DNA of 52,800 nucleotides, from positions 1 to 52,800 of the forward strand of contig CAINDR010000021.1 in assembly GCA_903847415.1 (NCBI GenBank). The letters run 5' to 3'. The stretch's first letter is position 1, and each line of letters begins with the position of its first letter. A model generated the notes under the pieces. The model was not told the origin of the DNA and did no database searches. It worked only from the letters and a program-made list of their open reading frames with translations. Below are positions 1 through 52,800 of this stretch, piece by piece. Source of the stretch: Candidatus Falkowiibacteriota bacterium. Lineage in GTDB: Bacteria > Patescibacteriota > Patescibacteriia > Patescibacteriales > UBA12465. Made by a program: the position numbers and the translations under genes.

Positions 1-40
1 AGGCCTGTAGTGTAAACCTTTCGCTGCAATGCTACATTTC

Positions 41-69
41 TTGACAATTCCAATAACTTATATTAATAT
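41..69 (+). promoter_or_regulatory. sigma70-like promoter for lipoprotein gene
   Basis: TTGACA (41-46), a 17-base spacer and TAATAT (64-69). The region up to the ATG at 118 is almost pure A/T and has no Shine-Dalgarno sequence, unlike some other genes in the window. Assigned by eye. Confidence 0.5.
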
Positions 70-117
70 TATAATATAGTTAGTAAAATCAAATTCATTA
101 ATAAATAAATAGAAATC

Positions 118-618
118 ATGAAAAAGTTTTTTTTCATTTTTGTAGTGATCGGATTATTATTATCCGCCTGCGAAAAGGAGAAGGTGGTGAAACCGCCTGA
201 TCCTCCGCCAGTAATTAGTAACATCAAAGTAACTGGATCCTTAGATTTTCCAGCCCCAGGTGTGCCTTCCGGGCTTGATGTCAGGATCGTTATTCTGAGA
301 AATGGCAGAAGTTTTGAATGCTCGGAGCCAAGTATGCTTCGGTCCAACGCTAGTGCATCAGATTTTTCGGTTAATTTGCCCGCTTCCTTCAATTATTTGA
401 AGGGAACCACCAAGGAAATTGTATTCCGGGTGGATTATTATTATAATCTGGCAAGTTGGGGTGCAATCATCATCAAACCAGTAACTTTCACTGATAGTGA
501 TACTACTGATTATGTGGTGAATGTGGATTTGGGGAAAATCGGTTTCAGTGATTATGACTGGTTTAGTGTTCCAAAATTAGAAATGGTAGTTCTTCCTTCG
601 GGTGAGAAATACTATTAG
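118..618 (+). CDS. putative secreted lipoprotein, unknown function
   Basis: 166 residues. The N-terminus is a lipoprotein signal: MKK, a hydrophobic stretch, then the lipobox LLSAC with Cys at about residue 18, followed by a charged, Pro-rich linker (EKEK, PPDPPP). It should be exported and anchored by lipid. The rest looks beta-rich and matches no family I recognise. The acidic/lysine residues just after the lipidated Cys, the PP-linker and the A-rich SD-less leader are typical of Bacteroidota lipoproteins. Base composition is also richer in G+C than the surroundings, so acquisition from another phylum is plausible but unproven. It stands alone, with its own promoter and terminator. Confidence 0.75.
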   Translation: MKKFFFIFVVIGLLLSACEKEKVVKPPDPPPVISNIKVTGSLDFPAPGVPSGLDVRIVILRNGRSFECSEPSMLRSNASASDFSVNLPASFNYLKGTTKEIVFRVDYYYNLASWGAIIIKPVTFTDSDTTDYVVNVDLGKIGFSDYDWFSVPKLEMVVLPSGEKYY

Positions 619-685
619 TCAGTAACAAATTAAATGTGCTGTTTAGAACAGCAAGAAAGGAAAAACATGTTTTACGATGAGAAAT

Positions 686-726
686 AACCCGAGTTAATTT
701 AGATTATTCTAGATGCTCGGGTTTTT
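686..726 (+). terminator. intrinsic terminator after the lipoprotein gene
   Basis: AACCCGAG (686-693) pairs with CTCGGGTT (716-723) and a T-run follows. A smaller perfect hairpin, GCTGTT-TAG-AACAGC, lies upstream at 638-652. Between them is an SD-like AAAGGA followed by a six-codon ORF (MFYDEK), too short to call. Confidence 0.7.
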
Positions 727-833
727 ATTATTTATGGGGTTTAATGGTCAACAGATCAATTAAGAGCTATGATATAAAATAATAGTTATTTTTTTAAAAA
801 CAACTTCAGTGTCCTTAATTAAAATAATTTTTT

Positions 834-1307
834 ATGTTAACTTTTCGATCTATTAAAATTAATCACACCAACCTTCCTGAACTAGCACATCTGATTTCTC
901 GGACTTATCAGAGTTTCAATAATCAAGAAGGTAGTCCACAAGCAGTTAAGAACTACCTCCAACAGTTTAATCTAGAGGAAAATTCATTAGCTGATTTACA
1001 AAAAAGATTTAATTCTTCAACTATTAATTTTGCTGCTTTTGTTGATGGTAAAATGGTTGGGATTGTTCGGGGGAGAAAAGATCGGCTTGTGAATTTGTTT
1101 GTTGCTGGAGAATTTCATCGTCAAGGAATCGGTCGAGAATTGGTGCGCCGTTTTGAAGAATCTGCCAAAAAAGAGCAAGCCAAAGTGATTAAAATCAGAG
1201 CCTCCTTATTTGCTAGGGAATTTTATGGTCGATTGGGCTATCAAAAAACAACAGGAGTGAGAATGTTTCATGGATTAAAAATTCAGCCAATGAAGAAAGT
1301 GTTATGA
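834..1307 (+). CDS. GNAT-family N-acetyltransferase
   Basis: 157 residues, normal for a single GNAT domain. The central acetyl-CoA site motif is visible as a beta strand (LVNLFVAGEF) followed by the HRQGIGREL pyrophosphate loop (Q/RxxGxG/A) at about residues 93-101. The C-terminal half has the AREFYGRLGYQ segment common in GNATs, where Tyr is often the general acid. The acceptor cannot be read from sequence. Its 3' part (1110-1306) is repeated at about 92% identity at 4960-5156 as a headless copy. Ends with TGA, evidence for the standard code. Confidence 0.85.
   Translation: MLTFRSIKINHTNLPELAHLISRTYQSFNNQEGSPQAVKNYLQQFNLEENSLADLQKRFNSSTINFAAFVDGKMVGIVRGRKDRLVNLFVAGEFHRQGIGRELVRRFEESAKKEQAKVIKIRASLFAREFYGRLGYQKTTGVRMFHGLKIQPMKKVL
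1110..1306 (+). repeat. GNAT 3'-half repeat, copy 1 (within intact gene)
   Basis: 197 bases align without gaps to 4960-5156, with about 15 substitutions by eye (about 92% identity). Together the two copies bracket the defence/methyltransferase/NUDIX/HIT segment. Confidence 0.85.
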
Positions 1308-1399
1308 GTTTTTTAGGGTAAATTAGTTAGTAGCCAATCTTGTTACCAGGGCCAAAAATATAGATTATAACAACGTTTTTAACAATAATTTGTAGATTA

Positions 1400-1428
1400 T
1401 TGACTTGTAGATACTTTTTTGCTATCAT
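1400..1428 (+). promoter_or_regulatory. sigma70-like promoter of ATPase-RloB operon
   Basis: TTGACT (1400-1405), 17-base spacer, TATCAT (1423-1428), 21 bases before the ATG at 1450. Confidence 0.65.
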
Positions 1429-1449
1429 ATAGATATAAATAATAAATAT

Positions 1450-2667
1450 ATGATTCATTCATTTTCGTGCAAAAACTTTTATTCTTTTAGTGAACTTACT
1501 GTTGTCGATTTTTCTGTGAACGACAAGGCGCCTGTTAATAAAAGCTATTTTACAGCCCCCTCTGGAAATCGTCTTTCTAAGATTGAAACCGTGGTGGGAC
1601 CAAATGCGTCCGGCAAGACAAATCTCTTAAAAGTTTTGCCTTTTTTGAAGTGGCTGATCTCGGATTCATTTATCGCCAATCCACTATCCTCTTTGCCGGT
1701 AAAGCCTTTTTTATTTGGTGAATTAAAAAGCAAACCAACTGAACTCTCAGTTGATTTTGAAATTAATGGGAATATTTATTCTTATCGCTTTGTTTTGACT
1801 GAAAGCAAAATATTAGCAGAAGAACTACGGGTTAAAAATAAAACTAAACAAAAAATTACTAGCAAAAAGCTATTCTCTCGTCAGTGGGACCAAAAAACAG
1901 AAAAATACATTCTTGATGACAAAAACTTTAATTTGCCAAAAGATTTTGATAACTTACTTCGAACTAATGCTAGTGTCATTAGCGTTGCTGTTCGATTAAA
2001 TCACAAAGGCAGTCAAGATATTTTAAATTTTTGGCAGAAAGTTGAAACAAACGTTGTCGAAGCGGGCTGGGTTGGTGATCATTTGTTGCCAAATTCCGGA
2101 CAACAATTAATTGAAGCCCTAGATTTTTATAGCGATGATAAAAATGAAATTTTAAAGAAAGAGGCAGAAAAATTACTATCTCGTTTTGATTTAGGATTAG
2201 AATCTTTTGAGATAAAAAAAGAAAAAAAGGAAAATGGGCTGTCGCTAAATGTAAAGGTTTCTCACTCATTTAAAGGACACATTGAAAACCTCCCGATGCA
2301 ATATGAATCATCTGGTACTAAACAACTATTTGTCTTATTAAAAACAATTCTACTCGTTCTAAATAATGGCGGTGTTGCAATTTTGGATGAATTTGATGTT
2401 AACTTACATCCCGATATAGTTATGTCGTTATTTGAATTATTTATTCAGTCAGAAACAAATCCAAAGAATGCCCAAATATTGTTTAGCACTCATAGTCATC
2501 GGATACTAAGCCGTTTAGACAAATATCAAATCATTTTTGCTGAAAAAAATAAAAAAGGAGCTAGTGAATCTTGGCGTTTAGATGAAATGGGAAGTAGTGT
2601 TCGTGCTGATGACAATTATTATACAAAATATATCGCTGGCGCATATGGATCTGTTCCTAAATTGTAA
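1450..2667 (+). CDS. AAA/ABC-type ATPase (COG1106, AbiLi/RloA-like), putative phage defence
   Basis: 405 residues. The order is that of the SMC/RecF-like defence ATPases: an N-terminal strand (IHSFSCKNFYSFSE), Walker A GPNASGKTN near residue 50, a long middle region with charged helices, the ABC-like signature SSGTKQ near 288, Walker B GGVAILDEFD near 310 and the H-loop FSTHSH near 347. Such ATPases usually sense or gate a toxic partner. The next gene, 12 bases downstream, encodes an RloB-like protein, the pairing known from AbiL and RloA-RloB abortive-infection modules. PARIS and Septu ATPases are related alternatives, but the RloB partner favours AbiL. Confidence 0.8.
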   Translation: MIHSFSCKNFYSFSELTVVDFSVNDKAPVNKSYFTAPSGNRLSKIETVVGPNASGKTNLLKVLPFLKWLISDSFIANPLSSLPVKPFLFGELKSKPTELSVDFEINGNIYSYRFVLTESKILAEELRVKNKTKQKITSKKLFSRQWDQKTEKYILDDKNFNLPKDFDNLLRTNASVISVAVRLNHKGSQDILNFWQKVETNVVEAGWVGDHLLPNSGQQLIEALDFYSDDKNEILKKEAEKLLSRFDLGLESFEIKKEKKENGLSLNVKVSHSFKGHIENLPMQYESSGTKQLFVLLKTILLVLNNGGVAILDEFDVNLHPDIVMSLFELFIQSETNPKNAQILFSTHSHRILSRLDKYQIIFAEKNKKGASESWRLDEMGSSVRADDNYYTKYIAGAYGSVPKL

Positions 2668-2679
2668 TTATGTAAAAAT

Positions 2680-3150
2680 ATGTCGAGAACCAATCCCTAT
2701 AAAAAAAAGAAGCGCCAAGCAAGCAAAACTCTTTTGGTGTTTGGTGAAGGTTTTAACGAAGAAATGTTTTTAAAGCATTTAAGGGCTTTGTATTCCTATG
2801 AGAGTAATGTAGCGATAACCGTTAAGAAAGGTAAGGGTGGAGACGCCCAAAATATAATAATTGATGCTGATAAAATATTAGGTAGCTATGATCGGAAAAT
2901 AGTAGTTCTTGATAATGATAAATCGAAAGTCGAAATGCTTAAAGCAAGAAAGGAAGCTCAAGATAGAAACATTGAACTGATTGAAAATACACCTTGCTTA
3001 GAAAGCCTGTTATTATCGATTCTTGAAAAAAAACCAAGCGGAAAAACTTCTGCGTGGTGTAAAAGTGAATTTGAAGAGAAATATCTGGATCAGAAAAAGC
3101 GAGGAGAGCCTAACGAATACATAAAATTATTTCCGAAGAAGTTGCTATAA
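2680..3150 (+). CDS. RloB-like protein (AbiLii-type effector partner)
   Basis: 156 residues. RloB family features are visible: an N-terminal basic segment, a glutamate-containing FGEGFNEEMFLKHL motif (the EGxxTE..F motif of RloB, Toprim-like), an acidic strand VVLDNDKS (Toprim DxD-like), and NTPCLESLLLSIL, which corresponds to the family's NPCFExWLLLHF. It is shorter than typical RloB proteins (about 200 residues), so the C-terminal part is reduced. Cotranscribed with the upstream ATPase. By family analogy it would be the nuclease or effector subunit; that role is inferred. Confidence 0.7.
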   Translation: MSRTNPYKKKKRQASKTLLVFGEGFNEEMFLKHLRALYSYESNVAITVKKGKGGDAQNIIIDADKILGSYDRKIVVLDNDKSKVEMLKARKEAQDRNIELIENTPCLESLLLSILEKKPSGKTSAWCKSEFEEKYLDQKKRGEPNEYIKLFPKKLL

Positions 3151-3272
3151 GCACGAAGGTTAAAAATAATAGAATTAAATAAATTGATTTTAATTATGGA
3201 GGGGAAATAAATAACTTAATTTCTAGAATCTAACGCAACAACTAAGAATGCTGAATAATCTCTGTTGATAAT

Positions 3273-3869
3273 ATGAAAAAAGATAATCAAACTAAATCGC
3301 CGATTAATGTTGGTGAGGATTTAAAACCTAGTCAGACTCTTAGTATTGTTTGGAAAAGTTTTTTACCAAAAAGTAAAATTCTTGATTTGGGTTGTGGGGC
3401 AGGAGTCGACTCTCTATTTTTAGCACAAAATAATTTTTTAGTAACCGCAGTTGATCATTCCGCACCAGCAATACGTGAGTTAAAAAAATTTGACTACAAA
3501 AATTTAGAGGTGATTCTTGATGATATAAGAAGTTTTTCTATCACTAAATCTTCTTATGATGTCGTTATTTGTCGTAATGTTTTAAATTTTATAGACAAAA
3601 AAGATGCAAATAAAAAGATTGAGGAAATTATAACTAACATTTCCAAAGGGTCATATGTGATTATTGAGGTATTCACTAATAACGATCCCAGTTTTTTAGG
3701 AGAGAATCGATTTGCTTGTTACTTTGAAGAACAAGAACTTCTTAAAATTTTTAGTAGTTTTAAGATTTTATATTACCTTGAAAACATGATTTTAGACCAA
3801 GGGCACCCTGGATTTCCTGCGCCACATCGTCATGGTGTGGCTAGAATTATTGCTCAAAAATTAAATTAA
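3273..3869 (+). CDS. class I SAM-dependent methyltransferase (TehB-like)
   Basis: 198 residues. Motif I ILDLGCGAGVDS (about residue 36), the acidic end of beta2 in VTAVDHS and a motif II/III region VILDDIRSF identify a Rossmann-fold methyltransferase; VVICRNVLNF is the post-motif strand. The closest general type by layout is the TehB/UbiE small-molecule group. Substrate unknown. Downstream of the defence pair but separated by about 120 bases, so it may be transcribed separately. Confidence 0.8.
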   Translation: MKKDNQTKSPINVGEDLKPSQTLSIVWKSFLPKSKILDLGCGAGVDSLFLAQNNFLVTAVDHSAPAIRELKKFDYKNLEVILDDIRSFSITKSSYDVVICRNVLNFIDKKDANKKIEEIITNISKGSYVIIEVFTNNDPSFLGENRFACYFEEQELLKIFSSFKILYYLENMILDQGHPGFPAPHRHGVARIIAQKLN

Positions 3870-3972
3870 GTTAAATAAACATCAAAAAATAAATAAAAAA
3901 TTTAATACTGATCTTGTATCAATTGAGGATATTAAAAGTCAGATTATTGTTGAAATTTTAAAAAATATATGA
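3870..3972 (+). pseudogene. possible 3' remnant of a gene upstream of NUDIX
   Basis: An open frame without an acceptable start runs from a TAA in the methyltransferase tail to a TGA that overlaps the NUDIX ATG (ATATGA). It encodes a coding-like tail including DLVSIEDIKSQIIVEILK. The overlapping stop/start looks like a translationally coupled gene end whose 5' part has been lost. It may also be a chance frame. Confidence 0.3.
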
Positions 3973-4430
3973 ACAACATTAGCTTGGGCGTAAGAGCTTT
4001 AATTAAAACTGATAAAGGTTTAATTATGGTCGAGCATAATGAGGAAAAAAATGGAGAAATTTTAATTTTTCCTGGTGGCGGCATGGAGTCTGGTGAAAAT
4101 ATTTTCAAGGCTATTGAAAGAGAGGTAAAAGAAGAAACTAATTTAATAGTTAAGTCTGAAAAAATTATCTATATTCGTGAAACTTTTTATAATGGGGATA
4201 GTGGTATCGAATTCTATATTATCTGTTCTTTGATTGGTGGAAATTTATTACTAGGAGTTGATCCAGAGTTAGAAGATAATAAACAAATTTTACAAGGAGT
4301 TCGTGAAGTTAATTGGAATGAGATAAAAAATAATAAGTGGTATCCAGAAGAATTGCATGATCGTTTGGAGGGTGATTTAAAAAATAATATTGATACTATT
4401 CTGTATTTAGGGATTAAAGATTTTAGTTAA
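3969..4430 (+). CDS. NUDIX hydrolase
   Basis: 153 residues. The Nudix box is GGMESGENIFKAIEREVKEE, i.e. Gx5Ex7REUxEE, with all catalytic glutamates present; the usual final Gly is Asn (TNL). These enzymes hydrolyse nucleoside diphosphates linked to another moiety. The substrate is not predictable here. The ATG overlaps the TGA of an open frame upstream, suggesting that it once sat in an operon. Confidence 0.85.
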   Translation: MNNISLGVRALIKTDKGLIMVEHNEEKNGEILIFPGGGMESGENIFKAIEREVKEETNLIVKSEKIIYIRETFYNGDSGIEFYIICSLIGGNLLLGVDPELEDNKQILQGVREVNWNEIKNNKWYPEELHDRLEGDLKNNIDTILYLGIKDFS

Positions 4431-4470
4431 ACTCATTAATATTTTTCAATTTTTCAGGGGGATTTTTTTA

Positions 4471-4788
4471 TCACTCTAGTGGAAGACCTGGTCTTCTATT
4501 AGATTCCTGTTTAAAAGCCCACCTTATACCTTTGCCTTGAAGGGGTTCGTCTGGAAATCTAGCAATCACATGAAGGTGCGCATGATTGACGTTTTGTCCT
4601 GCATCAACGCCAATATTCCAACCAATATTATAACCCGAGGGATTATGTTTATCTAAAATAACTTTGACTTCTGGCAGCAGCTCTTTAATGGCTAACCATT
4701 CCTCGGTATTAATATCAAAAGGAGTTAGAGTATGTCGATAAGTGATAATCATTCCAGCGTGCCTGATAATTGGGTCAATACTCTCCAC
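4471..4788 (-). CDS. HIT-family protein, N-terminus probably longer or damaged
   Basis: The histidine triad is clear: NHAHLHVIAR near the C-terminus, preceded by the GYNIGWNIGVDAGQ strand-turn. HIT proteins are nucleotide hydrolases/transferases. The track begins at a GTG (4788), but the same frame stays open to 4890 and encodes KCNFC, the Cys pair that usually opens a HIT domain, plus ENETLKGEILAKNNLCYFVE, which aligns to the normal first strand. No ATG, GTG or TTG lies in that extension (only CTG and ATT/ATA/ATC), so either a rare start is used or the true 5' end was lost when the neighbouring GNAT fragment arrived. In an intact relative the gene would begin near 4870. Confidence 0.7.
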   Translation of the reverse strand: MESIDPIIRHAGMIITYRHTLTPFDINTEEWLAIKELLPEVKVILDKHNPSGYNIGWNIGVDAGQNVNHAHLHVIARFPDEPLQGKGIRWAFKQESNRRPGLPLE

Positions 4789-4929
4789 AAAATAACAGAG
4801 GTTATTCTTAGCTAAAATCTCTCCTTTAAGTGTTTCATTTTCCAGGCAAAAGTTGCATTTCTGTATATATTTATAAATATTATCGATTAATTAAAATTTT
4901 ATTTTATCTAACTACATTCAAGATAGTTA

Positions 4930-5157
4930 ATGCATTCGATTAAGTCAACAGGAATTGTAGAATTTCATCGTCAAGGAATTGGTCGAGAATTGGTTCGCCT
5001 TTTTGAAGAATCTGCGCGAAAAGATGAAGCCAAAGTGATTAAAATTAGAGCGTCCTTATTTGCTAGAGAATTTTATGGTCGATTGGGCTATCAAAAAACA
5101 ACAGGAGTGAGAATGTTCCATGGACTAAAAATTCAACCAATGAAGAAAGTGTTTTAA
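4930..5157 (+). pseudogene. truncated second copy of GNAT acetyltransferase
   Basis: 75 codons. Only the C-terminal half of the 834-1307 protein is present, from EFHRQGIGREL to the end, joined to ten unrelated codons (MHSIKSTGIV). It lacks the N-terminal strands and so cannot form a full GNAT fold alone. Its 197 bases match the intact gene at about 92%. Differences include both silent and coding changes, so it is an old or imported duplicate rather than an assembly echo. Confidence 0.85.
4960..5156 (+). repeat. GNAT 3'-half repeat, copy 2
   Basis: Gap-free partner of 1110-1306; see the finding on bracketed cassettes. Confidence 0.85.
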
Positions 5158-5160
5158 ATA

Positions 5161-5197
5161 AAAAATAACCACAACGAGCAGTTGCGGTTATTTTTTG
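5161..5197 (+). terminator. intrinsic terminator after the truncated GNAT
   Basis: AAAAATAACCACAAC (5161-5175), loop GAGCA, GTTGCGGTTATTTTT (5181-5195) with one mismatch and a T-run. Confidence 0.75.
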
Positions 5198-5309
5198 TTT
5201 CCTGATTTTGCTTAGTTTTCCAAGATTAATCTTCGGTATCCTTTTTTAGTCTAAGTAGTTAGCCTGTTTTTTAAATAGTTAAATTATATCCACCTTTCTG
5301 TTGCTGAGG

Positions 5310-5639
5310 TTATTTTGTGAGGTAGCGCATAAAAGCTCTGCGGAATTGGCTTTCTTCTTTTGTCTCTTTTTTTTCTTTCTTGGCTTCTTTCTTTGGTTTG
5401 CTTTTTTCTTCTTCTTTAAATTTTGCAAAACGACCATAATACTCATCCCCCGGATCATCTTTCTCAGCTCTTGCCAGTTCTGTTCTCACTTTTTCCAGCT
5501 CCTCTTGATCATTATTTTTGACCATTTCTTTTGCCGATTCTTCGATTTTCTCATCTTTTCTAAAAGCCAAAGAATAATCTTCCGGGTTTGGCTTGATTTC
5601 ATGAGGAGGGAACTCAATTTTATATTGTTCACCGTTCAT
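5310..5639 (-). CDS. small highly charged hypothetical protein
   Basis: 109 residues. Not recognised. It starts with a Pro-containing segment (KIEFPPHEIKPNPEDY); a long Lys/Glu-rich stretch with coiled-coil character (KEEEKSKPKKEAKKEKKETKE) follows, and it ends with SQFRRAFMRYL. No membrane segment or signal peptide. A good promoter immediately upstream supports expression. Predicted cytosolic, partly disordered. Confidence 0.6.
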   Translation of the reverse strand: MNGEQYKIEFPPHEIKPNPEDYSLAFRKDEKIEESAKEMVKNNDQEELEKVRTELARAEKDDPGDEYYGRFAKFKEEEKSKPKKEAKKEKKETKEESQFRRAFMRYLTK

Positions 5640-5645
5640 AAATAG

Positions 5646-5674
5646 ATTATAGCATTTTTGGATATAATTTGTAA
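5646..5674 (-). promoter_or_regulatory. promoter of the charged small protein, probably leaderless
   Basis: Reading the minus strand: TTACAA, 17 bases, TATAAT with an extended TG (TGCTATAAT). The -10 ends seven bases before the ATG (5639), so transcription should start at or next to the initiation codon. Confidence 0.65.
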
Positions 5675-5726
5675 TAGGATAATAGTTAATTTTTTTAATT
5701 GACTAGTCTTATTCGGGTTTTATTAA

Positions 5727-5754
5727 AAAGACGCTTTTTGATATAAGCGTCTTT
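5727..5754 (-). terminator. intrinsic terminator
   Basis: AAAGACGCTT pairs with AAGCGTCTTT, followed on the minus strand by TTAATAAAA. It closes the small minus-strand gene at 5788-5943. Confidence 0.7.
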
Positions 5755-5787
5755 GTTGATGAAATTTTTGTGATTTATTTTTTTAAA

Positions 5788-5943
5788 TCACTTTCTAATG
5801 AAACCGGACACTTTTTTAATCATCGAGATTAAGGCGTGAATCAAGTCGCTTTCTTTTAAATATTGATCGTAATCTTTTGGTGAAAGAAACTTGGCGGTTA
5901 TGGCATCTTCATCATTTTGTAATTGTAAAAGATCTGTAGTCAT
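5788..5943 (-). CDS. small hypothetical protein (51 aa)
   Basis: The track start (6000) gives an unlikely AT-rich leader; the internal ATG at 5943 (MTTDLLQLQ) is more likely. The product is acidic in front (NDEDAITAKFLSPKDYDQYL) with an amphipathic, basic C-terminus (ISMIKKVSGFIRK). Family unknown. A terminator follows directly, which supports a real transcript. Confidence 0.4.
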   Translation of the reverse strand: MTTDLLQLQNDEDAITAKFLSPKDYDQYLKESDLIHALISMIKKVSGFIRK

Positions 5944-6046
5944 GATTACTATTTTTATATGGTTATTTATATTATAGCAAATTATTTTGTTAAAAACCAA
6001 TATTTTGTAAACTATTACTATTCTGAGCGCTTGTTTATTTTTAAAT

Positions 6047-6358
6047 TTAAGTCATTTTAGTCGTTTCAATTTCAATTGCCCTAGTTATCATTTTAGTGTT
6101 AACCATTGACTCTGGACGAGCCACTACCTTTCCGGTTACTGACAAAACCCATTTCACACCAACCTCTTGGGCTAAATTTATTAATTGTTCATTATTTCGT
6201 GATGGATCTAGAGTTATTTGTGTAACACCATAACGATCACGCAAGTCAAGAAAAATTAAAGCACCGACATTACGACGACTGGCAACCCAACCGGTTAAGG
6301 TTATAATGTTACCAATAGATTTGTTCGTCAATTCTCCACAAGTATATGTTCTTAACAT
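6047..6358 (-). pseudogene. aspS: remnant of aspartyl-tRNA synthetase (N-terminal OB domain only)
   Basis: 103 codons. It begins as an AspRS does: MLRTYTCGEL, then the anticodon-binding OB fold (VTL-like TLTGWVASRRN, ALIFLDLRDRYGVTQ, SVTGKVVARPES). The frame then stops where the linker and the roughly 480-residue catalytic domain should follow. No catalytic motifs occur downstream. It cannot aminoacylate; a stand-alone OB protein is possible but a decayed copy is more likely, given the other fragments around it. Confidence 0.75.
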
Positions 6359-6376
6359 ATGGTTATTATTATAGTA

Positions 6377-6407
6377 ATTATCCCTTAAATCCTATCATGG
6401 GGATAAT
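6377..6407. other. perfect inverted repeat upstream of the aspS remnant
   Basis: ATTATCCC (6377-6384) and GGGATAAT (6400-6407) enclose 15 bases; a short T-run follows on the plus strand. It could be a weak terminator or a protein site. Confidence 0.4.
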
Positions 6408-6487
6408 TTTGTATCAACCGCGTGCTTTGGACCTCATTTTACTTTTTTTCGCAATTATGTTATTGTTGTGTATGAATTTTATAATCC

Positions 6488-6643
6488 ATGGCAACTTACA
6501 AACAGATAATTAAAGGTCTTGGTATACGCCCTGTGATAGGCTTTTTTGGGTATTCAAGTGTCACACTTGTAAAGGATGGAGAAGAAACAATTTTGTTTGA
6601 CACTGGCGGACCCGGAGTAAGATTGCCTCTCCAAAATAGCTGA
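6488..6643 (+). pseudogene. N-terminal fragment of a metallo-beta-lactamase-fold protein
   Basis: 51 codons, too short for the ORF track. ATG (6488) to TGA encodes the first strands of an MBL fold: GYSSVTLVKDGEETILFDTG followed by GPGVR. The frame ends before the HxHxDH zinc motif, so no active enzyme can be made. The remainder of the gene is absent downstream. Confidence 0.65.
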
Positions 6644-6669
6644 TAGTATTTATAATACAATTATAAAAA

Positions 6670-6761
6670 TCAAATCAAGTGAAAGCCGGGACTAAACCAT
6701 TAATACACTTACAAAAATTACCAAAGCACTGAGTGTCAGTGTTGATAAATTAATAAAATAA
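6670..6761 (+). pseudogene. frameshifted C-terminal end of an XRE/HTH_3 regulator
   Basis: One frame reads SNQVKAGTKP and, after a one-base shift near 6696, another reads TINTLTKITKALSVSVDKL to a TAA at 6759. Joined, these are the fourth and fifth helices of an HTH_3 domain. No 5' half is present. It ends five bases before the proS ATG. Confidence 0.55.
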
Positions 6762-6766
6762 TCTCT

Positions 6767-8245
6767 ATGAATAAAAATGATGCTATTAGTAAAATAACTA
6801 CTCGGGAAGAAAATTTTTCAGAATGGTATTTAGATGTAATTCGTGAAGCAGATTTGGCCGAAAATTCTCCAGTTAGAGGTTCTATGATTATAAAACCTTA
6901 TGGTTATGCTATTTGGGAAAATATACAGAAAGTTTTAGATGGTGAATTTAAAAAACGTGGCACACAAAACGCATATTTTCCACTTCTTATCCCAAAAAGT
7001 TTTCTAGAAAAAGAAGCTGAGCATGTAGAAGGCTTTGCAAAAGAATGTGCGGTTGTCACACATCATAGACTTGAAGAAAAAGATGGGAAGCTTATCCCTG
7101 CAGGTGAGATGGATGAGCCACTTGTTATTCGCCCAACATCAGAGACAATTATTTATGATGCATTTTCCAAATGGATTAATTCATACAGAGATTTACCTCT
7201 CATTATTAACCAATGGTGCAATGTAGTCCGCTGGGAAATGCGTCCAAGGCTTTTTTTGCGTACAACAGAATTTCTCTGGCAGGAAGGACATACAGCTCAT
7301 TCCACAAGAAAAGGGGCGGACGAAAAAACACTTGAAATGCTTGAGGTTTATAGACAGTTTGTCGAAGAGTATTTAGCCGTTTCACTTGTTAAGGGTAAAA
7401 AAACCGAACTAGAAAAATTTCCTGGGGCTGAATACACAGCTACTATTGAGGCCATGATGCAAGATGGTAAGGCTTTGCAGTCGGGGACTTCGCATATGTT
7501 AGCTCAAAATTTTGCAAAATCTTTTAACGTTTCGTTTTTAGATGAAAATCAAGAGAAACAATATGTATGGCAAACAAGTTGGGGTCTTAGTACAAGAATT
7601 ATTGGCGCTCTTATTATGTCGCATTCTGATGACAAGGGTCTCGTTCTACCACCAAAAATCGCTCCAATACAAGTCGTGATAATTCCAATTTGGACCAATG
7701 ACGGCGAAAAGAATGTTGTCTTTGCAGAAGTACAGAAAATTAAAAACGAATTTGAAGCTGGTGGAATTACATGTAAAACGGATGACAGAGAAGGGAGACC
7801 TGGCCCCAAGTATTTTGAATGGGAACGAAAAGGTGTTCCACTTCGCATTGAGATTGGTCCTAAAGATGTTCAAAAACAGTCAGTGATTATTGTTGATAGG
7901 ATTACAGGTAAAAAAGAGTGTGTCTTAAACACAAATATAGCTATCAGTGTAAAAGAAAGCTTGGAACAAATACAAAAAACATTACTTGAAAATTCAAGAA
8001 AATTTCGATTAGAAAATACTCGTGAGGTCTTAGATTATGAGGAGTTTAAGAAAGTTATAAATGAAAAAAAAGGATTTATTTTTGCTCATTTGTGTTCAGA
8101 CAAAAATTGTGAAGAAAAAATAAAAGAAGAAACAAACGCAAGTACAAGATGTATTCCTTTTGATGGAGGGTTGGGTGATACTGGTAAGTGTATTTTTTGT
8201 AAAAAAGATGCACAAAACAAAGTCCTATTCGCAAAGTCATATTAA
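6767..8245 (+). CDS. proS: prolyl-tRNA synthetase, archaeal/eukaryotic-like type
   Basis: 492 residues, the length of the short ProRS type that lacks the INS editing domain. Class II motif 1 is in PVRGSMIIKPYGYAIWE, motif 2 in RWEMRPRLFLRTTEFLWQEGH and motif 3 in GLSTRIIGALIMSHSDD. The anticodon-binding domain follows (IAPIQVVIIPIW), with the C-terminal Cys-containing zinc-binding-like tail (CSDKNCEE, CIFCKKDA). It attaches proline to tRNA-Pro in the cytosol. Its leader holds the XRE remnant and an inverted repeat CACTGA-GTG-TCAGTG (6727-6741). Confidence 0.95.
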   Translation: MNKNDAISKITTREENFSEWYLDVIREADLAENSPVRGSMIIKPYGYAIWENIQKVLDGEFKKRGTQNAYFPLLIPKSFLEKEAEHVEGFAKECAVVTHHRLEEKDGKLIPAGEMDEPLVIRPTSETIIYDAFSKWINSYRDLPLIINQWCNVVRWEMRPRLFLRTTEFLWQEGHTAHSTRKGADEKTLEMLEVYRQFVEEYLAVSLVKGKKTELEKFPGAEYTATIEAMMQDGKALQSGTSHMLAQNFAKSFNVSFLDENQEKQYVWQTSWGLSTRIIGALIMSHSDDKGLVLPPKIAPIQVVIIPIWTNDGEKNVVFAEVQKIKNEFEAGGITCKTDDREGRPGPKYFEWERKGVPLRIEIGPKDVQKQSVIIVDRITGKKECVLNTNIAISVKESLEQIQKTLLENSRKFRLENTREVLDYEEFKKVINEKKGFIFAHLCSDKNCEEKIKEETNASTRCIPFDGGLGDTGKCIFCKKDAQNKVLFAKSY

Positions 8246-8324
8246 AATATGATGAAAAAGTTTAACGGATATTATGAAGCTATTAATTATCTATAAGTAT
8301 CGACAGGGCGCTGCTGTTAATTTA

Positions 8325-8333
8325 TGCTATAAT
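8325..8333 (+). promoter_or_regulatory. extended -10 promoter element for argS
   Basis: TGCTATAAT, a consensus -10 with the extended TG. No good -35 lies at the usual distance (TCGACA at 8300 is too far). About 48 bases of leader precede the argS ATG. Confidence 0.45.
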
Positions 8334-8381
8334 TGTTAATAGCCTTGATTTCCTTAAGTTTTAATGGCAAAATAAGCAAAT

Positions 8382-10076
8382 ATGAAAAATAAACTTGCCA
8401 AGCTATTGGCAGAAAAAGTGCAAGAGCTTGGAGGCCAAGAAATTTCCCCAGCTCAATTATTAGCAAAAATTGAAATTCCCCCATTGCGTGATTTGGGTGA
8501 TTTTGCTTTTCCTTGTTTTGTGTTAGCAAAAGATCTCGCGCTTCCACCAGCAGTAATTGCCGAAAAGCTAGTTAATTTAATGACGACTCAGGATGGCATT
8601 CAGAAAGCAGTAGCAGTAGGGCCTTATCTTAATCTGTTCGTTGATCGGCTAGTTTTTGCTGGCGCTGTTTTGGATGAGGTTCTAACTCTTGGTGAAAAAT
8701 TTGGTAAAGCGGAAAGTAATCAACAAAAGATTGTCATCGAATACCCCTCACCAAACACCAACAAACCTTTGCATCTGGGGCATTTGCGCAATTTATCAAT
8801 TGGCGAATCATTAGCTCGTTTATTGACAGAAAATGGGGCAGAGGTGGTTCGAACAAATCTTTTTAATGACCGAGGAATTCATATTTGCAAATCGATGATT
8901 GCTTACCAAAAAGAAGGTCAGAATGCTGAGCCAGATAAAAAATCCGATCATTTTGTCGGCGATTATTATGTAAAATTTTCAAGCCTAGCTCAAGAGGATA
9001 AAAACTTGGAACAAGAAACTCAAGAGCTTCTTGTGAAATGGGAAAACGGAGATGAAGAAACCAGAGCGCTCTGGCAAAAAATGAATAATTGGGCTTTTAC
9101 AGGATTTAAAGAAACTTTTCAATTGGTTGGGATTAAGCATGACAAAAACTATTTTGAGAGTGAAATGTATCAACAGGGAAAAGAATTGGTCCTCAAAAAT
9201 TTAGCTGCTGGTCTTTTTGCGAAACGGGCTGACGGGGCAATTATTCTAGATCTCACTACAGAGGGTTTGGATGAGAAAGTTTTGTTGCGTGCCGATGGCA
9301 CTAGCGTTTACATGACTCAAGATCTGTATTTAGCTTTTCTCAAGGATGCCGATTACCATTACGATGATTCAATTTATATTGTTGGTAATGAACAAGATTA
9401 TCATTTTCAAGTTTTAGCAATTATTTTAAAGAAGTTGGGGTTTGCCAAGAAAATTAGTCATCTTTCCTATGGAATGATTGCTTTGCCGGAAGGACGCATG
9501 AAATCACGTGAAGGAACAGTGGTTGATGCTGATAATCTCATCTGGGAATTAACCGATTTAGCAAAAGAGGGAATTATTACTAGAACGAGCGACCTTGATC
9601 CGATCGAAACTAATATTCGCGCTCAGAAGATTGCTTTAGCGGCAATTAAATATAAATTACTCAAGACCAATATTTTTAAGGACATGATTTTTGATCCCAA
9701 AGAATCCTTAAGTTTTGATGGTGATACTGGACCATACCTTTTGTATTCTTTCGCCCGAGCTAAGTCGATTTTGGTGAAAGTTTCTCAAGAAGAAACTACT
9801 GACAAACTCACTGAGCTAGAAGATGTTGAATTTGCTTTAATTCAAAAAATTGCTGACTTCAAAGAATTACTCGTTTTTGCAGGTGCAAATCGCAATCCAT
9901 CACTGGTGGCTCACTACGCTTTTGAGTTAGCTCAAATCTTTAATGAATTTTATCACACCTGTCCGGTCGTTAGTTCTCATCAAATTAATTTACGCTTAAA
10001 GTTAGTGGAAGCTTTTACGATTGTTTTAGGAAAATCATTAAACATTTTAGGAATCGAAACTTTAGAGAAGATGTAG
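8382..10076 (+). CDS. argS: arginyl-tRNA synthetase
   Basis: 564 residues, typical length. An N-terminal additional domain (KLLAEKVQELG) precedes the class I signature HLGHLRNLSIGE, within the ArgRS-specific PSPNTNKPLHLGH context; the KMSKS equivalent is GRMKSREGTVV. The C-terminal helical anticodon-binding (DALR) domain includes GPYLLYSFARAKSI and ends ILGIETLEKM. The last ten codons and the 68 bases after the stop are duplicated at 14508-14608. Charges tRNA-Arg. Confidence 0.96.
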   Translation: MKNKLAKLLAEKVQELGGQEISPAQLLAKIEIPPLRDLGDFAFPCFVLAKDLALPPAVIAEKLVNLMTTQDGIQKAVAVGPYLNLFVDRLVFAGAVLDEVLTLGEKFGKAESNQQKIVIEYPSPNTNKPLHLGHLRNLSIGESLARLLTENGAEVVRTNLFNDRGIHICKSMIAYQKEGQNAEPDKKSDHFVGDYYVKFSSLAQEDKNLEQETQELLVKWENGDEETRALWQKMNNWAFTGFKETFQLVGIKHDKNYFESEMYQQGKELVLKNLAAGLFAKRADGAIILDLTTEGLDEKVLLRADGTSVYMTQDLYLAFLKDADYHYDDSIYIVGNEQDYHFQVLAIILKKLGFAKKISHLSYGMIALPEGRMKSREGTVVDADNLIWELTDLAKEGIITRTSDLDPIETNIRAQKIALAAIKYKLLKTNIFKDMIFDPKESLSFDGDTGPYLLYSFARAKSILVKVSQEETTDKLTELEDVEFALIQKIADFKELLVFAGANRNPSLVAHYAFELAQIFNEFYHTCPVVSSHQINLRLKLVEAFTIVLGKSLNILGIETLEKM

Positions 10077-10144
10077 GGAGGTATACCTAAACTAAATAAT
10101 GATAACTTTGGTAATTTTCTTTAATTATTTTTTTTGACTTTGCT
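10044..10144 (+). repeat. 101-bp direct repeat, copy 1 (argS 3' end)
   Basis: Identical to 14508-14608 except for one base (A at 10098, G at 14562). It covers the last ten argS codons plus the stop and the 3' end of a convergent toxin-like gene. Offset between copies is 4464 bases. Confidence 0.93.
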
Positions 10145-10226
10145 TTTAAATAAGTTGCAGTTTTAAACTCAGTTATTTTGAGCTAAACAGTTATGAAATT
10201 TAAATAATTTAACTTGGTATATTTAT

Positions 10227-10940
10227 ATGCATAATAGTGCAAAGCAACTATTAAAAAATAAATTGTTAGAAAAATGGATAGCTGACGGGTATTTGGTGAA
10301 AAAATATTATGAGAAAAAAATTGCTAAATATTCTATTAATTCAGAAGCTTCTTTGGACTGGAGAACAAAAGAAATGCACGATTTATTTTTTTCTCATGTA
10401 TTAGATGGTGTTAATTTTTCTTCAGTAAATTCAATTTTGGACGTCGGATGTGGTATTTGTGGTATTGTTGATTATTTAGATTCTCTGGGTGTAGAGAATT
10501 TTAACTATTTAGGTATTGATATAGTGGACAGTTTTATTTCTGTTGCTCAAAATAAATATTTTGAAAGGGATGTTGATGTTTTGAATAAAAATTTTTTAAA
10601 CGAAGACTTTTGGCCCAAGAGAAATTTTGATTTAGTGTTAAATCTTGGTGGTTTAAATTCAAAGGTTAGATTTCAATATAGCTTCCTGCAGTACAATATT
10701 GAGAAAATGATTTTATGTAGTAGTAAATATGTTGCATTTAATGTTTTAATTAAAGTTAAAAATACATATTTTAAAAAAAATAAGCTTAGAGCTGTGGGAG
10801 CAATTGCTTCTTTCGATGAAGACAAGCTTATTGCTATTTTAAAAAAAATTAGTCTTAAATATAACATTGATTTTGATATTAAAAAAATCTCTATATTCGA
10901 AGGTAGTATCGACGCCTTTGTATTAATTAAATTATTATGA
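10227..10940 (+). CDS. class I SAM-dependent methyltransferase
   Basis: 237 residues. Motif I SILDVGCGICGIVDYL near residue 70; beta2 ends in NYLGIDIVDS; the FDLVLNLGGLN strand is post-motif. First gene of the islet. Its TGA overlaps the next gene's ATG (ATGA), indicating coupled translation. An N-terminal helical region of about 65 residues may contact the substrate. Substrate unknown; the neighbours point to a nucleotide- or sugar-containing small molecule. Confidence 0.75.
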   Translation: MHNSAKQLLKNKLLEKWIADGYLVKKYYEKKIAKYSINSEASLDWRTKEMHDLFFSHVLDGVNFSSVNSILDVGCGICGIVDYLDSLGVENFNYLGIDIVDSFISVAQNKYFERDVDVLNKNFLNEDFWPKRNFDLVLNLGGLNSKVRFQYSFLQYNIEKMILCSSKYVAFNVLIKVKNTYFKKNKLRAVGAIASFDEDKLIAILKKISLKYNIDFDIKKISIFEGSIDAFVLIKLL

Positions 10941-11485
10941 AGTTAATAAATAAGCCAAATAAAATAGTAGTTGATCAAATAAATAACATTATTCATCTCG
11001 ATTGGCAGGCCATTGAAGTTGCTGTCGGTTTGTTTCATAAAAAAATAGAAAAAATATCACCATTTGATTCTTTGTTGGTACTTGTCAGAGGGGCAATGGT
11101 ACCAGCCGCCATGTTGTCTCATTCGCTAAATAATAGGAACATGAAATTTTATCAGGGAGTTAAAACGAACTCAAACAAACCGCATGATTATGGAAAATTT
11201 CGTAGTTTGTTGCTACCAAAACTGATGCCAGGAGAGAGGTTATTAATTGTAGAAGATATTATTTTTGAAGGTGATACTGTTAATAATGCTATTGATTATG
11301 TAATAAAATGTGGTTGCGTATGTGTTGGAGTTTGTAGTATAGTAATCGATGAAAATCTAAAAAATTTACCAGCTATAAAAAGAAATTCGGTGCCACTGAT
11401 AGGTGCTTACGAATGTGAAAATCTAAAATGGATAAGATTTCCATGGGAAATAAAGATAGATAATGAAATATCTATTAATTTTTAA
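10937..11485 (+). CDS. phosphoribosyltransferase-fold protein
   Basis: 182 residues. The PRPP-binding loop is visible as LLIVEDIIFEGDTVNNAI (the VxDDxxxTGxT-type motif with Glu-Asp, Gly and Thr present), and LLVLVRGAMVPAAMLSH matches the first PRTase strand and PPi loop. It resembles the hypoxanthine/xanthine PRTase-like group rather than OPRT. It would transfer a phosphoribosyl group to a base or regulate nucleotide use. Coupled to the methyltransferase upstream. Confidence 0.75.
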   Translation: MKLINKPNKIVVDQINNIIHLDWQAIEVAVGLFHKKIEKISPFDSLLVLVRGAMVPAAMLSHSLNNRNMKFYQGVKTNSNKPHDYGKFRSLLLPKLMPGERLLIVEDIIFEGDTVNNAIDYVIKCGCVCVGVCSIVIDENLKNLPAIKRNSVPLIGAYECENLKWIRFPWEIKIDNEISINF

Positions 11486-11499
11486 ATAACATTATTGTT

Positions 11500-12057
11500 A
11501 TGATTGTGGTGTTAGAGGGGTTGCCTGCTAGCGGCAAAACAACAATTGCTAATTATTTGCAAGTAAATTGTAATTTTAATAAAGTTAACGAATCCCTTGG
11601 TTACCTGGGTGGAGTTAATCTTTCGGATGATCAAGGGGAAATTTTTCAAGAAACCCTTAAAAAATATAATTTAGCAAAGATTTCAAAATCGCACTCCGTG
11701 ATAGATCGTGGTTATGCATCGATGCTCGCATGGGATTATTGTGCTGCGCACTTAAAAATAGCTGACAATCTATCTACTAAAAATAAATGGGTTACCAAGG
11801 CAATAAAAAAAGGCTTATTATACGAGCCAGATATTTACATTTATTTAGCTATTAGCGAAGAAACTAGTTTAACAAGAAGACCCAGGAGGGAAAACATTAA
11901 AGATGTTTGGACTAGCGTTTTAGGATTAAAATATTGTTTGGATTATTATGCATATTTTTTTGGAAAAGAAGAAAACAAGAAAAAAACTATTTTTATTGAT
12001 GCCGAAATGAACACAAAAGAAGTGATCAAAATTTTAAAGGCTAAATTGTTAATATGA
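11500..12057 (+). CDS. P-loop nucleotide kinase (thymidylate/deoxynucleoside kinase-like)
   Basis: 185 residues. Walker A EGLPASGKTT at the N-terminus, a DRGYASMLAWDY segment equivalent to the DRY/DRS motif of dNMP and deoxynucleoside kinases, and a lid-like RRPRRE. These features place it in the thymidylate-kinase/dNK superfamily but not in a named subfamily. Its end overlaps the next start by four bases. Confidence 0.7.
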   Translation: MIVVLEGLPASGKTTIANYLQVNCNFNKVNESLGYLGGVNLSDDQGEIFQETLKKYNLAKISKSHSVIDRGYASMLAWDYCAAHLKIADNLSTKNKWVTKAIKKGLLYEPDIYIYLAISEETSLTRRPRRENIKDVWTSVLGLKYCLDYYAYFFGKEENKKKTIFIDAEMNTKEVIKILKAKLLI

Positions 12058-13343
12058 AAAAATCTGTTCATATAATTTATATAGCTGAAGATGGAGTATC
12101 TTCTTTGGTCTGTGGTGTCGGGACGATAGTCCATAATTTTTTATTATCTTTTGATAAAATCGCGTCAAATTTTGAAAAACATTCCGTTGTTTTAAGGTTG
12201 TCTATAATATCATTAAAATACAAAAAAACAGATATAGGTTTTAGGCCTGATTTTTTAAAAAGATCTGCTGATTTATGCAAATTCTATAAAGGTTCACTCA
12301 TATTAATTGACAAGCCTAATAATCATTCAAGTGATTATTTTAATTTTTCTAATTGGAAAATTCTTAATCGCAAAGTAAGATTTATTTTAAAAGAAATATT
12401 TAGCAAGAATGATGATCTTACAGTTATTATTTCAAACGATACTATATTCGCCGAATCTTATTTTGTAGAGTCAAAAGTAATTAATATCTGGCTACCAAAT
12501 AGTTTGGGTATTTTACATAAGCAATCTTACGTCCAACAACCAAAACGAATATCTTGGGAATTAAGTGCGATGAATAGATCAAAAAAAGAAAATTTTTTTA
12601 TAGGTAGTGTATCGAGATATATTTTTAAAATTATAATACAAAAATACGATTTAAATCCTAACAAGGTACTATCTCTACATAATGGGTTTAACTTATCGTC
12701 CCTTAAATTGTTTTTAAGGAACGATTTCGAAATATCTAGTTATTTAAAAAAAAGAAAGATACCTCTAGACAAGAATATAATTTTTTGCTTCGCCAGAGCA
12801 GATGAATATAAAGGCCTCGATGTTGCATTAAAAGCTATGCTTAAAATTTCTAGAAAATATGGATTGCATCCAGTCTTAATTGCTTCTAAGTTTAGTGATG
12901 AAAAATTTATAGAGAATATACAAGAGCAGTTAAAATTTATAGCGAATAAATCTCAACAACCTGTATCTTTATTTTTTGATTACGAATTTGAACTACCAAA
13001 ATATCTTTTGCAATATAAACGAGTGAAATATTTGCTTAATATGCCTAAAAATGATTTTTGTCCTCTAGTTCCTTTTGAAGCTGAAATTTTGGGGCATAGA
13101 GATTTATGTGTTGTTAATAGTAATATTGCTTGTATTAGAGATGTAATAACAGACATGCAAGATGGATTTCTTTGTTTGCCGGCGTCAAAACATATAGTTA
13201 AAAAAATTGCTAAAATATTTGACTTATCTCCTGATGTGAGAAATACTATTATTGCTTCAGGTAAGGCAAGAGCCTTGAAAGCAATGGATATTAAAAAAAG
13301 CTATTTAGCAACTTTAAAAATGCTTATAGATACTAATATATGA
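12054..13343 (+). CDS. glycosyltransferase, GT4-like (GT-B fold)
   Basis: 429 residues. The N-terminal domain starts like glycogen synthase/GT4 proteins (HIIYIAEDGVSSLVCGVGT). The C-terminal domain has the nucleotide-sugar-binding strands IIFCFARADEYKGLDVALKA and the EX7E-like PFEAEILGHRDLCVVNS. A soluble enzyme with no membrane segment. Cotranscribed with the kinases and NUDIX. It likely builds a sugar onto a small molecule or polysaccharide; donor and acceptor cannot be read. Confidence 0.75.
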   Translation: MKKSVHIIYIAEDGVSSLVCGVGTIVHNFLLSFDKIASNFEKHSVVLRLSIISLKYKKTDIGFRPDFLKRSADLCKFYKGSLILIDKPNNHSSDYFNFSNWKILNRKVRFILKEIFSKNDDLTVIISNDTIFAESYFVESKVINIWLPNSLGILHKQSYVQQPKRISWELSAMNRSKKENFFIGSVSRYIFKIIIQKYDLNPNKVLSLHNGFNLSSLKLFLRNDFEISSYLKKRKIPLDKNIIFCFARADEYKGLDVALKAMLKISRKYGLHPVLIASKFSDEKFIENIQEQLKFIANKSQQPVSLFFDYEFELPKYLLQYKRVKYLLNMPKNDFCPLVPFEAEILGHRDLCVVNSNIACIRDVITDMQDGFLCLPASKHIVKKIAKIFDLSPDVRNTIIASGKARALKAMDIKKSYLATLKMLIDTNI

Positions 13344-13750
13344 AAATTTATTCTGCGGGTGGAGTATTAACCAAAAAAGAAAATAACCAGATTTTTGTGT
13401 TGTTAGTAGAACATCTTGATGGTACTTTTGTTTTTCCAAAGGGTCATGTTGAGGAAGGTGAAACTTTTCAGGAGGCAGCTAAAAGAGAAATAAGGGAAGA
13501 AGTTGGTCTCTCGGATATTGTTATTGATAAACAATTAGGTGTAATAAAAAGAGTTTCAAAAAATTTAGGCAATCAGCTAATAGAAAAAAGGATTGTTATG
13601 TTTAGTGTAATTATAAATAATTATGATCATCTAAAAAACACTGAAGAAGAGTACCGTTGGTTTGATATTGATGATGTAGCGGGTCGCTTAAGATATAGCG
13701 AAGATAGAAGATTTTTTTTAGGAATAAAAGGTTTTTTAACATTAAAATAA
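13340..13750 (+). CDS. NUDIX hydrolase (MutT/Ap4A-hydrolase-like)
   Basis: 136 residues with a complete Nudix box: GHVEEGETFQEAAKREIREE followed by VGL. The LPKGH-like FPKGHVE lead-in is typical of diadenosine-polyphosphate/diphosphoinositol hydrolases. Overlaps the glycosyltransferase stop by four bases. It may clean up activated nucleotides used by the islet pathway. Confidence 0.85.
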   Translation: MKIYSAGGVLTKKENNQIFVLLVEHLDGTFVFPKGHVEEGETFQEAAKREIREEVGLSDIVIDKQLGVIKRVSKNLGNQLIEKRIVMFSVIINNYDHLKNTEEEYRWFDIDDVAGRLRYSEDRRFFLGIKGFLTLK

Positions 13751-13769
13751 AGATTGAGGAGGGTTGAAG

Positions 13770-14378
13770 ATGAGAAAACAAGTTGTGTTTATTGGTGGAA
13801 TCCATGGTGTTGGTAAATCAACTATATGTCATGAGGTGCACTTAGCGACGTCAGCTATTATTGTAAAACAAAGACACTTAGTGAAAGAGGTGGCAATAAA
13901 ACTTGGGGCTATTACCTGGGAAGATGCAGGCCTGGTTCATAATTTAGTTATAAAGGATGCTGCCAGTTTGGTTATAGAAAGAGTAAAAGCTAAAAAAAGT
14001 TCGCTTGTTTTAGTCGACTGTCATTATTCAATAAGGCAAGCCAAAGCTTTAAGAATAAGTTCCAGTCCAGGCTTTAAGGGATACATCCCGGACTTAGACG
14101 AAAAATTTGTTTCTGTGCTAAGAAAATATTTTGAATTAAAATTTATTTTAGTGCAAACTGCCCCAGAAATTGCTTTTGCAAGAATTGTAAACAGACCAAT
14201 AGAGATTAGAGATGTCGATTGTAGTTTGGAGTTAATGGTAAAAAGTGAACGAATTGAACAAATATATTTTATCCAAATGGTTCAGAATTTTCAAATTGAT
14301 CAGAAAAACTTTGTGATATTAAATAATAATGGTGACCTAAGCCAGACTTTAAAATCTTTTAATAATTTCGTTTTTTAA
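13770..14378 (+). CDS. AAA/adenylate-kinase-like P-loop protein
   Basis: The start is taken at ATG 13770 because GAGGAGGG lies 6 bases upstream; the track's TTG (13764) abuts that SD. About 202 residues. Walker A GGIHGVGKSTI is reminiscent of archaeal AdkA and of small cytidylate/shikimate-type kinases; LVLVDCHYSIR is a Walker B-like strand with DxH and FILVQTAPEIAFARI follows in the usual kinase order. Probably phosphorylates a small molecule. Last gene of the islet, with a perfect terminator after it. Confidence 0.65.
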   Translation: MRKQVVFIGGIHGVGKSTICHEVHLATSAIIVKQRHLVKEVAIKLGAITWEDAGLVHNLVIKDAASLVIERVKAKKSSLVLVDCHYSIRQAKALRISSSPGFKGYIPDLDEKFVSVLRKYFELKFILVQTAPEIAFARIVNRPIEIRDVDCSLELMVKSERIEQIYFIQMVQNFQIDQKNFVILNNNGDLSQTLKSFNNFVF

Positions 14379-14400
14379 GGACTATAAAATAGTCCTTTTT
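14377..14400 (+). terminator. intrinsic terminator of islet operon
   Basis: AAGGACTAT-AAA-ATAGTCCTT, a perfect 9-bp stem overlapping the last stop codon, followed by TTT. Confidence 0.8.
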
Positions 14401-14507
14401 AATTGGTCAGTAAACCTAATAAAATAAAAGGTTAGCTATGTATTAGACTTTTTGAGCGCAGGAGAAGATATTTTTTTATTAATAAAGAACAAAATAACTT
14501 TATAAAT

Positions 14508-14608
14508 ATTTTAGGAATCGAAACTTTAGAGAAGATGTAGGGAGGTATACCTAAACTAAATGATGATAACTTTGGTAATTTTCTTTAATTATTTTTTTTG
14601 ACTTTGCT
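14508..14608 (+). repeat. 101-bp direct repeat, copy 2
   Basis: Copy of 10044-10144 with one mismatch. Here it contains the argS last codons without the rest of argS, and the genuine 3' end of the minus-strand toxin-like gene. Confidence 0.93.
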
Positions 14609-14943
14609 GTTTCATTGCCACCCTCTAAATCATTTTTATGATAAACCAATAAAACATTAATCAATTTTTTCTCGTTATGCATGGCAACAATACAGCGGTT
14701 CCCAGATCCATGGCGAGATTTTTTTGTTCCTGCGATACTAAATTCAGTTTTTATAATTTTAATATCAAAATCTTTTGCAATTATTTCGGCAATAGATTTT
14801 TCTAAGATAACGTCAAAACTTTGAAACTCTCTCACGAGAGCTTCTATTGTAATATCCCAGGATCGTCCATATTTTTTAGCAAATTTTTTGATGAAGTGGC
14901 GATGGGCGTATTCTTCGAAATTTACTGAATATTTAGTAAACAT
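14551..14943 (-). CDS. putative toxin partner of the Panacea antitoxin
   Basis: 130 residues. Second gene of a two-gene operon, overlapping the antitoxin by 11 bases, as in toxin-antitoxin pairs. Its core (KTEFSIAGTKKSRHGSGNRC, then VLLVYHKNDL) looks like a small basic alpha/beta protein of the RelE-like kind with conserved Lys/Arg residues. I do not assign a named family. The last 19 codons lie in the 101-bp repeat, and copy 1 at 10087-10144 carries the same tail with His changed to Tyr. Toxicity is inferred from context. Confidence 0.6.
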   Translation of the reverse strand: MFTKYSVNFEEYAHRHFIKKFAKKYGRSWDITIEALVREFQSFDVILEKSIAEIIAKDFDIKIIKTEFSIAGTKKSRHGSGNRCIVAMHNEKKLINVLLVYHKNDLEGGNETAKSKKIIKENYQSYHHLV

Positions 14944-15622
14944 GGTTTGGGTCCTCTTGGGTTATTAGACTATAAGGGATTATTTCATTATCTTCGCAGA
15001 TTGCATATGGTAGTTGGTCATGAGTAAATTTGACGATATCTTGAGTTCTTTTTCCGCGCCATTTTAAGGAGATATCTTTAATCATTTTTAGCTCCACTGC
15101 GTTTAGTTCTGATAACTTTTCCCGTTCACCGGAACGAGTCTGAGAAATAAAAAAGACACCATCCTTTGTGGTTTTATCTACCTCGATAATTCCAGCCTCA
15201 AAAAGTTCTTCAATGGCGCGGAAATAATTATCTGGCACTGGACCGTATTGAATTTTTCGATAAGGCATTCCGCTCATACTTTCTAGATGTTCATAGAACC
15301 AAGCAAAATCAGCCAAGTAGAGCATTTTTGCTAACTTGGTTTTTGGTATTTTGCTATGAGAGTCTTTTTCTGATCGCAAATAGGCTAAAATCATTTGCTT
15401 GTATTTTTTGTAGTTTGGTTTTAGCCCGCCACGCATTTCTTCTAAAGAAATGCCAAAAAGATCCGCTAGTTTTATCGCCTCAAATAGGCTTAGTTCGTTT
15501 TTTCCTTGTTCAAAGCCAATATAGGAAGATCGGGAAATGCCAATTTTTTCGGCGGTTTCTAGCTGAGAAAGACCTCTTTTTAGTCTTAGTTCTTTGATAA
15601 ACTTGTAATAATCTTTAGTCAT
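14933..15622 (-). CDS. XRE-Panacea (DUF4065) antitoxin/regulator
   Basis: About 229 residues from the ATG at 15622. The upstream ATG in the track (15643) lies inside the promoter spacer and is unlikely. Residues about 8-60 form an XRE HTH (RGLSQLETAEKIGISRSSYIG). After a linker comes a Panacea domain: KLAKMLYLADFAWFYEH, then YGPVPDNYFRAIEELFEAG. Panacea domains neutralise diverse toxins, and XRE fusions bind their own promoter. Coupled by overlap to the 14551 gene. Confidence 0.75.
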   Translation of the reverse strand: MTKDYYKFIKELRLKRGLSQLETAEKIGISRSSYIGFEQGKNELSLFEAIKLADLFGISLEEMRGGLKPNYKKYKQMILAYLRSEKDSHSKIPKTKLAKMLYLADFAWFYEHLESMSGMPYRKIQYGPVPDNYFRAIEELFEAGIIEVDKTTKDGVFFISQTRSGEREKLSELNAVELKMIKDISLKWRGKRTQDIVKFTHDQLPYAICEDNEIIPYSLITQEDPNHVY

Positions 15623-15631
15623 ATTACTAAG

Positions 15632-15660
15632 ATTATAAGGCAATAATGTTTAAAAGTCAA
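15632..15660 (-). promoter_or_regulatory. consensus promoter of the toxin-antitoxin operon
   Basis: Minus strand: TTGACT, 17 bases, TATAAT. The -10 ends nine bases before ATG 15622, so the transcript would be leaderless or nearly so. Confidence 0.75.
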
Positions 15661-15668
15661 ACAAAGCT

Positions 15669-15685
15669 TGTCTATATTTTAGACA
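15669..15685 (-). promoter_or_regulatory. probable XRE operator
   Basis: TGTCTA-TATTT-TAGACA, a perfect inverted repeat just upstream of the -35, ending at the neighbouring gene's stop codon. Its size and place suit a dimeric XRE repressor. Confidence 0.5.
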
Positions 15686-16564
15686 TTATAATTTTAAAGT
15701 AGTCACTAATAATTTCTGATAATCTTGCCAACGCTTTTCTTCTTCCTGGAGAGATTTCTTAGCCCAAGAGACGAGAAAATTATTCTTTTCTAAAACTGAT
15801 ATTTTTTTTGCTTTGGTAATTGCTAAAGCTAAAGTTTCAATTAAATAATTGTGAAAGTGGGGATAGATATTTTGGAAAATTTCTATTTCCAGGTCAGAGA
15901 GATTGTCTTTTTTATTTTTAAATTTTTTCATTAAACTGACTGTGACTGCGGTGGGAATATTATTTTTTAAATCATCATGCCAATCATATAAGTCATCAGC
16001 AAGTTGCCGACAATTAAGAAATAGCACGAGAAAATCCCAAAACTTCTTTTGCTCTGTTGAGTTAATGTCGCGATTTTCTAAAAATAAAAAGACTGAAATA
16101 TAGAGCCCCAAAGATTTTTGGTGGCCCTTTTTTAAAAGAGAATCTTCATCAAGTGTTTGCCAATAATTTGGATTCTTTTTTAGTTCACTAACTCGTGAAA
16201 ATTCGGTTTGATTGGCAATTTCCATTATTAAAAAAGCTTTGTCGACCAATTTACTTTTTCCGCCCAGAACTTTGGCGCTTTCAAATAACAAAAGATTAGC
16301 AATAGGAAGTTCGGCCAAACTGGCGCCACCATCCATTATGTGATCATAAATAGTATAGGATCCCCAGAGTTTCAAATTGGCTTGTTTCCAGGATTTCTTG
16401 TCGGCTTTTGGTAAGGGAGAAAAAGCCTTTTTGTCTCGCCAAGATTTTTCTAGACTAGTAATGATTTCTACGGAAGCAAGACCTTCGGGGCTTTTGAGAA
16501 TTTTATCATAAATTGGTTTCACCGTTTTTTGAATAGAAAATAAAGATAATTTTTGTGTTTTCAT
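15686..16564 (-). CDS. isoprenoid-synthase-fold protein, ComQ-like candidate
   Basis: 292 residues, all-helical. Two Asp-containing motifs sit where trans-prenyltransferases have theirs: IYDHIMDGG (about residue 74) and QLADDLYDWHDDL (about residue 186, DDxxDxxxD). Length matches ComQ (about 300) and polyprenyl synthases. It is the last gene of the operon and overlaps the kinase by ATGA. With a Trp-ending small peptide, a kinase and a regulator beside it, a pheromone-prenylating role like Bacillus ComQ is attractive but inferred. A general polyprenyl synthase is the alternative, although the first Asp motif is unorthodox (DxxxD). Confidence 0.55.
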   Translation of the reverse strand: MKTQKLSLFSIQKTVKPIYDKILKSPEGLASVEIITSLEKSWRDKKAFSPLPKADKKSWKQANLKLWGSYTIYDHIMDGGASLAELPIANLLLFESAKVLGGKSKLVDKAFLIMEIANQTEFSRVSELKKNPNYWQTLDEDSLLKKGHQKSLGLYISVFLFLENRDINSTEQKKFWDFLVLFLNCRQLADDLYDWHDDLKNNIPTAVTVSLMKKFKNKKDNLSDLEIEIFQNIYPHFHNYLIETLALAITKAKKISVLEKNNFLVSWAKKSLQEEEKRWQDYQKLLVTTLKL

Positions 16565-17973
16565 ATCTCGTGTTTGAAATCGATGGGCAAGATAATTGAA
16601 AATAAGCAGCCACCTTCTTTGTTATTTTTTGCCTCTATTTTTCCGCGGAAATCTTGCTCTACTAAATGTTGAATTGAAGAAAGTCCCAACCCCAATCCCT
16701 TTCCTTGTTTTGTACTAAAAAATGGAGTAAAGATTTTTTCAAAATTTTCTGAGCTAATTCCTGGGCCGTTGTCCTTAATGGTTAATTTAATTTCTTGGTT
16801 ATTTTGGTAGTTTAATTTGATACTTATTTTTTTGTTTAATGATGAATTTTCACCAAGAGCATCAAGAGCGTTAGTGATTAAATTCATAATTATCTGGCTA
16901 AATTTTAAAGGGTCACCAAAAATTTTAATATCTTCTTCGTAGCGAAACTTCAGTAGCACTTTCTCTCGAATGGCTCGGTGGTTTAAAAGACTAATCATTC
17001 CCTTGACTTCTTGGTTAATCGAAAATTGACGACGACACTCTTCTTTCTGAAGTTGTTTTTTAACACTGATTACCAATACTTCCATTCTTTTTGCTGCTTC
17101 CACTGCTTGTTCAACTTGATAGGAAGTTTTTTGATATTGTTTATCTCGAGAAAGTTGTTCCAGATTCAAAGAAACGGCAGTAAGAGGGTTGATTAGGTCA
17201 TGAAAAATTCCTGCGGAAATTCGACCAAATTCGGCAAAACGATAAAGTTGGCTAATTTTTTCCATTTGCATTTTTTGTAATTGCTCAGTTCTTTTTTTAA
17301 CCGTTATTTCGAGATTATCTCTTTCTATTTTGAGCGCCTGTTCAGAATTAAGAGCTTTTCTAAGGGAATTTTCAATTTCTCGGTTAGCTAGCCAGGAAAG
17401 AGTAGCCATAATCGAAAGAGTAATAATAATTGGGATGGCGTCATAAATTGTCACCATTTCTGTTGCCCAATAGGTATTTGGAGTGATAATTTGATGGCCC
17501 TGAAGATATCCAAGGGTCGCAAGATAGAGGCTAATAAATAGAGTTGTAATCAGAGAAAAACGAGTACTAATTAAAATTCCAGCGCTTAAGATGGTGAAGG
17601 CATAAAGTAAAAGACTTTGAGGTAAATCTATTCCCCAGTGAAAAGAGAGATATAAATTTGGAATAAAGAAAATACTTAAAAAAAGGAGAGAAGCGATTTT
17701 AATCTTTTGTTTTCTAGAAAGATAATGAGCAAAAACGAAAACAGCACCCATTAAAATAAAGACCGCAGGTTGGAAACCGCGGTCTTCACCAGAAATAATA
17801 TCGATAACTTCACGAATAAAGGATAATAACAAAATTGTGGCCATTAAAATCTCTGAAGAAATTAAGAGAATGTTAAGAATAAATTCTTTTCTTTTTTGCT
17901 CCTCATTTTCACTTTGAGCTTCGATTAGGTGGTGATAAATTTTTTGACTTAATTTTTTTAAAATTTTTTTCAT
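16561..17973 (-). CDS. membrane sensor histidine kinase
   Basis: 470 residues. Six hydrophobic segments between about residues 33 and 195 form a membrane sensor without an extracytoplasmic PAS domain, the layout of peptide receptors such as ComP/AgrC. A coiled coil (ERDNLEITVKKRTEQLQKM) leads to the H-box GRISAGIFHDLINPLTAV. The ATPase has N-box NLITNALDAL, G1 IKDNGPGIS and G2 GKGLGLGLSS, all intact. It should phosphorylate the response regulator encoded at 18142. Only 3 bases separate its ATG from the small-peptide stop. Confidence 0.9.
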   Translation of the reverse strand: MKKILKKLSQKIYHHLIEAQSENEEQKRKEFILNILLISSEILMATILLLSFIREVIDIISGEDRGFQPAVFILMGAVFVFAHYLSRKQKIKIASLLFLSIFFIPNLYLSFHWGIDLPQSLLLYAFTILSAGILISTRFSLITTLFISLYLATLGYLQGHQIITPNTYWATEMVTIYDAIPIIITLSIMATLSWLANREIENSLRKALNSEQALKIERDNLEITVKKRTEQLQKMQMEKISQLYRFAEFGRISAGIFHDLINPLTAVSLNLEQLSRDKQYQKTSYQVEQAVEAAKRMEVLVISVKKQLQKEECRRQFSINQEVKGMISLLNHRAIREKVLLKFRYEEDIKIFGDPLKFSQIIMNLITNALDALGENSSLNKKISIKLNYQNNQEIKLTIKDNGPGISSENFEKIFTPFFSTKQGKGLGLGLSSIQHLVEQDFRGKIEAKNNKEGGCLFSIILPIDFKHEI

Positions 17974-17976
17974 ATT

Positions 17977-18111
17977 TTAAAGCCAAGGTTTTCCAGGGGT
18001 AAAAATACTAATGATATTTGCCATGGTGCCCCCAATTGCCAGAAGACCAGTTTTTTTAATTAGATTTTTTTTGTTTAATTTTTCAATTTTTTTTGTTTTT
18101 TTGTTTTTCAT
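17977..18111 (-). CDS. 44-aa peptide between response regulator and kinase; pheromone-precursor candidate
   Basis: Not in the ORF track. ATG 18111 to TAA 17977. The first 20 residues are very basic (MKNKKTKKIEKLNKKNLIKK); then comes hydrophobic TGLLAIGG, and the last 16 residues are TMANIISIFTPGKPWL. It fills the gap between regulator and kinase exactly (30 and 3 bases). The Gly-Gly resembles a double-glycine leader end, and the penultimate Trp resembles the ComX Trp that ComQ prenylates. It could also be a small membrane-associated regulator. No family is recognised. Confidence 0.6.
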   Translation of the reverse strand: MKNKKTKKIEKLNKKNLIKKTGLLAIGGTMANIISIFTPGKPWL

Positions 18112-18141
18112 TTTTTTGATTTGTTTGCTTGGTGAAGATTT

Positions 18142-18816
18142 TTATGGTTTTGGAATTTCCAACTTATATCCACGACCGGGCAAAGTGCTAATTATTTTTT
18201 GTTTTTTGTCGTTTAATTTTTTTCTTAATTTTAGAATATGCATTTCGATTGTGTTTGAAAAAGGATCACCATTGATGTCCCAAACTCCCTCCAATAATTT
18301 GGTTCGAGATAAAACTTTCCCCTGATGCTTGACCATGAATTCTAGTAGAGCATATTCTTTTCCAGTTAAGACGACAGTTTTTCCTTTTTTGGTGGCGGAA
18401 AAATTTTCGGGATCAAGGGTGATTTGTCCGCAAGAAAGATTTTTTTCTTCTCTAATAACTGGTCGCCTACCAAGAGCTTGGATGCGAGCTGATAGTTCGG
18501 TCATTGAAAAAGGTTTGGTGAGATAGTCATCTGCTCCAGATTCAAAACTTGCTACTTTGTCATCCAATTCCGTTCGAACGGTGAGCATGATGATTGGCGT
18601 CCAAATTTTTTCTGATCGAATTTCTTTGATTACTTCTAAGCCATTTATCCCTGGCAATAAATAATCCATAATGATAACATCGTAGTCATTGGTTCGAGCC
18701 AGAAAAGAACCTTCTTCGCCATTGCGCGCTGAATCGACAACATGATTTTCCGCTTTTAAAGCTTGAACTAAAAAGGCATTAAGAGCCACCTCATCTTCAA
18801 CAAGCAAAATTTTCAT
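18142..18816 (-). CDS. OmpR/PhoB-family response regulator
   Basis: 224 residues. The receiver domain has the acidic pair VEDE at the N-terminus, the phospho-acceptor Asp in DVIIMDYLLPGINGLEV, the conserved Thr (MLTVRTE) and the Lys in DDYLTKPFS. The winged-helix DNA-binding domain follows (TGKEYALLEFMVKHQGKVLSR, then HILKLRKKL). First gene of the operon with the peptide, the kinase and the prenyltransferase-like protein. Bacillus ComA is NarL-type, so the effector differs from classical ComQXPA. Confidence 0.93.
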   Translation of the reverse strand: MKILLVEDEVALNAFLVQALKAENHVVDSARNGEEGSFLARTNDYDVIIMDYLLPGINGLEVIKEIRSEKIWTPIIMLTVRTELDDKVASFESGADDYLTKPFSMTELSARIQALGRRPVIREEKNLSCGQITLDPENFSATKKGKTVVLTGKEYALLEFMVKHQGKVLSRTKLLEGVWDINGDPFSNTIEMHILKLRKKLNDKKQKIISTLPGRGYKLEIPKP

Positions 18817-18878
18817 AAAAGAAAAATTAAAGATTAAAATTGTTTTTCAAAAATACTTTTTTATTTTATCACAAGCCA

Positions 18879-18898
18879 GATAAATAACCGATAAATAA
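18879..18898. promoter_or_regulatory. 11-bp-period direct repeat, likely OmpR-family box
   Basis: GATAAATAA at 18879-18887 and again at 18890-18898. Tandem sites one helical turn apart are how OmpR/PhoB-type dimers bind. It lies between the divergent regulator operon and the PBP2 gene, so it could control both. Confidence 0.5.
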
Positions 18899-18929
18899 AA
18901 TTTTTCATCTGGGTAAAACTTTTTTTCGG

Positions 18930-18958
18930 TTGTTTTTCCTTGATTTACCTGCTATAAT
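18930..18958 (+). promoter_or_regulatory. PBP2 promoter, probably leaderless
   Basis: TTGTTT, 17 bases, TATAAT with extended TG (TGCTATAAT). Only nine bases separate the -10 from ATG 18968. Confidence 0.6.
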
Positions 18959-18967
18959 CCAAGTATT

Positions 18968-21085
18968 ATGCATAAAAAATGGGCATTTTCCAATAAAGCA
19001 TTATTAGAAAAAGAAAGCAGTCAGGAAAATCCTTTTATTGTGAAAGAGGGTGGTTTTGGTGCTCTCAAGGACTCTTTCTACTACACCGACTGGACCGAAC
19101 ACTCTTTTATTGCTGATCACACCAAGAGCTCAGAAGCAGTTGGCCTCACTTTTGATTTTCGCCGTTTATTTTGGTTGCGTTTAATTTTAGTTTTTTTTAT
19201 TGGAATTCTAATTTTTCGATCAATTTTTCTTCAAATGATTAAAGGTGATTACTATTATGGTTTATCCGAAGGTAATCGTTTGCGCCTAGAAATAATTGAA
19301 CCCAAAAGAGGGATTATTTATGATCGAAATTTGATTCCCCTAGTGCACAACTCTGCCAACTTTGTTCTATATGTAATTCCTCACGATTTACCAAAAGATG
19401 AGGAATCTCGTGATGCTATTTTGCGTCGGATGGTTAACATTCTGGAGATGAATAAAATTCAGAATATCCAAGGCCAGAAAAGTGCTTCCGCCAATTTAAT
19501 TGAAGATAGCCCGCTTTTTTTTCAACTGAAAGATCAGTTGGCAGAAATCAAAATGTCTTCTTTTAAGGCTTATTCTCCTTTTTTCATTGCCGATAATATT
19601 GAGTATGATCAGGCCTTGCGTTTATATCTAGAGTGCAATGGTGAGCCCGGAGTTTTTCTTTCAAATAAAATTCGCCGAACCTATGAGATTTCTGCTCTTG
19701 ATTATAGTTCATCACTATCTCATTTACTTGGTTACACTGGTAAAATCAGTGAGAAAGAGCTCAAGGAACAGCCAGGAAAATACACGCCAATTGATTATCT
19801 CGGCAAATCTGGATTAGAGTATATTTGGGAAAAAGAGTTAAAAGGGATTCCAGGAAGAAAAAGCTCAGAAGTAGATGCAATGGGGAAGCTTAGCAAGGTG
19901 GTCAGCGAAACTGTTGCGGTTGATGGTCTAAATTTAGAATTAGCGATTGATAAAGGTCTGCAACAGCAAAGCGAAATGGTTTTGCGTCGTTATTTAGAAA
20001 AATTAAATCTTAGTTCTGGTTCGATCGTTGCCCTCGATCCTCGCAATGGTGAAGTTTTAGCAATGGTTTCTTTGCCAGCCTATGATAACAATTTGTTTGC
20101 CAAAGGTATTAAGAAAGAGGATTATCAAAAATTTTTAGAAGATCCGGCGATGCCTCTTTTTAATCGCTCAATCTCAGGAGAATATCCTTCGGGCTCAACG
20201 GTAAAAATTGTGGTGGCAACCGCAGCTTTAGAGGAAAATATAATTTCTGAAAGCACCAGCGTCGTTTCATCCGGTGGTTTAACTATCGGTGTTTGGACTT
20301 TTCCAGATTGGAAACCTGGTGGTCATGGAGTGGTTGATGTTCGGAAGGCAATTGCTAATTCGGTAAATACCTTTTTCTACTATATCGGAGGTGGTTATCA
20401 GGGATTTGTTGGTTTAGGCGTTGATCGCCTGGAAAAATATCTTAAAATATTTGGCCTCAATGAAAAAACCGGCATTGACCTTACTGGAGAGCGATCTGGT
20501 TTTGTGCCGAATGCAGACTGGAAAAAACAAACCAAAAAAGAGTCGTGGTATATTGGTGATACCTATCATTTAGCGATTGGGCAGGGAGATTTATTAGTGA
20601 CTCCGATTCAGGTTGCTAATTATACGGCCGCTTTGGCTAATGGTGGTACATTATATCAACCAAGGCTAGTTAAAGCGATTTTAAATGATCAAAATCAGTT
20701 AGTGCGCAGTATTCCGGTGAAAATTATTCGTAGTAATCTGGCTAGTCCTAGTAATTTAGAAATCGTTCGGGAGGGAATGAGGGAGACTGTTGTAAATGGT
20801 AGTGCTCGCAGTCTTCAATCAGTTCCAGTGCCAGTTGCTGGAAAAACAGGAACAGCCCAATGGAGTAGCAAAAAAGATCCGCACGCTTGGTTCTCTGGTT
20901 TTGCACCTTACGACAACCCGCAAATAGCAATTGCTGTCTTAGTTGAAGAGGGGCGAGAAGGGAGCTCGGTTGCTACGCCGATTGCCAAAGAAATTTTAAC
21001 TTGGTATTTTGGTGGTCGCGGTGAAGTAAAACCAGAAGTTATTAATGTCACTCCTTTGATTGCTACTAGTACAATCATTGATTAA
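18968..21085 (+). CDS. mrdA: penicillin-binding protein 2 (class B transpeptidase)
   Basis: 705 residues. A cytoplasmic N-terminus of about 65 residues is followed by one membrane anchor (LFWLRLILVFFIGILIF). The class B dimerisation module follows (RLEIIEPKRGIIYDRN). The transpeptidase has SxxK in YPSGSTVKI, SxN in ANSVNTF and KTG in AGKTGTAQW. It cross-links peptidoglycan for cell elongation, on the outer face of the membrane. The long N-terminal extension is unusual. The next gene follows after 17 bases. Confidence 0.93.
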   Translation: MHKKWAFSNKALLEKESSQENPFIVKEGGFGALKDSFYYTDWTEHSFIADHTKSSEAVGLTFDFRRLFWLRLILVFFIGILIFRSIFLQMIKGDYYYGLSEGNRLRLEIIEPKRGIIYDRNLIPLVHNSANFVLYVIPHDLPKDEESRDAILRRMVNILEMNKIQNIQGQKSASANLIEDSPLFFQLKDQLAEIKMSSFKAYSPFFIADNIEYDQALRLYLECNGEPGVFLSNKIRRTYEISALDYSSSLSHLLGYTGKISEKELKEQPGKYTPIDYLGKSGLEYIWEKELKGIPGRKSSEVDAMGKLSKVVSETVAVDGLNLELAIDKGLQQQSEMVLRRYLEKLNLSSGSIVALDPRNGEVLAMVSLPAYDNNLFAKGIKKEDYQKFLEDPAMPLFNRSISGEYPSGSTVKIVVATAALEENIISESTSVVSSGGLTIGVWTFPDWKPGGHGVVDVRKAIANSVNTFFYYIGGGYQGFVGLGVDRLEKYLKIFGLNEKTGIDLTGERSGFVPNADWKKQTKKESWYIGDTYHLAIGQGDLLVTPIQVANYTAALANGGTLYQPRLVKAILNDQNQLVRSIPVKIIRSNLASPSNLEIVREGMRETVVNGSARSLQSVPVPVAGKTGTAQWSSKKDPHAWFSGFAPYDNPQIAIAVLVEEGREGSSVATPIAKEILTWYFGGRGEVKPEVINVTPLIATSTIID

Positions 21086-21102
21086 CACTTAAATTAATTT
21101 TT

Positions 21103-21615
21103 ATGCCTCTTTGGCTTCATTTATTAACCCATTTTTTATTAGCAGTTCTGGTTGGTCTGATTTTTTGGCGCGCTTCAAAATTGTTTTGGCTCTCATTAAT
21201 AGCCGCAATAATTGGTGGTTTTTTAATTGATGTTGACCACTTAATTGAATACTGGATTGTTTTTCATCGGTTTTCCTGGTTTGGTTTTTTAAATGGTTGG
21301 CAATTTTTGTGGAGTGGAAAAAATTATTTAATTTTTCATGCTTGGGAATATTTACCAATTTTATTATTAGGAGCTTTTTTATTGCGTCGTCGTCAAAAAA
21401 TAGCAGTATTTTTGGCAGTTTTGGCAGCGGCTGGTTTTATTCATTTAGTTACTGATTGCTTTATTAACCAATATTCTCCAAAATTCTATTCTCTTAGCTA
21501 TCGCTTTGTTTATCATTTTTCAGCTCAAGATTTGTTGCCAGCGAGCAACTTGGAGTTAAATAACTATTATTATCAAAAATGGTTTGGCGAGATGGAGCAG
21601 GAGATAAATAAATGA
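21103..21615 (+). CDS. integral membrane protein, YdjM/DUF457-like metal hydrolase type
   Basis: 170 residues with about four membrane helices. Conserved polar residues sit at helix ends: LLTHF at the N-terminus, GGFLIDVDHLIEY (DxDH), FHAWEYLP and HLVTDCF, the His/Asp pattern of membrane-bound YdjM-like metal-dependent hydrolases. Probably cotranscribed with PBP2. Substrate unknown, perhaps an envelope lipid. Confidence 0.65.
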   Translation: MPLWLHLLTHFLLAVLVGLIFWRASKLFWLSLIAAIIGGFLIDVDHLIEYWIVFHRFSWFGFLNGWQFLWSGKNYLIFHAWEYLPILLLGAFLLRRRQKIAVFLAVLAAAGFIHLVTDCFINQYSPKFYSLSYRFVYHFSAQDLLPASNLELNNYYYQKWFGEMEQEINK

Positions 21616-21673
21616 TATTTAATAAATAGCTAATATTGGATAAATTTATTCTTTTGAAAGTCTTTTCTTTTAA

Positions 21674-21726
21674 ATTGACAACAATAATTGTAGCTATTGA
21701 CAACACTTTGGATAATGCTTTACAAT
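21674..21726 (+). promoter_or_regulatory. promoter with repeated ATTGACAACA and internal palindrome
   Basis: ATTGACAACA occurs at 21674 and 21696, 22 bases apart (two helical turns), with ACAATAATTGT between. The second copy supplies the -35 (TTGACA, 21697-21702); TACAAT at 21721-21726 follows an 18-base spacer. The ATG is only seven bases further on. Autoregulation by the wHTH of the downstream protein is possible. Confidence 0.5.
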
Positions 21727-21733
21727 AGATAAT

Positions 21734-22783
21734 ATGAATAATAAAAACAGTAGAATTAAAGAGTTTATTTATAAACATGTATTTGAGCATCCGTCGGATA
21801 TTGCTCTGCTTGTTTCTAATGAATTTGGTTTTTCCCGCCAGAATGCTTTGCGTTATATTTCTAGAGAAGTAAGAGATGGGAAAATTATCAAAGTGGGCAG
21901 AACAAATTCAACCCGTTATTTTGAAGTTGGTGGCAAGAAGATTGAGTTTAATTGTGAGATAAATAAAAATCTTGCAGAAGATCAGGTTTGGTCAAAATAC
22001 ATTAAACCGATGACTTCTGGTTTTAATGATAATATCAAAAGAATTATTGCCTATGGTTTTACGGAAATTTATAACAATGCAATTGATCATTCAGGAGGAA
22101 CAATCATCAATACAAACGTTGAGATAAAAAATAATAACATAGAAATAAGTATTATTGATAACGGAATAGGGATATTTAAAAAAATTCACCAGGCACTCAA
22201 ATTAGATTCTGTTAGAGAGGCGATTCTTCATCTTTCTAAAGGAAAATTCACCACTGACCCTTCAAGGCATTCGGGGGAGGGAATATTCTTTACCTCAAGA
22301 ATATTCACGAAGTTTTCTATTCTTTCTGGTGACCTATTCTATAGTTTTGAGAATCAAGAATGGCTTCTATCTCATGAAAAAGAGGAAAGATTCGGTGACG
22401 GCACTTTAATCAAAATGGTTCTAAACCTCGACGCAACCCACACGTCAAAAGATATTATGGATAAATATGCCGACGTGGATTTTGATATTGGTTTTTGGAA
22501 AACTATTGTTGCGGTTTCATTGAGTTCCAGTCCCGATGACCCACATGTATCAAGGTCGCAAGCAAAAAGACTAATGATGGGATTGGATAAATTTAAAACT
22601 GTTGTCTTGGACTTCAAGAACGTATCTTCAGTTGGACAGGCCTTTGTTGATGAGATATTTAGAGTTTTTAGAAATAATTTTCCTGAAATTTCCATTGAGT
22701 ACATAAATGCCAATCAGGAAGTAGATGAAATGATTAAAAGAGGGTTGACACAAAATAAATTAAGTGGTAATTTTGGGACATAA
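21734..22783 (+). CDS. wHTH - GHKL ATPase - STAS-like (DUF4325) regulator
   Basis: 349 residues. Residues about 1-75 form a winged helix (ALLVSNEFGFSRQNALRYIS). About 80-220 is a histidine-kinase-like ATPase with N-box EIYNNAIDHSGG, G1 IIDNGIGI and G2-like RHSGEGIFFT; no phospho-accepting His domain is present. About 270-349 is a STAS-like DUF4325 domain (FKTVVLDFKNVSSVGQAFVD). The layout resembles anti-sigma-factor/antagonist switches fused in one chain with DNA binding. Its partner is not encoded next to it. Alone under its own promoter. Confidence 0.8.
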   Translation: MNNKNSRIKEFIYKHVFEHPSDIALLVSNEFGFSRQNALRYISREVRDGKIIKVGRTNSTRYFEVGGKKIEFNCEINKNLAEDQVWSKYIKPMTSGFNDNIKRIIAYGFTEIYNNAIDHSGGTIINTNVEIKNNNIEISIIDNGIGIFKKIHQALKLDSVREAILHLSKGKFTTDPSRHSGEGIFFTSRIFTKFSILSGDLFYSFENQEWLLSHEKEERFGDGTLIKMVLNLDATHTSKDIMDKYADVDFDIGFWKTIVAVSLSSSPDDPHVSRSQAKRLMMGLDKFKTVVLDFKNVSSVGQAFVDEIFRVFRNNFPEISIEYINANQEVDEMIKRGLTQNKLSGNFGT

Positions 22784-22812
22784 AAACAGGACTTTAAAAT
22801 CTTAATAATAAA

Positions 22813-22873
22813 CTTTGTTATAGCTGAAAGTAGTCTAATTTTCAAGGATTAGTGATTTTCAGCTGTAGCAAAG
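22813..22873 (+). ncRNA. long structured RNA hairpin of unknown function
   Basis: CTTTGTTATAGCTGAAA (22813-22829) pairs over 17 positions with TTTCAGCTGTAGCAAAG (22857-22873), two of them G-U wobbles. Inside the loop CTAAT pairs with ATTAG. No T-run follows, so it is not a standard terminator. It lies 42 bases before the 22916 gene. The wobble pairs suggest that it acts as RNA. Confidence 0.45.
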
Positions 22874-22915
22874 TCAACAAAGATTTGAGAACGGCAAACC
22901 AAAAAAAATACTGTC

Positions 22916-23539
22916 ATGAGTAACGGAAAAGAAGAATCTGTTTTAGACGGAAAAGAAAAATTAACCGACGAGCAACTGGGTAAGTTGCATCGGAAATTCA
23001 GTGAAGTTATTAAAAGAATTAATGAGGGGGTAATAAATTATGAAGATGCCAAGGATGTCCTGCAATTCATTATTGTTGAGGGGAAATCTTCTGATTTTCT
23101 GAAAGTAATAAACAAGACCCATGAAATTCGTGAGATTGAATACCTCATCGATTGTAATGCTCGCCCTTTTATCCCACAAGGATCGACGGTGGAAGTACAC
23201 AAAAAAGGCGGAATGTGGAAATGGAATCCAAATATCTCCTTCTATCTGTCCAAAAAGCAGAAAAAAGGTGGATATTCCAAAGGGAATGATTTACGCAAAG
23301 AACTGGAAAATCAACCAGTGCTTAATGCTAATGTCTTGGATTACCTGCTTGCTCATCCAGAATTAATTCCAGAATCTTGGAAAAGCAAAATAACTTTTTT
23401 CTCGGGCACTATTTATCGCAATTCCGGCAGTAATCTCTTTGTTCGTTACCTCTACTGGCATGGCTTTCGCTGGGACTGGGGCAACGGCTGGCTCGGTTAC
23501 AATTTTAACAGCGATTACCAGGCCGCCCTCGCAAGTTAG
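22916..23539 (+). CDS. hypothetical protein with DGR-target-like C-terminus
   Basis: 207 residues. The N-terminal half is helical and charged (LTDEQLGKLHRKFSEVIKRI); PESWKSKITFFSGTIYR then leads to an aromatic tail YLYWHGFRWDWGNGWLG ending AALAS. This PESWK...GTIYR...VRYLYW...WLG...A type recurs in candidate-phyla proteins and looks like a C-type-lectin-like ligand-binding fold. The tail is much richer in G+C than the region and is full of NNC codons, as expected when AAC codons of a template are mutagenised. No reverse transcriptase or template repeat is visible in the window. Confidence 0.6.
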   Translation: MSNGKEESVLDGKEKLTDEQLGKLHRKFSEVIKRINEGVINYEDAKDVLQFIIVEGKSSDFLKVINKTHEIREIEYLIDCNARPFIPQGSTVEVHKKGGMWKWNPNISFYLSKKQKKGGYSKGNDLRKELENQPVLNANVLDYLLAHPELIPESWKSKITFFSGTIYRNSGSNLFVRYLYWHGFRWDWGNGWLGYNFNSDYQAALAS

Positions 23540-23609
23540 TACTTAGTTCTTTGGCCCTTAGCTTTTTAGCCATCGGTCTTTTACCCTTTGTCCTTTGCGC
23601 TTTGTCCTC

Positions 23610-23646
23610 AAGCTCAGTTTACTTTTAGTAAATTGAGCTTATTTTT
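23610..23646 (+). terminator. intrinsic terminator
   Basis: AAGCTCAGTTTAC (23610-23622) pairs with GTAAATTGAGCTT (23628-23640), one mismatch, then ATTTTTT. The 70 bases before it are an odd run of CCTTTG/CTTTTT-like units. Confidence 0.75.
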
Positions 23647-23663
23647 TATTCAAAAAACCTTTA

Positions 23664-23690
23664 TTAGCACTCTCTTGACTGGAGTGCTAA
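23664..23690 (+). promoter_or_regulatory. CIRCE operator (HrcA site)
   Basis: TTAGCACTC-N9-GAGTGCTAA, a perfect match to the CIRCE consensus. It overlaps the promoter, so HrcA bound here would block the whole heat-shock operon, including its own gene. Confidence 0.95.
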
Positions 23691-23703
23691 TTTAATATAC
23701 AAT
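23675..23703 (+). promoter_or_regulatory. heat-shock operon promoter inside CIRCE
   Basis: TTGACT lies in the CIRCE spacer (23675-23680); 17 bases later is TACAAT (23698-23703). The hrcA ATG is 21 bases downstream. Confidence 0.75.
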
Positions 23704-23723
23704 AAAAAAGTAAGTCTAAAAAT

Positions 23724-24416
23724 ATGATTTCTGATCGCAAAAAACTGATTTTGCAAACAATTATCAAAGAACATGTGAAAACTGCTCAGCCAGTTTCTTC
23801 AGGTCTTTTGGTTGAGAAGTATAAGCTGGGAGTTTCCACCGCCACTGTTCGCAATGACATGATGGAGCTCGAGGAAGAAGGCTATATCTTTCAACCGCAC
23901 ACTTCAGCTGGTCGAATTCCTACTCCTTTGGCTTATGAAAACGAGGCAAAGACAATTAGCGAGGACGGTAAACATCGGGCCCTGAAAGAAGCCGAGCGTG
24001 TTGCTCTGCAAGAGATTTTTGTTAACAATGAAACCGCTTTTAAGCAAGTCGCCAAATTAATTTCAGAATTTTCTGGTAGTGCAATTTTTTGGGCTTTTCA
24101 TAAAAATAGTTTTTTTCACACCGGTTTGGCTAATTTGTTTTCTCAACCAGAATTTCGTCAAGTGGAAGCGGTTTGTGATGTCTCTGGCGTGATTGATAAA
24201 ATGGAGGAGATTATTAGTAGTTTATTTGAAGAATTACCATTGGGAGCAAAAATTTTAGTCGGCGACCTTAATCCTTTTGGTAATTTTTTAAGCGTTACTT
24301 TATTAAAATATAATAATTCTGGTCAACTGGGTGTTTTTGGAATTTTGAGTCCAATTCGAGCAGATTATTCTCACAATCTCGCGCTAGTTGAATTTTTAGA
24401 GGAACAATTTAAATAA
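23724..24416 (+). CDS. hrcA: heat-inducible transcription repressor HrcA, short form
   Basis: 230 residues versus about 340 in Bacillus. The N-terminal winged helix is well conserved (SDRKKLILQTIIKEHVKTAQPVSS, VSTATVRNDMMELEEEGYI, HTSAGRIPT). The C-terminus has the family ending GVFGILSPIRADYSHN, so the protein is complete but the middle GAF-like/dimerisation region is shortened. It represses the operon through the CIRCE immediately upstream and is expected to be rendered inactive when chaperones are titrated. Confidence 0.92.
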   Translation: MISDRKKLILQTIIKEHVKTAQPVSSGLLVEKYKLGVSTATVRNDMMELEEEGYIFQPHTSAGRIPTPLAYENEAKTISEDGKHRALKEAERVALQEIFVNNETAFKQVAKLISEFSGSAIFWAFHKNSFFHTGLANLFSQPEFRQVEAVCDVSGVIDKMEEIISSLFEELPLGAKILVGDLNPFGNFLSVTLLKYNNSGQLGVFGILSPIRADYSHNLALVEFLEEQFK

Positions 24417-24423
24417 TATCTAT

Positions 24424-25224
24424 ATGGAAAAAAAACAAGAAAACAGTATTAAGCTGGCAGCTCATGGTTTTATCTTTAACTCTCAAAATGAGATCTTACT
24501 TCTAAAAGAAAAAGGAGAGGAATTGTGGCTTGGTTTATCGGGAATAATTTCTCAAAACCAGGAACCATTGGAAGTGATCAAGCAAAAAGCCTTGAAGGAG
24601 TTGGATTTAAAAGTAAACAATTTCAAGATTTTTGATACTGGCTTGGTTGGTGATTTGGTAGTTTTGCGTTTTATCGCTAATGATGTTTCTGGCGAGATCA
24701 AGCTAACTGGAAAATATCAGGAATTTGCTTGGTATAGTTTTACTGAAGCTAAAGAATTGAAAAATATTTGTCCGATTGTAAAGAAGAATTTAATTAAAAT
24801 GGAAGCAGAAATTGAGGGTGGTGCAGCGGATCAAAAGTATTTGCGGGCTCTTGCTGATTATCAAAATTTACTTCGTCAACATGCTGCTGATAAAACAAAC
24901 TTTATTAAATTTGCTCTCGCTAATTTTTTAGAAGAAATTTTGCCAGTCTATGATCACTTAAAACTCTCAGTTGCCAGTTTACCAGAAGCAGAAAAAAATA
25001 ATTCCTGGGTGGCAGGCGTCACTTATGTCTTGAAACAATTTAAGGATACCTTGGAGAGTCATGGGATTGAAGAGATCAAGACGGTTGGAGAAAAATTTGA
25101 CCATCACAATATGGAAGCAATGGAAGGTGAAGGTGAAGAGGTAATTAGGGAAGTGATGGCGGGTTATAAGTTAAACGGAAAATTAATTCGCGCCGCCAAG
25201 GTGGTGGTTGGCGAATCAAAATAA
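24424..25224 (+). CDS. grpE: pseudo-NUDIX domain fused to GrpE nucleotide-exchange factor
   Basis: 266 residues. Residues about 135-266 are GrpE: the coiled coil (YLRALADYQNLLRQHAADK) and the beta-rich head (GEKFDHHNMEAMEG, then YKLNGKLIRAAKVVVGE). Residues 1-130 form a NUDIX fold (HGFIFNSQNEILLLKEKGEELWLGL) whose box reads SQNQEPLEVIKQKALKELDL: the RExxEE catalytic glutamates are replaced, so no hydrolase activity is expected. GrpE releases ADP from DnaK. The extra domain may sense or bind a nucleotide. Seven bases after hrcA. Confidence 0.88.
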   Translation: MEKKQENSIKLAAHGFIFNSQNEILLLKEKGEELWLGLSGIISQNQEPLEVIKQKALKELDLKVNNFKIFDTGLVGDLVVLRFIANDVSGEIKLTGKYQEFAWYSFTEAKELKNICPIVKKNLIKMEAEIEGGAADQKYLRALADYQNLLRQHAADKTNFIKFALANFLEEILPVYDHLKLSVASLPEAEKNNSWVAGVTYVLKQFKDTLESHGIEEIKTVGEKFDHHNMEAMEGEGEEVIREVMAGYKLNGKLIRAAKVVVGESK

Positions 25225-25290
25225 TAATATTTTTTTTGTTTATTATTTTAATCTTAGAATTAAAACTTAAACAAAGAAATTTTAAAAAAT

Positions 25291-25713
25291 ATGTCATTAA
25301 TCAAATGGACTCCATTCTTCTCTGATGATGAAATGGACAAAGCCTTCGGCGATTTTCTGCCAGCAGTGCGTGGTGATCAATTTGGTTTCACGCCAGCGGT
25401 AGATATGTATGAAGACAAGGATAATATTATTATCGAAACACAATTAGCGGGAATTGATCCCGAAAAAGTGGATATTTCTATCGAAAACAATGTTCTTTGT
25501 TTGAAGGGAGAAAGTGAAAAGAAAAGCGAAGTTGATGACAAAAATTATTATCGCAAAGAAATTCGTCGGGGTTCTTTTTATCGCAGTATCGCCCTTCCTT
25601 CTAAAGTGGATAGCGATAAGGCGGTCGCAACAAATGAAGGCGGATTACTAAAAATTGTTATCCCCAAGGCAGCTGAATTAAAAGCGAAAAAAATTGAAAT
25701 TCAGAAAAAATAA
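25291..25713 (+). CDS. hsp20: Hsp20/alpha-crystallin small heat-shock protein
   Basis: 140 residues. The alpha-crystallin domain spans about 40-140 (VDMYEDKDNIIIETQLAGI, KVDISIENNVLCLKGE) and contains the family motif near GGLLKIVIPKA (A/G-x-L). The N-terminal arm is short. An ATP-independent holdase that hands clients to DnaK, encoded next. Confidence 0.92.
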   Translation: MSLIKWTPFFSDDEMDKAFGDFLPAVRGDQFGFTPAVDMYEDKDNIIIETQLAGIDPEKVDISIENNVLCLKGESEKKSEVDDKNYYRKEIRRGSFYRSIALPSKVDSDKAVATNEGGLLKIVIPKAAELKAKKIEIQKK

Positions 25714-25744
25714 TTATTAATAAAAAATTTAACTAATAAAAATT

Positions 25745-27634
25745 ATGGGAAAAATTCTTGGAATCGATCTCGGAACAACTAACTCCGCCATGGCGATTAT
25801 GGAAGGTGGTGCACCGAAGATTATTGAAAACATTGAAGGAAATCGCACAACGCCTAGTACAGAAGCGATTTCAAAAAACGGTGAAAGATTAGTCGGTGCT
25901 GCTGCTAAAAGACAGGCAGTCATTAATCCGGAGAACACTGTTTATGCGGTGAAACGTTTAATTGGTCGTCATTTTAAAGATGATGAAGTTCAGCGTGATT
26001 TAAAAACCATGCCTTATAAAATAATTCAGGCTGGCGAAGGAGTAAAGGTAAAAATGGGAGAAAAAGACTATACTCCTCAAGAAATTTCAGCAATGGTTTT
26101 ATCCAAACTTAAGTCTGATGCGGAAGCAAAAATTGGTGAAAAAATTACTCAAGCGATTATCACCGTTCCGGCTTATTTTGATGACGCTCAGCGTCAAGCA
26201 ACTAAGGACGCTGGTGTGATTGCTGGTTTAGAGGTAATGAGAATTATCAATGAGCCAACAGCTGCTGCTCTTGCTTATGGTTTTGATAAAAAACAGGGAC
26301 AAAAAATTGTTGTTTATGATTTAGGTGGGGGAACTTTTGATGTTTCGGTTTTGGATATTTCTGCCGACACCGTTGAGGTAAAATCTACTAACGGTGACAC
26401 TCATCTCGGTGGTGAAGATTTTGATAAAAGAATTATTGATTGGATTATTGAAGAATTCAAGAAAGATCAAGGAATTGATTTATCTAAAGATACTCTTTCT
26501 TTGCAGAGAATTAAAGAAGCTGCTGAAAAGGCAAAAATTGAATTATCAACTGCCATGGAAACTGAGATTAATCAACCATTTATCACTACTGACGCTAATG
26601 GTCCAAAGCATTTAGTAATGAAAATGACTCGCGCCCAATTAGAAAATTTGGTTGGCGATTTAGTTGCCAAAACTATTGAACCATGCAAAAAGGCTTTAGC
26701 TGATTCTGGTTTTAAACTAAGCGATATCAATGAAGTAATTATGGTTGGTGGAATGACCAGAATGCCTTTGGTATTAAAACAGGTTAAAGAATTTTTTGGT
26801 AAAGAGCCAAATTTGAGTGTTAATCCAGACGAAGTGGTTGCTTTAGGTGCTGCAGTTCAAGCTGGTGTTTTGCAGGGAGATGTTAAAGATGTTTTACTTC
26901 TTGATGTTACCCCTTTAACTTTAGGTATCGAAACTTTAGGTGGTGTAGCAACTCCGCTCATCGAAAGAAACACTACTATCCCAACCGCTAAATCTCAAGT
27001 TTTCTCAACTGCTGCCGATGGACAAACTAGTGTTGAAATTCATATTGTCCAAGGTGAAAGACCAATGGCTTCCGATAACAAAACTTTAGGTAAGTTTATG
27101 TTGGACGGAATTCCAAATGCTCCACGTGGCGTTCCTCAGGTGGAAGTTAATTTCGATCTCGATGCCAATGGCATTTTAAATGTTAGCGCTACTGATAAAG
27201 CAACAGGTAAGGTTCAAAAAATTACGATCACCGCTTCTTCTGGTTTGTCCAAGGAAGAGGTTGAAAAGATGAAGCAAGAAGCCGAACTTCACGCTGAAGA
27301 AGATAAAAAGAAGAAAGATCAGGTGGAGGTAAAAAATCAGGCCGATGCCGTTGTTTTCACTACTGAAAAAATGATTAAGGAATCTGGCGATAAAATGAAG
27401 GCCGAAGATAAAACCGAGTTAGAGGCAAAAGTTGAGGCACTAAAGAAATTAAAAGATTCTACTGACACCGAAGCCATCACCAAGGCGATGGCCGAACTCA
27501 ATGAAGTTGCTCAAAAGATTGGAGCCGCAATGTATCAACAACCAGGAGGAGAGACGCCAACTGGTGCGGAAACTCCAGGCGAAGAAAAGAAAGACGAGAA
27601 CATTGTTGAGGGAGAGGTCGAAGAAAAGAAGTAA
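25745..27634 (+). CDS. dnaK: chaperone DnaK (Hsp70)
   Basis: 629 residues. Hsp70 signatures in order: [53 protein letters not shown]. The substrate-binding beta domain ([15 protein letters not shown]) and helical lid follow. The C-terminus is acidic and disordered and ends EVEEKK rather than EEVD-like. Works with GrpE just upstream and DnaJ 3.1 kb downstream. Confidence 0.97.
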
Positions 27635-27648
27635 TTGTTAATTGCTAG

Positions 27649-27671
27649 GCTGCCTCTTTAAAAGAGGCAGC
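27649..27671 (+). terminator. perfect hairpin after dnaK
   Basis: GCTGCCTCTTT/AAAGAGGCAGC, 11 complementary bases per arm. No T-run follows, so it may stabilise the dnaK mRNA end or terminate weakly. Confidence 0.5.
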
Positions 27672-27690
27672 TTGTGGAATTAATAAAAAA

Positions 27691-28452
27691 ATGGAAAAAA
27701 TATTTATTGAAAATAAGCATGGTGAGAAAATTGCCATTTTGGTTAACGAGGTTAAAGAGCCGGTTGGTTTAGTTTTTATTGCTCATGGTCAGGGCGACTC
27801 TAAAAATTCCTTACATATCGAAAAAATCGCTGAGACTTTTTTAGTCAACAATTATAATGTCGTTCGTTTTGATGCTCGTAATTCTTTCGGTGAGAGTTTT
27901 GGAAAATTTGAAGACGCCACTGTGACTGGTTACCTGGAAGATTTAGAAGATGTGATTTCCTGGGCCAAGAAGCAGGATTTTTTTATTCAGCCTTTTATTA
28001 TTTGCGGGCACAGTATTGGCTCAATGACGGCGGCACTTTACGCCGAAGAACATCCTTTGGAAATAAAAGCTTTAGCACCATTTTCGGTGGTGGTGAATGC
28101 CGAATTAAGTAAGGAGCAGTATACTCCAGAAGAATTACAAAATTGGAAGGATAGTGGTTGGTTAGTTGAAGACTGGGGGCAGACTAAGATTCATCTCAAA
28201 TACGCCTATTGGGAGAGTAAAATGAAATATAATCTTCTGTCTGCTGTCGATAAATTAACAATGCCAGTTCTACTTGTGGTTGGCGAAAATGATCGCTGCA
28301 CTCCTTCGCGTCATCAAGAAATATTATTTGATCACTTGCCTGGCAAGAAAGAATTTCATATTATTAAAGATTCTCCCCATACTTTTCGGAGCGAAAAAAA
28401 TTTGCAAGAACTACAAACAATTTTAGATCACTGGCTTAAAACTTTAAATTAA
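27691..28452 (+). CDS. alpha/beta hydrolase (serine aminopeptidase/acyl hydrolase type)
   Basis: 253 residues. The nucleophile elbow is GHSIG in FIICGHSIGSMTAALYAEEH; the oxyanion region is FIAHGQGDSKNS; the catalytic Asp is likely in VGENDRCTPSRHQ, and the His in IKDSPHTFRSE. Cytosolic. Typical of the broad S33-like/dienelactone-hydrolase group, so substrate unknown. Follows dnaK after a hairpin. Confidence 0.85.
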   Translation: MEKIFIENKHGEKIAILVNEVKEPVGLVFIAHGQGDSKNSLHIEKIAETFLVNNYNVVRFDARNSFGESFGKFEDATVTGYLEDLEDVISWAKKQDFFIQPFIICGHSIGSMTAALYAEEHPLEIKALAPFSVVVNAELSKEQYTPEELQNWKDSGWLVEDWGQTKIHLKYAYWESKMKYNLLSAVDKLTMPVLLVVGENDRCTPSRHQEILFDHLPGKKEFHIIKDSPHTFRSEKNLQELQTILDHWLKTLN

Positions 28453-28479
28453 GTTATACCCCAATTTATTTTTAAAAAT

Positions 28480-29514
28480 ATGAATTTTGAAAAGTTTATC
28501 CCAAAAATAGAAGGAGTTGCCGATACAGTTAATAAGGCGATGTATGAATCATCCTTTCCTAACGAGAACTACCAAAGTACTCTCGGTGTTTATGGTGGAA
28601 AAATGAAGATGGAAGAAGGAAAGTTGGTTTGGAATAATACTGGCTTAATTTCAAAACTGGATAAATGGGGCGATGCAATTTTACGAACTTATGATGACCA
28701 TTTAGTTAAAGATCTGGGGGCGCTATTTAGGAGAGATCCAAAACTGTTTTTTAAATTTTTAGCACCAGGACCTAAAAAATATCGAGGCAGTAAAGAAGAA
28801 ATATTTGAGAACATCAAGCGTCTGGGGCTGGAAGCAACATATGGAATTCATGAACACGGAATTGAGGTAAAGGATCAAGAGCTTTTCCGTCAAGGGGTAC
28901 CACTTCAGGATATCTGTCGTTCTGATTTAATAGATGAAGACGGAATTAAAAGTCTTGATAGGTTTCAGGCCTTGGCTGAGACGGGGAAATATATTAACAA
29001 AGTTCACGAAGAATACGGTGCAATTGGCGAGCTAGTTAGCGGTGATATTATTTTTAAAAAATATGATAATGGACAGGTCTATGAACCAGTGTTAAATATT
29101 CCAGATATTGTATTTAATAAAGATAAGGAGGCGAGTGTTAGTGAAAAAAATAATAAAGCGACTGATATTCTAGAGTTATTAATAAATATTGGAGCAGAGG
29201 AGTTTCGTCGCTCAGACGGTGACTTAAATAGTGTTAAAGAGGCGCTAGGAGTTTTATTGGAAAGTTATAACGATAAAGAGGTTATTAGTTTAGTAAAATC
29301 TTATATCAAAAGAGGCCGTTTAGTTCTGGCTGGAGATAAAAATTCAAAAGAGATTGATTTGCCGGAAGATAATTTCACGACTAAACACCGAGAAACTTTT
29401 GCTACTCACAATAAGGTGCGTCAGATTGTTAACTCTTCAGAGTTAGAAACTTCTTTGAAGGAAATTAGTTTAGAACTTTGTGAAAAAATCTGCAATTCAG
29501 ATAACCAAAAATAA
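28480..29514 (+). CDS. hypothetical protein, unknown (344 aa)
   Basis: No family recognised. A mixed alpha/beta soluble protein without signal or membrane helix. The middle has a region reminiscent of a degenerate aminoglycoside-phosphotransferase/kinase-like fold (INKVHEEYGAIGELVSGDII, then NIPDIVFNKDKE); a helical C-terminus follows (TDILELLINIGAEEFRRS). The kinase resemblance is weak: no clear HxD catalytic loop is seen. One base separates its stop from the GH1 start. Confidence 0.7.
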   Translation: MNFEKFIPKIEGVADTVNKAMYESSFPNENYQSTLGVYGGKMKMEEGKLVWNNTGLISKLDKWGDAILRTYDDHLVKDLGALFRRDPKLFFKFLAPGPKKYRGSKEEIFENIKRLGLEATYGIHEHGIEVKDQELFRQGVPLQDICRSDLIDEDGIKSLDRFQALAETGKYINKVHEEYGAIGELVSGDIIFKKYDNGQVYEPVLNIPDIVFNKDKEASVSEKNNKATDILELLINIGAEEFRRSDGDLNSVKEALGVLLESYNDKEVISLVKSYIKRGRLVLAGDKNSKEIDLPEDNFTTKHRETFATHNKVRQIVNSSELETSLKEISLELCEKICNSDNQK

Positions 29515-29515
29515 T

Positions 29516-30730
29516 ATGGATAATCAAGAAGAGTCTTTAATTTTCCCGCCACATTTTTTTTGGGGTTGTGCTACTTCAGCGCACCAAATTGAGGGCGGTT
29601 TAAATAATGATTGGAGTGAATGGGAAAAATCTCCACGTCGCCTTAAAGACTTAAAAAACAAACAGCGTGATCCTTTAGATTTTATATCTGGTGGTGCAGC
29701 CAATTCTTTTATTGATAATAATGCCGACATTGCTTGCTTAAAAAATCTGAATGCCAATGCTTATAGGTTCTCAGTTGATTGGTCACGTATTGAGCCAGAA
29801 GAGGGAAGGTTTGACTTAAAAGCACTGAACTATTATAAAGATTTAGTAAAAAAATTACGAGCACAGGGAATAGAGCCTTTTGTTACTTTGTGGCATTGGC
29901 CGCTTCCTCTTTGGCTGAGGGATAAAGGGGGTTGGGAAAATCGCCAGATAGTTACTTATTTTGAAAAATTTACAGAAAAAGTTGTAACGTATTTAAACGA
30001 AGAAGTAAATTTTTGGATTACCTTGAATGAGCCGATGGTTTATGCTTCGCAAAGTTATTTAACTGGTGAGTGGCCACCAAACAAGAAGAATCCGCTTGCA
30101 CTTTGGCGAGTAATAAATAATTTAGTTCTTGCACATCGTGCCAGTTATCAAATTTTAAAAAAAATTGATCAAAATAACCGAGTCGGTATTGCAAAACATA
30201 ATATCTATTTTGAAGCCGCCAATAATTCTTTAATTAATAAGGTTTTAAAAAATATTGCTGATTGGTGGTGGAATTTTCGATTTTTAAATAAAATAAAAAA
30301 TTGCCAAGATTTTATCGGTTTGAACTATTATTTTCATAATCTTGTAAATTACGGTTTTGGTAAACAGAAAATTTACGAAAAACAATCCGATTTGGAATGG
30401 GGTTTACATCCAGAAGGCATTTATCATTTATTAAAGGATTTAAAGAAATACAACAAACCAGTGTATATCACAGAGAATGGTTTGGCTGATAAGGGTGATC
30501 AGCACCGCTCTTGGTATATTGAAGAGATTTTAAAAAATGTCCATCGGGCTATCGGAGAAGGAGTCGAAGTAAAAGGATACTTGCACTGGTCCTTGGCTGA
30601 TAACTTTGAGTGGGCCGAGGGTTTCAAGCCGCGTTTTGGTTTATATGAAGTAAATTTTCAGACTTACGAAAGAGTTGCTCGCCCTTCAGCACAGTTCTAC
30701 GCGGATATCTGTAAAAATAATCGAATTTAA
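29516..30730 (+). CDS. glycoside hydrolase family 1 (beta-glucosidase/galactosidase type)
   Basis: About 404 residues from ATG 29516; the track's GTG (29480) overlaps the previous gene and is less likely. GH1 N-terminal signature FFWGCATSAHQIEGG, acid/base Glu in TLNEPMVYA, nucleophile Glu in YITENGLAD, and the aglycone-site HWSLADNFEWAEGF. No signal peptide, so a cytosolic glycosidase acting on imported beta-glycosides. Its placement in a chaperone cluster is unusual; only three bases separate it from dnaJ. Confidence 0.92.
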   Translation: MDNQEESLIFPPHFFWGCATSAHQIEGGLNNDWSEWEKSPRRLKDLKNKQRDPLDFISGGAANSFIDNNADIACLKNLNANAYRFSVDWSRIEPEEGRFDLKALNYYKDLVKKLRAQGIEPFVTLWHWPLPLWLRDKGGWENRQIVTYFEKFTEKVVTYLNEEVNFWITLNEPMVYASQSYLTGEWPPNKKNPLALWRVINNLVLAHRASYQILKKIDQNNRVGIAKHNIYFEAANNSLINKVLKNIADWWWNFRFLNKIKNCQDFIGLNYYFHNLVNYGFGKQKIYEKQSDLEWGLHPEGIYHLLKDLKKYNKPVYITENGLADKGDQHRSWYIEEILKNVHRAIGEGVEVKGYLHWSLADNFEWAEGFKPRFGLYEVNFQTYERVARPSAQFYADICKNNRI

Positions 30731-30733
30731 TCT

Positions 30734-31795
30734 ATGTCCAAAGACTACTACAACATTATTGGTGTCCAAAAAAACGCATCAGCCGATGAAATAAAAACTG
30801 CTTTTCGAAAGAAGGCTCATCAACACCATCCAGACAAGGGTGGTGATGCTGAAAAATTCAAAGAGCTTAATGAGGCTTATCAAGTTCTCAGCAATTCTCA
30901 AAAGCGTCAACAATACGACCAGTTTGGTTCAGATTTTCAAAGTGGTCAAGCTGGTGGTGGTTATGGCGGTTTTGGCGGCCAGGGAATGAATATTAACATG
31001 GATGACCTTGGTGATTTATTTGGTGGCTTTGGTGATATTTTTGGTGGTTTTGGTGGCGGTCGTTCTCGAAAATCCACCAAAGGAAGAGATTTAGTTTTAG
31101 AAGTTAAAATTACTTTTCAAGAAGCAGCTTTTGGTGTTGAAAAAGAATTGTCTTATCCCCGGGTAGGTGCTTGTTCTTTTTGCCAGGGAAGTGGAGCGGC
31201 TCCTGGCACCAAAATTAATAACTGCCATAATTGTCATGGGACTGGTAGAGTCTCTCAGATTCAAAGAACTATTTTAGGGAATATTCAAACTCAAGCAAGT
31301 TGTCCAGAGTGTCATGGTGAAGGAAAAATTCCTGAAAAAAAATGTTCACACTGTCAAGGAACAGGGCGAGGACGAGTTGAAGAAAAGTTTACTATCAAAA
31401 TTCCTGCGGGAATCGATAACGGAGAATCAATTCGAGTCAGTGGTCGGGGTGAGGTTAGCGAAAAAGGAATTCCAGCTGGAGATTTGTTGGTACAAGTTCA
31501 GGTTTTGAATCATCGCAGGCTAGTCCGTGACGAAGATGATGTTCGTAGTGTTGAGGTTATTGATATTAAAACTGCAATTTTGGGAGGAAAAATTGAAATC
31601 GAAACTCTCGATGGTTCTTTTGATTTAAAAATTCCCGAAGGTACTCAGCCAAACACAATTTTTCGTCTGAAAGAAAAAGGAATTAACCATTTGCGTAGTC
31701 GGGGTCGAGGTGATCATTTTGTTGAGATCAAGGTCGAGATTCCTAAAGGTATTAGTCGTCAAAACAAAAAGATTTTGGAAGAATTAAAATTTTAG
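30734..31795 (+). CDS. dnaJ: chaperone DnaJ (Hsp40, type I)
   Basis: 353 residues. The J domain has HPD in AHQHHPDKGGD, followed by a Gly/Phe-rich linker. Four CxxCxGxG zinc repeats are present (CSFCQGSG, CHNCHGTG, CPECHGEG, CSHCQGTG), then two C-terminal substrate-binding domains. Stimulates the DnaK ATPase. It is cotranscribed with GH1 and tatD rather than placed directly after dnaK. Confidence 0.96.
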   Translation: MSKDYYNIIGVQKNASADEIKTAFRKKAHQHHPDKGGDAEKFKELNEAYQVLSNSQKRQQYDQFGSDFQSGQAGGGYGGFGGQGMNINMDDLGDLFGGFGDIFGGFGGGRSRKSTKGRDLVLEVKITFQEAAFGVEKELSYPRVGACSFCQGSGAAPGTKINNCHNCHGTGRVSQIQRTILGNIQTQASCPECHGEGKIPEKKCSHCQGTGRGRVEEKFTIKIPAGIDNGESIRVSGRGEVSEKGIPAGDLLVQVQVLNHRRLVRDEDDVRSVEVIDIKTAILGGKIEIETLDGSFDLKIPEGTQPNTIFRLKEKGINHLRSRGRGDHFVEIKVEIPKGISRQNKKILEELKF

Positions 31796-31798
31796 ATT

Positions 31799-32653
31799 AT
31801 GCAATTTTTTGATACCCATGCTCATGTTAACTTTAAAGATTTCAAGGATGATGCTGATGAAGTGATTCGTCGGTCTCTTGATAACAATACTTGGCTTGTT
31901 TTGGTGGGAGCTGAATACAAGACCTCAAATCGTGCTTTAAATTATGCTAATAAATATGAAAGTGGTGTTTATGCCGCGATTGGCCTTCATCCAACACACC
32001 TTGAGGAAGTTATTGCGCACAGTAGTGACGAGAAGGGATCAACTCAGTATTTAACGAGGGGGGAGGATTTTGATTATGCCACTTATGAAAAATTAGCAAA
32101 ATTTGAAAAAGTAGTTGCTATTGGTGAAATTGGTTTAGATTATTATCACCTCGATTTGTCTGGTGATATCGCAGCAATTAAGAAAAAGCAAAAAAAAGTA
32201 TTATTAGAGCAATTAAGGTTAGCCCGCTCTTTAAATTTGCCAGTTATCATTCATTGTCGGCAAGCTCATGATGACCTCCTTCCGCTTCTGCAAGATTTTA
32301 GAAAGGAAAATCGTCATTTGATTGATTCCACTAAACCATGGGGGGTTATTCATTGTTATTCTGGTGATGAAAATTTGGCTTGGGAATATTTTAAGTCGGG
32401 ATTAATGATTTCTTTTACGGGGCTGATTACTTTTAGTCAGATGTGGGATGATTTAATTCGCAAAATTCCTTTAGAAAAAATTATGATCGAGACCGATTGT
32501 CCTTATATGACCCCAGAACCATATCGCGGACAGCGCAATGAGCCATTATTGGTTCAATATGTGGCCAATCGAATTGCTGAAATTAAGAATATAAAATTAG
32601 AGAAGGTGGCAGAAGTCACCACCGAGAACGCGAAAAGATTTTTTGGAATTTAA
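31799..32653 (+). CDS. tatD: TatD-family metal-dependent DNase
   Basis: 284 residues. Metal ligands: FDTHAHVNF at the start, the Glu in AIGEIGLDYYH, HCRQAHDD, a His in WGVIHCYSGD and the Asp in IMIETDCPYMTPEPYRG. 3'-5' exonuclease/DNase family involved in DNA repair or turnover. Three bases after dnaJ; a perfect terminator follows. Confidence 0.94.
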   Translation: MQFFDTHAHVNFKDFKDDADEVIRRSLDNNTWLVLVGAEYKTSNRALNYANKYESGVYAAIGLHPTHLEEVIAHSSDEKGSTQYLTRGEDFDYATYEKLAKFEKVVAIGEIGLDYYHLDLSGDIAAIKKKQKKVLLEQLRLARSLNLPVIIHCRQAHDDLLPLLQDFRKENRHLIDSTKPWGVIHCYSGDENLAWEYFKSGLMISFTGLITFSQMWDDLIRKIPLEKIMIETDCPYMTPEPYRGQRNEPLLVQYVANRIAEIKNIKLEKVAEVTTENAKRFFGI

Positions 32654-32679
32654 CTTAAACGCTTTACTCCCTATAAATA

Positions 32680-32712
32680 AAAAGCTGTCTCAATCAGACA
32701 GCTTTTGTTTTT
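32680..32712 (+). terminator. intrinsic terminator after tatD
   Basis: AAAAGCTGTCT-CAATC-AGACAGCTTTT, perfect 11-bp stem, then GTTTTT. It may also serve the opposing 32711 gene. Confidence 0.85.
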
Positions 32713-33412
32713 AGTAAATTAATTGGCGACCAGGGAGTGCCATGCTTCGGGCTTTTCCTTTTTGATATACAAATGCATAACCATCTCCGTGCAGAGTAGC
32801 TTGATTATTTACTACTATCAACCAATTGCTCTCGCTAAATTGGATTACTGGCAAGTCGTTTTCTTGGTGATAGATTGTTGAGTTATTTTGTGTAGTCAGT
32901 TGAAAGTCTAACAAGCTTAATCCGTTAAAATCTTTTGGCATTATTATTGCCGTTTGATTCGTTGTTTTAATGCTTGGGCAAGCAAGTAACATGCTTTCAT
33001 CGCCAGCGATTAATCTAACCCCATTAAAGATTTTATTTCGCATAGGTTCCATTAGTTCTTCTTCTTGCAATTTTGTAAGCAGGCGAAAAATATTACCTTC
33101 TTCCGGGTGACAATCCAAAAGAATTGTAGCAATCCCAGAAAGATTTAAAAGCATTTCTTTCGGCGATTTAAAATTATATTTTTCGTACTCATGTATGGAA
33201 ATCAGGCTGTTGGCCCAGCCAATAGTTGTAAAAAATCTTTGAGTAGCCTGAAAATAGCAATCATAATCTTTGTAGCCATATGGTATATAAAGAATATATC
33301 GCAGAAGGCCATTTTCATCTTTGTGTTTAAAAGATGTTAAGAATTCTTGAAGCTGTGCTCCATATTCTTGTAGATATTTGTGGCGCAAGGCGCCCACCAG
33401 AAAAAGTTCCAT
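32711..33412 (-). CDS. peptidase S51-like protein, catalytic Ser apparently lost
   Basis: 233 residues, the size of dipeptidase E-like enzymes. The family order is recognisable: EEGNIFRLLTKLQEEEL (the GGGNT..LL strand), then IFNGVRLIAGDESMLLACPS, which aligns to GVPYIGWSAGANVACPT, then IKTTNQ and MPKDFNGLSLLDFQL. At the GxSAG nucleophile position the sequence has Asp (AGDES), so ordinary peptidase activity is doubtful. Possibly a binding protein, or the family match is only structural. Convergent with tatD. Confidence 0.6.
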   Translation of the reverse strand: MELFLVGALRHKYLQEYGAQLQEFLTSFKHKDENGLLRYILYIPYGYKDYDCYFQATQRFFTTIGWANSLISIHEYEKYNFKSPKEMLLNLSGIATILLDCHPEEGNIFRLLTKLQEEELMEPMRNKIFNGVRLIAGDESMLLACPSIKTTNQTAIIMPKDFNGLSLLDFQLTTQNNSTIYHQENDLPVIQFSESNWLIVVNNQATLHGDGYAFVYQKGKARSMALPGRQLIY

Positions 33413-33523
33413 TTTTTCCCCTTTCTAAATTGTTAATGATTATTTTTATTAGCTCCATCCTAGGATAAGCTGTTAAATATGTCAAATTTATTAGTAAATC
33501 CTGGTGATTTAGATTTTAAACAA

Positions 33524-33552
33524 TTGACTTCCTCCATTATTTGCGCTATAAA
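33524..33552 (+). promoter_or_regulatory. promoter of the ATP synthase operon
   Basis: TTGACT (33524-33529), 17 bases, TATAAA (33547-33552), with about 55 bases of leader before the first gene. Confidence 0.65.
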
Positions 33553-33579
33553 TGTAAAGGAACATTAATTTTTATCAAT

Positions 33580-33600
33580 AAAAAGGGGTTTTCCTTTTTT
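33580..33600 (+). promoter_or_regulatory. leader hairpin with T-run (possible attenuator)
   Basis: AAAAAGG-GGTTTT-CCTTTTTT, a short terminator-like stem inside the transcribed leader, 13 bases before the atpZ/I ATG. It could attenuate the operon; the stem is weak (2 GC pairs). Confidence 0.35.
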
Positions 33601-33612
33601 ATTTTTGCCTTG

Positions 33613-33873
33613 ATGCCAATAAACAATCAAGAAACAAAGAAAAACTGGTCAATTGCCATGAGAACCATGGGAGTTACTTCTGCTTGGATTGTTGGTCCGG
33701 TTTTGATTGGGTTAATGATTGGCAAATGGCTTGATCAGAGATATTCTTCTGATCCCTGGTTAATGATTATTTCTTTAGCCTTTTTCTTCCTGATTTCCAT
33801 GTTTGGCATTGTTAAGAATGCTCTTAAGGAATTCAAAAAGATTGAAGAAGAGGCTAAAAAAGATAAAGAATAG
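33613..33873 (+). CDS. atpZ: AtpZ/AtpI-like small membrane protein of the ATP synthase operon
   Basis: About 86 residues from ATG 33613; the track start at 33541 lies in the promoter. Two membrane helices (TSAWIVGPVLIGLMIG and WLMIISLAFFFLISMFG), joined by KWLDQRYSSDP, and a charged C-terminal helix, as in AtpZ/AtpI proteins that assist c-ring assembly or ion supply. Four bases before atpB. Confidence 0.75.
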   Translation: MPINNQETKKNWSIAMRTMGVTSAWIVGPVLIGLMIGKWLDQRYSSDPWLMIISLAFFFLISMFGIVKNALKEFKKIEEEAKKDKE

Positions 33874-33876
33874 TTT

Positions 33877-34695
33877 ATGTCAGCAGGAAGCGAGATTTTA
33901 CACGAAAATACTTTGTTTGCCGAACCGCTTTTTGAGGTTGGGCATTTCACAGTCACTAATTCCTTGTTGAATTCTTGGTTAGTGGTTTTTGTGGTGTTGA
34001 TTCTCGGTTTATTGATTAGGAATAAAATTAAATTAGTCCCTCGGGGAATCCAAAATGCCTTTGAAATTATTTTTGAAGGCTTTTTAAGTATTTTTGATGG
34101 AGTTACTGGTGACCGGAAACGTTCTTTAAAGTTTGCGCCCTTGGTGTTGGCTTTTTTCTTTTTTGTTTTGCTGAATAATTGGCTTGGTTTATTGCCGGGA
34201 GTTGGTTCAGTTGGGCAAGTGATCAGTAAACACGGAGAATTAATTTTTGTGCCTTATTTTCGCGGTGCTACCGCTGATTTGAACACCACTCTGGCTCTAG
34301 CGACTATCGGAGTTGTTTTGAGTCATATTTTTGGTGTTATGGCTGTTGGGGGCTGGAATTATTTAAACAAATTTATTAATATTAAAGCCTTCTTAGAAAT
34401 TCCAAAGAAGGTTTGTAAGGATCCAACTATTTTTTTGGTTAATCCAATCAAAGCTTTCGTTGGTTTAATTGAAGTGGTTGGTGAAGTTGCTAAAATTGCC
34501 AGTCTATCCTTTCGTTTGTTTGGTAATATTTTTGCCGGAGAAGTTCTCTTGGCGGCGATGTCTGCTATCTTGGCCTTTGGTGTGCCGATTCCATTTATGT
34601 TTTTAGAGGTGATTGTTGGTTTAATTCAGGCACTTATTTTTGCGATGCTAATTTTAACTTATCTTACTATCGCAACTACCGCCGAAGAACACTAG
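33877..34695 (+). CDS. atpB: ATP synthase Fo subunit a
   Basis: 272 residues with five to six membrane helices. The conserved Arg helix is SLSFRLFGNIFAGEVLL, and IEVIVGL-like EVIVGLIQALIFAMLILTYLTI is the last helix; both line the ion half-channels. The conserved Arg next to LFGN is intact. Confidence 0.95.
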   Translation: MSAGSEILHENTLFAEPLFEVGHFTVTNSLLNSWLVVFVVLILGLLIRNKIKLVPRGIQNAFEIIFEGFLSIFDGVTGDRKRSLKFAPLVLAFFFFVLLNNWLGLLPGVGSVGQVISKHGELIFVPYFRGATADLNTTLALATIGVVLSHIFGVMAVGGWNYLNKFINIKAFLEIPKKVCKDPTIFLVNPIKAFVGLIEVVGEVAKIASLSFRLFGNIFAGEVLLAAMSAILAFGVPIPFMFLEVIVGLIQALIFAMLILTYLTIATTAEEH

Positions 34696-34739
34696 TTATT
34701 ATTTTATATATAAAGAATTAAGTAATTCAGTTTTCCTAG

Positions 34740-34994
<255 letters not shown>

Positions 34995-35007
34995 TAATTT
35001 GGTTCGC

Positions 35008-35030
35008 TGGATCTGGAAATTCCGGGTCTA
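35008..35030 (+). other. intercistronic RNA hairpin between atpE and atpF
   Basis: GATCTGGAA opposite TTCCGGGTC forms a continuous stem if G-U pairs are allowed. It may set the higher atpE dosage needed for the c-ring, by protecting upstream mRNA. Confidence 0.35.
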
Positions 35031-35056
35031 GTCATTAGTTTATTATTATCAAAAAT

Positions 35057-35545
35057 ATGGAATCTTTAGTATCCGTTTTTCATCTTGATTTAAAATTATT
35101 CATCGCTCAAATAATCAATTTTTCGATTGTTTTGGCGGTTCTTTATTATTTTGCCTTTAAGCCAATCTCTAAGGTGATGGAAGAAAGAAGTCAAAAAATT
35201 GAGAAAAGTTTAAATGATGCTCAGGAAATTGCTTCTAAATTAAGTGAGGCAGAGATTGAGAAAAAAAATATTATTGCTGAGGCTAAAAAAGCAGCCACAG
35301 AAATTTTGGAAAACGCAAATTTTCAAGGAGAAGAGAAGCAAAAAGAGATGATTAATAAAGCAAAAGAGGATATTGGTCAGATTATTAATGCCGAAAAAGC
35401 GAAGATTCAAATTGAAAAAGCAGAAACCCTGAAAGCTTTAAAAGCAGAAACCGCAGAGTTGGTTGTGTTAACAGTGGAAAAAATATTAAAAGAGAAAATC
35501 AATGGCGAAAAAGACCAAGAGTTAATCAAAAATCTGGTTAAATAG
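35057..35545 (+). CDS. atpF: ATP synthase Fo subunit b
   Basis: 162 residues. One N-terminal membrane helix (IAQIINFSIVLAVLYYFAF) followed by KPI and a long charged coiled coil (MEERSQKIEKSLNDAQEI...), the peripheral stalk. Ends with a delta-binding helix. Confidence 0.94.
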   Translation: MESLVSVFHLDLKLFIAQIINFSIVLAVLYYFAFKPISKVMEERSQKIEKSLNDAQEIASKLSEAEIEKKNIIAEAKKAATEILENANFQGEEKQKEMINKAKEDIGQIINAEKAKIQIEKAETLKALKAETAELVVLTVEKILKEKINGEKDQELIKNLVK

Positions 35546-35550
35546 TTTTT

Positions 35551-35952
35551 ATGAAAATTACTGCGAAACAATACGCTCAGAGTTTATATGATTCAATTGT
35601 TGGTAAATCTGAAGAGGAGGCCAGCGCTGTTTTGCGTAGCTTTGTAGCAGTTTTAGGAAGAGACAGGGTGTTAAATCGCGAGAAGGAAATTATTGCTGCT
35701 TTCACGGAAATTTGGAATTCTGAAAATGGGGAACTAGCAGCCTCAATTTCTAGCGCTCACGAACTCGTTGAAAATTCTCGCGTGGTGATTACAGATTATT
35801 TGAAAAACCGAACTGGTGCGAAAAAGGTTGTTTTAGCAGAAAGTGTTGACGCTAATTTACTTGGAGGTTTTATTTTAAAATATGAAAGTAAAGTTTTAGA
35901 TGGAAGCTTAAAGACGAATTTGGAGGATTTGAAGGCAAGTATGAAAAAGTAG
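35551..35952 (+). CDS. atpH: ATP synthase F1 subunit delta, short form
   Basis: 133 residues, shorter than the usual about 175. The C-terminal delta signature is clear: SVDANLLGGFILKYESKVLDGS. The N-terminal helical bundle is reduced. It links F1 to the b stalk. Five bases after atpF. Confidence 0.85.
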   Translation: MKITAKQYAQSLYDSIVGKSEEEASAVLRSFVAVLGRDRVLNREKEIIAAFTEIWNSENGELAASISSAHELVENSRVVITDYLKNRTGAKKVVLAESVDANLLGGFILKYESKVLDGSLKTNLEDLKASMKK

Positions 35953-35970
35953 TTGTTCTTTTGGAAATAA

Positions 35971-36002
35971 AAAAACAGTATATACGAATATAGACTGCTT
36001 TA
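35971..36002 (-). terminator. probable terminator of the inserted minus-strand ORF
   Basis: Minus strand: AGCAGTCTATA-TTCG-TATATACTGTT then a T-run; two mismatches in the stem. Confidence 0.45.
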
Positions 36003-36011
36003 AAGAGAATA

Positions 36012-36206
36012 TCAAGGTTTGTTTTCTTTGATTGCTTTAATAATTTTTCTTTCAGCGATGGCGATAGAAGTAATTATTAATAAACTAAAAGTTAGAATTA
36101 CTGAAACCAAATCCACAGGAGTAAGATGACCACTAGTATCGACAAGACGAATAAGCATATTTATAAAAGAAAATATTCCTAGGACAGTAAAAATTTTGAC
36201 TTTCAT
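36012..36206 (-). CDS. small two-helix membrane protein, antisense inside the atp operon
   Basis: 64 residues: MKVKIFTVLGIFSFINML, a polar loop (RLVDTSGHLTPVD), then LVSVILTFSLLIITSIAIA and a basic tail (ERKIIKAIKENK). No family recognised. It lies between atpH and atpA on the other strand, with a terminator-like structure after it, so it separates the operon's Fo-delta part from the F1 part. Confidence 0.55.
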   Translation of the reverse strand: MKVKIFTVLGIFSFINMLIRLVDTSGHLTPVDLVSVILTFSLLIITSIAIAERKIIKAIKENKP

Positions 36207-36272
36207 TTTTTTTAATTTTAAAGAATTTATACTAAAATTTACTCACACTAACTATATCATAATATAAAATAT

Positions 36273-37787
36273 ATGTCAACTAAGGACTTTATTATCGAAC
36301 AACTGAAGACGGAAATTTCCGGATTTAAGGCTGAAATTAGTGAGAAATCAGTCGGAAGAGTTTTGAAGATTTCTGACGGCATCGCTCTTGTTTCTGGTTT
36401 ATCAGAAGCAATGATGTCTGAAATTTTAATTTTTAAAACCGCTCATGGTGATGTTTCCGGTGTGGCTTTGAATTTAGAGGAGAATCTCGTTGGTGCCATT
36501 ATTTTGGGCGAATTCACTCACATTAAAGAAGGTGATGAAGTTTTGGCGACAAAGCGTATTTTGGAAGTGCCAGTTGGTGAAGCTTTGGTTGGTCGTGTGG
36601 TTGATCCTCTTGGTGAACCAGTCGATGGCAAGGGAAAAATTGAAGCTAGTAAGTTCTATCCAGTAGAAAAGATTGCTCCTGGTGTTATTACCCGCGCTTC
36701 CGTTAATCAACCAGTCCAGACGGGTATCAAATCTATTGATGCGATGATTCCGATTGGTCGTGGTCAACGCGAATTGATTATCGGTGATCGTCAGTTGGGA
36801 AAAACCGCAATTGCGATTGATACAATCATCAACCAGAAAGGACAAAACATGAAATGTGTTTACGTTGCCATTGGTCAGAAAGAATCGAAAATTGCTGGCA
36901 TTGTTGCCAAACTTGAAGAAGCGGGCGCAATGGAATACACCACAATCGTTTTAGCTGGTGCTTCCTCTCCAGCTTCATTGCTTTACATTGCTCCATATGC
37001 TGGCTGTGCCATGGCTGAATATTTCTTAGATAAAGGTGAAGATGTTTTAATCGTTTACGATGATTTGTCTAAACATGCTGTTTCTTATCGCGAAATTTCA
37101 CTTTTACTCCGCCGCCCACCAGGTCGCGAAGCTTATCCTGGTGATGTTTTTTACCTCCATTCTCGTTTACTCGAGCGTGCTTGTAAATTAAATTCTGATT
37201 TTGGTGGAGGTTCAATTACTGCTTTACCAATCATTGAAACTCAGGCCGGAGATTTATCTGCCTATATTCCAACTAACGTGATTTCCATTACTGATGGTCA
37301 AATCTTCTTAGAGCCAGAATTATTCTATAAGGGAAATCGTCCAGCAGTTAACGCCGGGTTATCAGTTTCTCGCGTTGGATCTTCTGCTCAGATTAAGGCG
37401 ATGAAAAAAGTGGCCGGAAAAATGCGTCTTGAAGCAGCTCAATATCGGGAACTCGCTGGTTTTGCTCAATTTGGCTCTGATCTCGATGAAGATACCAGAA
37501 AGAAATTGGAACGCGGCAAGAGATTATATGAAATTTTAAAGCAAGATCAATATCAACCATTGGCAGTAGCCAAGCAGGTTTTGATTTACTGGTCTTTATT
37601 GGGCGGTCATTTGGATGATATCGCTGTTGAAGATATTCGCACTTTTGAAGCTGGTTTGTATAAATACGCCGATACCAATGATGAAGTACTCAAATTAATT
37701 ACTGAAAAGAAGGAGTTGTCCGAAGAGATTGAAGAAAAAATGAAGACCCTTTTGAACGATTATAAGCTTGTTTATGGCCAAAACTAA
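36273..37787 (+). CDS. atpA: ATP synthase F1 subunit alpha
   Basis: 504 residues. Non-catalytic P-loop [11 protein letters not shown], the [14 protein letters not shown] beta-barrel/nucleotide domain junction and the family signature region [17 protein letters not shown]. Full length. Its leader (36207-36272) must carry its own promoter if the antisense ORF and terminator act as drawn. Confidence 0.97.
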
Positions 37788-38724
37788 GGAGATATCCCGC
37801 CGCATTAAATCTGTTGCTAACACTAAAAAGATTACCAGAGCAATGGAAATGGTCGCCGCGGCTAAAATGAGAAAAGCATTAGAAGCGGTTTTGAAAACTC
37901 GCACTTACGCAAATTTAAGTTGGGAGACAGTTTTGCGTTTGGCTAAGTTATCTCAGGCACAAAGTGAACCACTTCATCGTTTATTGACGAAGAGAAAAAA
38001 AATTAACCGCGTTGCAATTATCGTTATTACCTCTAATCGCGGTCTTTGCGGTGGTTTTAACTCCGCCTTGATTGCAAAAATAAAAGAATCCATTGTTCGT
38101 CATCCAGTTAAAACTGATTTTATTTTAGTTGGACGCAAGGGAACTCCTTTGTATGGATTACCAAACACAGAGGTGGCCGCTGAATTTTCCAAAGAAGACA
38201 TTTTAACCAGCATTTCGGAGATAGCTCCAATTGGTAAAATGGCTGCTAGCGATTACTTGAGTCGTAAGTATGATAAAGTTCTGGTTGCTTATACAGATTT
38301 TATTAGTGCTAGTAGTCAAATAGCTCGAGTGAAGCAAATTTTACCAGTTGATTTGAATGTTGATGAATATCTTGGGGTGGCGAGTTCAAACCCAAAGATT
38401 GGTGTTACCAAGGAAATGATCACCGAGAAGAGCAACGAGCATTTAGCAGTTGAACAAGGAAAATATGAATTTGTTTTTGAGCCAAGTCCGAGAGCGGTAT
38501 TAGACAAAATCATTCCTCGTCTTTTAGAAATTCAGTTATATCAAGCATTTTTAGAATCAAATGCTTCTGAGCACAGCGCCCGAATGAGTGCAATGCATCA
38601 GGCAACTGAAGCAGCAAGTGATATGGTTGCAGAGTTAACTTTATTTTATAACAAAGCGCGTCAAGCTGGTATTACCGCCGAGATTGCAGAAATCAGCGCG
38701 GGCGCAAACGCTCTTGCCGAATAA
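37774..38724 (+). CDS. atpG: ATP synthase F1 subunit gamma
   Basis: About 316 residues from ATG 37774 ([14 protein letters not shown]), overlapping atpA by 14 bases. N-terminal coiled coil [15 protein letters not shown], conserved [12 protein letters not shown]-terminal coiled coil [19 protein letters not shown]. The rotating central shaft. Confidence 0.95.
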
Positions 38725-38747
38725 TTTTTAAGGATAAAAATAATTAA

Positions 38748-40142
<1,395 letters not shown>

Positions 40143-40145
40143 GCT

Positions 40146-40592
40146 ATGTCTGAAAATAAAAGTATTAAATTTGAAATTGTGACACCAGAAAGAGTTCTTT
40201 TGAAAGAACAAATTTTGTCTGTCAGCGTCCCAACAACCAGTGGCGAGGTAACAATTTTACCAGACCACATCCCTTTGATATCTATTTTAAAGCCAGGTGT
40301 ATTGGAAATTCATTTAGTAAACGGGGAAATTTCTCTGATGTCTGTTTCTGGTGGTTTTTTGGAAGTCTTAAAAAACAAGATTGTGATTCTTGCTGATACT
40401 GCTGAAAAAGCGGAAGAATTAGATGAAGAAAGAATCAAAAATGCTCGCTTGAAAGCTGAAGAAATGCGAACGAGTGAGAAGTTTAAGGATGATGTTGAGT
40501 TTGCCGATTTGGCAGTTCGCCTAGAAAAAGAATTAGCCCGTGAACATACTTTGAATAAGTGGCGTAAATTGAAAGGATTTAAAAAAGAATAA
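40146..40592 (+). CDS. atpC: ATP synthase F1 subunit epsilon
   Basis: 148 residues. N-terminal beta sandwich (KFEIVTPERVLLKEQ, LPDHIPLIS-like ILPDHIPLISILKPG, VSGGFLEVLKNKIVILAD) and a C-terminal helical hairpin. Couples and brakes the rotor. Last gene of the operon. Confidence 0.93.
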   Translation: MSENKSIKFEIVTPERVLLKEQILSVSVPTTSGEVTILPDHIPLISILKPGVLEIHLVNGEISLMSVSGGFLEVLKNKIVILADTAEKAEELDEERIKNARLKAEEMRTSEKFKDDVEFADLAVRLEKELAREHTLNKWRKLKGFKKE

Positions 40593-40611
40593 ATTTTTTC
40601 AAAATTAATTA

Positions 40612-40640
40612 TTGACAGTTATGTTTTTTTAGTGTTAACT
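40612..40640 (+). promoter_or_regulatory. promoter of the 40679 gene
   Basis: TTGACA, 17 bases, TTAACT; about 38 bases before the ATG. Confidence 0.5.
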
Positions 40641-40678
40641 AAAGACTTCAGCTGTTTAACAATTTAAAAATTATCAAT

Positions 40679-42262
40679 ATGAAAGATTTTTTACCAGAAA
40701 TCAGTTTATTGCCTAGCTTAGAGGCTTATACGACTAAAAGTTACGAAACTTTTAGCTTAAAAGACGAAAGATTCTTCAAAATGACCATGCTAAAAATGGC
40801 TCATTTTATCTCAACTAGAAATGATCGAATTGACGATTTAAAGTCTACCGAGATTTTAGAGGCCTTAGAGATAAAAAAGAATTTTTTTCCATACGAAACT
40901 CCATATTTGGTTCTTTGTGTGGATGGAAGGTTGATGCAGAAGGTTTTTGCTTGTCTTCATGGCAAGGCTTTTTCAGCTCCTGCCGGTGATGTTAAATCTG
41001 ATTTTTTGCCGGTTAGAGGAAGTGAAAAACTTTTTCTTAAAAAGGGTCGATTCTCAGAGATGCTTCAAGAGGCTCATCAAAAACAAAATGGTCTTTTTCA
41101 TCTAGTTTTTGATAGTCATCTTCACTGTGCAGCCGGGAAAATTGCTGCCGAAGATTGTCATTGTGGTCCAGTTTCCGATGAGGGATTATTTGATGATGTG
41201 GTGAAAAAAATTGCTAAAAAACAAGCAGTTTTGGAATTTTGTCAAAAAGAATTTCCCAATGATGAAGTTTTTGTTTCTCAAACCTCTTTTAATCCTAGCG
41301 ATGGCTTTTTGTTTGTTGGTTTAGAAAAAACAGAATGTCTAGAATTAGCCAAAGGATCTTACACAAATGAGCTTCTGATGGAGTTGGTGGATAAAAATTT
41401 GATTATTTCGACCGCCAAAGAATCTGAGAAATTTCAGAAATTATTGCAAAATCATTTTTTTGATTGTGATTATCGCAATGATTATCGAAAATCAACAATT
41501 AATTTCTGGAAGAATTTTACCGAAATGTCTGAAATTTTACTTCCTCATTTTGAAGAAAAAATTAGAAGCGTTCTTGGTTTTAATAACGAAAAAAGAATCA
41601 AACAGTTGGCTGCTCTTTTAGCTGCTAACACCTTCAATGGTTATTTGCATAATCATCAAGCCGATGGATCTTTAAAGGAATATCCTTATAAAGACCACAA
41701 AGAAAGCGTTATTTCAGTTACTCTTTCGGAAAAGGGTCCATTTTCTGGGGCAGAATCTTTCTTCGTTTATCCAGGAAACAAAATGGTTTCCAGTGGTATT
41801 AAATTAGGTCGCACCTTGGTGATTAAGAATCGAAGTAACGGCAACATGTCACCACTAGAAATAGAAGCTGTTGATCATATTTTTGGGAATCAATTCGCTG
41901 ATTATGCAAAGGCACCAGTTCCAGTAGTTTTTTTTCAAAGAACTAGGAAAGAAATTTCTTTAGAAGAGAAGGAAAAATTACAGGGAATTAACTGGACTGA
42001 TTTAGTGGATAGTCAATGGTTTGATTGGAGTGATCAAGATTTCTCTTCTTATTTAGAAGAAAAACTTCCTGACGTGTCGATGAATATCTTCAATGCCATG
42101 AATGAACTTCGAAAAATGGCTATTGAGCTTTATGAACCAGGTCAACCATCTTCAGATGATTTTCTAGCTGGTCGAATTATTCCTTTTTGGTTTCTTTCCG
42201 GACCAGATCGCGAAATAATCGCTCCAATACCATTTATAATGAATGGTTATCGAAAAGAATAG
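40679..42262 (+). CDS. unknown large protein with beta-carbonic-anhydrase-like CxDxR...HxxC motifs
   Basis: 527 residues, no full-length family recognised. Near residue 80, YLVLCVDGRLMQK contains CxDxR, followed by FSAPAGD, and near residue 155 FDSHLHCAAGK contains HxxC. In beta-carbonic anhydrases CxDxR and HxxC supply the zinc Cys, Asp-Arg dyad, zinc His and Cys. HCGP/CHCGPVS follow closely. The remaining 350 residues are mixed alpha/beta. No signal peptide or membrane helix. It has its own promoter and terminator. Confidence 0.5.
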   Translation: MKDFLPEISLLPSLEAYTTKSYETFSLKDERFFKMTMLKMAHFISTRNDRIDDLKSTEILEALEIKKNFFPYETPYLVLCVDGRLMQKVFACLHGKAFSAPAGDVKSDFLPVRGSEKLFLKKGRFSEMLQEAHQKQNGLFHLVFDSHLHCAAGKIAAEDCHCGPVSDEGLFDDVVKKIAKKQAVLEFCQKEFPNDEVFVSQTSFNPSDGFLFVGLEKTECLELAKGSYTNELLMELVDKNLIISTAKESEKFQKLLQNHFFDCDYRNDYRKSTINFWKNFTEMSEILLPHFEEKIRSVLGFNNEKRIKQLAALLAANTFNGYLHNHQADGSLKEYPYKDHKESVISVTLSEKGPFSGAESFFVYPGNKMVSSGIKLGRTLVIKNRSNGNMSPLEIEAVDHIFGNQFADYAKAPVPVVFFQRTRKEISLEEKEKLQGINWTDLVDSQWFDWSDQDFSSYLEEKLPDVSMNIFNAMNELRKMAIELYEPGQPSSDDFLAGRIIPFWFLSGPDREIIAPIPFIMNGYRKE

Positions 42263-42270
42263 TATTTCAA

Positions 42271-42302
42271 AAGCCCTTGAATTTTCAGGGGCTTGTTTTT
42301 TT
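42271..42302 (+). terminator. intrinsic terminator
   Basis: AAGCCCTTGA pairs with TCAGGGGCTT (one G-U), followed by GTTTTTTT. Confidence 0.8.
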
Positions 42303-42320
42303 ATCCAAGACTATAGCCTT

Positions 42321-43112
42321 TTAAAATAGTAGACTAATTAATATTAAGAATCCAATCACAATCCGATACCAGCCAAAAGCCTGAAAGTCGTTCTTTTGAA
42401 TATATTTGATTAAGAATTTAATGCCGATAATTGCTGTGATAAATGAGGTTATAAAACCAACCATCCAGAGAGTCAACTGTTCTCCTGATAAGGCGCTAGG
42501 ATTTTTATAAATATCCAAAACTGTTGCCGCAAGCATCGTTGGAATTGCCAGTAAAAAAGAAAACTCAACAATCGTTTTTCGGTTAATTCCCAGACCCAAA
42601 CCGCCAATAATTGTTGCTGCAGATCTTGAGACACCAGGAATCATTGCTAAGGATTGAGCGACACCAAGAATAACCGCTTGGCGATAACTTATTTTTTCCA
42701 GTTCCATTGTTTCGGTTTTTGCATCAATTATTTTACTCTTTTTTGCGTGCCATTTTTCAAAGAAAATCAGTAATATTCCGCCGATTAGTAAGGATAAGGC
42801 AATTACCAATAAGCTTTCTAGTAAAAAGTTTTTAATAATTTTGTACATCACAAGACCGATAATAGCCGTTGGAATAAAGGCAGCTGCCAGTTTCCAAATA
42901 ATGGAAAAATTTTGCCAAAGACGTTTCCAATATAGAACAACAACTGCCAAAATTGCTCCAAGCTGAATTGAGATTTCAAAAGTCTTGAGAAACTCTGATG
43001 AAGGAATGCCCAGTATTTTTCCGGTAATAATTAGATGGGCGGTTGAAGAAATTGGTAGAAATTCTGTGATACCTTCAACGATTCCGAGAATAATGGATTG
43101 AATAATAGTCAT
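42321..43112 (-). CDS. uppP: undecaprenyl-diphosphatase UppP/BacA
   Basis: 263 residues, seven to eight membrane helices. Family motifs: EGITEFLPISSTAHLII near the N-terminus and PGVSRSAATIIGGL in the middle, both with the active-site Glu/Ser/Arg. It recycles the undecaprenyl carrier for peptidoglycan synthesis and gives bacitracin tolerance in other species. A -10 TATAAT (plus 43121-43126) lies eight bases upstream of its ATG. Confidence 0.96.
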   Translation of the reverse strand: MTIIQSIILGIVEGITEFLPISSTAHLIITGKILGIPSSEFLKTFEISIQLGAILAVVVLYWKRLWQNFSIIWKLAAAFIPTAIIGLVMYKIIKNFLLESLLVIALSLLIGGILLIFFEKWHAKKSKIIDAKTETMELEKISYRQAVILGVAQSLAMIPGVSRSAATIIGGLGLGINRKTIVEFSFLLAIPTMLAATVLDIYKNPSALSGEQLTLWMVGFITSFITAIIGIKFLIKYIQKNDFQAFGWYRIVIGFLILISLLF

Positions 43113-43221
43113 AAATTGAGATTATATTTTTTATTTTAGCGCACTCTTGTCAGCCTGGCTACTACTTGACAAAAATAAGAATAATTATAATATATATAAA
43201 CATTCCTTTAAAAATAAAATC

Positions 43222-43707
43222 ATGGTTCTAAAAAATGAATTAATAAGTAGGAGTTCCTATCTAGAGTTAGTGGGAGATATTTTTTTTAATCCACTTGCTT
43301 CTAATGACTTTTTGTTTTTACCAATTATTTCTGACCGAGAACATCTTCCAGAAAATATGAAGAATTTGGCGCGAATTTATCGAGTGATTCAAGAGGGCAG
43401 TTATCGAGAGTTAGCTCTTTCTTTGCAGGTCGGCTTTAATCAATTGTTTTTTAGCGAAGACAATCTCTTGTCCTCTTGTGTTGTAGATGCAAAAATCTTG
43501 CCGATTTATAAGACTGGCAATCGGATTTTTTTTCTTTTTAAAAGAAAAACTGGTAAGGCTTATTCGGTGGTCATCGCTAAAAAGATTTATTTTCGCAGTC
43601 TAGCAAAAGTGAACAAACTACCTTTTGGTGTTTGTTTGGATGTAAAAAATTTAGAAAATCAAGAAATTATTGCTTGTCAGGGAAATTTTTTAGCATTTCC
43701 TTGTTGA
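43222..43707 (+). CDS. hypothetical protein (161 aa)
   Basis: Start set at ATG 43222 (MVLKNELISRS); the track start (43147) includes promoter-like DNA (TTGACA 43166, TAATAT 43188). Not recognised. Alpha/beta, with the charged central strand pair KILPIYKTGNRIFFLFKRKTG and Cys residues at LSSCVV, GVCLD, IACQG and the C-terminal FPC. No signal peptide. Ends just before a strong terminator. Confidence 0.6.
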   Translation: MVLKNELISRSSYLELVGDIFFNPLASNDFLFLPIISDREHLPENMKNLARIYRVIQEGSYRELALSLQVGFNQLFFSEDNLLSSCVVDAKILPIYKTGNRIFFLFKRKTGKAYSVVIAKKIYFRSLAKVNKLPFGVCLDVKNLENQEIIACQGNFLAFPC

Positions 43708-43709
43708 CC

Positions 43710-43740
43710 AAAACAGCTTTAAATTAAAGCTGTTTTTTTT
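43710..43740 (+). terminator. intrinsic terminator
   Basis: AAAACAGCTTTAA/TTAAAGCTGTTTT, 13-bp perfect complement, with eight T's. Confidence 0.85.
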
Positions 43741-43801
43741 GTTAACTATTTTCGCCAAAAACTTCTTTTTTTGTTATAATATTTATACTATTAGAAATTA
43801 T

Positions 43802-44305
43802 ATGAAAAAAATAAATAATTCAAAAAAATCTTCTAAAAAACCAGTTATTGTTGCAGTTTCTGGCTACTTTAATCCACTTCATGTTGGTCATCTGGATATG
43901 ATCGAGAAGGCCAAAAAACTTGGCGATAAATTAGTGGTAATTGTGAATAATGACAAACAAGTTGCTCTCAAGGGAAGGGTGCCTTTTATGTCCGAAAAAG
44001 ATCGTGTGAGAATTATTAAATCTTTGCGTGATGTTGATCAAGTTATTTTGGCAATTGATGATTATCAACTGCCGAGCGGGGAAGTGCCAGTGATTAAGTC
44101 ATTAGCAAAATTAAAACCAAATATTTTTGCCAATGGCGGTGATCGACACAGTGTTGTGAATGTTCCCGAATTTGAAGTTTGTCAAAAATATCAAATTAAA
44201 ATGGTTGATGGTCTTGGAAAAAAAATTAGAGCTAGTTCAGTGATGATTAAGGAGGCAGCAGAAAAAAAGATTGCTCTCGATAAAAAACTGGCTAAAAACA
44301 AATAA
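43802..44305 (+). CDS. cytidylyltransferase-like nucleotidyltransferase (TagD/RfaE type)
   Basis: About 167 residues from ATG 43802; the track's longer start reads through an extended -10 (TGTTATAAT, 43772-43780). The HxGH signature is GYFNPLHVGHLDMI, and the second motif KKIRASSVMI corresponds to the ISSTxI/RTS motif. It activates a phosphorylated sugar or alcohol with CTP/ATP (glycerol-3-phosphate, heptose or similar). The mltG gene begins directly at its stop. Confidence 0.85.
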   Translation: MKKINNSKKSSKKPVIVAVSGYFNPLHVGHLDMIEKAKKLGDKLVVIVNNDKQVALKGRVPFMSEKDRVRIIKSLRDVDQVILAIDDYQLPSGEVPVIKSLAKLKPNIFANGGDRHSVVNVPEFEVCQKYQIKMVDGLGKKIRASSVMIKEAAEKKIALDKKLAKNK

Positions 44306-45232
44306 ATGAATAAAATAAAAATAATTAAAATATTGGTATTTTTTGTGGTCGCAATTTTTTTGTTGATTTTTTCAGAAAGAATTTGGCAAAACCTTGAAAC
44401 CAAAGTGCCAACTGGCCTAGAATCTCGTTTAAATAATTTTTTTGGCAGAAAAACTATTTTAGAGCGTCAAGCTAAAAAAGAAGAAATTTCAGTTGCTGTT
44501 CTGGAGGGAAAAAATATTTCAGAAATTACTAGTCTTTTGGTCGCAAAAAAATTAGTCAATTCTGAGGATTTCTATCTTTTTGCCGGAAAAGCAAAAACCG
44601 ATTATCGTTTAATGAGCGATCTCCTTTGGCCAAAAGATTATTCCTTAACCTTCACGTTTCTAAAAGACAAACCAAAATACTATAGTTTAGAAGGATATCT
44701 TTTTCCGGATACTTATCGGTTTTTTTCCGATGCGCGTGCTGATGAAATTATTGTAAAAATGTTAGAAAATTTTGACAAAAAATTAACACCAAAAATGCGT
44801 GAAGATATTGCTGCGCAAGGGAGATCAATTTTTGAAATTGTGACCATGGCATCTTTAATTGAAAAGGAAGCGCCAATCAATTATGCAAGTGGCGAAAATC
44901 ATGACGCGAAAATCATTTCTGGTATTTTTTGGAATCGTTTAAAGAATGGACAAGCTCTGCAATCTTGCGCGACACTTGCTTATGTTCTTGGTGAAAACAA
45001 GCCTCAATACAGCGAAGCAGATACTAAAGTTAATTCGCCATTTAATACTTATTTGAACAAAGGATTACCACCAGCGCCAATTGCGAATCCGGGAATTTTG
45101 GCAATTGAAGCTGCTATTTATCCAATTGATAATGAGTATAATTATTTCCTCACTCCAGCCGGAACCAAGAAAATTATTTTTTCTCGAACTTATGAGGAGC
45201 ATTTAATTAATAAAAATAAGTATCTTGATTAA
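44306..45232 (+). CDS. mltG: endolytic murein transglycosylase MltG-like
   Basis: 308 residues. One N-terminal membrane anchor (ILVFFVVAIFLLIF), a LysM-like region (VLEGKNISEITSLL), then the YceG/MltG catalytic domain: LEGYLFPDTYRF, MASLIEKEAPI with the catalytic Glu, and the usual closing segment (NTYLNKGLPPAPIANPG, AAIYP). It cuts nascent glycan strands. Same orientation as the nucleotidyltransferase, with no gap. Confidence 0.93.
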   Translation: MNKIKIIKILVFFVVAIFLLIFSERIWQNLETKVPTGLESRLNNFFGRKTILERQAKKEEISVAVLEGKNISEITSLLVAKKLVNSEDFYLFAGKAKTDYRLMSDLLWPKDYSLTFTFLKDKPKYYSLEGYLFPDTYRFFSDARADEIIVKMLENFDKKLTPKMREDIAAQGRSIFEIVTMASLIEKEAPINYASGENHDAKIISGIFWNRLKNGQALQSCATLAYVLGENKPQYSEADTKVNSPFNTYLNKGLPPAPIANPGILAIEAAIYPIDNEYNYFLTPAGTKKIIFSRTYEEHLINKNKYLD

Positions 45233-45236
45233 TCAT

Positions 45237-47492
45237 ATGTTTGAAGAACATCCATCATCAGAAGCGCTATCATCTTTAGTGGTTCAAGGCCCAGAGCCAG
45301 ACGATAAGCCGCAGACCATGAAAAAATTGTTCAGGTTTTTATTGATTGACGCAGTAATTTTAGTTGTTCTGGGTGCCGGAGTTTATGGTTATGGACAATA
45401 CAAAAAAAGACCAAAGGCTGTCGTCAAAGAAGCTCCAGCGGTAGTCCAGGAATATACGGGGCCAACAGAAGTGACTAATCAACTTGGAGAAAGCGCCAGC
45501 TCAACTGAGATTAAGGCCGGAGATTTTTTGATTGAGCAGGTTTCTTTTAAAAATTTTTATCAAGCCCCTGTCAGTAATTTTCAGGCAAATATTGATGATT
45601 ATCTTTTGCCAATTAATGTTAAAACAGAGGTGGTCAACTACTTTGATGTTTCTCGTAAATTAGATTTAAACCCGTTGCTTCCTAATTTGAATCAGGATGG
45701 TTTTGTAATCTTTGATAATCCTGATCCAAAAAATAATAAAGATTTTTATTCTTCTTATCTCTGGCTTCAAGGGAAGGGATTGCCTATCCTTGTTACTTCC
45801 GACCTTATTGCTCATCATTATCAAAATAACGTCAAACTTAGCTTTAAAGAACTAGAGGAGGATCTTTTTTATACTAGTCTGAATGAGATTAGTCAGGATT
45901 TGTATAATACCGCTCAAGCCCGTTATGAGGGACGCCTTGCTCAGGTTGGAAAAACAAATGATCGTTTACTTGAAGGGGAGCGCTTGGAATTAGCTTTTTT
46001 TGCGGTTGCACTTCAATTACTTCAGGTCCCAAACAAAGATGGTGTTTTAGAGATAGTAATTTCTGACTACTTGAAGGATGATGTTGTTCGAGAACTGGAA
46101 TTAATTAGAGGGGCAAAAGTAGTTGCTAAATCGCCAGTTCTTTTATATACTCGCGATTATCGAGATTTTAATATTCCCGGAGAATATCGAGGGAATGTTC
46201 GTTTGAATAATTTTTATTTAACTGCTAAATGGCTAAATTCTGTTTTCCCTTTATATTATCAAGGAAAAGATTGCCCAGAGTGTCAACTGGATGAGGTTGA
46301 TTGGCATGTTAACTTAACCGCCGCTTCTTTAATCGCTCATGATTTTTATCAGAGCTATAAGATTAAAAATCAGTGGGCAAGAGTTTATAAGACCCTCACT
46401 TTTTTCAAGGGCTTGAGAGAGGACTTAACTTATCTTGATTATCAAAAAGTTTTAGAATCATCTTTTGGACCGGATTATAATTTAGAGTTTGAGTTAGCGG
46501 GGGAGAATCCACAATCTGATCAAAATTTTAATAAATTACGGAGTAATCTACTCGCTTTAAGTTTTCCAGAGTGGTCAGGTGGTTTTAGTCGGACTAATGA
46601 AAAAATGAGACCACAAATTGGTTTTAGAATTTTAGCTGATTTTTACTCTGCTAATGATTTTTTGGCTTCGGAGTTAACTGCTCCAAAAGTCGGAGCCTAT
46701 GAAGGGTCTGGAGATGTTGATTCTTTGTGTTCCGGTTCTATTCGTTGTCGTTTATTACCATTAGATTTAGTAAATTTAATTTTTTCTTTCCCCGATCCTA
46801 GTTGGATTGCCAATACTAGTTACAAGGGATTTAAAGAACAGTTTTTACTAATTAAGGAGACCTTAAATAAGTTTCCTTCCTGGCAAACTAATCATTATTA
46901 CACCAATTTGAACACTTTGAAAAACTTTTTAGAAGCTTCTCGTGATAATTTACCAATTTTTGGCCGCAATGATTCTTGGCGCAAACGGGAAATTGATTTA
47001 GCAAAAGCCCTGTGGTTAAATTTGCAATCTTCAGTAGATTCCGTTAAAGTATTGGAGATTAGCAATGCTTTGGGGCAAAAAAAAGACTTACAAGGACTTG
47101 ATTATTATTATCTTGAACCAAACCTAGCCTTGATTGATAGCATGATTGCGGACAACAAAATGCTTCTCGGGATGTATGATGTTTTAGAGGTAGATATTGA
47201 GGCACCGAGGGCCTACCAAAGACTTGAGGCATTGGGAAAAGATTTAGAATTCTTTCGCGCAATCATGATTAAGGAATTATCTGGACAAAAATTGGAAGTA
47301 ACTGATTCGGTGGATTTGGGAAATTTTGTGAACAAATATCAATTAACAGCAAATAATGGAAAATTTAGAGTAGGGTCGGCTAGTTTAAATTATAATTTTA
47401 ATCCACCAAAGTTTTTGTTATTAGTTTTTAAAACTGGTGATAAAAAAGCTTTGACTATTGGTCCGATTTTTTCTTATTCAGAAAGTCGTTAA
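45237..47492 (+). CDS. DUF3160 family membrane-anchored protein
   Basis: About 751 residues from ATG 45237. A cytosolic tail of about 30 residues, then one TM helix (FLLIDAVILVVLGAGVYGYG), so the large domain is outside. The DUF3160 hallmark GLPILVTSDLIAHHYQNN is followed by long helical segments (ELEEDLFYTSLNEISQDLYN). A CSGSIRCR pair may form a disulfide. Function unknown; abundant in CPR and other bacteria. Five bases after mltG. Confidence 0.85.
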   Translation: MFEEHPSSEALSSLVVQGPEPDDKPQTMKKLFRFLLIDAVILVVLGAGVYGYGQYKKRPKAVVKEAPAVVQEYTGPTEVTNQLGESASSTEIKAGDFLIEQVSFKNFYQAPVSNFQANIDDYLLPINVKTEVVNYFDVSRKLDLNPLLPNLNQDGFVIFDNPDPKNNKDFYSSYLWLQGKGLPILVTSDLIAHHYQNNVKLSFKELEEDLFYTSLNEISQDLYNTAQARYEGRLAQVGKTNDRLLEGERLELAFFAVALQLLQVPNKDGVLEIVISDYLKDDVVRELELIRGAKVVAKSPVLLYTRDYRDFNIPGEYRGNVRLNNFYLTAKWLNSVFPLYYQGKDCPECQLDEVDWHVNLTAASLIAHDFYQSYKIKNQWARVYKTLTFFKGLREDLTYLDYQKVLESSFGPDYNLEFELAGENPQSDQNFNKLRSNLLALSFPEWSGGFSRTNEKMRPQIGFRILADFYSANDFLASELTAPKVGAYEGSGDVDSLCSGSIRCRLLPLDLVNLIFSFPDPSWIANTSYKGFKEQFLLIKETLNKFPSWQTNHYYTNLNTLKNFLEASRDNLPIFGRNDSWRKREIDLAKALWLNLQSSVDSVKVLEISNALGQKKDLQGLDYYYLEPNLALIDSMIADNKMLLGMYDVLEVDIEAPRAYQRLEALGKDLEFFRAIMIKELSGQKLEVTDSVDLGNFVNKYQLTANNGKFRVGSASLNYNFNPPKFLLLVFKTGDKKALTIGPIFSYSESR

Positions 47493-47495
47493 ACA

Positions 47496-48815
47496 ATGAA
47501 GAAAAACACTTACTACATTATCACAATTGGCTGTCAGATGAACAAGGCTGACAGTGAGCGCGTTGCTTCCTTCCTGGAAGAACGCGCTTTTCAGCTAGCA
47601 GCAAATTCAAAAGAAGCAGATTTAACAATCATCACCACCTGCGGTATTCGCCAGTCAGCAGAAGATCGAGCTTATGGTCTGGTTAACCAAATTAAAAAAG
47701 CAAATCCCACGGGGAGTTTGGTTATCACCGGGTGTTTGGCTAAAAGAAAAGATGTTATTCGTCGTTTAAAAAATCAAGTCGATCTTTTTTTGCCAATTAA
47801 TGAGCTACCAAATCTTTTTGAGTTGTTAAAGAAAAATAATTTTCAGGAAAAATTAAATGCAGATGAGTTGAGAGTGATTAATGGTGAAAAATATCTTTCA
47901 ATTATCCCTAAATACCATAGCCCCTACACAGCCTTTGTGCCAATTGGTAATGGATGTAACAATTTTTGTTCCTATTGCGTTGTCCCTTATGCTCGTGGTC
48001 GAGAAGTGTATCGACCAATTGAAGAGATTCTTTCCGAGGTTAAAGGCCTGCTGGCTCAAGGCTGTAAAGAAATTATTTTAATTGCTCAAAATGTAAATAG
48101 TTACCATAGTAGTGAAAAAAATTTTGCTGACTTACTTCGTTTAATCCTTCTTATTCCCGGAGAATTTTGGTTAAGATTTTCTTCGAGCCACCCCAAAGAT
48201 TTGGATGATGATTTAATTAATTTAATGTCTGAACCAAAAATTTGCCCACACCTTCACTTAGCCCTTCAAAGTGGCGATGATGAAATTTTAACGAAAATGA
48301 ATCGCAAGTATAGTGCCGATCATTTTCGTGAACTGATTAGAAAAGTGCGCGGAGTTCGTGCTGATTTAGCAGTAACGACAGATGTAATTGTTGGTTTTCC
48401 TGGTGAGACGAAAGAGCAGTTTGAAAATTCAGTGAAAATTTTTCAGGAGTTACAATTTGATTTTGCCTATATTTCTCGATATAGTCCTCGACCAGGAACA
48501 GTTTCCTCGCTTCTTGTAGATGATGTAAAAAGGGAAGAAAAAAAACGGCGCGAGGAAGTTTTAAGTAAAATTATTGAAGAAAGTAGTTTGAAAAAAAATC
48601 AACAATATTTAGGGAAAGAGATGGTTGTCCTGATTGATGGCGTTAATAAAAAAGGAAGATGTTATGGCAAGACAGCTAGTTTTAAGAATTTATGGCTTTT
48701 TGTGCAAGACCAAGAATTAGCAAAATCACTGTGCGGAAAATTTATCAAGGTCAAGATTGTTTCTGCTACTAGCTCTGGTTTAGAGGGGGAGTTAGTAATT
48801 GAGAATAATTTTTAA
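47496..48815 (+). CDS. miaB: tRNA methylthiotransferase MiaB
   Basis: 439 residues. UPF0004 domain with Cys in TIGCQMNKADSE, TTCGIRQSAEDRA and ITGCLAKR; radical SAM CxxxCxxC in GCNNFCSYCVVPYARG; C-terminal TRAM domain (LGKEMVVLIDG). Adds the methylthio group to i6A37 of tRNAs made by MiaA, encoded next. [4Fe-4S] enzyme. Confidence 0.94.
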   Translation: MKKNTYYIITIGCQMNKADSERVASFLEERAFQLAANSKEADLTIITTCGIRQSAEDRAYGLVNQIKKANPTGSLVITGCLAKRKDVIRRLKNQVDLFLPINELPNLFELLKKNNFQEKLNADELRVINGEKYLSIIPKYHSPYTAFVPIGNGCNNFCSYCVVPYARGREVYRPIEEILSEVKGLLAQGCKEIILIAQNVNSYHSSEKNFADLLRLILLIPGEFWLRFSSSHPKDLDDDLINLMSEPKICPHLHLALQSGDDEILTKMNRKYSADHFRELIRKVRGVRADLAVTTDVIVGFPGETKEQFENSVKIFQELQFDFAYISRYSPRPGTVSSLLVDDVKREEKKRREEVLSKIIEESSLKKNQQYLGKEMVVLIDGVNKKGRCYGKTASFKNLWLFVQDQELAKSLCGKFIKVKIVSATSSGLEGELVIENNF

Positions 48816-48869
48816 ATAGTTTTTTTTGGCATCACCTTTTGTTTAATCACTTTAAAGATAATATTTTTT

Positions 48870-49805
48870 ATGTCTGATCGAGTAATTAAAAAAGAAAAAG
48901 TTTTAGTTATTTTGGGACCGACTGCGAGCGGAAAAACGGCTCTTGGGGTTTTTTTGGCTGCTCAGTTTAACGGAGAAATAATTTCCGCTGATAGCCGACA
49001 AGTTTTTAGAGGTATGGATATTGGTACCGGAAAAGATCTTGGTGAGTATTTAATTGATGGAAAAAAAATTGGTTATCATTTAATTGATGTTGTTCATCCA
49101 AATACCAATTTTAATTTAGCAAAATACCAACGCTTATCTTCTGTGGCGATTAAGGAGATTTTGGCACGCAAGAATCTGCCCATGATTGTTGGTGGTTCTG
49201 GTCTTTATCTTCAGGCAGTGGTTGATAACTTTACTCTTGCCAAAGGGAAGAGTGATCTGAAACTTCGGGGGGAATTAGAGCTTCTAGGGGCAGATGAATT
49301 ATTTTTAAAATTAAAAAAACAAGCACCCGATTTTGCAAATCAACTTAATAATAGTGATCGCCATAATGCGAGGCGTTTAGCGCGTTATTTAGAAATAGCA
49401 GCGATGGGAAGACTGGGGGAGGTTGGTAAACAAGAAGCAAAATATGATTTTTTAATTCTTGGAACTTATCGTCCGGGTGAAGAATTACGATCTCGGATTG
49501 CTTGTCGCTTGAGAGATCGCTTGGAAAAAGAAGGTTTGGTTGAAGAGGTAAAAAATTTACATCAAAAAGGGGTTTCCTGGAAACGGCTAATTTATTTTGG
49601 CTTAGAATATAAATTCGTGAGTTGGTTTTTGATGGGCAAATTAGATTACGACACAATGGTTTTTCGTTTAGAAACGGAAATTTGTCAGTTTGCGAAGCGG
49701 CAAAAATCTTGGTTTAAAAGATGGGAGGGGCAAGGAACAAAAATTAATTGGGTTAGCGGTAAGGATGAAGCGATTGAGTTGGTGCGGAAATGGATCAGTA
49801 ATTAA
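48870..49805 (+). CDS. miaA: tRNA dimethylallyltransferase MiaA
   Basis: 311 residues. P-loop LGPTASGKTALG, SADSRQVFRGMDIGTGK, the prenyl-acceptor/tRNA-binding HNARRLARYLEI and YGLEY-like IYFGLEYKF. Transfers an isopentenyl group to A37 of tRNAs. Together with MiaB upstream it completes ms2i6A. Confidence 0.95.
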   Translation: MSDRVIKKEKVLVILGPTASGKTALGVFLAAQFNGEIISADSRQVFRGMDIGTGKDLGEYLIDGKKIGYHLIDVVHPNTNFNLAKYQRLSSVAIKEILARKNLPMIVGGSGLYLQAVVDNFTLAKGKSDLKLRGELELLGADELFLKLKKQAPDFANQLNNSDRHNARRLARYLEIAAMGRLGEVGKQEAKYDFLILGTYRPGEELRSRIACRLRDRLEKEGLVEEVKNLHQKGVSWKRLIYFGLEYKFVSWFLMGKLDYDTMVFRLETEICQFAKRQKSWFKRWEGQGTKINWVSGKDEAIELVRKWISN

Positions 49806-49820
49806 AAATTTAAATTTAAA

Positions 49821-49851
49821 AAAAATCCATTGTTTTTGACAATGGATTTTT
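49821..49851. terminator. bidirectional intrinsic terminator
   Basis: AAAAATCCATTGT/ACAATGGATTTTT, perfect 13-bp stem between convergent miaA and gatB. Confidence 0.85.
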
Positions 49852-49867
49852 AGTATGAATATTTTTT

Positions 49868-51340
49868 TTATTTTAAATTATTTTCCAAGATTTCTTTGGT
49901 AATTTTTGGATCAGCTTTGCCAGCAGTTGCGGCCATCACCTTGCCCAGGAAAAACGCCATTAGTGGTAATTTTCCACCTTTATATTCAGCGACTTGGCTT
50001 GGGAATTGAGAAATAATTTTTTTGGCGATTTTATCAATAGCTTCATTGTCGCTAATTATTTCTAGTCCAGATTCTTTAATGATTTCTTTGGCACCCATAT
50101 CAGTAGCAAGCATTTTGCTTAATACCTCTTGACCAATATTGCTGGTTATTTTTCCTTCATTAATAATAATGATTAACTCAGAAAATTTTTCTGGGTTAAT
50201 TTTTGCGTCACCAATTTTAGTACCAGTGCTATTAAGATTCTTAAGTAATTCACTAACAATCCAGCCGGCTGCGTTTGGTGCTAAATTTATTTTTTTGGCT
50301 TTTTCTAGATGACTAAAAACTTCTTCAGCGAAATTAACTAATTTTTGGTCGTCAACTAATTGGTCGGCAATTTCTTTTTTTAAAGCATAGGTGGACATGA
50401 GTCTATTTTTTTTATCTTCTGGTAACTCGATTAGCTCTTCTCTGATTTTTGCTAACCACTGATCATCAATTCTAATTGGCGGAATATCTGGCTCAGGGAA
50501 ATAACGATAATCAGCAGCGCTTTCTTTGACGCGTTGAGAAACGGTAATATTCTTTGAATCGTCAAAGCCACGAGTTTCAGCGATAATTTTTTGACCATTA
50601 TCTAGCTCTTGGGATTGTCTATTAATTTCAAAATTAATTGCTTTTTCAACAGCCCGAAAAGAGTTGATATTTTTTACTTCAACTTTGTGATTTAATTTTT
50701 TTGAGCCAATTGGTAAAATCTGGCCATTTTCGTATTTCCAGGTTCCGACCTCTTGAACACTGATATTTGCCTCACAACGCATTTCTCCTTTTTCAAGATC
50801 AGCATTGCTAGCTCCAAGATAACGCAAAATTCTCTGGTAATTTTGACAGAATTTTTTGGCTTCTTCGGCGCTCCGAATTGTTGGCTCGGTCACAAGTTCT
50901 AGTAATGGAGCACCGGCACGATTAAAATCAATTAGGGTATAGTTAGAGTTCTTGGGGTGAAAAGACTTGCCAGTATCTTCCTCTAAATGAATGCGGGTAA
51001 TAAGAATATCATTGCCATCTAGGTTGATTTTTCCATGATGAGCGAAGGGAAGATTGTATTGAGAAATTTGATATCCTTTTGGTAGATCTGGATAAAAATA
51101 ATTTTTACGATCAAATTTGGAAAAAAGGTTGATTTCACAGTTGTGAGCCAAGCCAACCAAAATATTTAGTTCGATTGCCCTTTTATTTGGCACTGGCAAA
51201 GTTCCTGGGTGGCCAAGACAAATTGGGCAGGTGGCACTATTTTGAATCATCCCCGAAGAATTAGGGCAGGAGCAAAACATTTTACTAGCAGTTTTTAGCT
51301 CAGCATGGATTTCCAGGCCAATAATTATATCGTATTTCAT
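49868..51340 (-). CDS. gatB: Asp/Glu-tRNA amidotransferase subunit B
   Basis: 490 residues. GatB signatures: IGLEIHAELKTASKMFCSC, the zinc Cys (CPICLGHPGTLPVPN), DLPKGYQISQYNLPF, HLEEDTGK and a YRYFPEPDIPP motif; C-terminal YqeY tail (FFLGKVMAATAGKADP). Converts Glu-tRNA-Gln or Asp-tRNA-Asn with GatA/GatC, which are not in this window. Confidence 0.97.
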   Translation of the reverse strand: MKYDIIIGLEIHAELKTASKMFCSCPNSSGMIQNSATCPICLGHPGTLPVPNKRAIELNILVGLAHNCEINLFSKFDRKNYFYPDLPKGYQISQYNLPFAHHGKINLDGNDILITRIHLEEDTGKSFHPKNSNYTLIDFNRAGAPLLELVTEPTIRSAEEAKKFCQNYQRILRYLGASNADLEKGEMRCEANISVQEVGTWKYENGQILPIGSKKLNHKVEVKNINSFRAVEKAINFEINRQSQELDNGQKIIAETRGFDDSKNITVSQRVKESAADYRYFPEPDIPPIRIDDQWLAKIREELIELPEDKKNRLMSTYALKKEIADQLVDDQKLVNFAEEVFSHLEKAKKINLAPNAAGWIVSELLKNLNSTGTKIGDAKINPEKFSELIIIINEGKITSNIGQEVLSKMLATDMGAKEIIKESGLEIISDNEAIDKIAKKIISQFPSQVAEYKGGKLPLMAFFLGKVMAATAGKADPKITKEILENNLK

Positions 51341-51388
51341 AGTATTATCTTAGCTTAAAAGTGCTTCAAAGGTCAAAGTTGTTTTTAA

Positions 51389-51413
51389 AAAAATCCTTTT
51401 TTGAAGGATTTTT
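51389..51413 (-). terminator. intrinsic terminator
   Basis: AAAAATCCTT/AAGGATTTTT with T-run on the minus strand, after the 51412 gene. Confidence 0.75.
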
Positions 51414-51708
51414 AATTTTGAAGTTCGCGAGCCGTTTCGATTAGCCAGCGGTTGTCTTTATCTGGAAAAATTTCCTTAAGAGATCCGATGATGTAAGCCG
51501 CTATTTTTGTTGGCATTCCTCCGAAGAGGTCATTCATGATGATCATCGCCCCAATTTCAATTTTTTCTAATTTTTCTGGTGAATTTTCAAAGTTTTTTTC
51601 TAGGGCTTGTTTTTTAATTTCTTGAATTTCTTGTTCATAGCCAATAAGTTCCGATTTTAATTCCGGAATATTTTTTTTCAGTTTGTCTGTAAAATTAAAT
51701 AATGGCAT
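51412..51708 (-). CDS. small hypothetical protein
   Basis: About 98 residues from ATG 51708 (MPLFNFTDKL); the track start is a TTG. Not recognised. Acidic coiled-coil N-terminal half (LKKNIPELKSELIGYEQEIQEIKKQ), then MIIMNDLFGGMPTKIAAYIIG. Soluble. Same strand as the tmk-dut fusion, 36 bases after its stop, so possibly cotranscribed. Confidence 0.55.
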   Translation of the reverse strand: MPLFNFTDKLKKNIPELKSELIGYEQEIQEIKKQALEKNFENSPEKLEKIEIGAMIIMNDLFGGMPTKIAAYIIGSLKEIFPDKDNRWLIETARELQN

Positions 51709-51744
51709 AAATTCATTCTGCAATATTAATCAAAGGAAGTCAAG

Positions 51745-52800
51745 TTAAAACTTTCCAGTACTGCCAAATCCTCCATTTTCTCGTTTTGTGCTGTCTATAA
51801 TCTCTGACTCAATTAATTTGGTTTGGTTAATTGCTTGAATCAGAATCTGGGCAATTTTTTGCCCCTTGGTAATATTAAAAAAATCTTCGCTAAGGTTTTT
51901 GGCAATAATGATGATTTCTCCTCGATAGCCAGAATCAATAACTCCGCCCATTGTTTTTAATCCTTGGGCTGCAAGACTACTTTTATCCCAAATTAAACCG
52001 GCAAATCCCTGAGGAATAGCCATTTTAATGCCAGTGCTAATTTTAGTTTGTCCGTAAGGGGGAATTGAATAGTGGTCGATAGCGAAGAGGTCATAACCAG
52101 CATCAGAATCATGAGCTTTTTGGGGAAGTTTTGCGTCAGGAGTTATTTTTTCAACAAAAATAGATTCTGATTGTTTATTTTGATCTTGAGTTTCAGTCTC
52201 GATTTTTTCAAGAATATCTTCAGCTTGAAGACTTTCAACCTCCCTTACTTCTTCTTCGTTTTCGGAATTTTTTTCGATAGCGTTTAGTGATAAACTAAAA
52301 GCTTGGCGGTGGTTTTTGGTAATAATATCGGCTAAAACTGTGAAATTAGCAGTTTTTTTCACATTTTCGGCTTTTAGCATTTGGGAGACATAGATCCAAA
52401 TTAAAAAACCAATTTCTTCTCGGTCCATTACTCCTTTTTCATCAGTGCAGTTAACGAGGCGGTAGTTATGATTGTTTTCGGCAATTTCGCAATAGACCCC
52501 TTCTGCTTTTTTGAGATGCTCCAGGTTTTCTTCGTGAATATCTCTTGTTTTTCCGCTCCAATCTTCTCGTCCCCGATCTTTAGCAAGTTGTTGAGCAATT
52601 TCAGCATTTACCCTCAGGACCAAACAAAGGTCGGGGCGGGGAATCTTTAAGATGTCATGCTCTAATTCGCTGAGCCAGTTAAAAAATACTTTGCGCTCCA
52701 GAGGGTTATCAATTTTTCCCCCTTGATGAGCCATATTGGAGGAAGTGTAGCGGTTACAAAGGACAATCTTTCCTTCCGATAGCCATTCTCGAATTTGGCG
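51745..52800 (-). CDS. thymidylate kinase-dUTPase fusion (5' end outside the window)
   Basis: The frame is open to the window edge, so the track's ATG (52734) is internal. The visible N-terminal part is the C-terminal two thirds of dTMP kinase (KIVLCNRYTSSNMAHQGGK, with the DRY-like NRY; IPRPDLCLVLRV; RGREDW lid). After an acidic linker of about 45 residues comes a full trimeric dUTPase: AHDSDAGYDLFA, GLIWDKSSLAAQGL, GGVIDSGYRGEI, KGQKIAQILI and C-terminal ENGGFGSTG. It would join dUTP breakdown to dTMP phosphorylation. Confidence 0.88.
   Translation of the reverse strand, partial: RQIREWLSEGKIVLCNRYTSSNMAHQGGKIDNPLERKVFFNWLSELEHDILKIPRPDLCLVLRVNAEIAQQLAKDRGREDWSGKTRDIHEENLEHLKKAEGVYCEIAENNHNYRLVNCTDEKGVMDREEIGFLIWIYVSQMLKAENVKKTANFTVLADIITKNHRQAFSLSLNAIEKNSENEEEVREVESLQAEDILEKIETETQDQNKQSESIFVEKITPDAKLPQKAHDSDAGYDLFAIDHYSIPPYGQTKISTGIKMAIPQGFAGLIWDKSSLAAQGLKTMGGVIDSGYRGEIIIIAKNLSEDFFNITKGQKIAQILIQAINQTKLIESEIIDSTKRENGGFGSTGKF

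Follow-up and report, generated by a model that had tools for sequence, protein, structure and literature searches.

A probable stand-alone target gene of a diversity-generating retroelement in a Patescibacteria genome, with a leader hairpin and a periodic post-VR tract common to several target families

CPR bacteria are rich in diversity-generating retroelements (DGRs), whose targets there are without an assigned function. The cellular DGR clade 2 of Roux et al. (2021; PMC8144416) is restricted to Patescibacteria/CPR, and its targets carry no recognisable TM or conserved domains. The relatives of the gene described here are alike in having a reverse transcriptase (RT), an Avd-like ORF, a template (TR) and adenine-specific mutagenesis, whereas the copy in the stretch of DNA analysed here (52.8 kb in full, referred to as the window) comes without an assembled cassette. 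The DGR of Bordetella phage BPP-1 (Mtd) also resembles the window locus in that the variable region (VR) lies at the 3′ end of the gene, closes in a GC-rich, IMH-like end and differs there from the TR. According to PMC3240598, BPP-1 requires, immediately downstream of the VR, a short hairpin/cruciform that is GC-rich and has a 4-nt loop. A further likeness is to the variable proteins of C-type lectin fold (Mtd, TvpA, AvpA and TaqVP; PMC5006420, PMC6328139), with their variable, aromatic-rich C-terminal strands.

The window gene (22916..23539, + strand) is an ORF of 207 aa, proposed as a DGR variable protein in a preliminary description which rested on the composition of its tail. The last 41 codons have a GC content of 0.53, against 0.37 in the gene body and 0.35 in the window, a value reached by just 0.05% of the 123-nt segments of the contig. 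NNC codons make up 21 of these 41 codons (0.51) compared with 28 of 166 in the body, a count matched by none of 1301 segments of 41 codons from other ORFs of the same contig, and 0.15% of these segments reach the tail's count of Y/W/N/D/G/S/H/F/C/R residues. The tail is therefore rich in Y/W/N/D/G, in NNC codons and in GC within an AT-rich contig, as had been claimed, and the statement that the window holds neither RT nor template also stood, neither a further copy of the VR nor an A-biased repeat being found in the 52.8 kb. Upstream of the VR lies the conserved core domain of the target family (23132..23416, +; about residues 73–167, ...NANVLDYLLAHPELIPESWK...FFxGTIYR), delimited by alignments A1, A4 and A5 and modelled by AlphaFold with a pLDDT of 96. 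Downstream of the gene, a terminator-like hairpin followed by a T-run (AAGCTCAGTTTACTTTTAGTAAATTGAGCTT and then ATTTTTT; 23610..23641, +) was read directly from the sequence. The neighbouring gene at 21734..22783 (+), which lies between a ydjM-like gene and the target gene, encodes a regulator-like protein with Pfam matches to HATPase and DUF4325. It was considered as a DGR partner and set aside, with no homologues found near 52 loci of the target family.

Homologues of the window protein were found in 17 of 39 genomes of the same taxonomic family, and a profile scan of GTDB genomes gave 52 target-family loci, nearly all of them in Patescibacteria. The nearest named relative belongs to a Candidatus Falkowbacteria MAG, in keeping with the CPR origin that had been suggested. 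A DGR RT or RT remnant adjoins the target at 13 of the 52 loci, most of these 13 also having an Avd-like ORF, and the order target, TR, Avd (antisense) and RT was seen at about a dozen or more loci of the family. The RTs linked to the family carry GLPLGNLTSQ and YADD, and on translation the TRs give Asn-rich versions of the VR. For 12 VR/TR pairs, the mismatches lying at template A were 23/23, 9/9, 17/20, 18/20, 18/23, 17/22, 20/20, 13/13, 9/9, 19/19, 12/14 and 12/12. Differences confined in this way almost wholly to adenines are the defining mark of a DGR, and the family bears it, in agreement with what is stated for DGR clade 2 (PMC8144416). The window protein is homologous to these RT-linked proteins, and because its homologues adjoin Avd, RT and TR, with mismatches almost all at template adenines, it is identified as a DGR variable protein, which upholds the central proposal of the preliminary description.

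A number of other members of the family should also be mentioned. In one genome (G027:C11; L032:3664-4548) the match to the window protein turned out to be noncoding, an Asn-rich version of the C-terminus, RDSNGNLYVRYLNWNSSKWNWNYNWLDNDFNSDNPAALA, with an Avd-like ORF and a truncated DGR RT next to it. This DGR remnant adjoins a 23S rRNA gene; its TR and Avd are intact, its RT consists of the C-terminal third only, and its target gene is gone, yet a CTTNG tract persists upstream of the TR. Target-family genes were also detected on MAG contigs labelled Alphaproteobacteria (L039, labelled Micavibrio, and L079, labelled Methylocapsa), which are probably mis-binned Patescibacteria contigs or cases of recent transfer. 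Three secreted relatives (L020, L021 and L022), with a signal-peptide-like N-terminus, have a fixed, non-variable C-terminus.

The VR of the window copy was delimited by a codon-for-codon alignment with the G027 template and spans 40 codons or 120 nt at the 3′ end of the gene (23417..23536, +). At codon positions 1 and 2, changes were found at 16 of 31 template A positions against 9 of 49 non-A positions (Fisher p=0.002), a bias which is weaker than in VR/TR pairs from within one genome because the G027 template is that of another species, so that template divergence is mixed in. Template AAY codons are read in the window VR as GGC, AAT, TAC, CAT, GAC, GGC, GGC, TAC, AAC and TAC. The VR closes in an IMH-like, GC-rich block, GCCGCCCTCGCAAGT (23522..23536, +). 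The GCAAGT that precedes the stop codon is the VR form in most members of the family, while the TRs have GCAACT, GCAATT or similar at this place, a difference which from the sequences looks like that between IMH and IMH*.

Upstream of the gene, a hairpin was predicted in the 5′ leader (22814..22872, +), where the covariance model constructed for it (R1) scored 43.5 bits with an E value of 1.4e-6 in 1.05 Mb. The hairpin is about 52 nt long with a stem of 22 bp, and compensatory changes were seen at 18 of the 22 pairs; 93% of the cells of the alignment are paired, and none of 500 shuffles reached any of the measures. All 42 of the sense-strand matches examined within the 1.05 Mb sit 1–138 nt upstream of DGR target genes, a figure to be read with the fact that R1 was built from 24 sequences taken upstream of targets and that most of the searched loci had been fetched for holding one. 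The matches include unrelated target families outside the model (L113, L121, L122, L123, L124, L118, L006 and L084 at 1703), and the hairpin is also present at L037, L040, L041, L045, L046, L113, L121 and others. Within the 39 whole genomes, most further matches precede intact or decayed genes of target type, the exceptions being one on contig C32 of the window's own genome, one in G009 and one at G017:688160. The hairpin on C32 (16625-16675; L226) lies upstream of a 127-aa protein without VR features, which indicates that genes other than DGR targets can also have the leader. No Rfam 15 family matched the leader in the window or at the eight related loci tested, and a single miRNA match within the window was dismissed as being at chance level. 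The hairpin is followed by a conserved motif, GATTTGAGAACGGCA (AAAATC..GATT..; 22882..22896, +), which occurs three times in the 39 genomes of the family and in each case precedes a gene of the target family. The passages of PMC3240598 consulted do not describe a leader hairpin for BPP-1.

A second element was found directly after the VR, in the form of a tract of six CTTNG motifs with a period of about 7.4 nt (23542..23604, +), which is the sole such cluster in the window. Within 75 nt after the VR stop codon, Patescibacteria DGR targets have a mean of 2.64 CTTNG motifs, against a mean of 0.19 at the ends of 760 other genes (p=2e-33). The tract is pyrimidine-rich, and the period was obtained by autocorrelation over 37 non-redundant loci, with z values of 8.8 and 6.6 at lags 7 and 8, 5.6 at lag 15 and 2.4 at lags 21–22. 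In the window and in those regions of its own genome and of the cassettes that were examined, every cluster of at least four CTTNG within 60 nt is placed directly at the end of a DGR VR gene, the genes belonging to several unrelated target families. The tract was seen in the 3′ flanks of family loci L037–L087 and of cassettes L113–L131, and none was found in the more distant viral DGRs L154–L192.

In this respect the window differs from BPP-1, since the inverted-repeat potential following its VR is no higher than that of control gene ends. The inverted-repeat score after the window VR had a z of −0.4, the test thus giving no hairpin/cruciform of BPP-1 type directly after it, and inverted repeats beyond those of shuffles (p<0.05) occurred at 4 of 28 target loci compared with 22 of 80 control gene ends. 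The idea that the tract is in general a hairpin or cruciform with T-T loops was dropped on the basis of this ungapped test, although some tracts, such as those of L048 and L076, do fold well. A strict heptad, CTTDGNNCTTDGNNCTTDG, was discarded as a target finder, as it gave three matches in the 39 genomes, one of them by chance in a coding region.

With regard to the protein fold, the AlphaFold models are confident, with a pLDDT of 89 for the full protein and 96 for a 135-aa core comprising the core and VR domain. Searches of PDB structures with both models gave no match below an E value of 0.7, and no Pfam family was found for the protein, which in these two points is unlike the C-type-lectin-fold variable proteins. 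C-type lectins do recur, solely among the insignificant matches (best lectin E 1.5, TM about 0.4, prob 0.16). The lectin-like domain put forward earlier thus found no significant support, the weak matches of the models being compatible with a divergent lectin-like fold.

The genome to which the window belongs is assembled in 64 contigs of 927,772 bases in total and is 95.6% complete. It contains two RTs only, on contigs C58 (L001) and C15 (L002), which match group II maturase and UG26/UG17 profiles and have QGVPL where DGR RTs have LPLGN. Against the DGR-RT profile they give E values of about 1e-13, compared with 1e-100 to 1e-174 for most true DGR RTs of the relatives, and with LPLGNLTSQ lacking and no A-biased repeat nearby they were ruled out as DGR RTs. 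Both stand alone and have distant homologues in sister genomes. No DGR-type RT and no match for the four-helix bundle Avd were detected in this 95.6%-complete assembly, and searches for a TR elsewhere in it were negative at both the DNA and the protein level. The genome-wide search for a DGR RT and a template that had been recommended found neither, and the suggestion that such an element acts on the gene in trans was not borne out in what is assembled. The absence of a DGR RT, which is one half of what had been named as counting against a DGR target, is outweighed by the evidence from the family and touches current activity only.

Two further paralogs of the target family are present in this genome (C60 and C20), both with decayed tails. 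A second orphan protein of VR type, from an unrelated target family (..NANRSGGGSWLYTSYVSPGSKWNRSLGFAFVVSQV), is encoded on contig C19 (L229:1032-1652, −). Its TR type sits in the cassette of G023 and no TR was found on its own 3.4-kb contig; the gene is likewise preceded by the leader hairpin, and its tract is weaker. At the site corresponding to the window locus, G001 and G023 have mrdA-ydjM-hrcA with no target gene and lack the HATPase/DUF4325 gene, and G002 has a target-family member with a decayed tail in the position preceding hrcA. In G001 an intact target is found in the galU region, where the C60 paralog also sits. The differing sites suggest that the target gene moves or is gained and lost. 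The intact copies (window and G001) have a tail GC of 0.53–0.60, a GCAAGT end and 4–6 CTTNG motifs, compared with a tail GC of 0.35–0.42 and no CTTNG motif in the decayed copies C60, C20 and G002; live-type tail GC, GCAAGT end and CTTNG motifs are all missing from these three and from G001 C9a. This contrast speaks for a window VR that, until recently, was either being rewritten or under selection to stay rewritable.

The reading preferred here, to which a probability of roughly 0.9 is given, is that the window gene encodes a DGR variable protein and is a stand-alone recipient site, most likely diversified recently by a cassette that is unassembled or was recently lost. In the mechanism proposed for the family, a DGR RT with its Avd partner would copy the template RNA, adenines would be miscopied during this copying, and the cDNA would replace the C-terminal 40-codon VR, with priming at its conserved, IMH-like 3′ end. 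The expected outcome is a fixed scaffold that presents Y/W/D/N/G/S/H/R residues as a binding surface. The window copy would represent a complete recipient site, consisting of leader hairpin, scaffold, VR, VR-type 3′ end and post-VR tract, and the cognate cassette, if present, would be expected to hold a TR of the form ...VRYLNWN...WNWNYNWLDNDFN..., Avd and a GLPLGNLTSQ RT. That the gene is instead no DGR target, its tail being an ordinary fast-evolving, aromatic-rich C-terminus which is GC-rich for other reasons, is considered very improbable: it would fit with the lack of a cassette in the assembled genome, but it is contradicted by the A-only substitutions of orthologous C-termini beside RT and TR, and the codon-level alignment to TRs and the sharing of leader, VR end and tract with the family also speak against it.

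For the cassette itself, it is possible, at somewhat under even odds, that the cell harbours a complete one, either on a mobile element or on a contig that was not assembled or not binned, and that this cassette continues to rewrite the window VR in trans. All visible features of the recipient site are intact, the assembly lacks about 4.4% of the genome, TR/VR repeats and hypervariation disrupt assemblies, and G002, of the same genus, has a DGR-RT fragment at a contig edge. However, G001 (same genus, 88% complete) has an intact VR and likewise gave neither DGR RT nor Avd, no DGR RT was found in G008 and G034 (97–98% complete), which both have the target, and the TR of the full cassette in G023 serves another target family. 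These cases suggest that orphan targets are usual in this taxonomic family, and they favour a reading that comes close to an even chance, namely that, after loss of the cassette, the VR protein has either been retained as a fixed binder or begun to decay. The decayed paralogs C60 and C20 in the same genome point in this direction, as does G027, which shows the converse with TR, Avd and a truncated RT and no target. Unlike the decayed copies, the window copy retains its live-type codon composition, VR end and tract, so that any loss of the cassette must be recent.

Remote targets escape surveys based on cassettes, and Roux et al. (2021) state that their own approach would miss them (PMC8144416). 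The leader hairpin and the post-VR tract, of which no mention was found in a literature search, are considered to be a new, previously unlisted part, common to several unrelated target families including that of the window gene. A wider idea, put forward here as a doubtful one, is that Patescibacteria DGR targets form a regulon-like set with a shared cis-code (the leader of about 52 nt and the CTTNG tract), in which the tract would replace the phage-type hairpin for target recognition, the leader would couple expression across families, and orphans would keep the code and be rewritable once a cassette enters. The two elements provide sequence handles for finding targets without a nearby RT, and they make it testable how target recognition by a DGR works when there is no phage-type hairpin, and whether orphaned variable proteins represent fossils or stocks open to reactivation.
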